Shown here: piece after piece, positions 1 through 64,000 of the stretch
Layout of the letters: each line of letters opens with the position of its first letter
How positions within the stretch are numbered: position 1 is the first letter of the stretch
Source: Desulfuromonadales bacterium
GTDB taxonomy: Bacteria > Desulfobacterota > Desulfuromonadia > Desulfuromonadales > BM103
Direction: 5' to 3'
NCBI GenBank assembly: GCA_030145195.1
Contig: JAQYVY010000004.1
Span: 1 to 64,000 of the forward strand
DNA length: 64,000 nt
The notes under the pieces: generated by a model
What the model saw: the letters and a program-made list of their open reading frames with translations, nothing else
Database searches by the model: none
Told to the model about the DNA's origin: nothing
Program-made: the position numbers and the translations under genes

Positions 1-2
1 TG

Positions 3-311
3 CCGAAACGGGTCGAAAATATTCTGGCGGATTACCCGGCCGTTGATCAGCTCAAGGAGCATTTTGTCCGACCGATACAGGCGCTTAAAGACCGGTTGGG
101 TAAGGAGACCGTGAAGCGCTACCTGGAATTGCTTGAAGCTGGAGATTGGCAAACACTGGTGAGTGAGTTGATGGTTAATTACTACGACCCGCTTTATCGA
201 CATACCCTTCCCGAGCGGCGGATTGAAGTTGAGACGGAACCTGAGGAAAGGGCAATCGAGCGGATCAGGGCTGCCATTGCTCAAGTTTTGGCAGAAGTTC
301 CTGAGAAATAA
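3..311 (+). CDS. mnmH: tRNA 2-selenouridine synthase MnmH (SelU/YbbB), 3' part only
   Basis: The open frame enters from the left edge, so only the last ~102 residues are present. The segment AGDWQTLVSELMVNYYDPLY resembles the C-terminal part of SelU/YbbB proteins, where a YYDPLY-type motif is followed by a basic stretch. SelU replaces sulfur by selenium in the wobble 2-thiouridine of Lys, Glu and Gln tRNAs and geranylates the same base; its rhodanese domain and P-loop would lie upstream of the window. The gene ends in TAA at 309-311 and is followed 45 bp later by an intrinsic terminator. The family call rests on the C-terminal motif alone, so it is moderate. Confidence 0.6.
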   Translation, partial: PKRVENILADYPAVDQLKEHFVRPIQALKDRLGKETVKRYLELLEAGDWQTLVSELMVNYYDPLYRHTLPERRIEVETEPEERAIERIRAAIAQVLAEVPEK

Positions 312-356
312 CCAGACCTGCAATCTGGTCTTGATGACTGCGGCTGAAAACGTAAT

Positions 357-388
357 AAGGGGGACTTCATGATGAAGTCCCCCTTTTA
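357..388 (+). terminator. Intrinsic terminator after mnmH
   Basis: An 11-bp perfect stem (GGGGGACTTCA at 359-369 with TGAAGTCCCCC at 373-383), a 3-nt loop and a following TTTT. It separates mnmH from the convergent tkt gene and may also stop tkt transcription weakly from the other side. Confidence 0.8.
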
Positions 389-462
389 CGTTGATCCTAA
401 GTTTTACTCTGCCGTCAGCGTCGCGAGTAAGCTTCGCGAACGGACGATGAAAGGGGTTATTT

Positions 463-2445
463 CTACAAGAGCCCTTTGACTTTCGCCACCACATTCTCAA
501 CCGTGAAACCAAACTGCTTCATCAGTTGATCTGCCGGGCCGCTGGCACCGAAACCCGTCATGCCGACAGCTTGACCGGCGATGCCGATGTAGCGCTCCCA
601 GCCGAAGGTGGAGCCAGCTTCGACTGAAACGCGTACGGTGCAGTCGGTTGGCAACACCTGGTCGCGGTAACTCTGATCCTGTTTCTCGAACAGCTCCCAG
701 CAGGGCAGTGAGACGACGCGAACGCCAATGCCGTCTTGTTCTAAAGCCGTTTTCGCCTCTAGCGCGAGCGGGACTTCTGAGCCACTGGCAATCACGATCG
801 CCTTGAGCTCACCCTGCTCTTGGGCCAGAACGTAGCCGCCTTTCTGCAGCTCTTCTGCTGCGCCAAACACGCTGCGATCAAGGGTTGGTAGCCCCTGGCG
901 AGAGAGAATCAAAGCGGTCGGTCCTTGGCGGTTGGCAATCGCGGCTTTCCAGGCTTCTACCGTTTCATTGGCGTCGCAAGGACGGATCACGGTCATGTTC
1001 GGCACGGCGCGCAGGTTGGCTAACTGCTCAATTGGCTGATGCGTCGGACCGTCTTCGCCGAGGCCGATAGAGTCGTGAGTGAAGACGTAGATCGCACCCA
1101 GGCCCATCATCGCCGCCAAGCGCATCGGTGGCCGCATGTAATCGGCAAAAATCATAAAAGTGCCGCCGAAGGGAATCAGACCCGGAGTGTGAGCCAGGCC
1201 GTTGAGCACCGCGCCCATACCGTGTTCACGAACGCCAAAGTGGATGTTGCGACCGACCGTTTCTGGAGTAAACGAATCCTCTTCTTTCAAGGTCGTATTG
1301 TTGGAGGGGCCGAGGTCGGCGGAGCCACCAAGCAAAAACGGTAACTTGCCGGCCAGGCTGTTCAGTGTTTTGCCGCTGGCCTGACGGGTTGCCAGTTTTT
1401 CTCCAACAGGGAAGGCTGGCAAATCATCCCAGCCAGCGGGCAGTTCACCTTTAGCGGCGGTTTGCCAGGCGCCAAGGGCGGGATTGCTTTTGAGCTGGTT
1501 GTCGAAAGCGACCTGCCAGGCGGCTTCCTGTTCGGCACCGCGCGCAATGGCTTCGCCCATATGAGCGCTGACCTCAGCAGGAACGGCAAAGCTCGTCTCG
1601 GGATCACGGCCGAAAAACTGTTTAGTCAGCTTTAACTCATCGGCACCGAGCGGGGCACCATGAGCGTCATGGGTGTCTTGTTTGTTCGGTGCGCCGAAGC
1701 CAATGTGGGAACGGGCAATAATCAATGAAGGCCGGGGGGAGCTTTTGGCTTTGCTGATCGCGCGGTCGATGTCCTGCACGTTCTCTCCCTCAACATGCTG
1801 AACATGCCAGCCGTAACTGAGGAACCGGGTGCCGACTTCCTCGGTGAAGGTCAGGTCGGTATCACCTTCAATCGTGATCTTGTTGTCCAAGTAAAGATAG
1901 GTCAAATTGCCCAGGCGCAGATGCCCGGCCAGAGAGGCTGCTTCGGAGGAGACCCCTTCCATCATGTCGCCGTCGGAGCACAGGCCGTAGATATTGTAGT
2001 CGAAGAGGTCTGCGCTGACCTTTTGCTGTAGAAAGCGTGCGCCCATGGCCATGCCGACGCCGACCGAGATCCCCTGCCCGAGCGGTCCGGTGGTGGTCTC
2101 AATGCCGGGGGCGTGGCCGAATTCGGGATGCCCGGCAGTGGGGCTGCCGATTTGGCGGAAATTTTTCAAGTCCTCAATGGATAGCCCATAACCGGACAGG
2201 TGCAACATGCTGTAGAGCAAAGCTGAAGCATGCCCACACGAGAGGATGAAGCGGTCGCGGCCTGGCCAGTTCGGGTTTTTCGGATTGTGACGCATGTGCC
2301 TGTTGTACAACAGATACGCGATCGGGGCTGACTCCATGGGGGTGCCAGGGTGTCCCGACTGGGCTTGTTCGACCATGTCAGCGGAAAGCAGGCGGATTGT
2401 GTCGATAGACTTCTGGGCCTGTTGCAGATTAAGCTTCTGTACCAT
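463..2445 (-). CDS. tkt: Transketolase
   Basis: A 660-residue thiamine diphosphate enzyme that moves two-carbon ketol units between sugar phosphates in the non-oxidative pentose phosphate pathway. The N-terminal TPP-binding half carries SGHPGTPM and the GDGDMMEGVSSEAASLAGH motif ending in the Asn that binds Mg; the central pyrimidine-binding part has FGVREHGMGAVLNGLA with the catalytic Glu, and a C-terminal domain follows. Length is standard for the family. The start at 2445 (MVQKLNLQQ) is chosen over an in-frame ATG 63 nt upstream because GAGG lies at the right distance before it and family members begin here. It is transcribed alone, bounded upstream by the gshA terminator; rpe at 35.6 kb belongs to the same pathway. 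Confidence 0.96.
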   Translation of the reverse strand: MVQKLNLQQAQKSIDTIRLLSADMVEQAQSGHPGTPMESAPIAYLLYNRHMRHNPKNPNWPGRDRFILSCGHASALLYSMLHLSGYGLSIEDLKNFRQIGSPTAGHPEFGHAPGIETTTGPLGQGISVGVGMAMGARFLQQKVSADLFDYNIYGLCSDGDMMEGVSSEAASLAGHLRLGNLTYLYLDNKITIEGDTDLTFTEEVGTRFLSYGWHVQHVEGENVQDIDRAISKAKSSPRPSLIIARSHIGFGAPNKQDTHDAHGAPLGADELKLTKQFFGRDPETSFAVPAEVSAHMGEAIARGAEQEAAWQVAFDNQLKSNPALGAWQTAAKGELPAGWDDLPAFPVGEKLATRQASGKTLNSLAGKLPFLLGGSADLGPSNNTTLKEEDSFTPETVGRNIHFGVREHGMGAVLNGLAHTPGLIPFGGTFMIFADYMRPPMRLAAMMGLGAIYVFTHDSIGLGEDGPTHQPIEQLANLRAVPNMTVIRPCDANETVEAWKAAIANRQGPTALILSRQGLPTLDRSVFGAAEELQKGGYVLAQEQGELKAIVIASGSEVPLALEAKTALEQDGIGVRVVSLPCWELFEKQDQSYRDQVLPTDCTVRVSVEAGSTFGWERYIGIAGQAVGMTGFGASGPADQLMKQFGFTVENVVAKVKGLL

Positions 2446-2560
2446 TGAAAAACTCCTCAAGAAATCGGTTGGTAATGGGTGCCTACTATACTGACCCGTT
2501 GCAAGCAAGACAAGCGCAAATTCCGTGCTGTAATCGAAAGTTACATGCGGCTATAATAAC

Positions 2561-2597
2561 AATAAGGCCGACCCGGATTATCCGGATCGGCCTTATT
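2561..2597 (-). terminator. Long hairpin terminator between gshA and tkt
   Basis: AATAAGGCCGA at 2561-2571 pairs with TCGGCCTTATT at 2587-2597, and the inner CCGGAT/ATCCGG extends the stem to about 18 bp with one mismatch. It sits downstream of gshA, both genes being on the minus strand, so the tkt promoter must lie between 2446 and 2560. Confidence 0.7.
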
Positions 2598-2728
2598 GTG
2601 CGCGGAGGTGAAGAAGGTATGGAAATTATTCATTTCGCTGGCTCACTGCCACGATGAACCATTGATTTTTTTACTCTACCTTGGCCAGCACACATTAAGC
2701 AACGTTTATGTTCGCAGAGGCATGAGGG

Positions 2729-4150
2729 TCAATGCACAGGTGTGGACTGTGCATTTGCACAGTTGCAGTTCTCTTGATCGGCACTCAGGGCAGAAAACCC
2801 GCAGTGATCAATTAAGGTCTGAAGTTTGCTCTGACGATCCCCCTGCCAGCGTTGCAACAGTTTTTCCGCCAAAGTCGTCCCCTCCTCTATCAGTGGTTTG
2901 AGTCCTTCCAGGAAACAGCTTTCGCTGCGCTCCAGATTGCGGCTCAGCTGTTGCCGGTCAAGACCGGCTTTTGCCAGAGCTAGGCATTTGCGGGCGAGTT
3001 CCTGCAAGGTGCCACCTTTCCAGGGAGTGTTCAAACCTTTGCGCCAGGCGAGGTCACAGGTCTGGCGCAGTTCATCGAGCGACTCCGGACGGCAGAGCTC
3101 CCAAGCCGCGTGTGAGGCTTCTTCATCGTACATCAGACCTTTAAGCAGAGCCGCAACGGTCAGTACCAAATCGGGCGGCAGACTATCGGCGCAGCGAACT
3201 TCGATTTGTGGTCGCAAGCGGACTTCGGGGAAGAGGGTCGACAGATGTAGATCCCAATCGGCCAGCGTCGGGGTATGTTCTTTCCAGCCGTTCGCCATAA
3301 ACTCACGAAAGCGAAAGGGTTGAGCGGTCAAATCGATATATTCATCCTCGCGACTGATGAAATACATCGGGACCTCTAGAGCATAATCGACGTAATCGCT
3401 AAATCCTGCATCAGCATTGTCGAAGAAGGGCAGCAGTCCGGTCCGGTCTGGATCAGTCCGTGACCAGATCTCGCCGCGGGTGCTGAGGAACCCGGTCGGA
3501 CGGTCTTCCAGAATCGGTGAGTTGGCAAACAAGGCATAGAGGAGAGGTGCCAGCGCTTGGGCCAGGCGTAGCTTCTGCATGCAATCTGCTTCATCCTGGA
3601 AGTCAAGGTTGACCTGCAACCCTGCACTTTGCTTCATCATGCGTTGACCCATATCGCCGCTGCGCTGCATGTAAGGCCCCATGATATCGTACCGGGACTT
3701 GGGCATCCACGAGATCTGGTTCAGCAGCGTGAATGGCTGGGTGCCCAAACCGAGCAGGACCAAACCGAGCTTATCACCGGCGCGAACGCAGTTGCTGACA
3801 TGTCTGGAGAAGTCGGCGCAATTGCAAAACAGATCAGCGCAGAGTTGACCGGAAAGTTCAAGCTGACCGCCAGGTTCCAGAGTGATGGATGAGTGGGAGC
3901 CCTGTAGCCCGACCAAATGCCCCTTTTCACGAATTTGCTGCCACTCACCAGCTTCGGCCAAAGCTCTCAGTAATGTTGCTATTCTTGAAAAATCAGCAGC
4001 TTCGCCGGTTTTAGCATCAAGAACGAGTTTTTCCATTTCCGCGCCAATGCCCCATTCGGCTTCCGGGCGTGCCCCGGCGGCAAGGTACGCAATCAGCTGC
4101 TCCTTTGAAGCGAGGGCTGTGTCGAGGTTCGTTTTCGGCGGTGTCAGCAT
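2729..4150 (-). CDS. gshA: Glutamate-cysteine ligase, plant/alphaproteobacterial type
   Basis: A 473-residue ATP-dependent ligase joining glutamate and cysteine to gamma-glutamylcysteine, the first step of glutathione synthesis. Characteristic stretches of the GCS2/plant-type class are visible: WGIGAEMEKLVLD near residues 33-45 (N-terminal substrate site), LEPGGQLELSG near 93-103, QVNLDFQDEADCM near 180, and ALFANSPILEDRPTGFLSTR near 207-226. Length fits this class, which is unrelated in sequence to the E. coli-type enzyme. No gshB follows in the window. The assigned start has no strong Shine-Dalgarno, but the N-terminus matches where the family begins. The C-terminus ends in a Cys/Asn-rich tail (ENCNCANAQ). 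Confidence 0.9.
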   Translation of the reverse strand: MLTPPKTNLDTALASKEQLIAYLAAGARPEAEWGIGAEMEKLVLDAKTGEAADFSRIATLLRALAEAGEWQQIREKGHLVGLQGSHSSITLEPGGQLELSGQLCADLFCNCADFSRHVSNCVRAGDKLGLVLLGLGTQPFTLLNQISWMPKSRYDIMGPYMQRSGDMGQRMMKQSAGLQVNLDFQDEADCMQKLRLAQALAPLLYALFANSPILEDRPTGFLSTRGEIWSRTDPDRTGLLPFFDNADAGFSDYVDYALEVPMYFISREDEYIDLTAQPFRFREFMANGWKEHTPTLADWDLHLSTLFPEVRLRPQIEVRCADSLPPDLVLTVAALLKGLMYDEEASHAAWELCRPESLDELRQTCDLAWRKGLNTPWKGGTLQELARKCLALAKAGLDRQQLSRNLERSESCFLEGLKPLIEEGTTLAEKLLQRWQGDRQSKLQTLIDHCGFSALSADQENCNCANAQSTPVH

Positions 4151-4213
4151 AGAGGTGTTGTCAACCTGTGTTGAGTGTCAGGATTAGATCGCTACTGTGG
4201 GTGAAGTATAGCA

Positions 4214-4243
4214 AACCGGCCGGCAAAAGCTTGCCGGCCGGGG
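4214..4243 (-). terminator. Terminator after the aminotransferase gene
   Basis: CCGGCCGGCAA at 4216-4226 pairs with TTGCCGGCCGG at 4231-4241 around a 4-nt loop. Read on the minus strand, the stem is followed by TTTGCT, a short U-run. It lies 26 bp after the aminotransferase stop. Confidence 0.6.
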
Positions 4244-4268
4244 TTATCAAGTTATCAACAGCAAGGCC

Positions 4269-5573
4269 TCACGAGTTAAGATATGTAGTGATGTTCGCGG
4301 CAATGTTCTTAAAGATTCGGGTAAAGGTGGCTTCGTCGCGTTCTAGCAGGGTAATGCGGAAACCAAGTTCGGGAGTAAAGAAGGACGAAAGCGGCACTAC
4401 GCAAATTCCGGTTGAGGCCAGCAGGTAGTAGACGAAGCGTTTATCAGCGGAACAGCCGGGCTGACTGACCAGGTTTTCGACCAATTCGAGCACTTCGGGA
4501 ATCTCAATCGGCAGAGTTTGCCGGTCATTGAGTTTTCCTTCCTTAAAGGCAACGCTCATGTAAAAGGCGCCGTTCGTCCGGTTGACCTTGATGCCGTGGA
4601 CTTTTTTGAGAATATCGTAGGCAATATTGGAGAACTTTTCGTAGCGGGTAACGCGTTTTTGCAGCCAGGCCGGATAGTCTGGATGGCTGAGGATCGGTGG
4701 AATCGCTTTCTGGGGGAGCGTTGTCGAACAGACCTCGACCATCTTCGTGTCGACAATGCTCTGGATGTAGCGTTTAAACATCGGATCCTTGTCGGCGTTA
4801 TAAACTTCGATCCATCCGCAGCGTGAACCGGGCCAGGGCAATTCCTTGCTGATTCCTTTCATGGAAATGGCTGGGACTTCGCCGATCAGATCGGAAATCG
4901 GCTTGGTTGATTCGCCGTTGTAGACCAGGTTGAGATAGATTTCATCACAGATAATGAAGAGATCGTACTCTTTGGCAATGGCGACAATCTCTTTCAAAAA
5001 ACGCTCAGGCCAGACCGCCCCGGTCGGATTGTCCGGGTTGATGATCAGGATGCCGGAAATGGTCGGATTGTATTTAATCGACAGGCGCAAGTCATCCAGG
5101 TCCGGGTACCAGTTGTTGTCTGGATCCAGACGATAACAGAGCGGTTTTTGCCCGGCGTGAGCGGCTTCTCCCGAGGAGTGCGTCGAATAGGTCGGCGAGG
5201 GGCCGATAACTCGAGCTTCCCGGCGCAGCAGGCCGTAGACCTTCTGGATGGCATCGCCCAGCCCATTGAAGAAAATAACGTCCTCGGCGGTGATCTGAGC
5301 CTTGCCGCGGCGGTTGGTTCTTTCGGCCAGGAACTCGCGCGTTTCCAAGATCCCTTTGGTGGCACAGTAGCCGTAGCTACAATCTTGCATTGCCAGATTG
5401 GCGACGATCTGCTTCATCCACTGGGGGATGTTCTCGCCTTTGGCAATGGGATCACCAATATTCTCCATATTGATGTCGATGCCGAGAGATTTGAGCTTTT
5501 CGGCAATTTCAACGATGGCACGGATTTCATAAGTCAGTTCGCCAGCACCTATGTGAACAATATTGTTGCGCAT
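4269..5573 (-). CDS. PLP-dependent aminotransferase, probable alanine aminotransferase (AlaA/AlaC-like)
   Basis: A 434-residue class I/II (fold type I) aminotransferase. Seen in the sequence: NPDNPTGAVWP (substrate and PLP phosphate region), IICDEIYLNLVY (Asp/Tyr contacting the PLP ring) and SMKGISKELPWPGSRCGW, where the Lys in ISKE is the Schiff-base residue and the PWPGSRCGW tail is typical of the aspartate/alanine branch. From family knowledge it would exchange amino groups between alanine or another amino acid and a 2-oxoacid. The alanine-rich leader peptide just upstream (5689-5796) supports alanine as the product. AAGGA precedes the ATG. Which amino acid it makes is inference. Confidence 0.8.
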   Translation of the reverse strand: MRNNIVHIGAGELTYEIRAIVEIAEKLKSLGIDINMENIGDPIAKGENIPQWMKQIVANLAMQDCSYGYCATKGILETREFLAERTNRRGKAQITAEDVIFFNGLGDAIQKVYGLLRREARVIGPSPTYSTHSSGEAAHAGQKPLCYRLDPDNNWYPDLDDLRLSIKYNPTISGILIINPDNPTGAVWPERFLKEIVAIAKEYDLFIICDEIYLNLVYNGESTKPISDLIGEVPAISMKGISKELPWPGSRCGWIEVYNADKDPMFKRYIQSIVDTKMVEVCSTTLPQKAIPPILSHPDYPAWLQKRVTRYEKFSNIAYDILKKVHGIKVNRTNGAFYMSVAFKEGKLNDRQTLPIEIPEVLELVENLVSQPGCSADKRFVYYLLASTGICVVPLSSFFTPELGFRITLLERDEATFTRIFKNIAANITTYLNS

Positions 5574-5638
5574 AATCAGGTTCCTTCCAGTCGTTACATG
5601 ATTCCTGAATCCGGCATTGAATCACAAATTCAGATAGT

Positions 5639-5669
5639 AAAAAGGCCATGAGCTATTGCCCATGGCCTT
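5639..5669 (-). terminator. Attenuator terminator upstream of the aminotransferase
   Basis: AAGGCCATG (5642-5650) pairs with CATGGCCTT (5661-5669); on the minus strand the stem is followed by TTTTT (5643-5639). It lies 63 nt before the aminotransferase ATG and 20 nt after the leader-peptide stop, so transcription from the only visible promoter must pass it. Two leader segments can compete with it: + strand caaggc at 5697-5702 is complementary to gccttg at 5665-5670, and ggcaatag at 5700-5707 to ctattgcc at 5653-5660. Confidence 0.75.
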
Positions 5670-5688
5670 GATTCGTTAAGAGCTAAAA

Positions 5689-5796
5689 TCAGCCTGCAAG
5701 GCAATAGGCAAAGATTCGGCGAGCAGTCGCCGCCGCGGCCGCGCTTTTCGCTCGGGCTGCTGATGAGGTGAAAGTTGTTGTTGCTGCCTTCAACAT
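5689..5796 (-). CDS. Alanine-rich leader peptide (35 aa), candidate transcription attenuator
   Basis: ATG at 5796 to TGA at 5689 encodes 35 residues: MLKAATTTFTSSAARAK, then SAAAAATARRIFAYCLAG. Thirteen are alanine, including five in a row at residues 19-23, and five are threonine. A strong Shine-Dalgarno (AAGGAAG) stands 5 nt before the ATG, and a sigma-70-like promoter lies about 40 nt upstream. The stop is 20 nt before the attenuator hairpin, and codons 30-34 overlap the segments able to act as antiterminator. This is the layout of classical amino-acid attenuators: scarce charged tRNA-Ala would stall the ribosome at residues 19-23, free the antiterminator and let transcription reach the aminotransferase. 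The peptide has no recognisable domain and is probably not functional as a protein. Confidence 0.75.
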   Translation of the reverse strand: MLKAATTTFTSSAARAKSAAAAATARRIFAYCLAG

Positions 5797-5834
5797 GTTT
5801 GCTTCCTTGCACATTTAAATTAAGGTTCTCGTCT

Positions 5835-5862
5835 GTTATCACAGCTTATCGTGAGGTGTCAA
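5835..5862 (-). promoter_or_regulatory. Promoter of the leader peptide/aminotransferase unit
   Basis: On the minus strand a perfect -35 TTGACA (+ strand 5857-5862) is followed after 16 bp by GATAAC (+ strand 5835-5840; 4 of 6 to consensus). Transcription would begin near 5828, giving a ~32-nt leader before the leader-peptide ATG. Confidence 0.6.
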
Positions 5863-5901
5863 CGATTTGTTGCGTCAATCGCCTGCGGGTGCGGTTCGAA
5901 A

Positions 5902-6336
5902 TCACTCATCGCCTGATAGAAACGGCAGGGGCTTGCCGGTTCGGTAAGCGACCGCTTGACAGATCGCAAGGAGATTGCCGTCTTCCCCTGTGGCGCGTAA
6001 TTCGTAGGTCGCGGTCTTGCGGGTGGCGCTGATCTCTTTGGCCTCAGCTCTGACGGTGGTTCCTTGTTGTGGGGCCGCCAGATAGGTGATGTTGACATTG
6101 AGTGCCACGGAGATGGAACCAATCGTCTGCGCGGCAATCTGAAAGGCCTCATCAAGCAGAGAGAAGATGGCACCACCATGGGCCATGCCGAACAGGTTGT
6201 TCATCGCTTCCGGTCGGTAGACCATCTCCACCGCAGCAAAGCCCTCGGCAATTTCGACAACTTCCAAGCCCAGTGTTTTTGCCATCGGTTCCTGTTGGGT
6301 TGCCGATAAGAGTGCCGTTGCCAGTTTTTGATCCAT
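5902..6336 (-). CDS. PaaI-family hotdog thioesterase
   Basis: A 144-residue single-domain hotdog-fold protein. The segment NLFGMAHGGAIFSLLDEAFQ (residues ~47-66) is the typical PaaI/4HBT helix region with the HGG turn and the catalytic acidic residue (LLDEA). Members hydrolyse acyl-CoA thioesters in the cytoplasm, as homotetramers; the acyl group cannot be read from sequence. GAGGAA lies a few bases before the ATG. It is transcribed alone, divergent from nothing and upstream of the aminotransferase promoter, with no linked phenylacetate genes, so a general acyl-CoA proofreading role is as likely as aromatic catabolism. Confidence 0.85.
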   Translation of the reverse strand: MDQKLATALLSATQQEPMAKTLGLEVVEIAEGFAAVEMVYRPEAMNNLFGMAHGGAIFSLLDEAFQIAAQTIGSISVALNVNITYLAAPQQGTTVRAEAKEISATRKTATYELRATGEDGNLLAICQAVAYRTGKPLPFLSGDE

Positions 6337-6573
6337 GGGGGTTCCTCATGAATAGATTGATTGTTGCCGAATTTGAAAATTTCAAAAGAAAAGAACGGCA
6401 ATAAGAGCAATATTACAGCGCTGAGTGCCTTTGCGCTACTGTGTACTTGGTGTGGATGCGATGCGACGGACGGCTTGATGCCCCATGGTGCCTTAAGAAA
6501 TTCCGGGGCTAGGGATGAGTTTTTATAAGGCTATAGTTCAGAGGGCCTGAGTTGAGACTGTAAGGCACGTTTG

Positions 6574-6963
6574 TTACTTGCCTTTGCCTTCAGAAAAATA
6601 ATATTTCAATATATCTTTGGTGATATTGGAAAGTCTTATTGCCGGCAAGCTCTCTCTGCTGAACCAATGTGCATTACAATCCTTCACGTCCGACATCTTT
6701 TCACTGCTGATATCGCCGACATAGATAGAAACCTCGACGTCACCTGCTCTGACTGGTGATGGCCCTGTGATGGTATTTTCAAGTTTGTGGAAAACACAAT
6801 CAATGCGATCATTCATCTCTTTGGCAACGACTTCTTCGAGACATTCCATCTCGTCTTCGCCTGGACCAATCTCTCCTCCGGGCAATATCCAAAAGTCACC
6901 TCTTTTGGTCAAGAGGATCATGCCTTTTCTTTCGACGATGATATCTATCACCTTTATGGTCAT
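6574..6963 (-). CDS. Nudix-like protein with degenerate Nudix box
   Basis: A 129-residue protein with a Nudix-fold layout: early strands (VIDIIVERKGMILLTKRGDF), WILPGGEIGPGE entering the Nudix helix, and a C-terminal helix. Against the consensus Gx5Ex7REUxEExGU, the helix reads EVVAKE: the Arg is Glu, the first metal-binding Glu is Val, the second is Lys and only the last Glu remains. Family knowledge says the REUxEE glutamates bind Mg, so hydrolase activity is doubtful; a ligand sensor or binding role is possible. The start at 6963 (MTIKVID) has GGGGA upstream; an in-frame ATG at 6987 has no Shine-Dalgarno. A good promoter stands at 7012-7039. It is transcribed alone. Confidence 0.75.
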   Translation of the reverse strand: MTIKVIDIIVERKGMILLTKRGDFWILPGGEIGPGEDEMECLEEVVAKEMNDRIDCVFHKLENTITGPSPVRAGDVEVSIYVGDISSEKMSDVKDCNAHWFSRESLPAIRLSNITKDILKYYFSEGKGK

Positions 6964-6982
6964 TGGTCTTTCCCCTGAGTCT

Positions 6983-7029
6983 TGCATAACTGCATAAATA
7001 AGCTGGCGCTAATTATACTCAGTTATGCA
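6983..7029. repeat. Inverted repeat around the Nudix promoter (possible operator)
   Basis: TGCATAACTG at 6983-6992 and CAGTTATGCA at 7020-7029 are perfect 10-bp inverted copies 27 bp apart. One arm lies in the promoter spacer, the other just downstream of the expected start point, which is where a looping or dimeric repressor would bind. Confidence 0.5.
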
Positions 7030-7039
7030 TTAAGGTCAA
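7012..7039 (-). promoter_or_regulatory. Promoter of the Nudix-like gene
   Basis: Minus strand TTGACC (+ 7034-7039), a 16-bp spacer and a perfect TATAAT (+ 7012-7017). Expected start near 7005, about 40 nt before the ATG at 6963. Confidence 0.7.
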
Positions 7040-7127
7040 CGTAGAAAACTACTTAATTAATCCTTCCGCATTATCTGACTTAGCGAAAGCTCGCCAAAAC
7101 GCAAAAACATTTCAGCCCCAGTCATTC

Positions 7128-7159
7128 AAAAAAGCCCCCGCAACCGGGAGGGTGGCTTT
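7128..7159 (-). terminator. Terminator after the DinG-like gene
   Basis: AAAGCC (7131-7136) pairs with GGCTTT (7154-7159) around a C/G-rich interior; the minus-strand transcript continues into a run of six U. It lies 20 bp after the helicase stop. Confidence 0.65.
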
Positions 7160-7178
7160 GGCCTTAGTGCCTGCAGCA

Positions 7179-9743
7179 TCAGACCTGAGACTCTCCGTCT
7201 TTGGTTTCAACCAGAGTTGGCGTGTCTTTGCTGAAAAACTCCGACATGGCTTTGAGTAACTCTGCCTGGGGCAGCTTTGCGACCGGAACATCGGGGAGTG
7301 AGCGTAAAAAGAGTCGGCCATAGCCGCGTCTGATAACCCGGCTGTCGAGAATTAACACCACGCCGCGATCAGTGCGGTGGCGAATCAGGCGGCCGAAGCC
7401 TTGTCGAAACCGGATCACGGCTTGTGGGACAGTGTACTCCATGAAGGGGTCGCCACCGGCTGTTGCAATCGCTTCGGCGCGGGCCTCGAGGACCGGTTCG
7501 GTTGGGACTCTAAACGGCAGGCGGGCAATGATGACCTGTTCCAGAGCGCGCCCTGGAACATCAACCCCTTCCCAGAAGGAATCAGTGGCGAACAGAATGC
7601 TGGTCGGGTCCTGACTGAACTGTTGCATCAGGCTGTGGCGGGTCGCTTCGCCCTGGCGCAGAACCTTGTAGCCGCGCGCGGTCAAAAGCGGCGACAGTTC
7701 ACTGTGAATGCGGCGCAACAAGCTATAGGCGGTAAAAAGTACAAAGCTTCGACCGTCAGCCAAGAGCAGAGCTTTTTCCGTCAGGTCACGCACCGCCTCA
7801 GCGTAGCCGTTACGGCCTGGCTCGGGGATGTCAGTGGGAACTGCGAGCAGCGCCTGCTGTTTGAAGTCAAAAGGTGATGCCAGCAGCAGTTCGGAGAAAC
7901 GCCCCGGCTCCATATCGTTCAGGCCGATGCGCTGGCGAAGATAATCGAAAGTGCCGCCGACGGTCAGGGTTGCGCTGGTCAAAATCACAGTCTGCATCCG
8001 TTCCATCAGGGTTTCGCGCAAAAGCGGCGCGACCACCAGCGGCGCCGTACAGAGCCGCGTGATAATCCCCTCGCCGCGACCAATTCTCCCCATGGCAATT
8101 TCAAACCAGGCGCAGGTGCCGGGGGCCAAGCCGACAAAAGAGAGCAACTGCTCGGCAATTGACTGCAGGCGTTGGCTGCTGCCAGCCAGATCGGTGCTGA
8201 GCGAGCGGGTGGCTTCGGCGGCCTCGTCAGGAAGTTTGCGTAGCATCTTTAGCAACTCACGCACACTTTCCGCATATTCGTTGGTGGCCCGGGCCAGGCT
8301 ACGCAGGAGTGCTTCGGTTTTTTCCCAGACCGGTCGAGCGGTAAACGCTGGCACCAACCGTTGGCGGATTTCTTCGCCACTACGAATCTCCTGCCCTAGC
8401 GCCTTGGCCAGCTCCGTGCCGGTTTGCTCCAGATCTGCAGTTGCGAGATTGAAGAGTTCCTGGCGCTGGCTGATCAACTCTTCAATGCGACTGTGCAGTT
8501 CGCGATAGAGAACATCGTCGTTATCGCCCAGGGATTTGCCCAACTGAACCAGCAGCCGTGGCAGCTGCCCCCGCTGAGGTTTGCGCGGATGGCGCAGGCG
8601 ATTCAGGGCCCGGGCGAAGGCGAAGCGGGTGACTTGGGTGCTGAAGTAGCGAGTGGCGACTTCTTCCAGATGATGGGCTTCATCCAGAACCAGCCGTGAA
8701 AATGGCGGGAGTACGGCCATCGCTGAATAATTGTCGGTTTGCTGACGTAACGACAGATCGGCCAGCAGCAAGGCATGATTAGCCACCAGAATATCTGCGT
8801 GGGCGGCCCGCCGCCGCGCCTGATGAAAGAAGCAGTGGTTAAAATGCAGACAATGGCTGCGGCCGCACTGGTCGGCTTCACAGCAGACCTCCTCCCACAG
8901 GGAACTGTGAGGCAGAAAGGACAGATCTTCGCGTGAGCCGTCTTCGGTTTGTGCTGCCCATTCACGCAGGGCGGTCATTTCACCTGTGTGCTCGGTATCA
9001 AAGAGACCCGGTTCAGCGTTAGCGCTTTCGAGGCGGCGTCGGCAAAGATAGTTTGAGCGACCCTTGACCAGCACCACCCGAAAGTCGAGACCGGTGGCCC
9101 GCTGCAGAAACGGCAGATCTTTACGGGTTAATTGCTCCTGGAGGTTGATGGTGTTGGTGGAAACGACCACCCGCTCCTTGTTGGCTAGCGCCCACAGAAT
9201 GGCAGGGACCAGATAAGCCAGACTTTTGCCAGTGCCGGTGCCCGCTTCGACCAGACTGATATGGTGCCGGTTTAAAGCTTCGGTGACCGCAAAGGCCATT
9301 CGCAGCTGCTCCGGGCGGTTCTCAAAGCCGGACAGGCTCTTGCTGATCTGGCCTTCCGGGCCCAGTAAAGCGGCGACCTTGGCATGGTCAATCAGAGCCT
9401 TCTGCTGCGGAACAAAGGCTTCTACCACGCGGTACAGTTTTTCGACTGGGTTGTCGACGATATAGAAACCGACGGCCAGGGCACCGAGGCTGCTGGCGAT
9501 TTCCATGTCTGGTGAGGACGGTTCAAGGTAGCCGCTGGGGTGGTTGTGAATGACGACATCGCCGGGACCGCAGAGTTGCAAGATCGCCGGAACCGCTTGT
9601 CGATTGCCGCGCGCCAGAACCTCGAGCTCGACCACGAGTTGGTCCTGGTCGGTGTGGCCGAGGCAGAAGACTTCGTTGCCGCCGCTCTCCAGAATCGCCT
9701 GGCGCAGAGCTGTCTGGACATCTTTTGAGAGATATTTATTCAT
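7179..9743 (-). CDS. DinG/XPD-like iron-sulfur helicase with N-terminal JAMM (RadC/MPN-like) domain
   Basis: 854 residues. Residues ~15-110 form a JAMM-type metalloprotease-like domain with all consensus positions: E24, the HNHPSG motif with H66 and H68, S76 and D79 (spacing HxHx7Sx2D). The rest is a superfamily 2 DinG/XPD helicase: Walker A GTGTGKS at 168-174, cysteines C234, C287/C288, C293, C298 and C304 in the 4Fe-4S region, DEAH at 354-357 and C-terminal motif VI (FRQGFGRLIR). DinG proteins unwind 5'-3' on R-loops and damaged DNA; Gram-positive members carry an exonuclease at this position instead. Whether the JAMM domain cuts a protein or a DNA structure is unknown. The ATG at 9743 lacks a clear Shine-Dalgarno. 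Confidence 0.9.
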   Translation of the reverse strand: MNKYLSKDVQTALRQAILESGGNEVFCLGHTDQDQLVVELEVLARGNRQAVPAILQLCGPGDVVIHNHPSGYLEPSSPDMEIASSLGALAVGFYIVDNPVEKLYRVVEAFVPQQKALIDHAKVAALLGPEGQISKSLSGFENRPEQLRMAFAVTEALNRHHISLVEAGTGTGKSLAYLVPAILWALANKERVVVSTNTINLQEQLTRKDLPFLQRATGLDFRVVLVKGRSNYLCRRRLESANAEPGLFDTEHTGEMTALREWAAQTEDGSREDLSFLPHSSLWEEVCCEADQCGRSHCLHFNHCFFHQARRRAAHADILVANHALLLADLSLRQQTDNYSAMAVLPPFSRLVLDEAHHLEEVATRYFSTQVTRFAFARALNRLRHPRKPQRGQLPRLLVQLGKSLGDNDDVLYRELHSRIEELISQRQELFNLATADLEQTGTELAKALGQEIRSGEEIRQRLVPAFTARPVWEKTEALLRSLARATNEYAESVRELLKMLRKLPDEAAEATRSLSTDLAGSSQRLQSIAEQLLSFVGLAPGTCAWFEIAMGRIGRGEGIITRLCTAPLVVAPLLRETLMERMQTVILTSATLTVGGTFDYLRQRIGLNDMEPGRFSELLLASPFDFKQQALLAVPTDIPEPGRNGYAEAVRDLTEKALLLADGRSFVLFTAYSLLRRIHSELSPLLTARGYKVLRQGEATRHSLMQQFSQDPTSILFATDSFWEGVDVPGRALEQVIIARLPFRVPTEPVLEARAEAIATAGGDPFMEYTVPQAVIRFRQGFGRLIRHRTDRGVVLILDSRVIRRGYGRLFLRSLPDVPVAKLPQAELLKAMSEFFSKDTPTLVETKDGESQV

Positions 9744-9913
9744 AAGGGAAAAGGCTTTCGCTCGGCATTATAACGCTTGGCGCCGAGAGAGGAAGGCCTC
9801 CAGCTGAATTTAGTAAAAGGGTACAAAGAGTGAAGCAAGACACTAACGAAAAACGCAAGTAAACGCCAGTAAATGCGCGTTAAAATCTTCTTTCAGAGTT
9901 GCGTCCTTCCCGG

Positions 9914-11335
9914 CTAGATTTCCACGAAATAATTTTCGCAGGCATGATCAATGGCGTCCTGGTGCAGTTCTGGAGTGTCGTTGAAATAGCGAGCCATGTC
10001 GATGACGTGATCAATCAGATCGCGTGGATGGCAGGCATTAAATGCGATATTGCGGCGGCGGTACCAGTGCTCTATGAGGTGATCGTAAATCTCTTGGCGA
10101 AACGGGATTGAATTTTTCTGGCAGACGCGCTGGAAAATCTGCCGGAATTCGCTTTCATTGGGGTGCTCGATTTTCATTTTGTAACGAATGCGGCGCAAAA
10201 ACGCCTCGTCAACCAGTTTTCTTGGCTCAATGTTGGTGGCAAAGATAACCAGCTGGTCGAAGGGGATCTCAAACTTCAAGCCGGTATGCATCGACATGAA
10301 GTCGATCTGTCGGTCTAGGTTGATGATCCAGCGATTGAGTAAGCTCGCAGGGTCCATCTTCTGGCGGCCAAAATCGTCGATGATGAAAAGGCCGTTGTTG
10401 GCCTTCATCTGCAACGGGGCCTCGTAAAACTTGGCAATCGTGTTGAACTCTAGATCAAGCATCCGCAGCGTCAGTTCTCCACCGGTGATGACCACGGGAC
10501 GTTGAATGCGCACCCAACGCTGATCAATCCTATCCTTGGGGGTGTCCTCATCGGGGAGATCCTCGACCGGGACATGGTTGACCGGGTCAAAGACGGAGAT
10601 GATCTGCCCCCCGACGTAGAGAGTGTGGGGGACGTAAACCGTTTCTGGAAGCACCTGGCCGATGGCTTCAGCAATGGTGGTTTTGCCATTGCCGGGGGGG
10701 CCGTAGATGAACATCGGTGCCCCGGAATTGATCGCCGGGCCCAGCCTGCGGAGCATATCTTCACTGATCACGATTTCGGAAAAGGCCGCTCGTACCACCT
10801 CGTCGTTGACCTTAATGTTGCGGATCGACTGGTTCTCGACCATTTCGCGATAATCTTCCAGCACAACCGGAGCGGGTCCAACATAGCGGCAGATTTCCAT
10901 CAATTCGCCGCCGTATTTTTTGCCCGACTCGGTAACAATGAAATTGAAAGAAGACTTGACGAACTGGGTCGCGCTACGGACCTCGACCCGCTTTTGTTGC
11001 CGTAGCAGTGCCACTGCTTCATCGAGAATAGTGGTTGGCAAACCGATCCTTTGGGACAGATCGCTCAGGCGAAACTCACCCATATGCATGACATGTTTCA
11101 AAGCCAGTTCGGCGATAAAATCAAGATCCAGCCCCGTTTCCTCAACCGTTTGCGGGGCAGAGGGCGTGCGCTTGAAAAAAGTGCCGAGCTGATCTTCGGT
11201 AATGTAGCCGAGCGCCACCAGATTCTGGCTCAGGCGGCCGCCGTGCAGGCGCTGCCTTCTGGTGGCCTCACGGATTTGTTGTTTGGTGACAGACTGCTCC
11301 TCCAGCAATATTTGGCCAAGGTTTTTGTTCGTCAT
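9914..11335 (-). CDS. AAA+ ATPase with N-terminal MshEN-like domain
   Basis: 473 residues. The first ~60 (LGQILLEEQSVTKQQIREA, then GGRLSQNLVALGYITEDQL) match the duplicated MshEN/GspE N-terminal motif, which binds c-di-GMP in some secretion ATPases. The C-terminal two-thirds is an AAA+ module with Walker A IYGPPGNGKTTIAE, Walker B GLFIIDDFGRQ and a sensor stretch VIFATNIEPRKLVDEAFLRR. It lacks the His box and Asp box of PilB/GspE motors, so it is not a pilus ATPase. Similar stand-alone proteins are known to me from Geobacter-like genomes without an assigned function. It is divergent from the sigma-54 activator gene across a 273-bp region with a 10-bp direct repeat. GGGAGAA precedes the start. 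Confidence 0.75.
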   Translation of the reverse strand: MTNKNLGQILLEEQSVTKQQIREATRRQRLHGGRLSQNLVALGYITEDQLGTFFKRTPSAPQTVEETGLDLDFIAELALKHVMHMGEFRLSDLSQRIGLPTTILDEAVALLRQQKRVEVRSATQFVKSSFNFIVTESGKKYGGELMEICRYVGPAPVVLEDYREMVENQSIRNIKVNDEVVRAAFSEIVISEDMLRRLGPAINSGAPMFIYGPPGNGKTTIAEAIGQVLPETVYVPHTLYVGGQIISVFDPVNHVPVEDLPDEDTPKDRIDQRWVRIQRPVVITGGELTLRMLDLEFNTIAKFYEAPLQMKANNGLFIIDDFGRQKMDPASLLNRWIINLDRQIDFMSMHTGLKFEIPFDQLVIFATNIEPRKLVDEAFLRRIRYKMKIEHPNESEFRQIFQRVCQKNSIPFRQEIYDHLIEHWYRRRNIAFNACHPRDLIDHVIDMARYFNDTPELHQDAIDHACENYFVEI

Positions 11336-11404
11336 GGAAGTTCTCCCGAAAAGCTGGTAACCCCTGGGTGGTTATCTGTAGAATAAGCTCCTGCGAAAAA
11401 TCAG

Positions 11405-11430
11405 TAACAGGTTATATTTATAACAGGTTA
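11405..11430. repeat. Direct repeat between divergent ATPase and activator genes
   Basis: TAACAGGTTA occurs at 11405-11414 and again at 11421-11430, 16 bp start to start; the join also forms the palindrome GTTATA-TT-TATAAC (11411-11424). A regulator site is plausible. Confidence 0.45.
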
Positions 11431-11608
11431 CAAGCGAGCCGCATCTTGAGCTTTTTCTTTAAGTAGGAAAAATGGCTTCGATGGTGTCGTGAGCTCGCTG
11501 TCAAAGGTCTTTTCCGTGTCGAGTTACTGCAGGTTATGGCTGCCACCCTTGAAATGATGCCGCACAATGGCTAGATTGAACAAGCTTTTTCCTGATGAGA
11601 TGAGGATT

Positions 11609-13084
11609 ATGACTGACCCTGAACTGATTGTTAATCAAAATATCCCCTCGCGCGCACCTGATCTGGTGGTTGTCCGGCGACAGGCCGAATGCTGGTCGGT
11701 TGTGCAGGTTTCCTCCAAACTGGCCGAGTGGCTGGGGCTGGGGGATTTGGAACTCACCGGGCGTCATCTCGGTGAGCTTTTTGCCGACGTCAGCCCTGGG
11801 CTTGATCAGCTGGCGGAGGAGGTACACAGTGATGGCCAGTCACTGAACGACATCTCTGTCCACTTTCTGGGGGAGGAAAGTCGTTTCCTCCAAGTCGACG
11901 TTGTACCAGGCGGTTTAAGCCGAGAGGCCTACCAGCGCCAAGTGCTTTTTTACTTCCGTTTGCCCTCGCTCGGTCAAGCCCGGCAACACGAACCGGTCAG
12001 CCGGTTTGGACTGATTGGTTCCAGCCCGGGAATGCAGGAAGTCTTCCGCAAGATTCGTCTTTATGCGGCAACCGATGCCTCGGTGGTCATCACTGGTGAA
12101 ACAGGCAGCGGCAAGGAGCTGGTCGCACGGGCGCTGCATGAACAAAGTCTTCGGCATGATCATGCCTTTGTTGCCGTTAACTGCTCGGCGATCTCTCCTG
12201 AGTTGCTGGAGTCAGAGCTGTTCGGCCACGAAAAAGGTGCTTTCACCGGGGCCCTGCGTAGCCATAAAGGTCGTTTCGAGCGTGCCCACAGAGGAACTAT
12301 TTTTCTCGATGAAATCGGTGACATGCCCGAGGCTGCTCAAGTTAAGTTGCTGCGTGTTCTGGAGGAGGGTTGTCTGGAGCGGGTCGGTAGCGAGCGCGGA
12401 CTTGAGGTGGATGTTCGGGTTGTCGGCGCCACCAATGTCCCCCTGGAACGGGCGGTACAGCAAGGCCGGTTTCGTGCTGATCTCTATCACCGCCTAGCGG
12501 TATTACGGATTCATCTGCCTGCTTTGCGGCAAAGGCCGGAAGATTTGCCGCTGTTGGTGGAGCATTTTTTAGCCCTGTTCCGGCGCAAGTACGACCGCCA
12601 GGTCGAGCGTCTGACCAGTGAAGCGATGGCGTTACTGCAAGCCTACCTCTGGCCGGGGAATGTGCGGGAGTTACGCAATGTGCTGGAGCGAGTCTTTATA
12701 GAAAACGGCTCCGAAGTTATTGGTGCCCGGGCGTTTCGCGAATGGGTTCGTGAGCGTCAGGACTTCTCACCGGGCGACTGGGGGCCAGAGGGCCTCGATG
12801 GCAAAACGGCTCCGCTTTCGTTGCCCTATACTCTGGGTGGCGACCGCCTGCTGCTTTCTCATCCGCAACGTTTGGCGCTGGCGGATCATGGCGCTGTTTT
12901 TTCTGCCGCCCGCAACCGCGCAACGCGCCCGGTGCCGTTGCGCGTTGACGAAATCCGCCAGGCTTATCACGCTGCAGGTGAGAATCTGTCCGGAGCTGCG
13001 CGTCTGCTGGGTGTCCACCGCGCGACCCTTTATCGTCACCTGGACCGACTCGGTCTGACCCGTTCTGATTTGTCCTCCCCTTAG
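11609..13084 (+). CDS. PAS-domain sigma-54-dependent transcriptional activator
   Basis: About 491 residues. Residues ~15-115 form a PAS-like sensor ([20 protein letters not shown]). The central AAA+ module has Walker A GETGSGKE, the sigma-54 contact loop GAFTGA, Walker [13 protein letters not shown] and the sensor arginines [12 protein letters not shown]; a Fis-type helix-turn-helix ([20 protein letters not shown]) closes the protein. Such proteins remodel RNA polymerase-sigma-54 at -24/-12 promoters. There is no receiver domain, so input should come through PAS rather than a phosphorelay. The start is uncertain: ATG 11609 follows GAGG closely, while in-frame ATGs at 11600 and 11567 have weaker context. 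The target genes are not evident; the divergent ATPase is the nearest candidate. Confidence 0.88.
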
Positions 13085-13123
13085 TGCCCCCTTTGCTCGA
13101 TTACTTGTTGAGTCTAAAAACGG

Positions 13124-13160
13124 AAGGCCACAGCACCGATTAGGTGCTGTGGCCTTTGCT
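13124..13160 (+). terminator. Intrinsic terminator after the sigma-54 activator
   Basis: A 14-bp perfect stem AAGGCCACAGCACC (13124-13137) / GGTGCTGTGGCCTT (13143-13156), loop GATTA, then T-rich sequence. Confidence 0.85.
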
Positions 13161-13283
13161 CTTGTCTCCCCAAAAGGTTCCCTTGGTCCAACCCCTCCTT
13201 GTAAGAATTGAGCTCTTGCCTTTACAAGTGATAGATGTTTTGGTTAATTGTAGGGGTCTGACCTTTCCCCAAAGGAGCTTCCT

Positions 13284-14561
13284 GTGCAAGACAATCCAAA
13301 CAGCAGAGTTGTTTACCGTTATGTAAGCCATCTCACCAAAGATACTCTGGCCTTGGTTCTTGCTGGCGGTCGAGGGACTCGGCTCTACGAATTGACTGAC
13401 TTTAGAGCCAAGCCTGCAGTTCACTTTGGTGGCAAGTACCGCATTATCGACTTCCCCCTGTCTAATTGCGTCAACTCAGGCATTCGTCAGATCGGAGTCT
13501 TGACTCAATACAAAGCGCATTCGTTGATTCGGCATTTGGTGCGTGGCTGGAGTCATTTTAAACGGGAGCTTGGCGAATACGTTGAAATCTTACCGGCCTC
13601 CAAACAAGCATCGGAGGAGTGGTATCAGGGGACAGCAGATGCGGTTTATCAGAATCTCGATATTATCCGTATGACAAAACCAAAATTCATATTGATCCTT
13701 TCGGGTGATCATATTTATAAGATGGACTATCGCTCGATGTTGCTGGCTCACGTAGAAAGCGGCGCGGAGGTGACCATATCATGCCTTGAGGTGCCGATCG
13801 AAGAGGCCGCTGGCACATTCGGTGTTATGACTGTCGATGAAAACAACCGTATTTTGCGCTTTGACGAAAAGCCCGAAAAGCCCACCCCCCTCCACGACAA
13901 GCCCGACCTCACCTTGGCCTCCATGGGCAACTATATCTTCAATACCGAAACGCTTTTAGCACTCTTGGAGGAAGATGGGAAACGCCCTGATTCTGAGCAT
14001 GATTTCGGTAAAGATATTATCCCGACTATTCTTGATGACTACAAAGTATATGCCTACCCGTTTCGAAAGGAAGAAACAGACGCCCAGGCTTACTGGCGTG
14101 ATGTTGGATCTCTGGATGCTTTTTGGGAAGCCAATATGGAGCTGATTTCGCCGAACCCGGAGCTCAATCTTTACGATCCGGACTGGCCAATCTGGACCTA
14201 TCAGAGGCAACTGCCTCCGGCAAAATTTGTTTTCAATTATGATGATCGTCGGGGAATGGCTGTAGATTCGGCGGTTTCAGGGGGCTGCATTATCTCTGGG
14301 TCATATCTAGAAAAGGCCCTCCTGTTTTCAAATGTCAGGACCCATTCCTACTCAAGCATCGAGCAATCAATCCTCTTGCCGGGGGCAATCATCAACCAAC
14401 ATTGTAAAATCAAGCATGCCATCATCGACCGTGCTTGTGAAATCCCGGAAGGAACTGTTATCGGTTTCGATGTTGAACAAGACAAGGCCAATGGTTTTAG
14501 GGTCACGGCGAAAGGCGTTGTGCTGGTGACTCGCAGCATGCTCGAACGAAAAAGTGGTTGA
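13284..14561 (+). CDS. glgC: Glucose-1-phosphate adenylyltransferase
   Basis: 425 residues, starting with GTG 6 nt after AAAGGAG. It makes ADP-glucose from ATP and glucose-1-phosphate, the committing step of glycogen synthesis. The N-terminal nucleotidyltransferase signature [20 protein letters not shown] is followed by [20 protein letters not shown] and the catalytic region [10 protein letters not shown]; the C-terminal left-handed beta-helix ([20 protein letters not shown]) completes the family architecture. Length matches bacterial GlgC. No other glg gene is adjacent; a terminator follows 93 bp downstream, so it is probably a single-gene unit. Typical members are allosterically controlled by glycolytic intermediates. 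Confidence 0.96.
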
Positions 14562-14654
14562 GCCGGTGTGGGTCGGATCAATACCACTGGTTGTAAAGAA
14601 AAGAACAGTCCCCCCCCATTGTCAAATTCGTTGCTTATCGACACCACAAACCAA

Positions 14655-14690
14655 AAAGAGGTCAGGAGAAAATCTCGTGACCTCTTTCTT
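14655..14690 (+). terminator. Intrinsic terminator after glgC
   Basis: AAAGAGGTCA (14655-14664) / TGACCTCTTT (14678-14687) with an inner GAGA/TCTC extension and a following CTTTAAA. Confidence 0.8.
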
Positions 14691-14693
14691 TAA

Positions 14694-14707
14694 ATGGCGC
14701 GCCGCGG
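14694..14707. repeat. Imperfect copy of the tRNA-Arg 3' end (possible attachment-site remnant)
   Basis: 14694-14707 matches 15715-15728, the CCA end of the tRNA-Arg gene, at 13 of 14 positions in the same orientation. With a 2-nt gap, similarity continues into the T-arm (aagcttacaact against aagattcgaact). The two copies bracket about 1 kb containing one AT-rich gene. Confidence 0.45.
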
Positions 14708-15032
14708 TCAAGCTTACAACTGGGCAAGACTGGCCCTGGCTCTAAATGACCATGAGTCAAGCCTAACCCCGCTTCCGCTTCTTTGCGAGAGTATAGAAAG
14801 CCCTCTCTTTTCTGAGAGACACGCACATTAAAATGTCCACCCCAACGAGGGTGGAGTGGAACGATAAAAGCAGCTGTTAATTGTGCCTTATAAGAAAATA
14901 GCTAAGTCAGATATCGTGAGTGGTTCGGGATTATTGTTCAAGGAAGCAGTAAAAAATGGGTGGATTTTGACATCAATTCACAAACAAAGTAAATTACCCA
15001 GCAACAATTACCTTTAGAGTAAGGGGGTACTT
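14708..15032. other. AT-rich non-coding region before the lipoprotein gene
   Basis: No credible gene. It holds a small hairpin (TCCACCC 14836-14842 / GGGTGGA 14849-14855) and AT-rich sequence toward the lipoprotein start. No transposase fragment is visible. Confidence 0.5.
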
Positions 15033-15371
15033 ATGAACAAGTTTCTTTTTGTGTTATTGGGAGTTCTTTTCCTTGCTGCCTGTGGTTCAGACACCTCATA
15101 TCAAGACGGTCAGAAAATGGCGGACCAGATATATGGCCCCATGCCAACCCAAGAGATGATGTCTTCTATGGATCAAATAGGTGTAATGATTGAATCTGGT
15201 ATTGAAAAAGCAAAAAACAAGAAGGAATGGTATAACGGTTTCTGTGACAGGGGTGAGGAAATCTGGCTTGACCGTATAGATGAGATTAATGATTTTATGG
15301 GGCATCAGATGTTGAATCCAAACTCTATAAAGTCAATGTTTCAACAAATGAGAAATGGGTTCAGAGAATAA
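15033..15371 (+). CDS. Small lipoprotein of unknown function
   Basis: 112 residues with a lipoprotein signal: MNKFLFVLLGVLFLAAC, lipobox LAAC with Cys17. The mature part is acidic and helical (MPTQEMMSSMDQIGVMIESG, then EIWLDRIDEINDFMGHQM) without a recognisable domain. AAGGGGG precedes the ATG. The residue after the lipid-modified Cys is Gly, so it has no Asp+2 retention signal and may reach the outer membrane. The coding sequence and flanks are clearly more AT-rich than neighbouring glgC and serS, and the gene lies between the tRNA-Arg gene and a partial copy of that tRNA's 3' end, which suggests it was acquired. I do not recognise a family. Confidence 0.75.
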   Translation: MNKFLFVLLGVLFLAACGSDTSYQDGQKMADQIYGPMPTQEMMSSMDQIGVMIESGIEKAKNKKEWYNGFCDRGEEIWLDRIDEINDFMGHQMLNPNSIKSMFQQMRNGFRE

Positions 15372-15664
15372 CTTCATTATTTTGTCGTCCTAAATATCTC
15401 TATCAATAACACACCCGTTTTCGTCTCGGCAGTGCTGACAAATAAGAATTGGTGATCTTACGATCAAACCAAGGATCCGCATATTTATGGGTTTGTCGTG
15501 CATAACGAACACCCTACTGACACAGGGGGATATGAACCTGTCACTCCAAAACGATTTAAAAAATCAAGGATATCGGGGACCTCTCAGATCTCAGCCAGGG
15601 AAGCGGGGATTAATAGGCCCTCCAGCGGGATCGCATAGAGACACTCGAAAGACAACAGAGGGAC
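15372..15664. other. Intergenic region between lipoprotein gene and tRNA-Arg terminator
   Basis: I see no gene with a ribosome binding site and no integrase remnant here. The base composition shifts from AT-rich near the lipoprotein toward normal near the tRNA. Confidence 0.4.
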
Positions 15665-15707
15665 AAAAACAAAAAAGGGATTACAGCTTAATTAGCTGTA
15701 ATCCCTT
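15665..15707 (-). terminator. Terminator of the serS/tRNA unit
   Basis: AAGGGATTACAGCT (15675-15688) pairs with AGCTGTAATCCCTT (15694-15707); the minus-strand transcript then has a long U-rich tail. It stands 9 bp after the tRNA-Arg CCA. Confidence 0.85.
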
Positions 15708-15715
15708 GATTTTTA

Positions 15716-15792
15716 TGGTGCGCCGCGGAAGATTCGAACTCCCGGCCTTCTGATCCGTAGTCAGATGCTCTATCCAGCTGAGCTAGCGGCGC
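15716..15792 (-). tRNA. tRNA-Arg(ACG)
   Basis: 77 nt with encoded CCA. Acceptor GCGCCGC pairs with GCGGCGC, discriminator A, T-loop TTCGAAT, anticodon loop CTACGGA giving ACG (inosine-modified in mature tRNA; reads CGU, CGC and CGA). Confidence 0.95.
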
Positions 15793-15858
15793 AATCGAAC
15801 ACGGTTTATCGCTTAAAGCTGATCTTAAGTCAAGCCTTTTCAAGCTTAACAGAAAATC

Positions 15859-15948
<90 letters not shown>

Positions 15949-16065
15949 GCTATCTACATTTTTTTGCAGGCGCACAGTGTAGTGTTGTCGCCAACGTTTT
16001 TCAATCACAAAATTTGTAACGTTTGCTCCGCTTTGAATCTTGCTAAAAGCGAAACAATTATAAAA

Positions 16066-16153
16066 TGGCGGAGGAGGTAGGATTCGAACCCACGGACGCT
16101 TGCGCATCAACGGTTTTCAAGACCGCCGCCTTCGGCCGCTCGGCCACTCCTCC
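16066..16153 (-). tRNA. tRNA-Ser(TGA)
   Basis: 88 nt including CCA, class II with long variable arm. Acceptor GGAGGAG/CTCCTCC, discriminator G, anticodon loop CTTGAAA giving TGA (reads UCN, mainly UCA). It starts 46 bp after the serS stop. Confidence 0.95.
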
Positions 16154-16198
16154 GTTTATATTTTAGACCCGCAGTTGTAATACGAACGGCGAATCGTA

Positions 16199-17467
16199 TC
16201 AACTGATTTTTTCTAACCCACCCATATAAGGCCGCAAAACTTCGGGAATCACCACCGAACCATCTGCCTGTTGGTAGTTTTCCAGAACGGCGACCACGGT
16301 ACGGCCAACCGCCAGGCCCGAACCGTTGAGGGTATGCACGAATTCTGGTTTGCTGCCCGCTTCGCGCCGGAAGCGGATGCTGGCGCGGCGAGCTTGAAAA
16401 TCGCCAAAGCTGGAACAGGATGAGATCTCACGGTAGGTTTGTTGGGCTGGCAGCCAGACTTCGATATCGAAGGTACGGGCCGCCGAGAAGCCAATGTCTG
16501 CGGTGCAGAGATCAACCACCCGATAAGGCAGTTTCAGGGCTTGCAAGATCCCTTCGGCATCGGCCAGCAGTTTTTCCAATTCGACTTCGGAATCTTCCGG
16601 ACGGGCAAACTTGACCAGTTCGACCTTGTTGAACTGGTGCTGGCGGATCAAACCACGGGTATCGCGACCGTGGGCTCCGGCCTCTTTACGGAAGCAGGGG
16701 GTGTGCGCCGTGTAGCAGATCGGCAGCTCGGCCCCGTCTAAAATTTCATCGCGGAAAATATTGGTCACTGGCACTTCGGCGGTCGGGATCAGGAAATAAT
16801 CCGGATCATCCATATGAAACAGGTCGGCTTCAAACTTGGGCAACTGGCCGGTACCGGTCATGGTGTCGCGATTGACCATAAAGGGCGGCAGCACTTCGGT
16901 ATACTTGCCACCCTGGGTGTGGGTATCGAGCATGAAATTGGATAAGGCTCGCTCAAGGCGAGCACCAGCGCCTTTAGATAGAGAGAAACGGGCACCGGCA
17001 ATCTTGGTCGCGCGCTCAAAATCGATGATGCCGAGGTCTTCACCCAGATCCCAGTGTGGTTTGGGTTCGAAACCGAGCTGCGTTGGCTCACCCCAGGTGC
17101 GAAGCTCCGGATTGTCCGCTTCTGATTGACCAAGCGGGCAGTTTGCCTCGGGCAGGTTCGGCAGGGTCATCAGCAGCGCTTTGAGGTTTTCCTCGACCTG
17201 ACGCAACTCTTCATCAAGTTCTTTGATGCGGGTCGACACGGCTTTCATGCGGACAATCTCACCCTGGACCTGACTCTTGTCCTTGGTGCGACCGATCAAA
17301 GCCGAAACCTGATTGCGCTCGGCCTTGAGATTTTCCGCATCACTGAGCAGAGCGCGACGACTGTCATCGAGGGCGCGGAAGTCGCCAAGATCGATGGCCC
17401 CGCCACGAGTGGCTAGGCGGCGTTCGACTTCGTCCAGGTTGTCACGCAAAAATTTGAGATCGAGCAT
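16199..17467 (-). CDS. serS: Serine--tRNA ligase
   Basis: 422 residues. The N-terminal ~105 residues form the long antiparallel coiled coil that grips the variable arm of tRNA-Ser ([20 protein letters not shown] onwards). The class II catalytic core shows motif 2 in [20 protein letters not shown] and [10 protein letters not shown], and motif 3 in [20 protein letters not shown]. It also charges selenocysteine tRNA where present. Two tRNA-Ser genes and tRNA-Arg follow on the same strand with no terminator until 15.67 kb, so the enzyme and its substrates are probably cotranscribed. GGAG lies upstream of the ATG. Confidence 0.97.
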
Positions 17468-17492
17468 AAAAACAGCTCCGCTGTTTTGGTGA

Positions 17493-17633
17493 AAGGTCTA
17501 AGGTGAAACGTAAAAAATGAAAGCGGAAAAACATCTTTCAGTATTGTGAGTAGGGAGTTCTAACACCTCTTGTGGGTCGCGTCAAGTGTTGGTTCTGCAA
17601 CCCTTTTACCTTTTACTTTTCACATTTTACCCT
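17493..17633. repeat. Purine/pyrimidine-biased low-complexity sequence upstream of serS
   Basis: An A/G-rich stretch (ggtgaaacgtaaaaaatgaa near 17501) and a C/T-rich one (ttttaccttttacttttcac near 17605) are roughly complementary, as in degenerate inverted repeats seen between genes in this bacterial group. No gene. Confidence 0.3.
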
Positions 17634-17634
17634 T

Positions 17635-18207
17635 TTATTTCTCACCCCTGACCCACCAGTCGATATCATCATCAAACCACCAGCGGGTCGAGTCGGTCTC
17701 CCAGATGGTTTCCGCCAGGGTTTTCGCCGCATCGGTCTGCAAGCGCTTGAGCGTTGCCGGGTACCATTCGTCGGCGTAGCGATTGCCAAGATCCTTGTAC
17801 TCTTTGAGCGCCAGGATCATTTCCAGCTGATCGGCATCATGGGCGATGCGTGCCTCGCGGGTTTCCTTGGCCATGAACTCGTACTGCAAACTACGATAAT
17901 CATCGCCAAAAGGCAGGGTGCGGGCCAGGTCCTCAACCGCCTTGCGCTCATCAACCTTAACGTACTTCTTGTTGACGTAGTTCAGGTCGCCGGTGCGCGC
18001 TTCGGGAATATCGTGAAACAAGCAGAGCAGCACCACCCGGGCCGCATCAGCCTCAGCATCAAGCTGGGCCAAGGTGTAGCCGATCAGACTCGTACGAAAG
18101 CTATGCTCCGCCACCGATTCGGCCCCGGAGCCGAGGAACTGAAAACCGGTGCGCGGCGTGCGTTTAAGCATGCCGGCTTCGAAGAGGAAATTGGCGATGT
18201 TTTTCAT
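17635..18207 (-). CDS. HD-domain hydrolase (YfbR/HDDC2-like)
   Basis: 190 residues with the complete HD signature: His in VAEHSFRTSLIGYTLA (residue ~34), His-Asp in LFHDIPEARTGDL (~64-65) and a distal Asp in HDADQLEMILALKEY (~122). Length and the EHSFR...HDIPEA pattern fit the 5'-deoxynucleotidase YfbR/HDDC2 group, which dephosphorylates deoxyribonucleoside monophosphates with a divalent metal. The Trp-rich C-terminus (RWWFDDDIDWWVRG) is also typical of this subgroup. Substrate is inferred from family only. It is transcribed alone between the EamA transporter and serS. Confidence 0.85.
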   Translation of the reverse strand: MKNIANFLFEAGMLKRTPRTGFQFLGSGAESVAEHSFRTSLIGYTLAQLDAEADAARVVLLCLFHDIPEARTGDLNYVNKKYVKVDERKAVEDLARTLPFGDDYRSLQYEFMAKETREARIAHDADQLEMILALKEYKDLGNRYADEWYPATLKRLQTDAAKTLAETIWETDSTRWWFDDDIDWWVRGEK

Positions 18208-18245
18208 AATATGTCCCGATCAGGAGAATGGGTTACTAATCAGTT

Positions 18246-18273
18246 TTAACGCAAAGGCGCTAAGGACGCAAAG
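18246..18273 (+). repeat. Dispersed 28-bp intergenic repeat, copy 1
   Basis: TTAACGCAAAGGCGCTAAG followed by GACGCAAAG; 26 of 28 positions match the reverse complement of 42156-42183. It contains two GCAAAG units and is framed by TTAAC and GTTAA (18274-18278). Confidence 0.6.
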
Positions 18274-18382
18274 GTTAATCGGGGCGTTGGGCATGGGACG
18301 AGAAAGGCTGGCCTACTACCAAACCATGTCACGTTCTCTTTTTGCTTTTGATTTCCTCGTACCGCGTCCCACGTCCCGGGTT

Positions 18383-19252
18383 TTAACCGAAACGGATCAG
18401 GGTGACCCCGCCGAGGATAAACAGTGTGGCAAGAAAACGGATTTTACCGCAGGACTCGCCGAGGAAGAGCACCCCGATCAACACGCCGACCAGCAGGCTG
18501 ACCTGACGCACCGGCACAGCGTAACTCATCGGTGCCAGACTCAGGCCGTAACGAAAGGAGAGAAAGGAAGCCATTATCACCGGTCCTGAGAGGATCACCA
18601 GCCAACGGCTGTTTCTGAATTCCGCCAGGACCCGGCCCCGATACTTACGGCGCATGAGGTTCAGGGTCATGAATAACAGCATGAAATCGACCAGCAGGGC
18701 GGTGAAATGAAACGGAGAATAGAGAGTGACCCCGGTCTTATCAATCACCGCACCGATTGAATAAATGAACCCTGCGGCCAAGGCTGCCAAAACGGCCGGG
18801 TCGCGCAAACTACGGAAGGGCCGGATCATTTCACTCCAGGCCAAGGCGCGCAATTGGATGGAATAGGCACCAAAGAGGATCAGGCCGATGCCCATAGCGC
18901 CGAGACCGGATACTTTTTCTCCGAGGATCAGAACCCCCCAGATCGGCACCCAGAACATAGCGGTCTGTGCCAGCGGATAAATGAGCGACAAGTCGCCGTT
19001 GCGATAGGCCCGGCCAGAGAACAGATGATAGAGCATGAAGCAGACCGCGCCGATGGCCGCCAAACCGACCACGCGCCAAGAGGGCAGCGGGAAGGAACCA
19101 GCCACCGGCAGTGCCAGGGTCATCAAGCTACCAGAGGTGACGAACATCCACCAGATGAAGACGGTTTTGTCTTTGCTGCGCTTGACCAGCAGGTTCCAGA
19201 GCGCATGCATCAACGCGGAAAAAAGGATTAAGGTAAAGGCGAGAGTCGACAT
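18383..19252 (-). CDS. EamA/DMT-family transporter
   Basis: 289 residues, very hydrophobic, with about ten predicted membrane helices in two repeats of the EamA fold (first repeat from LAFTLILFSALMHALWNLLV, second from LAALAAGFIYSIGAVIDKTG). Glu- and Pro-containing motif YPLAQTAMFWVPIWGVLILG is typical of drug/metabolite transporters. It acts in the inner membrane, exporting or importing a small metabolite; the substrate cannot be predicted. No strong Shine-Dalgarno precedes the ATG. It is transcribed divergently from fumC and shares a 155-bp intergenic region with it. Confidence 0.87.
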   Translation of the reverse strand: MSTLAFTLILFSALMHALWNLLVKRSKDKTVFIWWMFVTSGSLMTLALPVAGSFPLPSWRVVGLAAIGAVCFMLYHLFSGRAYRNGDLSLIYPLAQTAMFWVPIWGVLILGEKVSGLGAMGIGLILFGAYSIQLRALAWSEMIRPFRSLRDPAVLAALAAGFIYSIGAVIDKTGVTLYSPFHFTALLVDFMLLFMTLNLMRRKYRGRVLAEFRNSRWLVILSGPVIMASFLSFRYGLSLAPMSYAVPVRQVSLLVGVLIGVLFLGESCGKIRFLATLFILGGVTLIRFG

Positions 19253-19330
19253 AAGCAGAGATTGTAGCGAAGAGAAAACTTTAGTGATACTAAAATCTTT
19301 TTGAAGAGGCTAAACCAAAAAACAACAGCA

Positions 19331-19358
19331 TTGACAGCACCGACGCAGTTGATATGGT
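19331..19358 (+). promoter_or_regulatory. Promoter of fumC
   Basis: TTGACA (19331-19336), a 16-bp spacer and TATGGT (19353-19358). Expected start near 19365. Confidence 0.5.
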
Positions 19359-19362
19359 AAAG

Positions 19363-19392
19363 TAGTTAAATTACAGGTAATTTCAAGAACTA
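19363..19392. promoter_or_regulatory. Palindrome at the fumC transcription start
   Basis: AAATTAC-AG-GTAATTT (19368-19383) is a perfect 7-bp-arm palindrome, further flanked by TAGTT (19363-19367) and AACTA (19388-19392). It lies between the promoter and the Shine-Dalgarno, suiting a repressor operator. Confidence 0.45.
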
Positions 19393-19407
19393 ACAAGGAG
19401 ACACAGG

Positions 19408-20814
19408 ATGTCTGTCACCCGCAACGAACAGGACTCCATGGGCACCATGAGGGTGCCTGCGGCCGCTCTATATGGCGCCCAGACCGCCCGAGCGCAAGAA
19501 AACTTCCCCATCTCAGGGCTGCTCTTTCCCCGCCCGTTCTTGCGCGCGCTCGGAATGATCAAGGAGCATGCGGCCCAGGTTAACCGTGAGCTCGGTCTGC
19601 TTGAGCAGCGTCAGGCCATGGCCATTATGGATGCCGCCGAAGAGATGGTGATCGGCGACCTGGACGATCATTTCCCTCTGGATATTTTCCAAACCGGCTC
19701 TGGCACCAGCACCAACATGAATGCTAACGAGGTGATCGCCAACCGTGCCTGCCAGCTGCTGGGCGAAGATCTCGGTAACCGCAGCGTGCATCCGAATGAT
19801 CATGTCAATTATGGCCAATCGAGTAATGATGTGATTCCTACGACCATGCATCTGGCCGCGGCGGTGGAAATCAAGCAATCTTTGCTGCCCGCTCTTGGCG
19901 AATTGTGCAAGGTCCTTGGTGAGAAGGCCCGGCAGTTTGATGATATCGTTACGATCGGCCGGACCCATTTGCAGGACGCCACGCCGATACGGCTGGGACA
20001 GGTCTTTGGCGGTTATTTCCGTCAGGTCAGTCTGGTGATCAATGAGTTGGAGCGGACGCTTGATGGGCTTTGCGAATTGCCGCTGGGCGGCACCGCGGTT
20101 GGCACCGGGCTCAATACCCATCCCGAATTTGCCCAGCGGGTGATTGCCGGGCTGGCAGAAGTCACCGGGCTGCCGCTGCGTGAGGCCAAAGATCATTTCG
20201 CGGCCCAGGCCGGGAAGGAGCAGGTGGTTGCGGCCAGCGGTGCGCTCAAGACCTCGGCGGTCGCACTCTTCAAGATTGCCAATGATATCCGTTTTCTGGC
20301 GAGTGGCCCGCGCTGCGGTCTTGGTGAATTGCAGCTGCCGGCGGTGCAACCGGGGAGTTCGATCATGCCGGGGAAAGTCAATCCGGTGATGGCGGAAAGT
20401 TTAATGCAGGTCTGTGCCCAGGTGATCGGCAACGACGCGACCATTACTCTGGGGGGCCTGGCCGGTAATTTTGAACTGAACGTGATGATGCCGGTCATGA
20501 CCTACAACCTGTTGCAATCGATTGAACTGCTGACCAACGCGGTTGAGCAATTTAATGTGCGCTGTCTGCATGGTCTTGAGGCGAACCGGCAACGCTGCGA
20601 AGCGTTGATCGAAGAAAGTTTGGCCATGTGCACGGCGCTGGCACCGGTGATTGGCTATGACCGGGCGGCGGCCATCGCCAAGCAGGCTCATGCCACCGGT
20701 CAAACGGTGCGAGAGGTTGCACTTGCCGAGCAGGTTTTGCCCGAAGAGGAACTTGGCCGCTTGCTTGATCCAAGACCAATGACCGAACCGGGGATTCCTG
20801 GAAAGACCCGATAA
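19408..20814 (+). CDS. fumC: Fumarate hydratase, class II
   Basis: 468 residues. Converts fumarate and malate reversibly in the citric acid cycle, without an iron-sulfur cluster. Seen: GSGTSTNMNANEV, HPNDHVNYGQSSND, GRTHLQDATPIRLGQ and the superfamily signature GSSIMPGKVNP with the catalytic Ser loop. Homotetrameric cytosolic enzyme; length is standard. AAGGAG stands 7 nt before the ATG. The alternative, aspartase, shares the fold; the HPNDHVNYGQSSND and GTAVGTGLN regions and size favour fumarase. A palindrome at the start point suggests regulated expression. Confidence 0.93.
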   Translation: MSVTRNEQDSMGTMRVPAAALYGAQTARAQENFPISGLLFPRPFLRALGMIKEHAAQVNRELGLLEQRQAMAIMDAAEEMVIGDLDDHFPLDIFQTGSGTSTNMNANEVIANRACQLLGEDLGNRSVHPNDHVNYGQSSNDVIPTTMHLAAAVEIKQSLLPALGELCKVLGEKARQFDDIVTIGRTHLQDATPIRLGQVFGGYFRQVSLVINELERTLDGLCELPLGGTAVGTGLNTHPEFAQRVIAGLAEVTGLPLREAKDHFAAQAGKEQVVAASGALKTSAVALFKIANDIRFLASGPRCGLGELQLPAVQPGSSIMPGKVNPVMAESLMQVCAQVIGNDATITLGGLAGNFELNVMMPVMTYNLLQSIELLTNAVEQFNVRCLHGLEANRQRCEALIEESLAMCTALAPVIGYDRAAAIAKQAHATGQTVREVALAEQVLPEEELGRLLDPRPMTEPGIPGKTR

Positions 20815-20840
20815 AGCTGGGACCTGGGACGCGTAGATTC

Positions 20841-20874
20841 GGGGACTGTCCCCAAACGGGGGCGCCCCCTTTTA
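20841..20874 (+). terminator. Probable terminator between fumC and the methyltransferase gene
   Basis: Two adjacent GC-rich inverted repeats (GGGGACTGTCCCC at 20841-20853 and GGGGGCGCCCCC at 20858-20869) followed by TTTT. Confidence 0.55.
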
Positions 20875-20891
20875 ACGGAAAAAATCAGAAT

Positions 20892-21455
20892 ATGTCGAGA
20901 AAAGAGAGTCGCAACCATCTGCTGCTGCGTTACAACAAGGAGCGGCAACGGAATGTGTTGGCCAAACCGGGCGAGCATGAATTTGTTTTGATTCTTGATC
21001 AACTCAAGCCGAGCTTCAACGTGGGCAAGATTTTTCGGAGTGCCGAGGCTTTTGGTGCTCACGCTGTGCACCTGGTCAATGTCGGTCAGTTTGACCCATC
21101 TCCGGCCAAAGGCTCCTTTCGCAAAGTTCCTGCCCGGTTTCATGACAGCTTTGCCGACTGTCACGCTGCCTTGGTCGCTGAGGGCTATAGCTTCTTTCTG
21201 CTTGAGCCGACCGGGCTTGACTCGCTCTGTACGGTGAAATTACCCAAGAAATGCGCTTTTGTGTTGGGGCATGAGGAGTTTGGTTTCAGCTTCAAGCGGG
21301 AAGGTTTTACAGATCTGCAGACGCTGTCCATCCCTCAATTCGGCAGTGTGCAGAGCCTCAATGTCAGTATTGCCGCCTCGGTGATCATGTACGAATATGT
21401 GCGTCAGGTTCAAAGGCGGACGCCTGAGCCGACCGCGACCAGCGCTCAGCCATAG
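20892..21455 (+). CDS. SPOUT (TrmH/SpoU) family RNA methyltransferase
   Basis: 187 residues. The three SpoU motifs are present: NVGKIFRSAEAFGA (motif 1, with the conserved Asn and Arg), FVLGHEEFGFS (motif 2, AdoMet knot) and SLNVSIAASVIMYEY (motif 3). These enzymes transfer a methyl group from AdoMet to a ribose 2'-OH of tRNA or rRNA, usually as knotted dimers. The short form without an N-terminal substrate domain resembles TrmH/TrmL-like members; the target nucleotide is not inferable. It follows fumC by 77 bp with a hairpin between, so is probably a separate unit. It converges with the DUF2007 gene. Confidence 0.87.
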   Translation: MSRKESRNHLLLRYNKERQRNVLAKPGEHEFVLILDQLKPSFNVGKIFRSAEAFGAHAVHLVNVGQFDPSPAKGSFRKVPARFHDSFADCHAALVAEGYSFFLLEPTGLDSLCTVKLPKKCAFVLGHEEFGFSFKREGFTDLQTLSIPQFGSVQSLNVSIAASVIMYEYVRQVQRRTPEPTATSAQP

Positions 21456-21477
21456 GCAGGCAGCTGTCGGGCACAAC

Positions 21478-21798
21478 TTATTGATCTTTAGCCCGCCCGC
21501 ATTGCCAGCAGGCGCCGAACTGACCTTCCAGCACTTCGTTGCAATCCGGACAAGTCCAGGGTGTTGCCGACGACGGACTCTCTTTCAGCCAGGCATCGGC
21601 CAGTAGTTTGGCCCGCGGGTAGGTTTCCTCGTCGACAAGCCACAATTCAGGAAAGAGCTCGACAAAAGGGATTTCTCCCAGCCCCATGAACAACTGCTCG
21701 TTCTTGATCACGCAGGCCAGCCCCTCCTTCTCGAGCAACTCTTTAACCACGTTTGCCAGTCCGAGTTGATGTAAGCCGAAGGTGCAGAGTTTCAACAT
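21478..21798 (-). CDS. DUF2007-like protein with C-terminal zinc ribbon
   Basis: 106 residues. The N-terminal ~65 residues (NVVKELLEKEGLACVIKNEQ, FPELWLVDEE) resemble DUF2007, a small alpha/beta domain of unknown role often described as signal-transducing. The C-terminus holds one zinc-binding pair set, CPDC and CWQC, forming a treble-clef or ribbon (TPWTCPDCNEVLEGQFGACW). It follows rnd by 108 bp on the same strand. Cytoplasmic; no enzymatic motif is visible. Confidence 0.7.
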   Translation of the reverse strand: MLKLCTFGLHQLGLANVVKELLEKEGLACVIKNEQLFMGLGEIPFVELFPELWLVDEETYPRAKLLADAWLKESPSSATPWTCPDCNEVLEGQFGACWQCGRAKDQ

Positions 21799-21906
21799 AG
21801 GCTTTTGCTCATGCGGCGGCGGGGAAAGAAAAACCGCTTAAAAGGGTCGTAACACAACGCGGCCCGTCGGTCCAGTAGAGCCTCCAGCATCGAGATCACT
21901 CACTAT

Positions 21907-23034
21907 CTACAGGTTACCCAAAGCATCCAGCAGGTTCTGGCCGAGTTCTTTGCGCTGCCAGTTTTTCAAGCCATCAATTTCGGCAAAATCTTTGATTGCT
22001 CGGGGATTGTTGCGCGACACCGCTTCAAGCAGGGCATTGTTAATCAGAACGCCTGGATCGAGAGAGAGGGAATCGGCCTTCTTCTGTCGCCAGCTTTTAA
22101 GGGTTTTGAGCCTGGCCTCGGCAGCGGGATCTTTCACCCGGCGTGGCTGGCGCTCAAATCTCGGCAGCTCCGGCTCTGGAACTTCCAGACCCTCGCGCAC
22201 CGCTTGCAACAAGGCCTGGCCATAACGTTCGATTTGTCGTGACGAAAGATCGTCAATGCCTCTTAACCCCTGGGCTGACTCTGGTGCCCGCTGGGCCAGG
22301 GCCAGTAACGACTTGTTACCGAGAACCTTGTAAACCGGACTATTGCGGCGACAGCCTTCTTTTTCGCGCCACTGCATCAATGCTTCCAGAATCCCCAGCT
22401 CACGCCGCTCCAAGTTGCCAGCACCTTTTAGCCGTAGACAGATCGGACCTGCGGCGGGAGCAAAGCAGACTTTTTCCATCAGCAGGAACTCTTCGTCGGC
22501 CCAACTCTGACGCTTCAACTCTTTAAGCCGCGGCTCTAAAATATCAACTAGGCGGTGCAGGTGCGAGGTGTCAGCTGCGGCATACCGCACCATCTCCGCA
22601 GGTAAAGGTCGCTGTGACCAGTCGGCTTTTTGAAAGCGTTTGTCGAGTTCTACACCGAAATACTTACGCAACAAGTCGGCCAGCCCGAGGCGGGGCTCCC
22701 CGAGCAGTTGAGCACAAATCATAGTGTCGAACAAGCCGTTGATTTCTATATCGAAATCACGCTTTAAGCTGCGCAAGTCATAGTCCGCGGCGTGGAAGAT
22801 TTTGCGAATGGCTGGATCAGCCAAAACCGGGCGGAGCGGGCTGAGATCGGTTGCGGCCAGAGGATCAATCAGCACGGTCCGCTCTGTGGTCGAGACCTGG
22901 ATCAGGCAAACCTTTTCCTGGTAATTGTGCATCGAGTCGGCTTCCAAGTCGACAGCGATCACGGTCTCGGCGGCAAGGAGTTCAGCCAGTTCGGCAATTT
23001 GGGTGTTGGTCGTAAGAATTTCAATGTGTTCCAT
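21907..23034 (-). CDS. rnd: Ribonuclease D
   Basis: 375 residues. DEDD 3'-5' exonuclease: motif I VIAVDLEADSMHNY, motif II HAADYDLRSLKRDF, motif III YAAADTSHL with the Tyr of the DEDDy type. Two HRDC-like regions follow (around residues 210-285 and 320-370), as in E. coli RNase D. It trims the 3' ends of tRNA precursors and other small RNAs. It lies 53 bp after the U32-family gene on the same strand, so they may be cotranscribed. The window's three tRNA genes all encode CCA, so trimming stops at an encoded end. Confidence 0.93.
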   Translation of the reverse strand: MEHIEILTTNTQIAELAELLAAETVIAVDLEADSMHNYQEKVCLIQVSTTERTVLIDPLAATDLSPLRPVLADPAIRKIFHAADYDLRSLKRDFDIEINGLFDTMICAQLLGEPRLGLADLLRKYFGVELDKRFQKADWSQRPLPAEMVRYAAADTSHLHRLVDILEPRLKELKRQSWADEEFLLMEKVCFAPAAGPICLRLKGAGNLERRELGILEALMQWREKEGCRRNSPVYKVLGNKSLLALAQRAPESAQGLRGIDDLSSRQIERYGQALLQAVREGLEVPEPELPRFERQPRRVKDPAAEARLKTLKSWRQKKADSLSLDPGVLINNALLEAVSRNNPRAIKDFAEIDGLKNWQRKELGQNLLDALGNL

Positions 23035-23087
23035 TACTGTTCATACCTATTCATCTAATGGTTCGGGTTGTTTTGCGTGACGACGAT

Positions 23088-25472
23088 CTAAGTCATCTCC
23101 TGTAAATAATTGAAAGTGGAGGTTCCAGACAGGCTCGCATCTTGCTCACAAGCCGTCAGGACGCGGCGCCCCTCAACAGAGGACGCCCCCAAATGGGTCA
23201 GGTCGACCACAAAGCGGCGACAACCCATCTTCTGCAATTCATCAAGATGACCGATCAGGGAAAAATCCTGTTGCGGCCGTAGCACTGTGAGTCCGGTGCG
23301 ATCCTCCACCCGAAAGGCTTCGTCACGATCCGAAACCAGCGGATGTTCTGGTTTGACACCGCGCAGTGGGATGCGCGAAATCATCATCGGCAGGTTGGCA
23401 TAGACGGTGACGGCCAGTGGCAAGCCCGTCTTGCGATTGAGTAGCGCGGCCAGATTATTACGATCGTCTTCGACATAGAGCGTTGCCGCCGAAAGTCCCA
23501 GTTCACGCCAGACGCAGGCGGCCTGACTATTGGTGGTGAAGAGACGGTAACCGCTTTCGAGAGAGAGCTCTTCAACATCATCAAACAGGAGAAACTGACC
23601 AATATTCTGCAAACGAAAGCGGCTGAAACCAAGGTCGCGGAGTTGCTTGACTTCGGCCTGAAACGCTGCCCAGTCATCATCAAAGATGGCCAATGGCAAA
23701 TCCCAGAGAATTCGTTCGGGCGTCTTTAAAATGGCTCGACTGCCCGACTCAAGCTTGGCGCAGACGCCAGGGGTGAGCGGCAGGATCAACGTATCAACTC
23801 CTGCTTGCTTGGGTAGCGAGAGTTCGTGCAGGTTGCCGTGGGCGACTGCGAGACAAGGTGTCCCGGCCGGAGAATTTCCTGCGGGAACCAGGTCGGCCAT
23901 GGCTTGGCGGCGATGATCCGTCCGGGCTTCATGCTGACACTCTTCCACCAGCGCGGCCAGTTCCTGATAAAATTCGCGGCGGATGGCGTTCAGGCGGCTG
24001 AGCGGTAAAACCACCGCTGGCAGTGGGCCGCATTCGAGGCGACCCAAGGTTAGCGGCAACTGCCCGGTTTTGCCAAAGGTCTTGATCAACACCTCAGGCG
24101 ACAGCGGTCGGTCGGTTGCGGGAAACGATTCAACCGGGTAGTGGTGCGCCAGCGACAGACCATGACAGGCGGCGGACACTTCGATCCGTTGCGGGGTCGG
24201 CATGGCGATGACGAGATCAACCACCGCCTCTCCGGGAGAGACACTCTCCAGGCGTTTGTGGCAGGCCGATTGGCTCAGGTTGAAGGCCTTGCCCGAGGAA
24301 ACTTTATAGATGCGGTCGCCAGTGCGAAAGCTTTTGCCGGGCGGGGAACCAACCGCGACGCGTTCACCACTGTTAGCTCGGCTCACCGGCTTTTGCGCGA
24401 GACGCAGATCCCGAATCGTAAAAGCCGTACCCGGTTTGTCGGTGGCCGGTTGAATCCGCAGGCGGTCGCCGAGATGCACCGCGTCACGGGGCACAAAGCA
24501 GAGCAGCCCGTCCTGGCAACTCTCGACGCTGCCGATCAAGCGACCGGTGGCGCCATGAACGCCGGGGTTGACCATGTCGCTGGGAGGGTTGCCTGGTAGA
24601 AACCCGCGGGTTGGCTGACGGCCAAAGGATTCTTTGAGCAGCTCTTTGGCCGCACTGATCGCGGTGGCACGTTCCCGGTCTGAAGCATCAAGCACCATGC
24701 GGTAGGCCTGCACGACGTTGGCCACGTATTCGGCGCTCTTCATGCGGCCTTCAATCTTGAAGCTCATGACTCCGGCGGCGGCTAACTCTGGCAGCAGATC
24801 AATCGCCGACAGGTCGTTGGGCGAAAAATAGTAACCGTCTTTGCCTTTGTGATGATAGCGCCGGCGGCAGGGTTGCGCACAACGGCCGCGGTTGCCGCTC
24901 ATGCCGCCCATCCAGGAGGAAAAGCTGCACTGGCCGGAAAAGGAGAAGCAGTGGGCTCCGTGGATAAAGTGTTCGAGGTCGAGGTGGGTTTCGCGCTTGA
25001 TCACGGCGATTTCTGCCAGACTCAACTCGCGGGCCAGCACGGCCCGGGAAAAACCCAACCGCTCGGCCATACGCACGCCGGCGGCGTTATGAATCGTCAA
25101 CTGGGTCGAAGCATGCAACTCCAGACCGGGGAAGTGCCGCCTGGCCAAGCGCCAGACACCCAGGTCCTGAAGGATGATCGCATCAACGCCGATCGCCTCA
25201 ACCGCCGCCAGAATATCGATCAGATGTGACAGCTCTTTTTCTTTGACCAGGGTGTTGAGGGTCAGAAACACTCGCCGTTGGCGGGCATGGGCGTAACCGA
25301 CCATGCGTTCCAGCTCATCGCGATTAACATTTTTAGCTTTGGCGCGGGCCGAGAATTCTTTGAGACCGACGTAAACTGCATCGGCTCCAAACTCCATGGC
25401 CGCAAAGAAGGCTTCAAGGCTACCGGCCGGGGCCAGCAGTTCTGGCTTTTGTGGTGCGTTGTTGGACGTCAT
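23088..25472 (-). CDS. U32 family protein (RlhA/TrhP-like hydroxylation factor)
   Basis: 794 residues. The N-terminal half is a U32 domain (PELLAPAGSLEAFFAAMEFG ... GADAVYVGL) with the signature HGAHCFSFSGQCSFSS followed by GNRGRCAQPCRRRY, which supplies the cysteines thought to hold an iron-sulfur cluster. The long middle and C-terminal parts resemble the DUF3656-containing architecture of E. coli RlhA. RlhA and TrhP add hydroxyl groups to 23S rRNA C2501 and tRNA U34 using prephenate; older annotations as collagenase-like peptidase are doubtful. Which RNA is the target here is open, though DUF3656 favours the RlhA branch. The start has weak ribosome-binding context. Confidence 0.83.
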   Translation of the reverse strand: MTSNNAPQKPELLAPAGSLEAFFAAMEFGADAVYVGLKEFSARAKAKNVNRDELERMVGYAHARQRRVFLTLNTLVKEKELSHLIDILAAVEAIGVDAIILQDLGVWRLARRHFPGLELHASTQLTIHNAAGVRMAERLGFSRAVLARELSLAEIAVIKRETHLDLEHFIHGAHCFSFSGQCSFSSWMGGMSGNRGRCAQPCRRRYHHKGKDGYYFSPNDLSAIDLLPELAAAGVMSFKIEGRMKSAEYVANVVQAYRMVLDASDRERATAISAAKELLKESFGRQPTRGFLPGNPPSDMVNPGVHGATGRLIGSVESCQDGLLCFVPRDAVHLGDRLRIQPATDKPGTAFTIRDLRLAQKPVSRANSGERVAVGSPPGKSFRTGDRIYKVSSGKAFNLSQSACHKRLESVSPGEAVVDLVIAMPTPQRIEVSAACHGLSLAHHYPVESFPATDRPLSPEVLIKTFGKTGQLPLTLGRLECGPLPAVVLPLSRLNAIRREFYQELAALVEECQHEARTDHRRQAMADLVPAGNSPAGTPCLAVAHGNLHELSLPKQAGVDTLILPLTPGVCAKLESGSRAILKTPERILWDLPLAIFDDDWAAFQAEVKQLRDLGFSRFRLQNIGQFLLFDDVEELSLESGYRLFTTNSQAACVWRELGLSAATLYVEDDRNNLAALLNRKTGLPLAVTVYANLPMMISRIPLRGVKPEHPLVSDRDEAFRVEDRTGLTVLRPQQDFSLIGHLDELQKMGCRRFVVDLTHLGASSVEGRRVLTACEQDASLSGTSTFNYLQEMT

Positions 25473-25491
25473 CTGTACTTTGCTTTATTGA

Positions 25492-25517
25492 AAGAAAAAG
25501 CCGGGAAAGTCCCGGCT
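25492..25517 (-). terminator. Terminator downstream of ccdAB, upstream of the U32 gene
   Basis: AGCCGGGA and TCCCGGCT form an 8-bp stem around 25499-25517; the minus-strand transcript continues with TTTTTC. It lies about 100 nt after the ccdB stop and 20 nt before the U32 ATG. Confidence 0.75.
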
Positions 25518-25619
25518 GGTAGATATCTAAGCACTCTATCATGGCAGACCGCAGGCTGGCAAGCTGTGCTCAATTTGGGTTTAGTCTGCGCAACAAGATT
25601 CAACGCTAGGACAATCTCA

Positions 25620-25934
25620 CTAAAAACCATTCAAAAGGAAATCAATAGCGTCGAGTACCTCTCTACGAGCAGCCTTAAGAGATGCCACTTTATTTCGCAA
25701 GTCTTTGACGGGATATCCTGCTATCTCAGGTGTGGACATAACAACAGCTTGCCCATTGATATCAAATCGTGGACAAAGTTTTTGCGCGACTTGTTTTGCA
25801 GAAAATATCGAGAGCAGAGGAACCACCGTACGAGTGGCTAGACAGTCATGTAGGTCCTGCTGAACGTCGAGCAGGAAGGGTATGGCATCCATTGATTCTG
25901 GCTCTTCATTCTCGTAAACATCAAATTGAGCCAC
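25620..25934 (-). CDS. ccdB: CcdB-family toxin
   Basis: 104 residues, GTG start after AAGGAGA. CcdB toxins poison DNA gyrase by trapping the GyrA cleavage complex. The family pattern is visible: N-terminal FDVYEN, VDVQQDL, the TVVPLLS strand, the PRFDINGQAVVMSTPEIAGY middle and the closing helix. F-plasmid CcdB needs its final Trp-Gly-Ile to bind gyrase; here the last three residues are Asn-Gly-Phe, so gyrase targeting is not certain. The GTG shares a base with the ccdA stop (TAGTG), suggesting translational coupling. The module sits alone among core genes. Confidence 0.88.
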   Translation of the reverse strand: MAQFDVYENEEPESMDAIPFLLDVQQDLHDCLATRTVVPLLSIFSAKQVAQKLCPRFDINGQAVVMSTPEIAGYPVKDLRNKVASLKAARREVLDAIDFLLNGF

Positions 25935-26185
25935 TAGAATCTCCTTTTACTCGCACCGAAGACTCCATTCCTTTCGATGCGTGCATTGTAAGATTCAATA
26001 GCTTCCTTGTTTTCCACAAGCCACTGCACTTCCATGCTTGTTCGCACCTTTTCAAGAACCGCCTCTTCAAACGTTTGGGAGAGATTAATGCCAGCACCCT
26101 TAGCAATCCGTAGCAGGTCGGCATTTGCGGTAAGGTTTACCGGCCTCTTCGGAGCATCTTCATCATAAACATTCTGTGCTTTCAT
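25934..26185 (-). CDS. ccdA: CcdA-family antitoxin
   Basis: 83 residues. CcdA is a ribbon-helix-helix protein: the N-terminal ~45 residues bind operator DNA (PKRPVNLTANADLLRIAKGA, typical strand-helix start) and the C-terminal tail (MEVQWLVENKEAIESYNARI) wraps the toxin. The start at 26185 has AGGAGGG at ideal spacing; an upstream in-frame ATG at 26218 lies inside the promoter. The promoter's -10 overlaps direct repeats expected to be the autorepression operator. The tail ends in VFGASKRRF, near the RNGxF ending common in the family. Confidence 0.88.
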   Translation of the reverse strand: MKAQNVYDEDAPKRPVNLTANADLLRIAKGAGINLSQTFEEAVLEKVRTSMEVQWLVENKEAIESYNARIERNGVFGASKRRF

Positions 26186-26198
26186 TGTGCCCTCCTCA

Positions 26199-26232
26199 TG
26201 CGCATAGTACGTGCGCATAAGATATCATTCAA
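26199..26232 (-). promoter_or_regulatory. ccdAB promoter with overlapping operator repeats
   Basis: Minus strand TTGAAT (+ 26227-26232), 17-bp spacer, TACTAT (+ 26204-26209). The 8-mer TGCGCATA occurs at 26199-26206 and 26212-26219, 13 bp apart, and each contains the palindrome TGCGCA. Binding of CcdA or the CcdA-CcdB complex would cover the -10 element. Confidence 0.65.
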
Positions 26233-26264
26233 TCGTACGCGGTGCAAGCAATAGGAGGTCCTTG

Positions 26265-26345
26265 ATGTTGCTCCAGAAGGTTTGGCAAGTCGTAAGCACC
26301 CGAAATCGACTTATGTGGCCAAGACCAAAAAACCTTGACCTATAA
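26265..26345 (+). CDS. Possible 26-residue ORF with strong ribosome binding site
   Basis: ATG at 26265 follows AGGAGG by 6 nt and runs to TAA at 26343-26345 (begins MLLQKVWQVVSTRNRLMW). The peptide is basic and matches nothing I recognise. It may be a relic of a gene disrupted when ccdAB inserted, or chance. It lies divergent from ccdA. Confidence 0.2.
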   Translation: MLLQKVWQVVSTRNRLMWPRPKNLDL

Positions 26346-26359
26346 GAATCGGACAGCCC

Positions 26360-26986
26360 CTACTTCCACCGCACCCCATTCCACGCGCAGATGGTGAAGT
26401 GCCCCGGCCGGGTGCCAGTTATCGCCAGCGACTGCTCACCTTCATGCAGGTAAATTGCGCCGGGTCCAATAACGCTGAAACCATGTTGATCAAACTTGAG
26501 GCAGGGACGATTGTTGCAGGGGAGATACTCGGGGCTGGCAAAGGAGATGGCACTACTGGGGGGAGTGTTCGCATTGCTGCAGGCACGGCGATTGATTCCA
26601 GTGGCCCAGCCGAAGCTCACCCCGGGCGGCAAATCCTTCTGCCAAAGGCGTTCCGCCTCACCGTCGTCAGTCATGCCATTGCTGTTATGATCGCGCCACT
26701 GGTAAGCTTCGTATCTCTGCGCCGCCGGATCAAAGACCAAAAAGGACCGCTGCATGACCAGCGTTCCGTTGCTCATAGTAAAATTCCCGCTCATTTCGGC
26801 GCGATTCTGCACCTGTTTCAAATCTTCAAAGAGCTGATGCCCGGCCCGTTCAACCTGCCGTCCTTGCAACATGGCCGTCGAGCCCCAGGTTGCCAGGCAA
26901 GTCAGAATCCCCATGATCGCTATCACCACGAGTAGCTCCAGCAAGGTAAAACCTGTCGCTCGGTCGCATTTCATCGCAGCCGCCAT
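26360..26986 (-). CDS. fimT: FimT/GspH-like minor pseudopilin
   Basis: 208 residues. The type IV prepilin signal is complete: short basic leader, RATG^FTLLELLVVIAIMG with Glu at +5, then a hydrophobic helix, to be cut by the prepilin peptidase. The remainder is GspH/FimT-like with four Cys that could form disulfides (NRRACSNANTPPS, YLPCNNRPCLKF). Last gene of the minor-pilin operon; its start overlaps the pilY1 stop by 16 nt and has AAGGTG upstream. It probably joins the tip complex that primes pilus assembly. Confidence 0.85.
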   Translation of the reverse strand: MAAAMKCDRATGFTLLELLVVIAIMGILTCLATWGSTAMLQGRQVERAGHQLFEDLKQVQNRAEMSGNFTMSNGTLVMQRSFLVFDPAAQRYEAYQWRDHNSNGMTDDGEAERLWQKDLPPGVSFGWATGINRRACSNANTPPSSAISFASPEYLPCNNRPCLKFDQHGFSVIGPGAIYLHEGEQSLAITGTRPGHFTICAWNGVRWK

Positions 26987-28761
26987 GACAGCACCTTGAC
27001 CGAGCCGGGATTGACCCCGGCTCCTGGTGAGAGCCGCTGTGCAATTCCGAGTTGGGTAACTTCCCCAGTCAGAGACACCGACACCGTGACCCCTGGCGCG
27101 GTCACGACCCGACCAACGGCCGCAGGCTCAGAACTCAAGTCGAGCTTTTCCTCGCCCTGCGGAGTGAGTCCGATCATGCGCCCCGAGGTCAGTGCGTTGG
27201 TCAAAGGATCCGCAGGCAAATAATCTAAGGCGGTGGTAAAGAGCAGATGGCCGAAGGGGTCGAAGGTCGGCGTCGACCAGACTTTTTCGCCATAATCGAG
27301 CTCATAAGACCAGAGCAGTTGACTGCCGCTCGGCAGAATTTCTACCGCATAGATTGAATAAGTCCGATGATCATCGGCATGAGCGGCACCACCGGTGCCG
27401 AAAACCGCCAGGTTGTTGTTGACGGCAACGCCAGCACCGATGGGTTCGGCGACTCCGCTCGGAACAGTGTAAGCCGGGGCACCGCCAAGCGGCTGACCGT
27501 CGGCGAGGTTGAGGGCCCAGAGGCGACCGGCCATGTCACCGAACAGCAGGGTGTCGTTGCGCTGGTCAGCATCGACATCCATCAGCGCCGGAACGGCCGG
27601 GGTGGCATTGACCGTTGCGGTTTCGTCGACATAGGGCTGCCGGAACTGCCAGAGTAACTGCCCGGTCACCAGGTCGAGTGCGCAGGCGTTGATGCCAGCT
27701 GGCTCCTCGGCATCAGCAGAAAAGTCTGTAGTCAGATAAATGCGCGGCGAACGGGACGTTGCATCAGAGAAAGTGCTTATGACGCCGCGAGTCCGTCCGG
27801 TGCGGTCGCCCGGCAACAAATGCTCCCATAACAGTTGCGGGTGATAGGGGTCAGTGATGTCGAGGACAAAGAGGCAACTCCGGCCGACAGCGGTAATGGT
27901 GCCGGTTGCAAGCAACAACGTCTGCCAGCGGCGACGACCATTATTCTCTGGATCAAGGTAAAAATCGCCGACGGCTGGAGAGCCGTCCAGATGTACGGCC
28001 ACCGGGCGCTCCGGCTCGGTAAAGGGTTGTGTTTGCACATGGGGCAAAAAGCTGCCGGGCAGGTAGGCCCAGAGCTCGACGCCGCCATCTGGATCATCGA
28101 TCAGATAGCTGCTGCTTTCGACCTGCCAGCGACCAGCGTGAAACGCATGCAGCAGGCCGTCTTCGGCACCGACGTAAAGCACCCGGTCGCGTTCGGCGGT
28201 TGCCGCCGGCAGCGGGCTGCGACCGACCAGGGCCGGTGAAGATCGACTGATCGCCCAGAGTCGCTGCGGCGCGTCACCGGTGCCGAGGACATTCGCCGCA
28301 TTGGCTCCGGTGCGACCGCGCAGCGTATGAATCAAGCTTTCTGCGGCAGCGGTCGAGCTACAACCGAGGGCTGCTTGTAGGCGCGAGGCTTCGGCGCCGA
28401 CCAATGGCAGCAGCTCCGCCCCCTGGTTCGTGAAGAGACTGCGGTAGAGATTGTCGCGGGCAATCTGTTGCGGCGGATCGTTATCGTAACTCTCTCCGGG
28501 GTTGGCCCCGACGCCGGGCAAAGGAATGCGGTCAGCGGCGTCCCACAGCGTGAAGGGAAAGATGTCGCAAATATCGATGGCCCGAAGATGGCCGCGCCGA
28601 ACGGGAGCCTCAAAAGAAGCAACATAAAGCACCCCGTCATCGACCACCGGGGTGGTAGTGACATGCTCGCCAATCAGTTCGCTGGCCATGGCCGAAAACC
28701 GCGGCGACCACCAGAACAGGGCACAAACCAGCATCAGCGCGCAGACTTGAAAAAACCGCAT
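26971..28761 (-). CDS. pilY1: PilY1-like pilus tip protein, short form
   Basis: 596 residues with a signal peptide (MRFFQVCALMLVCALF, cleavage near FSAMAS). The body is the C-terminal PilY1 beta-propeller: repeated strands such as RVLYVGAEDGLLHAFHAG, DSWEL-like blades and the calcium-loop region ALMDVDADQRNDTLLFGD (Asp/Asn ligands). Well-studied PilY1 proteins are about twice as long and carry an N-terminal von Willebrand A domain; that part is absent here. The start at 28761 has GGAGGGAAT; an ATG 63 nt upstream lacks this. PilY1 sits at the pilus tip with minor pilins and modulates extension and surface sensing. Confidence 0.85.
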   Translation of the reverse strand: MRFFQVCALMLVCALFWWSPRFSAMASELIGEHVTTTPVVDDGVLYVASFEAPVRRGHLRAIDICDIFPFTLWDAADRIPLPGVGANPGESYDNDPPQQIARDNLYRSLFTNQGAELLPLVGAEASRLQAALGCSSTAAAESLIHTLRGRTGANAANVLGTGDAPQRLWAISRSSPALVGRSPLPAATAERDRVLYVGAEDGLLHAFHAGRWQVESSSYLIDDPDGGVELWAYLPGSFLPHVQTQPFTEPERPVAVHLDGSPAVGDFYLDPENNGRRRWQTLLLATGTITAVGRSCLFVLDITDPYHPQLLWEHLLPGDRTGRTRGVISTFSDATSRSPRIYLTTDFSADAEEPAGINACALDLVTGQLLWQFRQPYVDETATVNATPAVPALMDVDADQRNDTLLFGDMAGRLWALNLADGQPLGGAPAYTVPSGVAEPIGAGVAVNNNLAVFGTGGAAHADDHRTYSIYAVEILPSGSQLLWSYELDYGEKVWSTPTFDPFGHLLFTTALDYLPADPLTNALTSGRMIGLTPQGEEKLDLSSEPAAVGRVVTAPGVTVSVSLTGEVTQLGIAQRLSPGAGVNPGSVKVLSWRLR

Positions 28762-28820
28762 ATTCCCTCCAGACTCATTACAAGGCAGCTCCGGAAGTCC
28801 ACCCCCGGCCGCCGAAACAC

Positions 28821-29375
28821 TCAATCTTCAATGCGATAGGCATTGACCGGCAGGTCGGCCAGGTCGGGGTTGCCTTCGATCCCACCGGTGGTCTCCTTCG
28901 TTGAACGGTTCAACTGCTGATAATGCATCGCATCTGCAGCCAGATCGAAGCCACAGAGACTTTCAACCAGCACCTCCGCCCCCTGCGAAGCTCGGGCTCT
29001 GGCCAGGATGAAAACTTTCAGGTCATTATCCTTCAGCAGGTCGCCATCACCATCAGCATTGTCGCGGACAAAGAGCTCCACCGGGATGGCGTCAATCTCA
29101 GTCGTCCAAAGCGGCTCGGCCGGATAGGCGCCAGCTGTTGCCATCGACAGACAATTTTGCCAGCCAGCGGAACTGCGATAAGCTATGGCCAGTTGCTGAC
29201 GCGACCATTCAATCCCGGTATGAGCCGCCCAGAAGACCCGTTCGCGGACAGCGGCTTCTGCCACATATCGGGTTGATTGCCAGATTTTTTCGGTCAAAAC
29301 ATGTGCCAAGGCCAGCAACACCGCGAGCAATATCACCACACTGACCAGAGCCATCCCTCGTTCACGGCAGGCCAT
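28821..29375 (-). CDS. pilX: PilX-like minor pilin
   Basis: 184 residues. N-terminus RERG^MALVSVVILLAVLLALA is a prepilin signal in which the +5 residue is Ser rather than Glu, as is common among PilX/GspK-like tip pilins. The rest has the WQSTRYVAEAAVRERVFWAA helix and a soluble domain with Asp-rich NADGDGDLLKDND, a possible calcium site. It overlaps pilW by 14 nt; GGAGGTG precedes the ATG. Expected at the pilus tip, linking PilY1 to the other minor pilins. Confidence 0.82.
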   Translation of the reverse strand: MACRERGMALVSVVILLAVLLALAHVLTEKIWQSTRYVAEAAVRERVFWAAHTGIEWSRQQLAIAYRSSAGWQNCLSMATAGAYPAEPLWTTEIDAIPVELFVRDNADGDGDLLKDNDLKVFILARARASQGAEVLVESLCGFDLAADAMHYQQLNRSTKETTGGIEGNPDLADLPVNAYRIED

Positions 29376-30297
29376 GGTTTTTCACCTCCACCAATTGTGA
29401 TACCACAACGCGTCTGAAATGATCCCGGTAAGGACCGTAGCTGCGATTGCCCATGGTATAAACCTCTGCTGCCGGATAAGCCTGGTCGGAGCGCAGGTCT
29501 CTGACCAGCAGACTGATTCGCACTGCCCGGATTTTGCCTGGGTCGGTCGGTTGATCGGTCTGGGCGCCATCGGCCTGCAGGTACTCGAACTGGAGGCCAT
29601 CGACGGCGTCATCAAGAATGTTTTGACTGGTGAAATCGTCCCGGCGCAAGTGATGGCTGCCAGCAACAGGGTCGAGCAGATAACGGTAGGCTCGGACTCC
29701 GAGAACTTCGGTGCCAACCGGTGCTGTCACGGTCAACTCCTGCTCCAGATGCAGGATCTGGTCAGCGGACTGCAACGCATAGCAGCGCCGATGATTTCCC
29801 AGTACCAGATGGCTGATCGCTTCCGGTGCCGGTAACAGCTCACGGCTTGACCCAGGGCTGAGGTTGGGTCGTCGGTTCAAGCTCAGCGAGCTGTCGCCAA
29901 TCACCCCTTCCTGCTCCAGGCACAGTGGTGGCGCAAACGAGACCGCTTTGACCAGAGTCAGGGTGTCATCATCCAGACCGCCGTCTTCAGGGATCAGGGC
30001 ATAGGCCAGGGTTTCAAGCGGATCTCCCGAGAGGCTGTCATGAACCAGAGCCAGGGGAGTCTCCCCGGCAACCAGTGGTACCGAGCCAAGCATAAAGGCC
30101 GCTTCGCGGATATCATTAGCGACAAATCGAATCAGCCGTTCGGCCCGATCCTGCAGGTCGTTGCGGCTAATTTCGGTCAGAATCCGCTTTTGAAAAGTGA
30201 TGACCAACTGCAAGATGCTGGTACCGACCAGGCTGGCAATAGTCATGGCCACCAGGAGCTCAACCAAAGTCACACCGGCGCTGTGCTTGGTCTTCAT
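29362..30297 (-). CDS. pilW: PilW-like minor pilin
   Basis: 311 residues. Prepilin signal KTKHSAG^VTLVELLVAMTIAS with Glu +5 and a long N-terminal helix (ILQLVITFQKRILTEISRND), then a large soluble domain with VANDIREAAFM typical of PilW/GspJ. Stop of pilV and start of pilW overlap (ATGA), so translation is coupled. The size and J-like helix fit PilW better than PilV or FimT. Confidence 0.84.
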   Translation of the reverse strand: MKTKHSAGVTLVELLVAMTIASLVGTSILQLVITFQKRILTEISRNDLQDRAERLIRFVANDIREAAFMLGSVPLVAGETPLALVHDSLSGDPLETLAYALIPEDGGLDDDTLTLVKAVSFAPPLCLEQEGVIGDSSLSLNRRPNLSPGSSRELLPAPEAISHLVLGNHRRCYALQSADQILHLEQELTVTAPVGTEVLGVRAYRYLLDPVAGSHHLRRDDFTSQNILDDAVDGLQFEYLQADGAQTDQPTDPGKIRAVRISLLVRDLRSDQAYPAAEVYTMGNRSYGPYRDHFRRVVVSQLVEVKNHGLP

Positions 30298-30686
30298 GGA
30301 GCCGTCCGAATCGATTGCAGCTGGTAGCGATGGGTCTTGCCCTGCTGCTGCCAGCGCGTTGTCACTGTCAGGCGAGTTTGGCCTGACTGCGGCACATCAA
30401 CCTCAGTCTCTTGCCTGAGTTCAATCGCCGCAACCCGTAGCGGGTCATCGGGGATCCGCTCCAGATCGGCATAATCGATCACCTGCATCTCCACCATGAC
30501 CTCTGACGCCAGGCGCCGGGCCTGACCATGCAGGTTGTTGTCACGATTGACCTGTAAATTGGTCAGCAGCAGGGGCAAAAGGCCCATGCTCGCCACCAGA
30601 AAAATTAGCATCGAGACCATGACTTCGGTCAAGGTGAAGCCGCTATTTCGGCCAGATGAGTTGTTCCTTAAAAAAGTCTGACACAT
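30294..30686 (-). CDS. pilV: PilV-like minor pilin
   Basis: 130 residues. Prepilin signal RNSG^FTLTEVMVSMLIFLVAS with Glu +5. The following NLQVNRDNNLHGQARRLASE segment is typical of PilV/GspI-like pilins. The start at 30686 has GGGGAGGGGG upstream; an ATG 48 nt further upstream does not. First minor pilin of the operon, 69 bp after radC. Confidence 0.82.
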   Translation of the reverse strand: MCQTFLRNNSSGRNSGFTLTEVMVSMLIFLVASMGLLPLLLTNLQVNRDNNLHGQARRLASEVMVEMQVIDYADLERIPDDPLRVAAIELRQETEVDVPQSGQTRLTVTTRWQQQGKTHRYQLQSIRTAP

Positions 30687-30755
30687 TTCCCCCTCCCCTT
30701 CGTAAAACCAAAAAACCAAGTCTTTATAACTCACTCAAACAATTCAGATACCGCT

Positions 30756-31442
30756 TCAACCAAACAGGCCCTGATCCGCCATGCTGATGTAGCGACCGCT
30801 ACCGATAATAATATGATCGAGGACCCGGACCCCCATGAGTGTGCCGGCCTCGCGCAAGCGGGTGGTCAAATCGAGATCTTCACGACTCGGCGAGGGATCG
30901 CCGGACGGATGATTATGCACAAACAGGACTGCCGCCGCCGATTCGCGGATCACCGGCTGGAAAACTTCCCGTGGATGCACGATGCTGGCGTTAAGGCTGC
31001 CTTCGGAAATCTGGATTTCACGTATAATGCGGTTTTTGCTGTCGAGCAGCAGAGTCAGGAAAACTTCTTTTTTGCGGTCACGGAGACGTTCATGAAAATG
31101 GTCAAAGACTTCCCGTGAGCTGGTAAAGCGGGCTCCGGGAGAGAGGGGAGTGGCGGCGAAACGCCGGGCTAGTTCGCCGACCGCCAGAATCTCGGCGGCT
31201 TTGGCGGGACCGATGCCGGGTAGCTGACAGAGTTCGACCGCTGTCGCTGAAGTCATCGCCCGCAAAGAACCAAACCGGGTCAGCAGCAGTCGGGCCAGAT
31301 CCAGAGCACTGGTTCCTGAGTTGGCATGACCGGTTCTTAAAATCAGCGCCAGTAATTCGGTATCACTGAGCGCCGTGGAGCCGATAGACAGAAGCTTTTC
31401 CCGCGGCCGGTCGGCCACGGGCCAGTCCTTGATACAGGACAT
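30756..31442 (-). CDS. radC: RadC family JAMM protein
   Basis: 228 residues. N-terminal helix-hairpin-helix region (LCQLPGIGPAKAAEILAV) and a C-terminal JAMM domain with EVFLTLLLDSKNRII (conserved Glu) and HNHPSGDPSPSREDLD near 176-191, matching HxHx7Sx2D. Despite its name, a repair role for RadC is not supported in E. coli; its activity is unknown. The start at 31442 has GGGAGGGGG. It lies upstream of the minor-pilin genes on the same strand with a small gap, so it may be the first gene of that transcript. Confidence 0.92.
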   Translation of the reverse strand: MSCIKDWPVADRPREKLLSIGSTALSDTELLALILRTGHANSGTSALDLARLLLTRFGSLRAMTSATAVELCQLPGIGPAKAAEILAVGELARRFAATPLSPGARFTSSREVFDHFHERLRDRKKEVFLTLLLDSKNRIIREIQISEGSLNASIVHPREVFQPVIRESAAAVLFVHNHPSGDPSPSREDLDLTTRLREAGTLMGVRVLDHIIIGSGRYISMADQGLFG

Positions 31443-31651
31443 TGCCCCCTCCCCTAATTCATTAAATAACATCAACAGAACATAAAATCAGAAACGTCGA
31501 AATACCATAAAATGCGCTCATGATGCAAGACTCATGTTGTTGGCAGCGAAAGCGATGGTTGACTTGCACCGAAACCAGCATTTATTATCAGGTGATAAGA
31601 ATATTCAGTTTTGGCTGCCATGGGCAGTCGGGCTCTCGCAAAGGAACAGAT

Positions 31652-32170
31652 ATGGCTTTACTTAAGATACGACACTATCCCGACCCGGTCCTGAAAAAGG
31701 TAGCTACGGCGATCTCCGAGTTTGACGATTCTCTGCGTCAGCTCGCCCATGACATGGTGGAAACCATGTACGCTGCTCCTGGCATTGGTCTGGCCGCACC
31801 CCAGGTCGGCATCAGCAAACGCCTGACCGTCATTGACTGTGCCCATAAAGATGAGGACTCCCAGCTGTTGATTCTGGTCAACCCTGAGATTGTCGCCCGG
31901 GAGGGCGAGGCTTGCGAGGAAGAGGGCTGCCTGTCGGTGCCGGAATATTATGCCTCAGTTGTTCGCAGCGCGGTGGTGCAGGTTCGCTTCCAGGACCTCG
32001 ACGGTCAGAGCCGTTTGATCGAAGCTGGCGGCCTGATGGCGATTGCTTGCCAGCACGAAATTGATCATCTGGACGGCATCCTCTTTGTCGATCATCTCTC
32101 CCCGCTTAAGCGCAGCTTGTTTCGTAAGAAATGGCAGAAGATTCAGGAACACCAGCAGGAGCAGATGTAA
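31652..32170 (+). CDS. def: Peptide deformylase
   Basis: 172 residues. Removes the formyl group from the N-terminal Met of new proteins. All three motifs are present: GIGLAAPQVG, EEGCLSVP (metal-binding Cys) and QHEIDHLDG (two His and catalytic Glu). AAGGAAC stands before the ATG at 31652, which matches the family N-terminus MALLKIRHYPDP. The stop overlaps the fmt start (TAATG), so both are translated together. Confidence 0.96.
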   Translation: MALLKIRHYPDPVLKKVATAISEFDDSLRQLAHDMVETMYAAPGIGLAAPQVGISKRLTVIDCAHKDEDSQLLILVNPEIVAREGEACEEEGCLSVPEYYASVVRSAVVQVRFQDLDGQSRLIEAGGLMAIACQHEIDHLDGILFVDHLSPLKRSLFRKKWQKIQEHQQEQM

Positions 32171-33111
32171 TGCAGCCACAGAATTTGCGTACAGTGTTTA
32201 TGGGCACGCCCGACTTTGCGCTGCAGACCTTGCAGGGTTTAATTGACGCCGGATGTAATCTGGTTGGCGTCTACACCCAACCCGATCGGCCCAAGGGCCG
32301 CGGTAAGCAGTTGGCGGCGCCGCCGATCAAGCAGCTGGCGCAACAATACAAGCTGCCGGTCTTCCAGCCACAGAAACTACGCCAACCGGAGGTGGTGGCC
32401 GAGCTGGCCGCGCTGGCCCCGGATCTGATTGTGGTGGTTGCCTATGGTCAAATTTTGCCCAAGAGCGTGCTCGATATCCCGACCCACGGCTGTATTAATG
32501 TCCACGCCTCGCTGTTGCCGAAATACCGTGGTGCGGCCCCGATCAATAAAGCGATTATTGATGGTGAAACCGAAACCGGCGTAACCACCATGTATATGGA
32601 CGTCGGCCTGGATACCGGTGACATGCTGATCAAGCGCTCCTTGTCGATTGGAGCCAACGAAACCGCCGGTCAGCTGCACGACCGTCTGGCGGCCCTTGGC
32701 TGTGAGGCCATGATCGAAACCCTGCAGCAGCTTTGTGCTGGCACCCTGCAACGCACGGTTCAGGATGATGCCCAAAGCAACTACGCGCCGATGATGAAGA
32801 AGGCGGACGGCCGCATCGACTGGAGCCTTTCGGCTCAGGCGATTCATGACCAGATTCGCGGTCTGGATCCCTGGCCGGGCGCTTACACCGTTCTTAACGG
32901 CGAGCTCCTCAAGTTGGCCAACACTAGCCCGCAAGGCGACGCGGCCGGGCAACCTGGTTGCGTTATCGCGGCGGATAAAGATGGGGTGCGGATTGGCTGT
33001 GGTCGCGGTAGCTTGCTGGTTAAAGAGTTGCAGTTGGCTGGGCGCAAACGTTTGGCCGCCGGCGACTTTTTGCGTGGCTGTGCTCTCGAGCCAGGGGCGA
33101 TTCTAGAGTAG
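32170..33111 (+). CDS. fmt: Methionyl-tRNA formyltransferase
   Basis: 313 residues. Formylates initiator Met-tRNA with 10-formyl-tetrahydrofolate. N-terminal formyltransferase domain: RTVFMGTPDFAL, VVVAYGQILPK and the folate site SLLPKYRGAAPIN; C-terminal tRNA-binding barrel ends in AAGDFLRGCALEPG. The start is set by the TAATG overlap with def and an upstream AGGAG. It makes the formyl group that Def later removes. Confidence 0.97.
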   Translation: MQPQNLRTVFMGTPDFALQTLQGLIDAGCNLVGVYTQPDRPKGRGKQLAAPPIKQLAQQYKLPVFQPQKLRQPEVVAELAALAPDLIVVVAYGQILPKSVLDIPTHGCINVHASLLPKYRGAAPINKAIIDGETETGVTTMYMDVGLDTGDMLIKRSLSIGANETAGQLHDRLAALGCEAMIETLQQLCAGTLQRTVQDDAQSNYAPMMKKADGRIDWSLSAQAIHDQIRGLDPWPGAYTVLNGELLKLANTSPQGDAAGQPGCVIAADKDGVRIGCGRGSLLVKELQLAGRKRLAAGDFLRGCALEPGAILE

Positions 33112-33164
33112 ACCGAACCACCAACACTCTGTGACTCTTTACGAAAGAACAAGGCTTTTAAAAC

Positions 33165-34007
33165 ATGAACACCTTACGTACCGTTGTGTTGCTCTCCGTT
33201 TTGACCATCGGACTGGTTTCTGTTGGTGGCATGATCGGCGGCCAGGGCGGTGCCCTGTTTGCCTTGATCATGGCTGGCGTCATCAACATGGGTTCCTACT
33301 GGTTCTCAGACAAAATTGTCATTAAAATGTATCGCGGCAATCAGATCACCAGCGGCCCGCTGTTTGAGGTGGTGGCCGAGCTCTGTCAGCACAACCAACT
33401 GCCGATGCCCAAGGTTTACACCCTGCCACAATCGACCCCCAATGCCTTTGCGACCGGGCGCAATCCCGAACATGCGGTGGTTGCTGCCACCGAGGGCCTT
33501 GTGCATATCCTTTCCCGTGACGAGTTGCAAGGGGTTATGGCCCACGAAATGAGCCATGTCATGCATCGCGACATCCTGATTGGCTCCATTGCCGCAACAA
33601 TTGCCGGTGCCATCACCTATCTGGCACATATGGCCCAGTGGGCCGCAATCTTTGGTGGTTTCGGTCGGGACGAAGAGGACAGCAATCCGCTGGCCCTGAT
33701 TGCCCTGGCGATCATCGCTCCGATGGCAGCGATGTTGATCCAGATGGCGATCTCGCGTTCCCGTGAATACGAAGCCGACAAGGGGGGCGCCCAACTCTGC
33801 GGCAATCCGCGGTCGCTGGCCAGGGCTCTGAGCAAACTGGAAAACGCCAACCGGACGGCACCGATGCCGCGGGTGAATGAGGCCACCGCGCACATGTTCA
33901 TCGTCAATCCTTTGCGTGGCGGCGGCGTCACCGCCCTGTTCGCTACCCATCCGCCGATGGCAGAGCGGATTCGTCGCCTTGAGGCGATGACAGGACCAAC
34001 CGAATAG
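33165..34007 (+). CDS. htpX: HtpX-like inner-membrane zinc metalloprotease
   Basis: 280 residues, M48B peptidase. Two N-terminal membrane helices ([38 protein letters not shown]), the zinc motif HEMSH in [14 protein letters not shown], two further helices, and the third metal ligand Glu in [10 protein letters not shown]. It degrades misfolded membrane proteins at the cytoplasmic side. Fifty-three bp after fmt; a terminator follows the stop. Confidence 0.94.
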
Positions 34008-34016
34008 CCAACAACC

Positions 34017-34044
34017 AAGGGGACGCCTCTCGTCCCCTTCTTTA
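34017..34044 (+). terminator. Intrinsic terminator after htpX
   Basis: AAGGGGACG (34017-34025) / CGTCCCCTT (34031-34039) with loop CCTCT and a T-rich tail (TTCTTTATTT). Confidence 0.8.
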
Positions 34045-34080
34045 TTTGTGGCGAAGGTTGACCACAGCAACAAAGGTAAA

Positions 34081-35451
34081 ATGACCGGTAAGAATCAAAA
34101 ACCTAATTCACTGGATGCTCGCTATGCGGCATTTGATATTCTGCAACGGGTCGAGCAGGGCGGCTATGCCGATCGGCTGCTTGATCATTATTTGCAACGC
34201 CACCCAACCATGGACCTGCGGGAACGAGGCCTGTTGACCGAGCTGGTCTATGGCAGCTTGCGTTTGCGCGGCCGCCTCGATTTTGCTCTCGCTTTGTTCA
34301 GTCGGCAAAAGCTGCAGCGGCTCGAACCCGGAGCCTTGCGCTTATTGCAGCTCGGTGCCTACCAGTTACTGGAACTTGACCGCATTCCGTCACACGCGGC
34401 GGTGCACGCGACGGTCGAACTGGCCCATCAACTCGGTCTGGGGCGAGTCGCCGGGTTGATCAACGGCACTCTGCGCACCCTGGAGCGCGAGCGCGCCACT
34501 ATTGCCTGGCCGACGCCTGACAACCTGCGGGCTTATCTCCTGCATGTCTGCAGTCTGCCAAACTGGCTGGCCAAAGAACTGTTGCGGCAATTTCCCAATA
34601 CGGAATCGCAGGCGCTGGCAGAGGCGCTCACCGAAGCCGCCCCGTTGACGCTGCGAACCAACACCCTGAAAACCGATCGTGAGACTTTGCTGGCGGCGCT
34701 GGCAGAAGCGGGACATAGCGCCAGAGCTTGCCGCTATGTCGCCGAAGGCATCATTGTCGAAAAGCGCGCGGCTCAACCGTTACCGGGAGATCAAGACGGC
34801 TGGTACCAGGTCCAGGACCAGGCGAGCATGCTCATCGCGCATCTGCTCGCTGCCCAACCCGGCGATAAGGTCTTAGATGCCTGCGCCGCCCCCGGCGGCA
34901 AGACCACCCACATCGCCGCGCTGGCCGGCAACCAGGCCCAAATTCTGGCTCTGGATAAACACCCCCGGCGGGTCGAGCTGATTCACCAGGGAGCCGCCCG
35001 CATTGGTTGCCAGGGGATTGAGGCGCAGTGTTGGGATCTGACCGAAAAACCTGACTTTCTAGAACCGGAGAGCTTTGATCGCATTCTGGTTGACGCGCCG
35101 TGCAGTGGACTTGGCGTGCTGCGGCGCAACCCGGAGAGTCGCTGGAGTCGACAACCATCCGACATCAAAGCCCTGGCTGAGCTGCAGCAAACCATCCTCG
35201 GCCAGGTGGCGCCGCTGCTGCGTTCCGGCGGACATCTCCTGTACTCGGTTTGCACCTTCACCACCGCCGAGACCGACGCCGTGGTTGAAGCTTTCCTGAC
35301 CACGCACCCAGACTTTGTGCAAGAGGATTTTCGGACCCTGCTGCCAGCAGAATGGTTGCCACTGACCACCGACACCGGCAGCGTTCGCACTTTGCCGCAT
35401 CATCACGATGGCATGGACGCTTTTTTCGTCACAAAATTCATCAAAAAGTGA
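34081..35451 (+). CDS. rsmB: 16S rRNA m5C967 methyltransferase RsmB
   Basis: 456 residues. The N-terminal ~140 residues are NusB-like (DARYAAFDILQRVEQGGYAD, RGLLTELVYGSLR) for RNA binding; the C-terminal part is a Rossmann methyltransferase with DACAAPGGKTTH (AdoMet motif I), DAPCSGLGVLRRNPE (motif IV with Pro-Cys) and YSVCTFTTAE (motif VI catalytic Cys). ATG 34081 with AAAGG upstream is preferred to an in-frame GTG at 34048 that overlaps the htpX terminator. Followed 135 bp later by rpe, a common neighbour. Confidence 0.95.
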   Translation: MTGKNQKPNSLDARYAAFDILQRVEQGGYADRLLDHYLQRHPTMDLRERGLLTELVYGSLRLRGRLDFALALFSRQKLQRLEPGALRLLQLGAYQLLELDRIPSHAAVHATVELAHQLGLGRVAGLINGTLRTLERERATIAWPTPDNLRAYLLHVCSLPNWLAKELLRQFPNTESQALAEALTEAAPLTLRTNTLKTDRETLLAALAEAGHSARACRYVAEGIIVEKRAAQPLPGDQDGWYQVQDQASMLIAHLLAAQPGDKVLDACAAPGGKTTHIAALAGNQAQILALDKHPRRVELIHQGAARIGCQGIEAQCWDLTEKPDFLEPESFDRILVDAPCSGLGVLRRNPESRWSRQPSDIKALAELQQTILGQVAPLLRSGGHLLYSVCTFTTAETDAVVEAFLTTHPDFVQEDFRTLLPAEWLPLTTDTGSVRTLPHHHDGMDAFFVTKFIKK

Positions 35452-35586
35452 GCGCCTGGCCGCTGTGAGCAAAGACTGGTCAAAGTCTTTCGAAATAGGT
35501 TATAAAGGCCCTGTGCTTGTCTTATCTTCGTGCCCGGCGTGATCTTTATGGTGACCCCGGGCTCGCTATGCAACCGGAGTTTCCCA

Positions 35587-36252
35587 ATGATTAAAATCGC
35601 CCCGTCTATCCTTTCCGCTGATTTCTCCCGACTCGGTGACGACATCCAGGCCGTTGACCGCGCTGGAGCCGATTACATTCACATAGATGTCATGGACGGC
35701 CATTTCGTACCGAACATCACCATCGGGCCGCTGGTGGTCAACGCCTTGCGCAAGGTCACCGACAAACCGCTCGATGTGCATCTGATGATTGAAAACCCGG
35801 ACCTATATATTCCTGAATTCGCCAAAGCGGGCGCTGATATTATCACCGTCCACCAGGAAGCCGTGCCGCACGTGCATCGCACCGTCCAGCTGATCAAGAG
35901 TTTGGGTAAAAAAGCCGGCGTCTCGCTCAATCCGGCCACCCCGGTGGAAACACTTAACGTCATTCTCGATGAGCTTGATCTGGTGCTGGTGATGTCGGTT
36001 AACCCCGGCTTTGGTGGCCAGGGTTTTATCCCCTCAGCGTTGGACAAGATTCGCGCCCTGCGACAACTCATCACGCAACGCGGCCTCGCCACCGAACTCG
36101 AAGTGGATGGCGGCGTCAAAATTGACAACATTGCTGAAGTGGTTGCCGCCGGGGCCGACGTCTTGGTGGCAGGCAGTGCTGTTTTCAACACGGCGAACTA
36201 CGCTGCGACCATCGCTGCCTTGCGCGAGCAAGCCGCCGCACAAGTCAGCTGA
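35587..36252 (+). CDS. rpe: Ribulose-phosphate 3-epimerase
   Basis: 221 residues, TIM barrel. Interconverts ribulose-5-phosphate and xylulose-5-phosphate. Seen: [30 protein letters not shown] (metal His/Asp), [12 protein letters not shown] and [10 protein letters not shown]. The start is set at 35587 with GGAGTTT upstream. It feeds transketolase (tkt at 0.5-2.4 kb). Confidence 0.96.
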
Positions 36253-36463
36253 GCTCCCGCTGTAACCCCGGTTGCAACATAACGGCGTGCCTCTCGACAC
36301 GGGCTTTGAATATGTCAACCGGGTTGGTTTGCCTTCCAGTCTGATCAGGGCGCGCGAAGGTTCGGGAAAAAGGGTTCGTCAGGAGTTGCGGCGGGTCAAG
36401 AGCTCGGGCTAGGCGGAAAGGAATTGATGCCACCCCTGCGCAAGGGGCACTTAGCAGTAGAAT

Positions 36464-36748
36464 TTATCGAGACCCTCCGCCAGAACACTCTCCAAAAGCC
36501 AGCAGACGGTCGAGCTCACCCTTCTCATCAAGCCAAAAAAGTTCGGAACAGCCGCCGATCAGTGCATCATTGATAAAGATCCCTGGCACCGTTTCCCTCT
36601 GGCTACGCCGGAGCATTTCTTCTGCTTTCACGTTGTCATGAGTGATATCATACTCAACAAAGTTCACGCCCTTTATGCTCAGCAGGGTCTTGGCCCGCTG
36701 ACAATAGAGACAATGGGCTTTGGTGTAGAGTTCAACTTTGATGTTCAT
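36464..36748 (-). CDS. Glutaredoxin
   Basis: 94 residues, thioredoxin fold. Redox motif is CLYC in YTKAHCLYCQRAK; the glutathione-binding TVPGIFIND (cis-Pro) and GGCSELFWLDE segments follow. The CLYC motif differs from the classic CPYC, replacing the Pro, but remains dithiol. Reduces disulfides with glutathione; gshA in the window would supply part of the glutathione pathway. AAGGCGG is upstream. A Gly/Ser-rich tail closes it. Confidence 0.9.
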   Translation of the reverse strand: MNIKVELYTKAHCLYCQRAKTLLSIKGVNFVEYDITHDNVKAEEMLRRSQRETVPGIFINDALIGGCSELFWLDEKGELDRLLAFGECSGGGSR

Positions 36749-36838
36749 GGGGCCGCCTTAAATAAAGCCTTCCGGTTTTCATGAATAAAGATGCTAACTG
36801 AGATTTGAAAACTTGCAAGCAAGGGATAGGAAGAATCT

Positions 36839-37258
36839 ATGATCAGACCGCTAATAAAGACGCTTTGCGTCATGATAAGCCTAATGGTTTTGTTCGGATG
36901 CAACACGATTAACTCGTCGAAGCAATCGCGGCAAAATAGTCTGAACGATTTCACCACTGCCATGCGTTGGAACCGTTTCCCGGTTGCGGCGGGGCTCATG
37001 AGTCCAGAGCTCCGCGAGGACTTTGTCAATACCTTCGAGGCGGTCAAACAGATTCACATCATCGACGTCAGGGTCGTAAATATGCAGCCGAAAAATGAAG
37101 GCCGACGTCTTTTTGCGACGATTGAGATGCAATATTACTTGCCTCCATCTGCGACGGTGAAAACTTTTCGCTTCGATCAAACCTGGGATTATTTCGACGC
37201 GAAAGACCAGCCGCTTCAGGGTTTCTTTATCGTGACGCCCTTCCCGGTGTTTCCCTAA
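36839..37258 (+). CDS. Hypothetical lipoprotein
   Basis: 139 residues. Lipoprotein signal MIRPLIKTLCVMISLMVLFGC with Cys21 in lipobox LFGC. The mature region includes NSLNDFTTAMRWNRFPVAAG and a beta-rich stretch (RLFATIEMQYYLPPSATVKT), shaped like a small NTF2-like or lipocalin-like domain, but no family is recognised with confidence. GGAAG precedes the ATG. It stands alone between the glutaredoxin gene and the sfrB leader. Confidence 0.75.
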   Translation: MIRPLIKTLCVMISLMVLFGCNTINSSKQSRQNSLNDFTTAMRWNRFPVAAGLMSPELREDFVNTFEAVKQIHIIDVRVVNMQPKNEGRRLFATIEMQYYLPPSATVKTFRFDQTWDYFDAKDQPLQGFFIVTPFPVFP

Positions 37259-37444
37259 AAATTTCACCGGACGAAACGAGGTCTTGGCCGATCGGCTATG
37301 CGGTTTTCTCCTTGGGGCCGTAATTGCCAGTGTCGACAACTCTCAAGACTCAATTTTCCCTTGATTTTCTCGGCATCCTTGTGGTATTTACCTGCATACT
37401 GTATACAAGAGAACACAAATAAATAAGCGGGCACATGCTGCGAC

Positions 37445-37468
37445 AAAAAGGCGCTGAAGCGCTTTTTT
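37445..37468 (+). terminator. Intrinsic terminator in the region before sfrB
   Basis: AAAAAGGCGC (37445-37454), loop TGAA, GCGCTTTTTT (37459-37468), a 10-bp stem with one G-U pair and a U-run. It lies 49 bp before the sfrB TTG and 187 bp after the lipoprotein stop. It either ends the lipoprotein transcript or conditionally stops sfr transcription. Confidence 0.75.
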
Positions 37469-37516
37469 GTTGTGTTTTTATGTGCTTAAAAACCTGACCT
37501 GAAGGGGAGGTTCAAC

Positions 37517-39466
37517 TTGGCTGAAGTCTTTTTTTCCAGCTGGGGCGGCAACGTAATCGACAATCGGCAGGGCGGCGAGCCTCAAGCTTCGACGTTCAAA
37601 CTGCCGGAAAATTATCTGGATGAAGGCAATGTTGGTGCTTTCATGGGTTGGGACGGCATCATCGTCCTGAACAAAGATGTCGATATCGTCAAGATGGCCG
37701 CCGAATACATGAAGCGTGTCCAGGAGAAGTATTGTTGTGCCAAGTGCACCCCAGGCAAGCGGGGCACACGGGTCATGATGGATACTTTGTCACGCGTTCT
37801 TGCCGGACACGGCAACGAAGGCGACCTTGACACCCTGACCGGTCTGGCCGACCTGCTTGAGAATTGCAAATGTACTCTCTGCATGACCGCCGCCAAACCG
37901 GTTCTTGATACCGTCAAGCATTTCCGCGATGACTACCTGGCTTACATGCGTGGTGAACGTAAAAGCAAGCCAGCCATAGCCTATCATGACAAGCTGACGG
38001 CACCTTGCATGGACCGGTGTCCGGCCCATATTGATATCCCGGCTTATGTCGAGGAGATCAAGGACTACCGGCACGATGAGTCTCTCGCCACGATCCGTGA
38101 GTACATGCCGATTCCTGCGGTCTGCGGACGAGTCTGCCCGCATCCTTGCGAGTCGGCCTGTCGTCGAGCCTTGGTGGATGAGCCGGTCAGTATCATGGTG
38201 CTTAAGCGGGTTGCTTCTGACCATGAGTTGCTGCATCACCAGCAACCGCCGATGCAACCGAAGCCATCGACCGGCAAACAGATCATGGTGGTTGGTGCGG
38301 GTCCGGCAGGCTTGACCACGGCTTACTATCTGGCACTGGAAGGTCACAAAGTCAAGATCATCGACATGCTCACCGAACCAGGTGGCACGGTTGCGGTCGG
38401 GATTCCCGATTACCGGATGCCGCGGCCGTTGCTGCAACGTGAAGCAGATATCATTGCCGCGCTCGGCGTTGAAATTGAATACGGCGTCAAGCTTGGCCGC
38501 GATGTTTCACTGCGTGAGCTCAAAGAACAGTACGACGCGGTCTTCCTTGGGACTGGCGCGTTCAAATCCAAGCCCATGGGCGTCGAAGGCGAGGACGAGG
38601 GCTACAATGGCTTCTCCGAAGGGGGGATCCACTACCTGCGCGCGGTCGCTCTAGGCGAAGGCATGGTCACTCCCAAGCGTGTGATCGTGGTCGGCGGCGG
38701 TAACACCGCCATTGACTGTGTCCGGGTCGCCTTGCGTGAAGGCTGTGAAGATTCGATTCTGGTTTACCGCCGTACCCGTAAGGAAATGCCGGCAGAATCC
38801 TACGAGGTCGATGACGCCGAAGAAGAAAATGTCCAGTTCGAGTTCCTGCGTAACCCGACCCGCCTGATTGTTGAAGATAACACCGTGGTTGGGGTCGAGG
38901 TGATCAAGATGGAGCTGGGTGAACCCGATGATTCGGGTCGCCGCCGGCCGGTGGAAGTTGCTGGCAGCGAATATGTGATCCCTTGTGACATGGTCATCCC
39001 GGCGATCGGCCAGGACCCAGACCTTGGTTACCTGGAAGAAGGCGATTACGGCATCAAGCAAACCCGCTGGAACAGTATTGTTACCAACGGCGGCACCATG
39101 ATGACCGACAACGAAGGCGTGTTTGCTGGTGGTGACTGTGAATACGGCGCCATGACCGTGGTACTCGCGGTCGGCCACGGACGGCGTGCCGCCCGGGTCA
39201 TGCATCGTTACCTGACTGAAGGCAAAGTTTATCTCGACCAGGAAGATACGATGGAAGATATCATCAACAACCTCAATATTTTCGATGACAAAGAGAATGT
39301 CGGCATTTGCGGTGGGCTGCATCGTGAGCACCAGCCGAAAATTGCCGGAGCTGAGCGGGCCCAGAATTATGGAGAGATTGAGCTCGCCATGCCCGAAAGC
39401 CAGGCGGTTCGCGAAGCCGAACGCTGCCTGCGCTGTTACCGGGTTGCCATGCTGGCCGTTCAGTAA
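37517..39466 (+). CDS. sfrB: SfrB-like iron-sulfur flavoprotein (NADPH oxidoreductase subunit)
   Basis: 649 residues, TTG start 6 nt after AGGGGAGG. Residues ~60-140 resemble the iron-sulfur part of NuoF (YCCAKCTPGKRGTR and NCKCTLCMTAA). The rest is GltD-like: a helical 4Fe-4S domain (CGRVCPHPCESACRR), an FAD-binding GAGPAGLTTAYYLA, an NAD(P)-binding VGGGNTAIDCVRVAL and the closing FAD motif EGVFAGGDCEYG. This NuoF-GltD composite matches SfrB of Geobacter, which with SfrA oxidises NADPH and was first purified as a soluble ferric reductase; knockouts there affect acetate growth. Cytoplasmic. The gene is followed 48 bp later by sfrA. Confidence 0.9.
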   Translation: MAEVFFSSWGGNVIDNRQGGEPQASTFKLPENYLDEGNVGAFMGWDGIIVLNKDVDIVKMAAEYMKRVQEKYCCAKCTPGKRGTRVMMDTLSRVLAGHGNEGDLDTLTGLADLLENCKCTLCMTAAKPVLDTVKHFRDDYLAYMRGERKSKPAIAYHDKLTAPCMDRCPAHIDIPAYVEEIKDYRHDESLATIREYMPIPAVCGRVCPHPCESACRRALVDEPVSIMVLKRVASDHELLHHQQPPMQPKPSTGKQIMVVGAGPAGLTTAYYLALEGHKVKIIDMLTEPGGTVAVGIPDYRMPRPLLQREADIIAALGVEIEYGVKLGRDVSLRELKEQYDAVFLGTGAFKSKPMGVEGEDEGYNGFSEGGIHYLRAVALGEGMVTPKRVIVVGGGNTAIDCVRVALREGCEDSILVYRRTRKEMPAESYEVDDAEEENVQFEFLRNPTRLIVEDNTVVGVEVIKMELGEPDDSGRRRPVEVAGSEYVIPCDMVIPAIGQDPDLGYLEEGDYGIKQTRWNSIVTNGGTMMTDNEGVFAGGDCEYGAMTVVLAVGHGRRAARVMHRYLTEGKVYLDQEDTMEDIINNLNIFDDKENVGICGGLHREHQPKIAGAERAQNYGEIELAMPESQAVREAERCLRCYRVAMLAVQ

Positions 39467-39513
39467 CCAGAGATTTAACCAATAGACCGATAAGCTGATA
39501 AAGGGCAGATTCG

Positions 39514-42066
39514 ATGATCAACCTTAAGATCGACGGCAAAGATGTCCAGATTGCATCAGGAGCCACCATTCTTGCTGCGGCTGAAGCAGTAGGCATCAAA
39601 ATTCCGACCCTCTGTTACCTGAAAAAAGTCTCTCCGACCGGCGCCTGTCGCGTTTGCGCGGTGGAGGTTGAGGGTGCAGACAAGACTATGACCGCCTGCA
39701 ACACCCGGGCAGTCGATGGCATGGTTGTTACCACCCAGTCGGAAAAACTGGCAGGGATTCGACGGCAGATCGTCGAGCTGCTTTTGGTCAACCATCCGCT
39801 GGATTGTCCGGTTTGTGATGCCGGCGGCGAGTGCGAACTGCAAGATATCTGTTATTCGCAGAATGTCGTACGCCAGCCGTTCGAGGCTGATGACGTCAAT
39901 GCCGCTACCATCGACCACTGGCCGTTGATCCAGCAGGTGCCTAGCCGTTGCATCATGTGTGAGAAGTGCGTCAAGACTTGCCACGAAACCATCGGTTCCA
40001 GTGCCCTGTCGGTCAATGAAAAAGGTGACAAAGCGTTTATCGACAAGGATCTTGACAAGTGCGAGTTCTGCGGCAACTGCGTGCAGGTCTGTCCGACTGG
40101 CACCATGATTTCCAAGCCGTTCAAGTTCAAGGCCCGGCCGTGGGAACTACGCAAGACCGCTTCTGTTTGTACCCTCTGCTCGGCCCAGTGCCAGGTGGAC
40201 ATGCACAGCAAGCAAGGCAAGGTTTTGCGGGTGACCTCAGAAGACGGTAGCACAGTCAATGATGGTAATCTCTGTGTGGGCGGTTTTTTTGGCCACGATT
40301 ACCTCAACAGCGACCAGCGTCTGACCACGCCCCTGATCGACCAGCAGACCAGCTCCTGGGAGATCGCGCTTGATAAGGTGGCTGCCGAACTGAGCCGTGT
40401 GCGTGACGAGCTCGGTGGGCAAGCGATTGCCGGATTGGCCTCGCCGCACCTGACCAACGAAGAGAATTACTTGTTCCAAAAACTCTTCCGGGTTGCGCTC
40501 GCTAGTAACAATATTGATTCCGAGGCTCGTTTCGGCAATCTGCGTGCCGCCAAGGTCTTGAATGAACAGCTCAAACTGAGTGGTGCCAGCAATCACATCG
40601 ACCGGATCGGCCAGGCCGAAGCCGTCTTAGTCTTTGGCGCTGATCTTCGCTCCGAAGCCCCGGCCCTCAACTGGCAAGTCCAGCTCGCCGCCCGTAAAAA
40701 CGACACCCGTCTGATAGTTGCGAATCAGCGCAAGATCAAGCTGGTCAAACAGGCCGAAAGTTTCTTGCAGTACCGGGTTGGCAGCGAGGTTTATCTTGCC
40801 GGTGCCCTGGCGAAACTGCTGGTTGAAAAAGGTCAGGCCGACAATGATTTTCTCAACCAGTTTGTCGGTAATCGCGACGAGCTGGAGGCTTATCTCAAGC
40901 AGCTGGACCTCGTCGCCGCTTGTGCGGCAACCGGTCTTACGCTGGCACAACTGGAAGAGGCGGCCGACCACCTTGGTCAGGCGGCTTCTGTGGCGATCAT
41001 CATCGGTCGTGACGTGATCGGTTCGGTTCAAGCTGAAGCGGCCGTTGCCGCTCTGGCCAACCTGGCCCTGGTCAGTGGTGCCTTGCATGGCGATCATAGC
41101 GGGCTTTACCCGGTGACGACCAAAGGCAACATGCAGGGTCTTATCGATGCCGGGGTTGCTCCGGAATTTCTGCCTGGGCTACAAGATTACACAGCAGCCA
41201 AGAACAAGTTTGAAAGTTCGTGGCAGGTCAAACTACCAGAAGGTGGCGCTGATGCGGCCGGGATTCTGGCCGGGATTGAACAAGGCACTATTCGCGCCCT
41301 GTTCCTTGCTGGCACCAACCCGTTGGTTGGGTTCCCCGAAAGTGCTCGCTGGCGCAAAGCCTTAGAGAAGCTCGAGATACTGGTGGTCCAAGACATCCTT
41401 GCCAGTGAGCTGACTCAGTTGGCAACCGTGGTTCTGCCTGGTGCCGCCAGCGCTGAAAAGCGCGGCAGCGTGACTGCGCTGGATCAGCGGGTCAACAAGT
41501 TAAAAATTGCCGTGGCACCTCCCGGTGAAGCGCGCCCCGACGTGGCGATTTTAAGTGAACTGTTTGCTCGCCTGAGTGACAAGCCTGAACCGAGCGAAAA
41601 AGCCTTGCGTCAGGAAATGATGGATCTTAGCGGCGGTTATGCAGATGTCTGTCAGAACCTTGAGCAACGTAGTTTCTGCTGGAAGCAAGCGTATGCGCCT
41701 GCGGCCAAGAGCCTGCTCGCGGCAACCCCCGCGTTGACCACCCCGGAAGCGGCGGAACTGCAGCTGCTGATTGGCAAATGCCCCTTCCAGTTTGGTACCA
41801 CCACCACCTATTCAGCTGCCAATCACGAGCTGGCTCCGGCGGGCTTGATCATTGTCAATCCTGCGGATGCCGCCAAGCTCGGCGTTGCCGATGGTGGTCA
41901 TCTCAAGGTCACCGGCCCGGTTGGGTCGGCGATCGGCAAGGTGATGATCAACGAGATGGTTCCGGCCGGGTTGATCACGGCCTCCGATAACTTCACCGAC
42001 ATGAACATTCAGCAGATCATGCCCAGCGGTAGCAACTGCGTAGCGGTCACCGCGCTCAAAGCATAG
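39514..42066 (+). CDS. sfrA: SfrA-like NuoG/formate-dehydrogenase-type iron-sulfur protein
   Basis: 850 residues. N-terminal 2Fe-2S ferredoxin domain (CYLKKVSPTGACRVC), the NuoG His-Cys cluster region (HPLDCPVCDAGGECELQDIC), two 4Fe-4S motifs (CIMCEKCVKTC and CEFCGNCVQVC), then a molybdopterin-oxidoreductase-like domain with CTLCSAQCQVDMHS and LFLAGTNPLVGFPES. As in NuoG, the molybdopterin fold probably holds no Mo cofactor; that is inference. Partner of SfrB. A strong terminator follows. The two genes form a discrete operon. Confidence 0.92.
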   Translation: MINLKIDGKDVQIASGATILAAAEAVGIKIPTLCYLKKVSPTGACRVCAVEVEGADKTMTACNTRAVDGMVVTTQSEKLAGIRRQIVELLLVNHPLDCPVCDAGGECELQDICYSQNVVRQPFEADDVNAATIDHWPLIQQVPSRCIMCEKCVKTCHETIGSSALSVNEKGDKAFIDKDLDKCEFCGNCVQVCPTGTMISKPFKFKARPWELRKTASVCTLCSAQCQVDMHSKQGKVLRVTSEDGSTVNDGNLCVGGFFGHDYLNSDQRLTTPLIDQQTSSWEIALDKVAAELSRVRDELGGQAIAGLASPHLTNEENYLFQKLFRVALASNNIDSEARFGNLRAAKVLNEQLKLSGASNHIDRIGQAEAVLVFGADLRSEAPALNWQVQLAARKNDTRLIVANQRKIKLVKQAESFLQYRVGSEVYLAGALAKLLVEKGQADNDFLNQFVGNRDELEAYLKQLDLVAACAATGLTLAQLEEAADHLGQAASVAIIIGRDVIGSVQAEAAVAALANLALVSGALHGDHSGLYPVTTKGNMQGLIDAGVAPEFLPGLQDYTAAKNKFESSWQVKLPEGGADAAGILAGIEQGTIRALFLAGTNPLVGFPESARWRKALEKLEILVVQDILASELTQLATVVLPGAASAEKRGSVTALDQRVNKLKIAVAPPGEARPDVAILSELFARLSDKPEPSEKALRQEMMDLSGGYADVCQNLEQRSFCWKQAYAPAAKSLLAATPALTTPEAAELQLLIGKCPFQFGTTTTYSAANHELAPAGLIIVNPADAAKLGVADGGHLKVTGPVGSAIGKVMINEMVPAGLITASDNFTDMNIQQIMPSGSNCVAVTALKA

Positions 42067-42086
42067 TCTGGTTTTATTCTGAATCC

Positions 42087-42117
42087 AAAACGCCCCGCCT
42101 CGCGGGGCGTTTTTTTG
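42087..42117 (+). terminator. Intrinsic terminator after sfrA
   Basis: AAAACGCCCCG / CGGGGCGTTTT stem (42087-42114) with CCTCG loop and seven T. Confidence 0.9.
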
Positions 42118-42155
42118 TTAAGGCCTTGTTCTCAATGCTCTCAACTAAAGGTTCT

Positions 42156-42183
42156 CTTTGCGCTCTTAGCGCCTTTGCGTTAA
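42156..42183 (-). repeat. Dispersed 28-bp intergenic repeat, copy 2
   Basis: Reverse complement reads TTAACGCAAAGGCGCTAAG then AGCGCAAAG; 26 of 28 positions match 18246-18273. Located between sfrA terminator and cupin gene. Confidence 0.6.
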
Positions 42184-42255
42184 ATTACTTTCGCAAAACT
42201 AACTATGGGGCAAATTCCAGCAAGCTTGCTCCCTCTTGACGCTTCGGAGAAAATC

Positions 42256-42573
42256 ATGTCGATTCAAGCTTTTGATTATCGTGACCAGATCAACTACAGC
42301 GACGAAAAAGCCAACAAGGTCGTTTTGACCGAATGCGCCCACGCCCGCACCACGCTGTGGTGTCTCAAACCGGGCCAGCACATTCATCCGCACGTCCACG
42401 CTGGCGATCACGTCTGGGTGGTGCTGGAAGGGACCGGGCTGTACCTCAGCGAAGATCAGACGGATCTGCCGATCACGGCCGGAGCGATTGTATCCGCCCC
42501 GACCGGGAGCTCACACGGAGTGCGCAACACCGGCACGACTGGACTGGTGTTTGCCAGTATCTCTGCCGGCTGA
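42256..42573 (+). CDS. Small cupin-domain protein
   Basis: 105 residues, one cupin barrel. Metal-binding positions appear in HIHPHVHAGDHVWVVLEG (several His and the Glu) and SSHGVRNTG (second motif His). Small single-domain cupins bind a metal and act as sensors, sugar isomerases or dioxygenases; the substrate is not inferable. GGAGAAAA precedes the ATG at 42256; an in-frame ATG 51 nt upstream has no Shine-Dalgarno. Followed by the 29-residue membrane peptide gene. Confidence 0.85.
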   Translation: MSIQAFDYRDQINYSDEKANKVVLTECAHARTTLWCLKPGQHIHPHVHAGDHVWVVLEGTGLYLSEDQTDLPITAGAIVSAPTGSSHGVRNTGTTGLVFASISAG

Positions 42574-42660
42574 TCGGGGTTGATCGTGATAGAGTCAGTC
42601 GCCGCTTGCTTTTTTCGCAAGTCTCTTATATATTGATATCTAGATTAAAGAGAGGGCACT

Positions 42661-42750
42661 ATGAAGTCTTTATTAATTCTGGTCGGTATTGTTGCCGCCT
42701 GGTACATTCTCAATCGCTGGATTCTCCCCCGTTTCGGGGTTGAGACTTGA
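42661..42750 (+). CDS. 29-residue single-span membrane peptide
   Basis: ATG at 42661 to TGA at 42748-42750; the product starts MKSLLILVGIVAAWYILNRW and ends ILPRFGVET. One hydrophobic helix of ~15 residues is followed by Arg and Trp at the membrane edge and a short polar tail, a typical small membrane protein. GAGAGGG lies 5 nt before the ATG, and a strong terminator ends the unit at 42.86 kb. It is too short for most gene finders. Function unknown; it might partner a membrane protein encoded elsewhere. Confidence 0.65.
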   Translation: MKSLLILVGIVAAWYILNRWILPRFGVET

Positions 42751-42826
42751 CTGTCTGGTGCCTGTGAACTCCCCGTGCGGGATGAGAAAAAAGACGAGAC
42801 CGAGCAGTCAGAATAGTTTATGAACT

Positions 42827-42862
42827 AAAAACGCCCCGAAGTGAATTTCGGGGCGTTTTTGT
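42827..42862 (+). terminator. Intrinsic terminator after the small membrane peptide
   Basis: AAAAACGCCCCGAA (42827-42840) pairs with TTCGGGGCGTTTTT (42847-42860). A 14-bp stem and a U-run. Confidence 0.9.
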
Positions 42863-43068
42863 TGTTGAGGGGTAAATTCTATAAACTTCACCGCCCTTGT
42901 CTAGCGTATCGTTGAATCGACTCCCCGGGCTGGCGCTTGAGCTAAACACTGCCTTTGTTGACCTCCTTTCTTGCCAAAGTTCTCGTGGCCAGTCTAACGT
43001 CGCTCGCCAAAAATTATAATTACCTAACGTCTTATAACAACACAGAACTATTGCATTTTGATCCTTTT

Positions 43069-43097
43069 TTAATCTTTGACTAAAACAGCGTTATAAT
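43069..43097 (+). promoter_or_regulatory. Likely promoter of the riboswitch-autotransporter transcript
   Basis: Perfect TATAAT at 43092-43097 with a weak -35 (TTAATC, 43069-43074) 17 bp upstream. Transcription would begin near 43104, a dozen bases before the aptamer. The 200 bp before it (42863-43068) hold nothing I can identify. Confidence 0.5.
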
Positions 43098-43115
43098 CAA
43101 TAATAAGTTAGTAAA

Positions 43116-43200
43116 CTCTCCGATAAGAGCAAAGCTGGGGCGACCCAGTGACGCAAAGCCTTGGATCACAACGATGTGATGGCCGGGCTGCCGAAGAGAG
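43116..43200 (+). ncRNA. GEMM-I riboswitch aptamer, A20 type (predicted cyclic AMP-GMP sensor)
   Basis: P1 closes with CTCTC (43116-43120) and GAGAG (43196-43200). The conserved AGAGCAAAG core is followed by a stem CTGGG/CCCAG capped by the GNRA loop GCGA (43140-43143), the invariant GACGCAAAGCC, a second stem ATCACA/TGTGAT (43165-43180) and GGCCGGGCTGCCGA (43181-43194). This matches the cyclic-dinucleotide-sensing GEMM-I class. By my alignment with the Vibrio Vc2 and Geobacter aptamers, the ligand-contacting position 20 is A43128; G at this site goes with c-di-GMP, A with 3',3'-cGAMP in Geobacter. An intrinsic terminator follows and then the autotransporter gene, so it is a transcriptional switch. 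Confidence 0.88.
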
Positions 43201-43239
43201 CATGTACTTCTGGGGGAGCATCTACTTGTACACCCTTGG

Positions 43240-43280
43240 AACGCCTGTCTTCGCTTTGGAGATGGGCGTTTTTTATTTTT
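43240..43280 (+). terminator. Riboswitch expression-platform terminator
   Basis: AACGCCTGTCTTC (43240-43252) can pair along its whole length with GGAGATGGGCGTT (43258-43270), loop GCTTT, followed by TTTTTT. Upstream CATCT (43219-43223) is complementary to AGATG (43260-43264) in the 3' arm, and TGTAC/GTACA (43203-43207, 43228-43232) can form an alternative stem, giving candidates for the antiterminator. Confidence 0.85.
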
Positions 43281-43300
43281 AACCCAAGGAGACAATTGGT

Positions 43301-46300
43301 ATGCGAAACTTAGTGAAAATTTCCGGGCAACGCTACGCCCTGCTTCTTGCTTTAGGGCTGTTCACAGCCTTTGCAAATCCGGCTTTTGCTTTGAACATCG
43401 GCTACTATACGCTTTTAAGCCCGAGTTCAACAACTCCAGCGACAACAATAACAAATGGTGGTCACGCCCCTGTACAAATTACCACCTTATCAGGCGCTGA
43501 TCTGAGTTCACTTGATGTACTTTGGGTCCTTAATCCAAATAACTATGGTTACTCGTCGGACTATACGAGTAATCTCTCTGTCGTAGATAATTTTATTAAG
43601 AATGGTGGTGGCCTGTTATTCCATGACAGGCATGTAACGACTGCGGCAACAGCAATTCCCGGAGCTTCAGGGGTTTCTTTTCACCGTGCACCTGGGGCGA
43701 ACATTGACATTGCTGCTGGAGCAGAGGCTCTTGCGGCCCAGATGGGCATTACCAATACTTCATTAGATGGCGGGAATTGGTCCTATCATGGTTATGCCGA
43801 TCTGGCTTCTCTTCCCGCAACAGCAGTTCCTGTTCTCACAACGGGGATTGCAAACCAAATAGTCGACTTCAACTATAGCTATGGTGCTGGTAGCGTTTAT
43901 TATTCGTCAATTCCAATTGACCATTACATCGGGTTTGGAGGTAATCTCAATTTCAGTCAATATATCGGCAACCTTGTTGATGCCGTAGAAGAGACTGTTC
44001 TTCTCGACAATTTAATTGTTAATAATTCCGAGACCCATGAGCTCTCCGGAAGTGACCAAACATACGAGTGGGTCCGATTGCTTGACGGTGAGATTGTTGA
44101 CAGTGCTGCAACAAAAGGCCTTTTGACAGCAGACTCGGGCTATGACGTGCGGCTCGGCTCAATAAGCGCCAACCTTGCGGGCAGTGCCCTCACCAAAACC
44201 ACCTCCGGTCTGGTGACTCTCTCCGGCAACAACAGCTATACCGGCGGCACCTTATTGAATGACGGTAGCCTCAGTGTCAGCTCCGACAGCAACCTTGGTG
44301 ATGCTTCCGGAGCTTTAAATTTTGATGGCGGCACCCTGCAAATTACAGGGACGACGCTCAACAGTACCGCCCGTACAATCAACTGGGGTAGCGGTGGCGG
44401 TGGCTTCGACGTCGCCGATGCCGGCAATATGTTCACGGTTAGTCAGGTGTTGTCAGGAAGTGGCGGCCTAACCAAAGAGGGTGATGGCACTCTGGCCCTC
44501 TCTGGTGCGAACACTTACACCGGTGGCACCGCCATTAACGGCGGTATCATCCAGGTCAGCGCTGACAACAACCTCGGCGGCGGCAACATTTCATACAACA
44601 GCGGCACGCTGCAATATGCTGCTTTTTTCGATACGGCCAAGAACATGGCGCTCGAATCTCTGGGCGGAACGATTGATACCAACGGTTACGATTCAACCGC
44701 ATCGGGCGTGATTGCTGGTGACGGATCCTTGACCAAGGAGGGTGCTGGCACCTTGGCTCTTTCTGGTGCAAACACCTACACCGGTGGCACCGCCATCAAC
44801 GGCGGCACTGTCCAGGTCGGTGCTGACAACAACCTCGGCACCGGCGACATTGCTTACAACAGCGGGACACTGCAATATTCCGCCTCTTTCGATACCGCCA
44901 AGAACATGGCCCTCGAATCTCTGGGCGGCACCATCGATACCAACGGTTACGATTCAACCGCATCGGGCGTGATTGCTGGTGACGGATCCTTGACCAAGGA
45001 GGGCACGGGTAATCTGACCCTGACCGGCAACAACAGCTACTCTGGCGGCACCACGGTTTCCGCTGGCGTTTTGACCGGTAACACAGACAGCCTGCAAGGC
45101 GATATCGTCAATAATGCAGCCGTCGTCTTTGATCAAGCCGTTGCGGGCACCTACGCAGACGTCATGAGCGGCTCCGGTTCTCTGACCAAGAGCAACAGCG
45201 GCACCCTGTCCCTCTCTGGCACCAACAGCTACTCTGGTGGCACCGCCATCAACGGCGGCACAATCCAGTTAGGTGCCAACAATAACCTGGGAAGCGGCAA
45301 CATCTCATACAACAGCGGAACCCTGAGCCTCACAGGCAGCCTGACCATTGCCAACGACATGACCCTCGAATCGCTGGGCGGAACGATTGTCACTGGCACC
45401 AATCATTCAACCCTGTCCGGGGACATCTCCGGGTCGGGTTCGTTGACCAAGGAAGGGACGTGGAACTTAACCATGTCCGGGAACAACAGCTACTCCGGGG
45501 GGACAAACATTAATGGGGGAGCTGTCGTGGCCAGCGCGGCCAACAACCTGGGCACGGGAAATATCACCTACAACGGCGGCAGGCTGGAGTATGGCGCTAG
45601 TTTTGACCTCAACAAGGACATGCTGCTTTATTCCGGTGGAGGCAGCATTGTCACCAACGGATACAACTCGGCTATTTTTGGCGTGATCTCCGGAGATGGT
45701 TCTTTGACCAAATACGGTGATGGCACCCTCACTCTCTCTGGATCCAACACCTACACGGGATTAACGCATATTTCTGGCGGCACTTTGCAAACCGGAAAGG
45801 ATGAAGTCCTTTACAACTCGGCCTGGATAACACTCGGTCCCGGGGGCACCTTCGACCTCAACGATAATACCGAGAGAGTGGGATTGGTTAATGGAAATGG
45901 TCTCGTAGACATTGGTTCAGGACATCTCATTACCGGTGGTCTTGATGTCGGGGCTGCTTACGGTGGGGTTTTCATCGGAGATGGAACACTAACAAAAGAA
46001 GGGGACAGCACTTGGGGCCTCACAGGAGATCATAACAGCTTCACTGGAACCCTAAACATAAATCAAGGACGCATCAACCTGTTTGGTTCCAACGAAAGCA
46101 TCTACAACGGTCTCACTCTCAACGTCGGGGACAATAGTGCCGCTACGCTAGACATCAAAGGACGTATTGAAACGGTCGGTAGCGTGACCCTCGTCAATGG
46201 AACCCTGGAAGACGGTGTGGGTGGTGGTGAACTCACTGCTGCCAGCTACGACCTGCAGAACGGCACTGTCAATGCCGCCCTCGGAGCGGGCACCCTGTCA

Positions 46301-49300
46301 AAGACAACTGCTAACACGGTCGTTCTTAACGGCACAACAGACGCCGAAATTATTTACCTCAAAGAAGGCACTCTACAGCTGAATGACTCCGAGCGATTGG
46401 ACAACAGCAGTGCTGTCCACCTGCAGGGAGGCAGTCTGGATCTTCAGGGCTATGATGAGACCGTCGGGTACATCGACTCCAGTAGCTCGGGAGGAACCAT
46501 TGATGGCACGAGAACACTTCAGGCTGGTTACTACGGGTTCGGCGGCACCAACACTACAGTCAATGCTAACCTTGGCACAAACTCCCTCTATCAGTGGGGG
46601 GGCACGACGGTTCTGAATGGAACCAAGGGAAGTGGCTGGACACAAGTTTCTGCCGGAACGCTGAAAATCGGTGCAAATGAGCGACTCGATGACGAGAGCA
46701 TGGTTTCCGTGTCGACCGGTTCTCTCGACCTGAACGGAAAAACGGAAACGGTTACCGGCATTTCTCTCAATACTGGCGGTTCTCTGGACGACAGTGCTGG
46801 CAACGGATTGCTGATTGCGGGGACCTATGGTCTCACCGATGGTACGGTGAATGTAGACCTCGGAGGTGGCCTCCTCAGAAAAGTAACGGCAGGAACCGTG
46901 GTCCTGAACTCTTCTACCTTGGCGGAAACTGTCACAATAGAAGAAGGCACTCTGCAATTGGGCCAAGACGAGGCCCTCTACAACATGGCGACACTTACTG
47001 TCAGTGGCGGCAGCCTCAACCTCAATGGTTACACGGAAACGGTCAATAGCGCAGTCCTTAGCGGTGGAACCCTTGACGACACTGTTGGCAGCGGCCAGTT
47101 GACCGCTGAAACCTACAACCTGCAGTCCGGTGTCGTTAATGCTGCTTTGGGTGCGGGAGCGATCACTAAGACGACATTTGGCACGGTGGTGCTAAATGCG
47201 GCGACCCTGGCTTCGACCGTGGACGTCCAAGCTGGCATTCTGCAGTTGGACGAAGTTGACGTCCTGGATAATTTGGCAGCTTTGAGTGTCACCGGTGGCA
47301 GTCTGGACCTGAATGGCTTCACCGAAACCGTCAACAGTGTCGTGTTGGGCAGCGGTAGTCTGGACGACTCGGCTGGCGCGGGTCAGTTGATCGCCGAAAC
47401 TTACGAGCTGCAGTCCGGTGCCGTCAACGTGGCGCTGGGCGCGGGAGCCATCACCAAGACGAACATCGGCACCGTGACGTTAAATGCGGTAACTTTGGGC
47501 ACAACGGTAGACATCAGCGGTGGCATCCTGCAGCTGGCTGAGAACGAAGTGATCTACAACACGGCGGCCGTTACAGTGAACAACGGTACGCTGGACCTCA
47601 ACGATTACACCGAAACCATCGGTTCGCTGGCGGGCAGCGGTAATGTTGACCTGGGCGCGGGAGCGCTGACGGTTGGGGTGAATAACACTGACACCAACTT
47701 TGATGGCGTGATCAGCGGAACCGGTTCTGTGACCAAAGTCGGCCTTGGCACCATCGTCCTTGCCGGTAAAAACCTCTATAGCGGCAACACCACCGTAGCT
47801 GACGGCACCCTGCAGACCGGCGCCAGCGAAGTCTTGTACAACAGCGGCGTTCTGAATATTGTGACCGGCGGCAGCTTTGATGTTAATGGCAACGACGAGA
47901 CGGTTGGCACGGTCGCTCTTGTTGATGGTACGCTTGATGATAGTGCTGGTGGTGGCCTGTTGACTGCGGCCAGCTATCGATTAACATCTGGCACGGTGAA
48001 TGCCGCCCTGGGTGAGGGTTCGCTCGTTACTGGAGGAGGCACTGTTGTATTAAATGGCACCTCTGAAAGCAGCATCATTAGCCTTAACACTGGAACCTTG
48101 CAACTTGGAGCCTCTGAGCGGCTGCATAATAGCGCCACTCTTATTCCCTTTGGGGGCACACTTGACCTGCAAGGCTTTGATGAAACAATCGGTCAAATCG
48201 CAGGGAGCAGCTTTGGTCTAACGCTCAATGGCACCGGCACCCTTCAGGCCAATTCCTACAGCATGTGGAATGCAGTAATAAACGCCAACCTCGGCACAGG
48301 AACCTTGCGGCAATCTAATGGCACAACTATCCTGAATGGCTCCAAGGGTTCCGGCGATGTGAATATTGTGTCTGGGCTGTTACAGACCGGCAACAACGAG
48401 GTTATTTATAACTCTTCGGCTGTTACGGTTACAGGTTCCGGTCTTCTCGACATCAATGACCACACCGAAACGATCGGCTCTTTAGCTGGTGACGGTAGTG
48501 TCGATTTGGGCACGGGCTCTCTGACCACAGGCGGTAATGATACCAGCACCACCTTTGCCGGTACGATCAGTGGCGCTGGCGACTTGAACAAGATGGGTGC
48601 GGGCGTCTTCGATATGACAGGCGACAACAGTTTTGTTGGCACCACCACCATCTACAACGGCGCCCTGATGGTCAACGGCACCCTGGCTTCACACGTTATG
48701 AACATGGCCGACGGCCTGCTGGGGGGCAGTGGTACCATTGCCGGAAATGTGACCAACTATGGCACTCTGGCACCGGGCAATTCGATTGGAACCTTGACTG
48801 TCGGCAACTACAACTCCGCGATCGGCTCCATCTTTGAGGTTGAGGTTGACGCCGATGGCAACAGCGACCAGATCGCCACAACGGGTACGGCAACCATCAA
48901 CGGTGGTACGGTTGAGGTTTTGGCTCTTGGCGATGTGGTTGATTACAACCGCCGCACCATCTACAACGTGGTGACTGCCGACGGTGGCGTTGCCGGCAGC
49001 TACGAGGGCGTCACGGTCGATCTGGCCGAACTGACTCCGTTCCTTGCTTATGATGATCCCGACCTGGTGGAACTGATTCTGGTTCGCAACGATATCAACC
49101 TGGCTGAGATTGCTGCGGCTGAGACAGAAAACCAGAAGTCGGTGGCCGCGGTTCTGACCAAGGCGTCTCTGACCACCTTTGACGGCGACCTGGCCGAAGT
49201 GCTGGATGTGTTTGTCGACGAGCTGGATGAAGCTGGGCGGCGGGCAGCGCTGGACGAGCTGGGCGGGCAGAAACTACACACCGCTCTGCCCACGGCGGCC

Positions 49301-50299
49301 TTTGGTTTGATCGAGTCGTTCCAGGGCGCAGTCGGTAGCCGCATGAGCCGATTGCATCAGGCCAACCAGCAGGGCATGGCACAGATTGATCCGCTCGATG
49401 GCGTGCAGCTGGCCATGGCGGGCGACATTACCGACCTGGGCCCGCTCGACAGCAAGGGTCAACAAGACCAGAACCTGTGGGTCCATATGTATGGAGTCAA
49501 TGGTGACGTCGATAAAGACGAGAACGCCGCTGGTTATGACTACGATCTCTACGGCGCGGCTTTCGGTCTCGACTTTCCGGTAACCTCGCGCACCAACCTG
49601 GGTCTCACCGTTGGTTACGGTACGGCAGACGTCAAGACTGAACTGAATGATGTCGCCGACATCGAGAGTGTTCAGGTCGGCCTCTACAGCAACTATGAGA
49701 ACCAGGCCTTCTACCTCGATGGCTTGGTCTCTTACGCCGACAACAGCTACGACACCACCCGCGAGATTACCGTGGGCTCGATCACCGAAACCGCCACCGC
49801 CGATTACGACGGTAGCGAATGGGCGATTGCCGGTGAGATGGGTTACATCGGCACCGCCGGAGAGTACAATGTGCAGCCGTTCTTTGGCACCCGCTGGTTG
49901 CGTTTGGATGAAGACGGCTTTACCGAAAAGGGTGCTGGCAGCCTGAGCCTGCGGGTTGATGCCCGCACCGCCTACTCGTGGAAGATCTTCCCCGGTCTGC
50001 GCATCAGCCGTCCGGTGAAGACCGGCGAGCAGAGCTACTTCATTCCGCAAGCCAGCATGAAGCTGATCCGGGAATTGCGCGATAACAATGACACCGTCAG
50101 CGCCAGCTTTGCGGGTGCGCCTTCAGCAGGCAGCTTCCAGGTTGAAGGTGTCGACATTGATCGCAGCAGCATCGAACTCGGTGCCGGCTTCAAGGTTCTG
50201 GACAAAGGGACGTTGCAGGTGAACCTGGATGTCACGACCGAGATTAATGACGAGAGAACAGCGCATAGTGTCAATGGTGGTTTCAAACTGCTCTGGTAA
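43301..50299 (+). CDS. Giant autotransporter adhesin (type Va) with N-terminal amidotransferase-like domain
   Basis: 2332 residues, AAGGAG upstream. Signal peptide 1-30 (cut after NPAFA). Residues ~31-230 form an alpha/beta domain like ThuA/class I amidotransferase folds (LDVLWVLNPNNYGYSSDY, FIKNGGGLLFHDRHV). From ~270 to ~1950 the passenger consists of beta-helix repeats: autotransporter-associated GTLALSGANTYTGGT units first, then ~80-residue GTLDDSAGxGxLTA / SLDLNGYTETV units. A linker with DEAGRRAALDELGGQKLHT precedes the C-terminal beta-barrel (~2055-2332), which begins near NLWVHMYGVNGDVD and ends in the aromatic residue of FKLLW. It would translocate its own passenger across the outer membrane for adhesion or biofilm. 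No protease motif is obvious. Expression is set by the riboswitch upstream. Confidence 0.93.
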   Translation: MRNLVKISGQRYALLLALGLFTAFANPAFALNIGYYTLLSPSSTTPATTITNGGHAPVQITTLSGADLSSLDVLWVLNPNNYGYSSDYTSNLSVVDNFIKNGGGLLFHDRHVTTAATAIPGASGVSFHRAPGANIDIAAGAEALAAQMGITNTSLDGGNWSYHGYADLASLPATAVPVLTTGIANQIVDFNYSYGAGSVYYSSIPIDHYIGFGGNLNFSQYIGNLVDAVEETVLLDNLIVNNSETHELSGSDQTYEWVRLLDGEIVDSAATKGLLTADSGYDVRLGSISANLAGSALTKTTSGLVTLSGNNSYTGGTLLNDGSLSVSSDSNLGDASGALNFDGGTLQITGTTLNSTARTINWGSGGGGFDVADAGNMFTVSQVLSGSGGLTKEGDGTLALSGANTYTGGTAINGGIIQVSADNNLGGGNISYNSGTLQYAAFFDTAKNMALESLGGTIDTNGYDSTASGVIAGDGSLTKEGAGTLALSGANTYTGGTAINGGTVQVGADNNLGTGDIAYNSGTLQYSASFDTAKNMALESLGGTIDTNGYDSTASGVIAGDGSLTKEGTGNLTLTGNNSYSGGTTVSAGVLTGNTDSLQGDIVNNAAVVFDQAVAGTYADVMSGSGSLTKSNSGTLSLSGTNSYSGGTAINGGTIQLGANNNLGSGNISYNSGTLSLTGSLTIANDMTLESLGGTIVTGTNHSTLSGDISGSGSLTKEGTWNLTMSGNNSYSGGTNINGGAVVASAANNLGTGNITYNGGRLEYGASFDLNKDMLLYSGGGSIVTNGYNSAIFGVISGDGSLTKYGDGTLTLSGSNTYTGLTHISGGTLQTGKDEVLYNSAWITLGPGGTFDLNDNTERVGLVNGNGLVDIGSGHLITGGLDVGAAYGGVFIGDGTLTKEGDSTWGLTGDHNSFTGTLNINQGRINLFGSNESIYNGLTLNVGDNSAATLDIKGRIETVGSVTLVNGTLEDGVGGGELTAASYDLQNGTVNAALGAGTLSKTTANTVVLNGTTDAEIIYLKEGTLQLNDSERLDNSSAVHLQGGSLDLQGYDETVGYIDSSSSGGTIDGTRTLQAGYYGFGGTNTTVNANLGTNSLYQWGGTTVLNGTKGSGWTQVSAGTLKIGANERLDDESMVSVSTGSLDLNGKTETVTGISLNTGGSLDDSAGNGLLIAGTYGLTDGTVNVDLGGGLLRKVTAGTVVLNSSTLAETVTIEEGTLQLGQDEALYNMATLTVSGGSLNLNGYTETVNSAVLSGGTLDDTVGSGQLTAETYNLQSGVVNAALGAGAITKTTFGTVVLNAATLASTVDVQAGILQLDEVDVLDNLAALSVTGGSLDLNGFTETVNSVVLGSGSLDDSAGAGQLIAETYELQSGAVNVALGAGAITKTNIGTVTLNAVTLGTTVDISGGILQLAENEVIYNTAAVTVNNGTLDLNDYTETIGSLAGSGNVDLGAGALTVGVNNTDTNFDGVISGTGSVTKVGLGTIVLAGKNLYSGNTTVADGTLQTGASEVLYNSGVLNIVTGGSFDVNGNDETVGTVALVDGTLDDSAGGGLLTAASYRLTSGTVNAALGEGSLVTGGGTVVLNGTSESSIISLNTGTLQLGASERLHNSATLIPFGGTLDLQGFDETIGQIAGSSFGLTLNGTGTLQANSYSMWNAVINANLGTGTLRQSNGTTILNGSKGSGDVNIVSGLLQTGNNEVIYNSSAVTVTGSGLLDINDHTETIGSLAGDGSVDLGTGSLTTGGNDTSTTFAGTISGAGDLNKMGAGVFDMTGDNSFVGTTTIYNGALMVNGTLASHVMNMADGLLGGSGTIAGNVTNYGTLAPGNSIGTLTVGNYNSAIGSIFEVEVDADGNSDQIATTGTATINGGTVEVLALGDVVDYNRRTIYNVVTADGGVAGSYEGVTVDLAELTPFLAYDDPDLVELILVRNDINLAEIAAAETENQKSVAAVLTKASLTTFDGDLAEVLDVFVDELDEAGRRAALDELGGQKLHTALPTAAFGLIESFQGAVGSRMSRLHQANQQGMAQIDPLDGVQLAMAGDITDLGPLDSKGQQDQNLWVHMYGVNGDVDKDENAAGYDYDLYGAAFGLDFPVTSRTNLGLTVGYGTADVKTELNDVADIESVQVGLYSNYENQAFYLDGLVSYADNSYDTTREITVGSITETATADYDGSEWAIAGEMGYIGTAGEYNVQPFFGTRWLRLDEDGFTEKGAGSLSLRVDARTAYSWKIFPGLRISRPVKTGEQSYFIPQASMKLIRELRDNNDTVSASFAGAPSAGSFQVEGVDIDRSSIELGAGFKVLDKGTLQVNLDVTTEINDERTAHSVNGGFKLLW
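44462..44983 (+). repeat. Two tandem 261-bp repeat units inside the autotransporter gene
   Basis: Unit 1 at 44462-44722 and unit 2 at 44723-44983 encode 87 residues each with roughly 77 identical. The end of each unit plus the following bases (44675-44742 and 44936-45003) are identical over 68 bp. This points to recent duplication. Confidence 0.85.
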
Positions 50300-50331
50300 C
50301 AGGCCGAACCACCAAGATTGCGCCATAACAT

Positions 50332-50366
50332 AAAGAAGCCCCGGCCATTTGGCCGGGGCTTCTTTG
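50332..50366 (+). terminator. Bidirectional terminator after the autotransporter gene
   Basis: AAAGAAGCCCCGGCC (50332-50346) pairs with GGCCGGGGCTTCTTT (50351-50365), 15 bp perfect stem. It also lies 22 bp after the stop of the convergent zinc-ribbon gene. Confidence 0.88.
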
Positions 50367-50387
50367 TGCACCTATTAGTCGAAAGTC

Positions 50388-50717
50388 TCAGCGCAAACTG
50401 GTCGCGCAGCGCGGGCAGGTGAACATGCTGGTCGATGGCACCTTGTGACCGCAGGTCGGACAATTGAACCAGTAGCGGCAATATTTACATTGAGGGTCGG
50501 ACAGCCCCTGTTTCTTATTACACTTTGGGCACTTGCGATACATCTTGCGGTGCGTAATATAGTCCTCGTAGATCAAACCGCATTTGGCGCAGACCTTGGC
50601 ATCGCGGCGATGATTCGGCGTTTCACAACGCGGAGCCGGACAGACAAAGACGGTATGACATGAATCACACCAGTTTTTCCCTTGGGTTTGTTCCTTACAA
50701 ACTGGGCATTTTTCCAT
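50388..50717 (-). CDS. Multi-zinc-ribbon protein
   Basis: 109 residues with eight Cys pairs in order: CPVC, CDSC, CPAPRC, CAKC, CPKC, CKYC, CPTC and CPRC, enough for four zinc-binding ribbons and almost nothing else. Such double-zinc-ribbon proteins are usually nucleic-acid or protein binding adapters. No enzymatic motif, no membrane segment. GAGGTG precedes the start. The neighbours give no functional link. I recognise only the zinc-ribbon fold. Confidence 0.75.
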   Translation of the reverse strand: MEKCPVCKEQTQGKNWCDSCHTVFVCPAPRCETPNHRRDAKVCAKCGLIYEDYITHRKMYRKCPKCNKKQGLSDPQCKYCRYWFNCPTCGHKVPSTSMFTCPRCATSLR

Positions 50718-51279
50718 CAGAACACCTCACTAAATTTTTTTGTTTCGCTACAAAACAAAAAAGCATTGAATTACGGACCTAAAACCCAAACAAAGGTTGT
50801 GTTGGCCACCAAGACACAGAGGCCAGAAGAGGACCGATTAAGGGATAAAAGACAAAAACAACAACCTTGATATTCTGGAAAACTTAGGAAAAGAGCAGGG
50901 ACTTCTCCGAGTCCTAGCGTCTTAGTGGCTCACTTTTTTCAATTATAGAACTGTTTCATTACGAAATGACACACCAACAACATAATCATTTCAGCAAAAA
51001 ATTTCCAGTCTGGAGTTTTTTTCATCAAAACTAAGTAAACACCAGCGCCAAGGGTTATTCACTATACCGAAGTAGCAGAAATATTAATCAGGCTTGAAAG
51101 AGCGCTTGTGGGGACCAATGAAAGAAAAAAAGCAACAACCTGTTATATCTTCTCGGATAAGGGTATAAAGTGACTCAACTGAGGAAATTGTTTGACAAAT
51201 ACGAAACCAGATAAATATTATCAACAAAACTAATAATTTCAAACTTGTTTGAGCGTGCGGTTCGCTCAGGAGAATCTTT
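50718..51279. other. 562-bp intergenic region without genes
   Basis: Contains a T-rich/A-rich inverted pair (TTTTTTGTTT near 50738 and AAAACAAAAAA near 50753), and GCCACCAAGACAC (near 50801) whose complement recurs as GCGTCTTAGTGGC (near 50919) with two mismatches, resembling dispersed intergenic repeats of this bacterial group. A promoter-like site lies at 51192-51121 region end. No gene with a ribosome-binding site is seen. Confidence 0.4.
51192..51221 (+). promoter_or_regulatory. Promoter-like site before the conserved hypothetical gene
   Basis: TTGACA (51192-51197), an 18-bp spacer and TATTAT (51216-51221), 58 bp before the ATG. Confidence 0.5.
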
Positions 51280-51741
51280 ATGTCGAGTGTTTATCGTGTG
51301 GAAAAGAGCGAACTGCCGGTTGTCATCTTTCAAGCTGACGGTTCGGTCATGAAGGGCGTGGTTTTTTTGAGTGCTTGTGCTTATAACCACATGGGTCAGG
51401 AAACCCTGATCGATTTGCTCAAAGAAGATGGGGCGTTCTTTCCCTTTCGCAGCGATGCCGGCGCATTTTGCGTCGCCAACAAGCAGACTATCACGCACCT
51501 TCGTTTTGACCCGCCACAGGATACTCAGGGATATGAATCGCTCGGTTACCGCGAAGACGTGGACATCCGGTTTGTCGGCGGGGAACAACTTTCGGGGATC
51601 GTCACAATCGAGATGCCCGAAGGCCGCAATCGGCTGTTCGATTTCATTAACTCGGCCAGTGGCTTCTTCCTGTTACAGAACCAGGAAGCTTACTACATGA
51701 TCAATATTACTCAAATCCGCGACGTCAGTCCGAAAAAATAG
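51280..51741 (+). CDS. Conserved hypothetical protein, two small beta-domains
   Basis: 153 residues, CAGGAGA before the ATG. The sequence has two similar halves: LPVVIFQADGSVMKGVVFLS with TLIDLLKEDGAFFPF, and VDIRFVGGEQLSGIVTIEM with RLFDFINSASGFFLLQN. This repeat suggests two copies of a small beta-barrel fold (Sm- or PilZ-like in appearance, unproven). No catalytic residues stand out. Similar proteins of unknown function occur in delta-type proteobacteria as far as I know. Single-gene unit ending at the terminator shared with uvrA. Confidence 0.7.
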   Translation: MSSVYRVEKSELPVVIFQADGSVMKGVVFLSACAYNHMGQETLIDLLKEDGAFFPFRSDAGAFCVANKQTITHLRFDPPQDTQGYESLGYREDVDIRFVGGEQLSGIVTIEMPEGRNRLFDFINSASGFFLLQNQEAYYMINITQIRDVSPKK

Positions 51742-51781
51742 TTGTTGTTGATGCCTCGCGGTCATTCATCCACAAAAATGC

Positions 51782-51812
51782 AAGCCAGTAACAATTTATT
51801 GTTACTGGCTTT
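51782..51812. terminator. Bidirectional terminator between hypothetical gene and uvrA
   Basis: AAGCCAGTAACAA (51782-51794) / TTGTTACTGGCTT (51799-51811) with T-rich sequence on the + strand side; convergent genes end on both sides. Confidence 0.85.
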
Positions 51813-51834
51813 TCTTCTATCCAGCCCTCAACCT

Positions 51835-54648
51835 TTAAAGATTGAGATAGGACCTGAGGTAGCGCCCGGTGTAGGACTTTGAACAACGGGCAACTTTCTC
51901 TGGGGTGCCATAAACCACAACTTCTCCGCCTCGGCTGCCGCCTTCCGGGCCAAGATCAATGACGTGATCAGCGGTTTTAATCACGTCGAGATTATGCTCA
52001 ATAATCACTACGCTGTTGCCCGATTCGACCAGCCGCTGCAAAACCTTAAGCAGTTGCTTGATATCGTCAAAGTGCAAGCCGGTGGTCGGTTCATCCAAAA
52101 TGTAGATGGTGCAGCCGGTGGAACGCTTGCCCAGTTCCTTGGCCAGCTTGACCCGTTGTGCTTCACCGCCGGAGAGGGTCGTGGCGCTCTGGCCGAGCTT
52201 GATGTAACCAAGACCAACATCACGAATCGTTTCCAGCTTGCGCTGGATTCGCGGAATATTGGCCAAGAACTCAACCGCCTGGTTCGCAGTCATATCGAGA
52301 ACCTCGGCAATCGTTTTGCCTTTGTATTTAACCTGCAGCGTCTCCCGATTATAGCGGGCACCATTGCAGGCTTCGCAGAGAATGTAGACATCGGGTAGAA
52401 AATGCATCTCAATCCGCAAAATCCCGTCGCCCTGGCAGGCTTCACAGCGGCCGCCTTTGACATTGAAGGAGAAACGACCTGGTTTATAGCCTCGTATCTT
52501 GGCTTCGGGCAATTGCGCGAAAAGGTCGCGGATATCGGTAAAAATCCCGGTGTAGGTGGCCGGGTTGGAGCGTGGAGTTCGGCCAATCGGCGACTGATCG
52601 ATATCAATCACCTTGTCAAGTTGTTCCAGACCATGGATCGCTTTCACCGCGCCAGCGCGCTGGCGCGAGCGATAGAGTTTTTGCGCCAGGGTTTTGTACA
52701 GGGTATCCAGCACCAGCGTTGACTTACCCGAGCCGGACACCCCGGTAACACAAGTCATCACGCCCAGAGGAATATCAACATTAAGCTGCTTGAGGTTATT
52801 GGCGCAGGCGCCTTCGATCCGTAGCTTGCCATTGGCACGGCGGCGTTTTTCCGGCAAAGGGATGCTCAGCCGGCCAGCCAGATAATCACCGGTCAGTGAG
52901 TTCGGATTGTTCATGATTTCATGCGCGGTCCCCTGAGCCACCACCTCACCGCCATGGCGACCGGCTCGTGGCCCCATGTCAATCACATGATCCGCTTCGA
53001 GGATCGTCTCTTCATCATGCTCCACCACCAACACGGTGTTGCCCAGATCGCGTAGTCGCTTGAGGGTTTCCAGCAACCGGCGGTTGTCACGCTGGTGCAA
53101 ACCGATCGACGGCTCATCCAGAATATACAGCACCCCGACCAGAGACGAACCGATCTGGGTCGCCAGCCGAATTCGCTGGCTTTCACCACCGGAAAGGGTG
53201 CCGGAGGTGCGATCCAGGTTCAGGTATTCAAGACCAACATTGATCAAGAATGACAAACGCTCGCGAACCTCCTTGAGCACCCGCCGGGCAATCTCAGCTT
53301 CTTTTGATGGGAGTTCGAGCTCAGCGAAAAAGATCTCGGCGTCACTCACGCTCAAGGCACAAATCTGCTGAATGTTTTTTTCGGCAATCCGGACGCAGAG
53401 GGATTCCGGCTTGAGGCGCGCGCCCTTGCAACTGGGACAGGGCATAATGTTCATATAAGGTTCAAACTTTTCCCGGGTGGCGTCGGAATCCGTTTCCCGC
53501 AGACGACGCTCCAGATTCGGGATCACGCCTTCGAACGGCTTGTGGTAAAAATGTCGGCGGTTGGCCTGGTCATAGAAAAACTTGACCGGCTCCTCTCCGG
53601 AGCCATACAGTAAAATCTTCTGCACGCGCTCGGAAAGTTGCTTGAAAGGTAGCCTGATATCAAACTCGTAAAAGTCGGCCAGGGCTTCGAGAACTTGTTG
53701 ATAGTAATAGCCGGTGCGGGTGGCCCACGGAGCAATCGCCCCTTCACGCAACGAGAGTTGGAGATTTGGCACCACCTGCTCGGGATCGAAGTACATCCTG
53801 GTGCCGAGACCAGAACAATCGGGACAGGCACCATAGGGGTTGTTGAACGAAAACATCCGCGGCGTCATCTCCGGGATCGAAATTCCGCACTCGATGCAGG
53901 CATGCCACTCGGAGAACAGTTGGCTCTCGCCACCAACGACTTCTACCCGCACCAAGCCTTCACCCAGGCGCAGAGCCGTCTCCAGAGAATCCGCCAGCCG
54001 GCTCTCAATCCCGGCTTTAACCACCAGCCGATCAACCACCACTTCGATGGTATGTTTCTTGTTCTTATCGAGGCTGAGTTCCTCGCCCAGCTCGAACATT
54101 TTACCGTCGATGCGAACTCGCACAAACCCGTCGGCCTGGAGTTGGCGCAACTCCTTGCGATATTCGCCTTTGCGTCCGCGCACCAGCGGGGCCATTAACA
54201 ACAGTTTACTGCTTTCTGGCAGAGCCAGAACCTGCTGAACCATCTGCTCTACCGTCTGTGACGCGATCTCCTTGTCACAAGAGGGGCAATGGACCCGGCC
54301 GACCCGGGCATACAGCAAACGCAGATAATCGTAGATTTCGGTCACAGTTCCAACGGTGGAGCGGGGGTTTTTCGAAGTGGTTTTTTGCTCGATCGAGATG
54401 GCTGGACTCAAGCCCTCGATGCTCTCGACATCAGGCTTGTCCATTTGCTCCAGAAACTGCCGAGCGTAGGTCGAGAGACTTTCGACATAACGCCGCTGGC
54501 CTTCCGCATAAATGGTGTCGAACGCCAGGGTACTCTTGCCCGAGCCTGAGACCCCGGTAATGACCACCAGCTGATCGCGGGGGATTTCAATGTCGATACA
54601 CTTGAGGTTGTGCTCACAAGCGCCCTTGATGATAATTTTTTTGGCCAT
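51835..54648 (-). CDS. uvrA: Excinuclease ABC subunit A
   Basis: 937 residues. Two ABC modules: Walker [15 protein letters not shown] and [14 protein letters not shown], signature [12 protein letters not shown] and [12 protein letters not shown], Walker [16 protein letters not shown] and [15 protein letters not shown]. Zinc fingers carry the Cys pairs [13 protein letters not shown] and CEACQGDG / CEACNGAR. UvrA dimers find bulky DNA lesions and load UvrB in nucleotide excision repair. mfd in the same window recruits UvrA to stalled RNA polymerase. pdxA lies 49 bp upstream on the same strand. Confidence 0.98.
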
Positions 54649-54697
54649 AAGTTCCGTGAATTATAATTCGTGATTGCCCAGGGGGATGATTAGCCCC

Positions 54698-55705
54698 TTA
54701 TCTCCTGGTCACCATAGTGGCTGCCATTTGGGCGGCGGCGACCAGGCTGGTAAAATCGGCTCGACCGGTACCGGCCAGATCGTAGGCGGTACCATGATCC
54801 ACCGAGGTGCGCACAATCGGCAAACCGAGGGTGACATTGACGCCATCTGCAAAGTGTAACAGTTTGAGTGGGATCAACCCCTGATCATGGTACATGCAGA
54901 TCACCGCATCATACTGTCCTTGCACGGCGAAATGAAACAGGGTGTCGGCACTGTGAGGGCCACTTGCAACTAGTCCTTCGGCGCAAGCCGCCTCAATTGC
55001 TGGCGCGATCACTCGCAGCTCTTCGTCACCGAACAGGCCGGCTTCGCCCGCATGAGGGTTAAGCGCCAAGACTGCCAGCCGCGGCCTAGCCAGACCGAAA
55101 TAGCGCTGTAGATCGGTCGCTGCAATCCGCAGGGTTGTTAAAATCACGTCCTGAGAGAGACGGTCTGGCACCTCGTGCAGGGCGCAATGGGTGGTGACCA
55201 GGCATACCCTTAAGCGCTCGCCAGCGAGCATCATCACCACCTTATCAACCCCGCAGCGAGCCGCCAGCAGTTCCGTATGTCCTGGGTATGGTTCGCCAGC
55301 CGCCTGCAACGCTTGCTTGTTAATCGGCGCTGTGATCATGCCGGCGGCTTCTCCAGCCAGACAGCAATCGCAGGCCCAGGTGATGTAGTCGGCCATCGCC
55401 CGACCGCTGTCAGCATTCGGGCGGCCATAGCTTAGAGCTTTAACCTCAAGCCGGGAAAGCGCCTGCACGGAGAGGCGGTACTGGCCCAGGACCAGATCCA
55501 TAGTTGCCAGAGCCTGAAGAGACCCTGGTTGCGCTTGTGCCTTGAGGCCGCAGACGTGCGCGGCCCTCAGCAGAACATCTGGATCGCCAGCGACCACAAC
55601 CGGATGCGGCAATTGTTCCCAAGCGCCGGCGGCAGTGGCTTTGACGATAATTTCCGGGCCGACTCCGGTCGGGTCACCCATGGTTATAATGAGAGGTTTT
55701 GTCAT
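54698..55705 (-). CDS. pdxA: 4-hydroxythreonine-4-phosphate dehydrogenase
   Basis: 335 residues. Oxidises 4-phosphohydroxy-L-threonine with NAD, giving the substrate for PdxJ in pyridoxal phosphate synthesis. Seen: IITMGDPTGVGPEIIVKA at the start, AGMITAPINKQALQ with GHTELLAARCGV (metal His), and ICMYHDQGLIPLK with HGTAYDLAGTGRAD near the end. The aminotransferase at 4.3-5.6 kb needs the cofactor. It precedes uvrA, likely in one transcript. Confidence 0.95.
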   Translation of the reverse strand: MTKPLIITMGDPTGVGPEIIVKATAAGAWEQLPHPVVVAGDPDVLLRAAHVCGLKAQAQPGSLQALATMDLVLGQYRLSVQALSRLEVKALSYGRPNADSGRAMADYITWACDCCLAGEAAGMITAPINKQALQAAGEPYPGHTELLAARCGVDKVVMMLAGERLRVCLVTTHCALHEVPDRLSQDVILTTLRIAATDLQRYFGLARPRLAVLALNPHAGEAGLFGDEELRVIAPAIEAACAEGLVASGPHSADTLFHFAVQGQYDAVICMYHDQGLIPLKLLHFADGVNVTLGLPIVRTSVDHGTAYDLAGTGRADFTSLVAAAQMAATMVTRR

Positions 55706-55927
55706 AATCTGAATGCGACTCCTGCGGTGTTTTTTGAAGAATCTAACACCCAGTATAGCTCAGGCGCGAAAAACAGCTCAACCTGATTCGCATTACGTCT
55801 CAACCACGTTAGCGGGGGAAGCGGTTTGGGAACAAGCAACGATCAGGAAAAGCTGTTTTCAAACCAGCGATAAGCGGTTATACTTGCAAATGCTTATACT
55901 TATTGATCGCCTTCGGGAGAATGGATA

Positions 55928-56287
55928 ATGAGCCATGATATTTTTGAGCGTCGCCAGTCAGAGCGTCGCTATGCATTGAAATTTCTCGATTACGAACGCC
56001 TCTCTGAGGATGGAGAAATCCTGGGGCGAGGGCTGGCCCGCACTTTAAACGTCAGTGAAACTGGTCTCCGGCTTGAATCCAGCGAGTTTTTTGACCCCGG
56101 ACAGCGCCTGCGGATTACCCTGGGGCTCGAGAATGATCTGGTTCAAGTCGAAGGCCGAATCGTCAGTTCGCAACCGGAAGATGACGAGCTCTGTAGCTCC
56201 GGCGTCATTTTTTTGGAATTCGAGGAAGCGGCACACCGCACTTACCAGAAACATTTCGCGGCCTTAAAGAGTGCCCTTGGTCAGTAA
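55928..56287 (+). CDS. PilZ-domain protein
   Basis: 119 residues, single PilZ domain. The c-di-GMP binding signature is complete: RRxxxR in FERRQSERRYALKF (residues 6-19) and the NxSxxG loop NVSETGLRLE (~39-48). Stand-alone PilZ proteins relay c-di-GMP to motility or exopolysaccharide machines. Its partner is not adjacent; with the pilin operon and the GEMM riboswitch it adds to the second-messenger theme of the window. GGGAGAA precedes the start. Confidence 0.9.
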   Translation: MSHDIFERRQSERRYALKFLDYERLSEDGEILGRGLARTLNVSETGLRLESSEFFDPGQRLRITLGLENDLVQVEGRIVSSQPEDDELCSSGVIFLEFEEAAHRTYQKHFAALKSALGQ

Positions 56288-56314
56288 CCTTGTGACACCC
56301 TAGAACTCAACTAA

Positions 56315-56347
56315 AAAGCCCACCCGGTTACCGGGTGGGCTTTCTTG
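56315..56347. terminator. Bidirectional terminator between PilZ and SurA-like genes
   Basis: AAAGCCCACCCGG (56315-56327) / CCGGGTGGGCTTT (56331-56343); minus-strand read-out continues into five U, plus-strand into TTTCTT. Confidence 0.88.
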
Positions 56348-56370
56348 CTAATGGGATGCAAAGTGGCAGC

Positions 56371-57318
56371 TTATAGTCGAATATCGATAAAGGAGCGGTT
56401 TTTGAGTGCCTTGGTCCACTCCTTGATGCGGGCATCGGTTTTTTGATCCATGATCATCTGGTGAATTTCGTACTTCATGACGTCGAACTGCCGCAGGCCA
56501 CCGGGCAGTCTTTCTTCGACTTTCAATAGATGAACAGCAGCCTTGGTGTCCACCGGGGCACTGTATCCTCCCACCTCAACGCCTTCGAGAGCAGCAATAA
56601 AATCGGGGGTCAGTTCGGTGTAAGCAAAATTTCCAAGCTCACTGCTGGTCGCACCGTAGGTTTCATTATAGGAAACCGCCACCTGAGCCAATTCCTCGTT
56701 CTGCTGCAGTCGTAGCAAGGCTTCTTGCGCGATCGCATGGATTTTTTCAATTTCTTGGTTTGAGGCCTTTTCCGAAACCGGAAAAATCATGGCGCTGAGT
56801 CTGATCTCCGGTGCCTCGCGATATTCGTCCAGATGTGCGCGATAGTACTCGACGACTTCTCGTTCGGAGACATCCACCTGACTACGGACCTCTTCGCCAA
56901 CTAATTTATAACGAAGGATCTGTTTACTCAGGTTTGCGCGGTAATCAGAGAACGCCATACCCTGTACCAGTACCGCTTGCTCAAGATCTTCTCGGGTCAG
57001 CTGGTTTTTCTTCTGCACATCAAGCAGAGCTGTTTCAATCTCTTCCTCAGTAACCGTCAGGTTAAGGGCTCTGATTCTCTGCTGCACCAAGGTTTCCTCG
57101 ATCAGGCGCGACAGCAATTCCTGGCGCAAGGCACCAAGTTGAACCGGTGAAGGCTGCCGCTCCTGCGAGGCCAATTGTTGCTGCAAGGCCGTGTCCAGTT
57201 GGTGGGTTGTGATAATATCATTATTAACCACCGCCGCGATGCGGCTAACAACTTCGGCAGACGCCAGGGATTGCCCGATGCTGAGAACCATCAACAGCGC
57301 AATAATAAAACATTTCAT
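56371..57318 (-). CDS. SurA-like periplasmic chaperone/peptidyl-prolyl isomerase
   Basis: 315 residues. Signal peptide to ASA21. SurA N-terminal chaperone region (SRIAAVVNNDIITTHQLDTA) and one parvulin-like domain (~170-270, with EIRLSAMIFPVSEK and LGNFAYTELTPDFIAA). E. coli SurA has two parvulin domains; this protein has one. It escorts outer-membrane proteins, such as the autotransporter at 43-50 kb, through the periplasm. It is the last gene after nadA, mfd and the second isomerase. Confidence 0.87.
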   Translation of the reverse strand: MKCFIIALLMVLSIGQSLASAEVVSRIAAVVNNDIITTHQLDTALQQQLASQERQPSPVQLGALRQELLSRLIEETLVQQRIRALNLTVTEEEIETALLDVQKKNQLTREDLEQAVLVQGMAFSDYRANLSKQILRYKLVGEEVRSQVDVSEREVVEYYRAHLDEYREAPEIRLSAMIFPVSEKASNQEIEKIHAIAQEALLRLQQNEELAQVAVSYNETYGATSSELGNFAYTELTPDFIAALEGVEVGGYSAPVDTKAAVHLLKVEERLPGGLRQFDVMKYEIHQMIMDQKTDARIKEWTKALKNRSFIDIRL

Positions 57319-57418
57319 GGGAACCTCTTTCTTAATCCTGGGACAACGGGTAAATGGCGGCTAAAGTGCGCGCGCGCGGTGACAGGCACACCTTGCTGTC
57401 GGTTATGCACAGCTTCGG

Positions 57419-58375
57419 TTAGTTCTTCTCTTGGTCTGTTTGCTCAAGCTGGGCCCAATCTACGGTAATTTTTGCACGAGCCCGCAATTCCTGCAGCCAT
57501 TGGAGATAAAGCTCTTCCCGCTGCTGGGTTTCGAGAAGAGTACGGATTTCTGGTTCGGCCTCCTGCTTGCTAAGCCGCGCGGCCTTACGCTTCTCCTCGA
57601 CCAAAAAGAGATGATAGCCGTATTCGCTCTGGACCAGATCACTTAACCGATTGACCGGCAGGTCGAAGACCACGGCATCAAACTCGGGCGGCATTTCACC
57701 GCGACCGAAGAAACCGAGATCTCCACCTTGCTGGCCGTCAGGTGAGAGGGAATATTCTGCAGCGACTTCGGCAAAGGGTTGGCCTTGCCGCAACAGACCA
57801 AGAATCTTCCGGCCTTCAGCTTCTTCGGCGACGACAATCTGACGAGCCCGTACCTGGGCCGGACGATCAAACTCTTTACGGTTGGTCTCATAGTACGCCG
57901 CAATTTCCATGTCGCTGATTGAAGTTCTGGAATAAACGGCCTGTTCCAGCAGTTTTTCCATGATCAGGGTCTCCCGAAGTTCCTGCCGCCAGGGTGCCAT
58001 GGTCAGGCCACGTTCTTTGAGCATCACTTCAAAACCACCCGCAGGGTAATCCTGGCGATATTCTTCCACCGCAGCATCCACCTCTGCTGCCGAAACGGTA
58101 ATGTTGAGCCGCCGGGCTTCGGCATGAATCAGTTCACGATCAATCAGTTGGATCAGAAAGGAGCGCTGCAGCTCAAGTTTTTCAACCCCACGCAACGGCT
58201 GATCTTGCTGCAGGGTCTTTTCAAACTCCGAGACAAATTCGACTTTGCTGATTTCCTGGTCGTTCACCCGGATCAAGGGTTTTAACTCAACGGGAACCTC
58301 GGAGCTGCAACCGAACATCTGGCTGAGACAGCATAACATCAAGAGGGACAGGATATATAAAGAGTCTATGCGCAT
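57419..58375 (-). CDS. PrsA/PpiC-like peptidyl-prolyl isomerase lipoprotein
   Basis: 318 residues. Lipoprotein signal with Cys23 (lipobox MFGC). SurA-N-like helices (RVNDQEISKVEFVSEFEKTL) and a complete parvulin domain: VRARQIVVAEEAEGRKILGL, FAEVAAEYSLSPDGQQGGDL, GFFGRGEMPPEFDAVVFDL. The lipid anchor places it at a membrane. It is encoded 81 bp after mfd and before the SurA-like gene, so two isomerases are made from one cluster. Confidence 0.9.
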   Translation of the reverse strand: MRIDSLYILSLLMLCCLSQMFGCSSEVPVELKPLIRVNDQEISKVEFVSEFEKTLQQDQPLRGVEKLELQRSFLIQLIDRELIHAEARRLNITVSAAEVDAAVEEYRQDYPAGGFEVMLKERGLTMAPWRQELRETLIMEKLLEQAVYSRTSISDMEIAAYYETNRKEFDRPAQVRARQIVVAEEAEGRKILGLLRQGQPFAEVAAEYSLSPDGQQGGDLGFFGRGEMPPEFDAVVFDLPVNRLSDLVQSEYGYHLFLVEEKRKAARLSKQEAEPEIRTLLETQQREELYLQWLQELRARAKITVDWAQLEQTDQEKN

Positions 58376-58456
58376 AGTTATTGGTTAAGCCAATCGGTTT
58401 CAAGCCGAGATCCGCAATTTAAGGGCAACTCCAGGTCAGAGTGAAGGGTCAAACTA

Positions 58457-61400
58457 TCACAGCTGGCAAAATGCTTGCAATTCCTTTTTGGCCGCGGCCA
58501 GCACCTCTTCCCCAGACATTCTGCCGAGGCGAATTGTCAAACGGTAATCGGGGCTGAACCGGTACTTTTTAGCATCCTGCAGCAAGGGCAGAAGCTGCTC
58601 CGGTGTCACCTTGGTATTGGATGGAAAGGCAAAGACCAGGTTATTTCCGTCAAATTCAGCCAGCTCGACCAAAAGCTGCTTCATCAGGACGCGGAGTTTC
58701 ATCACTTCGAGCAGCAGTTCTGCTGCCGGGGGGAGTTCGCCATAGCGATCCCGCAACTCATCACCGGCCTGGTAGACTTCGACATCGTCACGGGCGGCCG
58801 CCAGTTTTCGATAGAGCACCAGACGTTGGTTGGGGTCGGCCACGTAAGTTTCGGGCAAAAAGGCGGAAAGGCCGAACCGCACTTCAGGGTCAATGCGTTC
58901 CTCCCGAGTTTGTCCTTTAAGTTCCTGGATGGTGTCCTCAAGCAGTTCGGTGTACATCTCGAAACCAATGGCCGCGACCTGACCCGCCTGACGAGCACCC
59001 AGCAGGTCGCCAGCACCACGTAATTCCAGGTCGTGACGGGCGATCCGGAACCCGGCACCGAGTTCGGTCTGTTCCTGCAACACTTTGAGCCGTTCCCGGG
59101 CCTCTCGAGTCAGCACCCCTTCGCCAGGGATCATCAGGTAGGCGTAAGCCCGCTGATGAGAACGGCCAACCCGACCCCGGAGCTGATAGAGTTGCGCCAG
59201 GCCGAAACAGTCGGCGCGATTGATGATCATGGTGTTGGCGGTGGAGATATCGATGCCGTTCTCTATGATGGTGGTGCAGACCAGCAGGTTGGTGCGTGCT
59301 TCGATAAAATCGAGCATAACTTTTTCCAGCGCCTTTTCCGGCATCTGGCCGTGACCGACCCCCACTTTCGCCTGAGGAACTAATCGCTGTAAAAATTCAG
59401 CCATGGCGTCGATGGATTGGACCCGGTTGTGGACAAAATAGACTTGCCCACCGCGCTTGAACTCACGGAGAATCGCTTCACGAATCAGGTCGTCATCAAA
59501 ACGCGTGACATAAGTCCGAATCGCCTGACGATCGACCGGCGGGGTGTCGATAATCGACAGTTCACGCAGACCCGCCAGACTCATATGCAAGGTGCGCGGA
59601 ATGGGGGTCGCAGTCAGCGTCAGGACATCAACCTCGGCCCGCATTTTTTTCAGGCGCTCTTTATGGGTGACACCGAAGCGTTGTTCTTCATCGACCACGA
59701 TCAGGCCGAGGTCCTTGAACCGCAGGTCGCGTTGCAACAGACGGTGGGTTCCGATCAGAATATCGATCTGCCCCTTGGCTGTTCGCTCGATGATGCGTCG
59801 CTGTTCAGCAGCGGTGCGGAAGCGGGAAAGCATCTCAACCGTCACCGGATAATCGGCAAAGCGCTGGCGAAAGGTCTCCAAGTGCTGACGGGCCAGCACG
59901 GTGGTCGGAACCAGGATCGCGACCTGACGACTGTCAAGAACCGCCTTGAATGCGGCGCGGATCGCGACTTCAGTTTTGCCGTAACCAACATCGCCGCAAA
60001 TCAGCCGGTCGAGCGGCTGCGCTGAAACCATATCGTCGAGCACCGCCTCTATGGCTTCGAGTTGGTCGGGAGTTTCTTCGTAAGGGAAGGCCGCCTCGAA
60101 CTCTCGAAACATACGATCCGGTGGCGAATAACTGAAGCCCTGGGCCATTTGCCGCTTGGCCTGAATTCGCAGCAGATCGCGGGCCAGTTCTTCAATTGCG
60201 GCCCGGGCTCGCAGCTTGGCTTTTTCCCAGGCACCACCGCCCATCTTGTCGAGCCGCGGGGTGGAGCCGTCGGCCAGATACTTCTGGATCTTTTCGATCC
60301 GTTCAATCGGCATATACAGCCGGTCGTCGCCAGCATACTCGAGATGTAAAAAATCGCCCTCGACGATTCCCGTCTGCAGATGGACTAAGCCGAGAAAGCG
60401 GCCGATACCATAATCGGTGTGGACCACAAAGTCGCCGGTATTCAGATCTGCCAACGACGATTCGAAGGTTCGCTGCTTACGCCGTATCTGACGATGGGTG
60501 CGCGGGCCGAAGATTTCGTCATCGCAGACCACGACAAGGTTCTCTTCGACATGGCGAAAGCCGCTGTCAAGCGTTCCGGTGGTCACGGTTAGACCGACCG
60601 GGACCTTTCGCCCCGGCACCAGCTCCGGGACCCATGATAACGGCAACTCACTGGGGGCGAGCAGATCAAGGAGGCGTTCAGCCTGGCCGCGCTGGTGACA
60701 GACCATCAGCACCCGCCACTTATCAGCCTGCCACTGTCGCAGCCGTTCGACCAGCGGTGTCAGGCTACCATCGTGACCGGCGTGATCGGGGCGGAGATCA
60801 ACATTGCCGACAATCGGCACCCGGTAGACGGGGTGCTCATCCTCAAGACGGTAAAGCTGTAGCGAAGCCAGTTCGATGCGGGGGCCCAACTCTAGGCGAG
60901 CCTCCAGCTGGTTGGCAGCGAGGTAGAAATCAGCCGCGGGGACATGCGGATCACCATTGTTGACGGCTCGTTCCGAGCCGTGGCGCACCGCGTCGTCGAA
61001 CTCATCAGCCGCTCCGGTTACGGCGGGGGGATCGAGGATCAGCCAGCAGAATTTTCCCAGATAGTCGTACAGGGTATCGAGAGCGGAATAGTTGAGCGCC
61101 AGCAGGTTCTCGCGCCCTGGGCCAAGCAACCCTTCACGAACTTCTTCGAGCAGGGTATCGCGCTGAGCTCGCGGCAGTTCAAGTTCGTCGCAGCGTTTTT
61201 TGAGCTGCCGAGTGAAGGTCTCCAGATGTTCTCCGGCAAGGATCATTTCCCGTGCCGGGGCGAGTTCCAGACGGGTCATTCGTTTGGCCCCGGAGCGTTG
61301 ACTCACCGGGTCGAAACCGCGAATTTCTTCCAGTTCATCACCGAAAAAAGCCAGCCGAACCGGTTGTTCCTGCATCGGCGGAAAAAGATCGACCAGATCA

Positions 61401-61939
61401 CCGCGCACCGCAAAACTACCGCGGTCTTCAACCAGGGACGCACGCTGATAACCCAATGCCGTCAGGCCGTTTAACAGCTCATCACGACCAATCTCCTGGC
61501 CAATCTCCAGTTTTAACTTTAAGGAGGTCAGGACCTCACGAGGAAGAACCTTCTGCTGTATTGCCCTGACGGTTGTCACAACCGCACGGCCACGACCATT
61601 AACCAGAGTCGCTAAGGTCGCCAGGCGGATGGCCTCGATTTCAGGGTGGGGGCTGAGTGGCGCGTAAGGTTCTGTTTCCCAGTGGGGAAAGAACAGGATT
61701 TCATCGCTGCGGCCGTGAAAGAAACTCAAGGCGCGATGAAAGGTTTGTGCCGAGGCCATATCCGCGGCCAGAATCAGCAGGCAGGGACCATTCTGAGCCA
61801 ACAGCTCTGCGGCAAACCAGGCACCGCTGCTGCCGCTCAGGCCGACAACCTCGGAACAGCCGTAGACTCCGGTCGAGAAACTGGTGGCCAGGCCACTCAG
61901 GGTGCAATGATGAATCGTCGGTTCAGTCGTAGTGGGCAT
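58457..61939 (-). CDS. mfd: Transcription-repair coupling factor
   Basis: 1160 residues. Displaces stalled RNA polymerase and recruits UvrA. Order of domains: UvrB-like N-terminus (residues 1-330), RNA-polymerase-interaction domain (~480-545, DFVVHTDYGIGRFLGLVHLQ), translocase motor with GDVGYGKTEVAIRAAF (Walker A), LIVVDEEQRFGV (DEEQ box), TATPIPRTLHMSLAG and QLRGRVGRSHQRAYAY (motif VI), and the C-terminal regulatory domain. Length is standard. It follows nadA by 55 bp on the same strand. Confidence 0.98.
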   Translation of the reverse strand: MPTTTEPTIHHCTLSGLATSFSTGVYGCSEVVGLSGSSGAWFAAELLAQNGPCLLILAADMASAQTFHRALSFFHGRSDEILFFPHWETEPYAPLSPHPEIEAIRLATLATLVNGRGRAVVTTVRAIQQKVLPREVLTSLKLKLEIGQEIGRDELLNGLTALGYQRASLVEDRGSFAVRGDLVDLFPPMQEQPVRLAFFGDELEEIRGFDPVSQRSGAKRMTRLELAPAREMILAGEHLETFTRQLKKRCDELELPRAQRDTLLEEVREGLLGPGRENLLALNYSALDTLYDYLGKFCWLILDPPAVTGAADEFDDAVRHGSERAVNNGDPHVPAADFYLAANQLEARLELGPRIELASLQLYRLEDEHPVYRVPIVGNVDLRPDHAGHDGSLTPLVERLRQWQADKWRVLMVCHQRGQAERLLDLLAPSELPLSWVPELVPGRKVPVGLTVTTGTLDSGFRHVEENLVVVCDDEIFGPRTHRQIRRKQRTFESSLADLNTGDFVVHTDYGIGRFLGLVHLQTGIVEGDFLHLEYAGDDRLYMPIERIEKIQKYLADGSTPRLDKMGGGAWEKAKLRARAAIEELARDLLRIQAKRQMAQGFSYSPPDRMFREFEAAFPYEETPDQLEAIEAVLDDMVSAQPLDRLICGDVGYGKTEVAIRAAFKAVLDSRQVAILVPTTVLARQHLETFRQRFADYPVTVEMLSRFRTAAEQRRIIERTAKGQIDILIGTHRLLQRDLRFKDLGLIVVDEEQRFGVTHKERLKKMRAEVDVLTLTATPIPRTLHMSLAGLRELSIIDTPPVDRQAIRTYVTRFDDDLIREAILREFKRGGQVYFVHNRVQSIDAMAEFLQRLVPQAKVGVGHGQMPEKALEKVMLDFIEARTNLLVCTTIIENGIDISTANTMIINRADCFGLAQLYQLRGRVGRSHQRAYAYLMIPGEGVLTREARERLKVLQEQTELGAGFRIARHDLELRGAGDLLGARQAGQVAAIGFEMYTELLEDTIQELKGQTREERIDPEVRFGLSAFLPETYVADPNQRLVLYRKLAAARDDVEVYQAGDELRDRYGELPPAAELLLEVMKLRVLMKQLLVELAEFDGNNLVFAFPSNTKVTPEQLLPLLQDAKKYRFSPDYRLTIRLGRMSGEEVLAAAKKELQAFCQL

Positions 61940-61994
61940 TCAGGTGTCAGCGGAAAAAAGAGTCCTGCCGCTGCAGATTTGTCGTTGAAAGATT

Positions 61995-62909
61995 TCAGTC
62001 GCGTGGAACGGCCAGCATGCGATCGAGAGTCACTTTGGCCGGGATCCTGATTTCTTCGGGAACCGTCACTCGTGGACTCATGGTTTGCAAGGCTTTGAGA
62101 ATATCTTCGACAGAGGTTAGTTTCATGTTGGGGCAGATCAGGCGCGAGGTCGGCAGGATGAACTCTTTCTCCGGGCTCTCCTTGCGCAGGCGGTACAAGA
62201 TTCCCGCCTCGGTGCCGACAATGAACTTCTGTGCCGGGTTCTCCAGAGCATAGGAATACATCCCGCTGGTCGAGCAAATATGGTGCGCCAGGGCGAGAAC
62301 TTCTGGAGAACATTCTGGATGCGCCATAAACACCGCATCAGGGTAATCCTGCAGGGCGGTGGTTACGTCTGCTACGGTGAAGCGATCGTGGGTCGGGCAG
62401 TAGCCTTCCCAAAAATAGCAGGTTTTATTGAGATGACTGGCAATGTAGCGGCCGAGATTTCGGTCTGGGACCAGGATCACTTCGTCATCAGGCAGCGACT
62501 CCACCACCTTGACGGCATTGGCACTGGTACAGCAAATATCGCTCTCGGCTTTGACCGCGGCGGACGAATTGACATAGGTCACCACCGGCACGCCCGGGTG
62601 CTTGCTCTTGAGTTCGCGCAATCCTTCCGGGGTCACCATATCGGCCATCGGACAACCGGCGTCAAGTCGCGGCAACAGCACGATCTTTTCCGGGGCCAGA
62701 ATCGCCGCGCTCTCGGCCATAAAATGAACGCCACAGAAGACGATGACCTGCTTGTCGGTACGAGCCGCTTCCATCGATAGCGCCAGAGAATCACCCGTAA
62801 TATCAGCCAGTTCCTGGATTTCATCGCGCTGATAATTATGTGCCAGAATCAGAGCATCGCGCTCTACGGCCAGTTGCTTGATTTTATTGATGATCTCGTT
62901 CTGATCCAT
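61995..62909 (-). CDS. nadA: Quinolinate synthase
   Basis: 304 residues. Condenses iminoaspartate and dihydroxyacetone phosphate to quinolinate, for NAD. Three cluster cysteines are in the expected contexts: [20 protein letters not shown] and PECSPEVL; substrate residues in [20 protein letters not shown]. The 4Fe-4S cluster makes it oxygen sensitive. It starts the nadA-mfd-ppiC-surA cluster and is divergent from tatB. Confidence 0.96.
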
Positions 62910-62943
62910 GATACGATAGAATCCTTACCTCAAAGATTGCCGT

Positions 62944-62972
62944 ATATTAGAGCAAAAGCCTTGATATGTCAA
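62944..62972 (-). promoter_or_regulatory. Promoter of nadA
   Basis: Minus strand TTGACA (+ 62967-62972), a 17-bp spacer and TAATAT (+ 62944-62949). About 28 nt from start point to ATG. Confidence 0.6.
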
Positions 62973-62997
62973 ACGCTTATAGCGCGCATCGGCACCC

Positions 62998-63026
62998 TTG
63001 ACAGGGTGCGTTTTTGCCGGTATTCT
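62998..63026 (+). promoter_or_regulatory. Promoter of tatBC, with -35 inside a hairpin
   Basis: TTGACA (62998-63003), 17-bp spacer, TATTCT (63021-63026). The -35 lies in the loop of the palindrome GCACCCT/AGGGTGC (62992-63009), which could be an operator. Confidence 0.5.
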
Positions 63027-63070
63027 CAGCTCTCTTTAATTCTCTCCCAAAGCTCGCATGGTGACCTTTT

Positions 63071-63460
63071 ATGTTTGGAATTGGCTTTCCTGAACTCCTG
63101 TTGATAATGGCTCTCGCTCTGATTGTTCTCGGTCCGAAACGGTTGCCGGACCTGGCCAGGGCACTTGGCCGGGGTCTTTCTGAGTTCAAACGCACCAGTG
63201 ACGAACTGAAGCAGACCTTTGCCCAGGAAGCGCGGAAGGAAGGGCAGAAAAGCACCCTCCTCAATGACGGCAAGCTGACCCCGCCCGGCGTCACAACTGA
63301 ACCCTACCCGGCTGAGGCGAACCCAGCCTCGGAAGAACCGCCTGCAATGCAGACGGAAGAGGCTACTGTCGTGACGGCTGAGCCCGTTGTCGAGCCCCCG
63401 ACTGCCCCGATCGAAGACGCAACCACCAAGTCTGAAACCAAGGACGAGCATCATGGATGA
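63071..63460 (+). CDS. tatB: Twin-arginine translocase subunit TatB/TatA
   Basis: 129 residues. N-terminal membrane helix with [20 protein letters not shown], the Gly-Pro hinge [16 protein letters not shown] and an amphipathic helix, then a long Pro/Glu/Thr-rich tail. The MFGIGFPEL start and Glu at position 8 favour TatB over TatA. It works with TatC to export folded proteins. Its stop overlaps the tatC start by 8 nt. Confidence 0.9.
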
Positions 63461-64000
63461 CGGCCGCATGCCGCTGACCACGCACCTTGAAGAACTCCGG
63501 CGCAAACTGATTATTTCCGGGGTCTCCTGGCTGGTGGCCTTTTTGGCCTGTTACGCTTATTCCGAGCCGCTCTTCCGCTTGATTTCTGAACCGGTCCTTC
63601 AGGCCTTGCCGGAAGGGACCTCTCTGGTCTTCATCCAGTTGACCGAGCCCTTTTTTACCCATCTCAAGATCGGCGCCCTGGCGGGTTTGCTGGTGGCTCT
63701 GCCGGTGATTTTCTGGCAGGTCTGGTCCTTTATTGCGCCGGGCCTCTACCCGAACGAAAAATTCTATGTTATTCCCTTTGTCGTGGCCAGTTGCGGCTGT
63801 TTTGCGATCGGGGCTTTTTTCGGTTTCAGCTTTGTCTTTCCCATGGCATTCAAGGTTCTCATCGAATTTGGTAGCGGCAGCGGTGTCCCCACCCTCTCTA
63901 TGGGTGATTATCTGTCACTCTCCAGCAAACTGCTGCTAGCATTCGGTCTGGTCTTCGAGTTGCCAGTAGTGATCTTTTTTCTCGCCCGCCTGGGCGTTGT
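63453..64000 (+). CDS. tatC: Sec-independent translocase TatC, 5' part
   Basis: The frame starts at ATG 63453 ([20 protein letters not shown]), overlapping tatB, and continues past the window edge; 182 codons are visible. [10 protein letters not shown] is the TatC cytoplasmic N-terminus that reads the twin-arginine signal, and [18 protein letters not shown] with [19 protein letters not shown] is the family signature. At least four membrane helices of the usual six are present. Confidence 0.96.

Follow-up and report, generated by a model that had tools for sequence, protein, structure and literature searches.

A proposed alanine-codon attenuator in front of an aminotransferase gene in Desulfuromonadales and their relatives

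In the DNA of a Desulfuromonadales bacterium, a gene coding for an aminotransferase is preceded by a short open reading frame rich in alanine codons, which is itself followed by a transcription terminator. Which signal might such an arrangement read, and how would it pass the signal on to the gene? The analysis started from a stretch of 64,000 nucleotides (hereafter the window) and was extended to orthologous loci from whole genomes. Very probably, the locus holds a ribosome-mediated attenuator by which the availability of alanyl-tRNA controls a single aminotransferase gene; the product of this gene is probably a glutamate-pyruvate (alanine) transaminase.

The leader region and the gene that it precedes

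All the elements of the locus are on the minus strand. The promoter (5835–5862) consists of a TTGACA box (5862–5857), a 16 nt spacer and a GATAAC box (5840–5835), with a TG before the −10 box. TTGACA-16-GATAAC is not listed by a consensus promoter scan of the window, because GATAAC has no final T. A −35/−10 pair of the form TTGAC(A/T)/TGnTAA is kept in the relatives at the matching upstream position. The Shine-Dalgarno sequence of the leader, AAGGA, is at 5804–5808, and GGA(G) is common upstream of the leader ATG in the alignment of the relatives.

The leader reading frame (5689–5796) starts with the ATG at 5796, ends with the stop codon at 5691–5689 and codes for a 35-residue peptide, MLKAATTTFTSSAARAKSAAAAATARRIFAYCLAG, which contains 13 alanines; a second in-frame ATG is present at 5814. 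Residues 19–23 are encoded by five consecutive Ala codons (5728–5742), which are the proposed stall site, and residue 15 is an arginine encoded by CGA (5752–5754). A strong intrinsic terminator with a 12 bp stem and an AATA loop follows at 5642–5669; the terminator scan of the window gave four hits, and the stem of this one is the longest. The promoter, the Shine-Dalgarno sequence, the 35-codon leader with its 13 Ala codons and the terminator are thus all present where the initial annotation had placed them on the minus strand.

The annotation had also predicted that an aminotransferase of the AlaA/AspC type lies downstream, and a gene coding for a 434-residue aminotransferase does start with the ATG at 5573 (4269–5573). 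The protein belongs to the PRK06855 family (NCBIfam NF005334, 749 bits for a cut-off of 443), for which NCBIfam names no substrate. The solved structure closest to it is 4cvq (E=3.6e-43), which we take to be that of AlaA, the glutamate-pyruvate aminotransferase of E. coli, followed by the putative transaminase 1xi9. The next best NCBIfam model is that of an alanine aminotransferase, PRK08363, with a score of 183 bits that is below its cut-off of 534, so that alanine is only a presumed product of the enzyme. The same query retrieves four other aminotransferases from the window's genome, which fall into other NCBIfam groups or do not reach the cut-offs. Alanine dehydrogenase (TIGR00518) was not found in this genome (G000, 99.95% complete); it is above the cut-off in 28 of the 31 genomes of the search. 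This absence speaks in favour of the alanine reading, and the presence of the dehydrogenase in most relatives speaks against it. In these bacteria, the enzyme probably serves as the glutamate-pyruvate (alanine) transaminase.

The aminotransferase gene is probably transcribed alone, because a strong hairpin and a T run follow its end: a probable terminator, CCGGCCGGCAA-GCTT-TTGCCGGCCGG then TTTG, is found at 4241–4216 on the same strand.

Elsewhere in the window, on the plus strand, a c-di-GMP-I riboswitch (43118–43195, 61.6 bits) is located about 100 bases before a 2332-residue reading frame (43301–50299), which has many repeats and looks like an autotransporter-type adhesin.

Conservation of the leader and selection on its alanine codons

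A lack of conservation in the relatives had been named beforehand as a result that would speak against the attenuator. Among orthologues with an intact 5′ end, collected from whole genomes, an Ala-rich leader and a terminator precede the aminotransferase gene in 108 of the 118 loci examined in the class, and in 8 of 29 loci outside the class. The first set of loci in the class gave 105 of 113, and in these the leader ends a few tens of bases before the terminator. The eight others (L040 and L064–L070) have neither leader nor terminator and all come from one family of the order, members of which have lost both; several of these loci retain a promoter directly upstream of the aminotransferase gene. 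Five further loci from a sister order were added to this set: three have the leader and two do not.

Outside the class, 29 loci have a correct 5′ end; 21 of these are without a leader and eight have one (L118, L119, L122, L123, L126, L130, L132 and L133). Judging from the records that carry a name, the leader occurs in Desulfuromonas, Geoalkalibacter, Geothermobacter, Geopsychrobacter, Malonomonas and Deferrisomatales, and the named homologues from Desulfobulbaceae, Syntrophaceae and Bacteroidota (Cyclobacteriaceae and others) have none. When the procedure that selects the best reading frame is applied to loci devoid of the element, as a negative control, it returns at most four Ala per eight codons.

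A search of 117 genomes with a 20-base pattern taken from the conserved core gives at most one match per genome, and the matches that could be placed are all at the aminotransferase locus, except one (G161). In these genomes the pattern, which is strict and does not match even the window, gives no indication that the element also precedes other genes.

The alanine content of the leader is more than chance would give: when the reading frame is shuffled with its dinucleotides kept, 5.4 ± 1.9 alanines are obtained instead of 13, and only 1 of 5000 shuffles reaches as high a count. Among the relatives, alanine makes up 30% of the leader residues in the open frame, versus 7% and 5% in the two other frames. 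The core Ala columns are 90–92% conserved and use several Ala codons, in places all four. In the codon alignment, the pairwise difference in Ala columns is 0.26, 0.23 and 0.63 at codon positions 1, 2 and 3, respectively. The first two bases are conserved and the third takes all four possibilities, so that it is the Ala codons themselves that are selected. This pattern, seen by comparing sequences, fits selection on the amino acid or on its tRNAs, and not on the RNA sequence.

A free third base does not separate the counting of codons from an effect of the peptide itself. The nascent chain, with its A-R-A-x-x-A-A-A motif, might stall the ribosome from within the exit tunnel in response to alanine or some other small molecule, and the antiterminator would be unchanged. 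The geometry expected from a stall of this kind is no different, and the arginine before the Ala run is 88% conserved, with an alanine following it in 90% of the cases. On the other hand, this arginine is replaced by Gln or Glu in some leaders, one subgroup has only AAAAR, and the variable number and spacing of the alanines suit codon counting better than a sequence that binds in the tunnel. An arrest peptide is therefore improbable, even if it is the alternative that holds up best.

The codon used for the conserved arginine is itself biased. At this position, column 49 of the leader codon alignment, CGA is used by 82 of 105 leaders, although it makes up about 9% of the Arg codons in the long reading frames of the window. 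Perhaps CGA is preferred in the leader as a slow codon, or because of a contact made by the RNA.

Conservation at the nucleotide level just upstream of the Ala run, where the (C)GAGC motif is kept, together with the presence of a terminator platform, would also be compatible with a riboswitch or a protein-binding RNA in which the reading frame is incidental. Against this are the codon periodicity, the conservation of the start codon and the confinement of alanine to the open frame. At gathering score, no Rfam family matches the locus of the window or that of any of 17 relatives, and a permissive Rfam scan gave hits at chance level only. In particular, covariance models of the amino-acid leaders (His, Trp, Thr, Leu and others) and of the T-box riboswitch have no match at the locus in this set. 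A purely RNA-based sensor is thus even less probable than an arrest peptide.

Terminator, antiterminator and the proposed switch

The terminator reads AAGGCCATGGGC-AATA-GCTCATGGCCTT (5669–5642, minus strand), and a U-tract (5641–5639) comes after the hairpin. In an alignment of 43 leaders, its helix is paired in 98% of the cells and two-sided changes are seen at 7 of the 12 pairs, a level that is matched by none of 500 shuffles. The leader terminator therefore covaries strongly.

The antiterminator is a single helix of about 14 pairs, which joins the last codons of the leader to the 5′ arm of the terminator. Its 5′ strand, region 2, lies within the last leader codons (5697–5711), and its 3′ strand, region 3, overlaps the 5′ arm and the loop of the terminator (5656–5670). 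The duplex between UUGCCUAU-U-GCCUUG (5711–5697) and CAAGGC-C-AUGGGCAA (5670–5656) has a calculated energy of −20.6 kcal/mol, and equivalent duplexes are present at most of the relatives' loci. The initial annotation had proposed two pairings. That between 5697–5702 and 5665–5670 is real and is one half of this longer helix. The second, between 5700–5707 and 5653–5660, uses bases that already belong to this helix and is not conserved among the relatives, and we have discarded it. At most loci the helix has a single mispaired base in its middle, which perhaps keeps the antiterminator weaker than the terminator.

Covarying stems had been anticipated in the relatives. The terminator bears this out, and the antiterminator does so between clades, the signal within clades being weak or not significant. 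Among 76 leaders from three clades, 50 cells with a double change were counted in region 2/3, compared to 14.6 ± 6.2 when partners were shuffled across clades (0 of 500 shuffles as high); the main switches are from C-G to U-A and from U-A to C-G. The observed count is reached when the partners of these 76 leaders are shuffled within clades, and in the MAFFT alignment of one order the covariation of region 2/3 is not above that of shuffles. The signal between clades rests on few evolutionary events. The comparison of leaders supports the predicted antiterminator helix by its conserved complementarity and by these few compensations between clades.

The small-protein explanation, that the leader encodes a functional product with its own terminator and that the aminotransferase gene is transcribed by read-through only, is the least probable of all: a short reading frame and a terminator are the anatomy of any small gene, but conservation is confined here to the Ala/Arg core and the RNA pairings, the first residues and most of those at the C terminus are not conserved as protein, the length of the leader ranges from 21 residues upward, and the last codons of the frame pair with the arm of the terminator.

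The leaders were folded with the ribosome placed at two positions. With the ribosome at the stop codon, 104 of the 105 leaders form the terminator. When it is in the middle of the Ala cluster, and the RNA considered is that which is exposed before the 3′ arm of the terminator exists, regions 2 and 3 pair in 97 of 105 leaders (median 12 pairs), compared to 58% in a control in which the upstream sequence is shuffled. In the main clade, region 2 sits from about 24 to 7 nt before the end of the stop codon, and the median distance between the middle Ala codon and the end of the stop is 51 nt. As far as geometry goes, a ribosome at the stop codon would mask region 2, and a ribosome in the Ala run would not.

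The alanine attenuator would then work as follows. RNA polymerase would start downstream of the promoter at 5862–5835 and a trailing ribosome would translate the leader. If alanyl-tRNA is ample, the ribosome would reach the stop codon and cover region 2 in the last codons of the leader; region 3 could then pair only with region 4, the terminator would form and transcription would stop. If alanyl-tRNA is scarce, the ribosome would stall about 50 nt before that point, within the Ala run, and leave region 2 free to pair with region 3 as it emerges, which would block the terminator and allow the transcription of the aminotransferase gene. The switch would in this way respond to alanine. The attenuator put forward in the initial annotation is supported by the conserved leader, the selection on Ala codons, the antiterminator helix and the covariation of the terminator; only the detail of the pairing has been corrected.

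A conserved protector (1:2) hairpin in the Ala run is not supported, the mean z values of −0.17 and +0.18 relative to synonymous-codon shuffles giving no signal. Complementary stems of local hairpins around the Ala run are visible in some clades. No general 1:2 helix was found, nor any excess stability over the synonymous-codon shuffles.

Sister-order variants and relation to known systems

In the sister order, the leader begins closer to its promoter. Counted from the first base of the −35 box, the leader ATG is 36–38 nt away in the 19 of 20 leaders (L098–L117) that could be measured automatically; the last one, judged by eye, gives about 35 nt. The median in the leaders from elsewhere is 58 nt. 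With ordinary promoter spacing, a distance of 36–38 nt means that transcription would start on the ATG or right beside it, so that the mRNA would be leaderless and the sister-order leader peptide is probably translated from such a transcript. A subgroup of these loci (L099, L100, L106, L107 and L109) has a short leader with only 4–5 Ala codons, and pairing between regions 2 and 3 is weak or misplaced in it. The broader proposal, that the alanine attenuator is old and shared beyond the class and that in the sister order its ATG lies at most 2 bases from the start of transcription, with initiation independent of a Shine-Dalgarno sequence and perhaps pacing by CGA, stands at about even odds in our estimate.

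The attenuator specificities covered by Rfam are His, Leu, Thr and Trp, to which PMC3766115 adds Ile/Val and Phe; alanine is not listed there. In Actinobacteria, trp, leu, ilv and cys leaders are described (PMC1262725). The statement that no alanine attenuator is well described agrees with the open full-text literature, in which none was found; two earlier surveys of attenuation fall outside the literature compared, so that priority is not certain.

Compared to the trp, his, phe, thr, leu and ilv attenuators of Proteobacteria, the present element also has a leader rich in regulatory codons and a switch between antiterminator and terminator, and the position of the ribosome would likewise be the signal. 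It differs by its alanine codons, by its target, which is probably a single gene, in that no general 1:2 helix was found among the leaders compared, and by the phylum in which it occurs. The uORFC-8-2 leader, which precedes cysS in Rhodobacterales (PMC8632094), likewise combines a terminator with a recently found upstream reading frame whose codon specificity is new, but it is specific for cysteine, it is upstream of a tRNA synthetase gene and it is found in alphaproteobacteria. The Corynebacterium ilvB-II upstream reading frame (PMC10272879) is again part of an attenuator with a terminator; its codons are those of branched-chain amino acids and the sequences are unrelated. According to the title of Morbach 2000, as cited in PMC10272879, a leader peptide of C. 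glutamicum is made without a ribosome binding site, which would be comparable with the leaderless form proposed here.

The aspC motif SRC-45-1 (PMC11109978) is similarly located upstream of a putative aminotransferase gene; it differs, by its description only, in that it is a three-stem junction right before the start codon and comes nearly all from environmental DNA. T-box riboswitches also sense the charging of tRNA and act on a terminator and an antiterminator; unlike the element described here, the T-box binds the tRNA directly.

The locus thus very probably holds a widely conserved switch of a known kind with what seems to be a new amino-acid specificity, alanine, together with a probable leaderless variant. 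Alanine would join the few amino acids for which leader-peptide attenuators are known, and such attenuators would extend through Desulfuromonadales and their relatives, where we found few described. The leader also provides a functional prediction, the synthesis of alanine, for an aminotransferase family that has no assigned substrate. The variants (the leaderless form, the four-Ala leaders, and the genera where the leader is lost and the promoter kept) may serve as a natural test set for the number of codons and the structure that such a switch needs.
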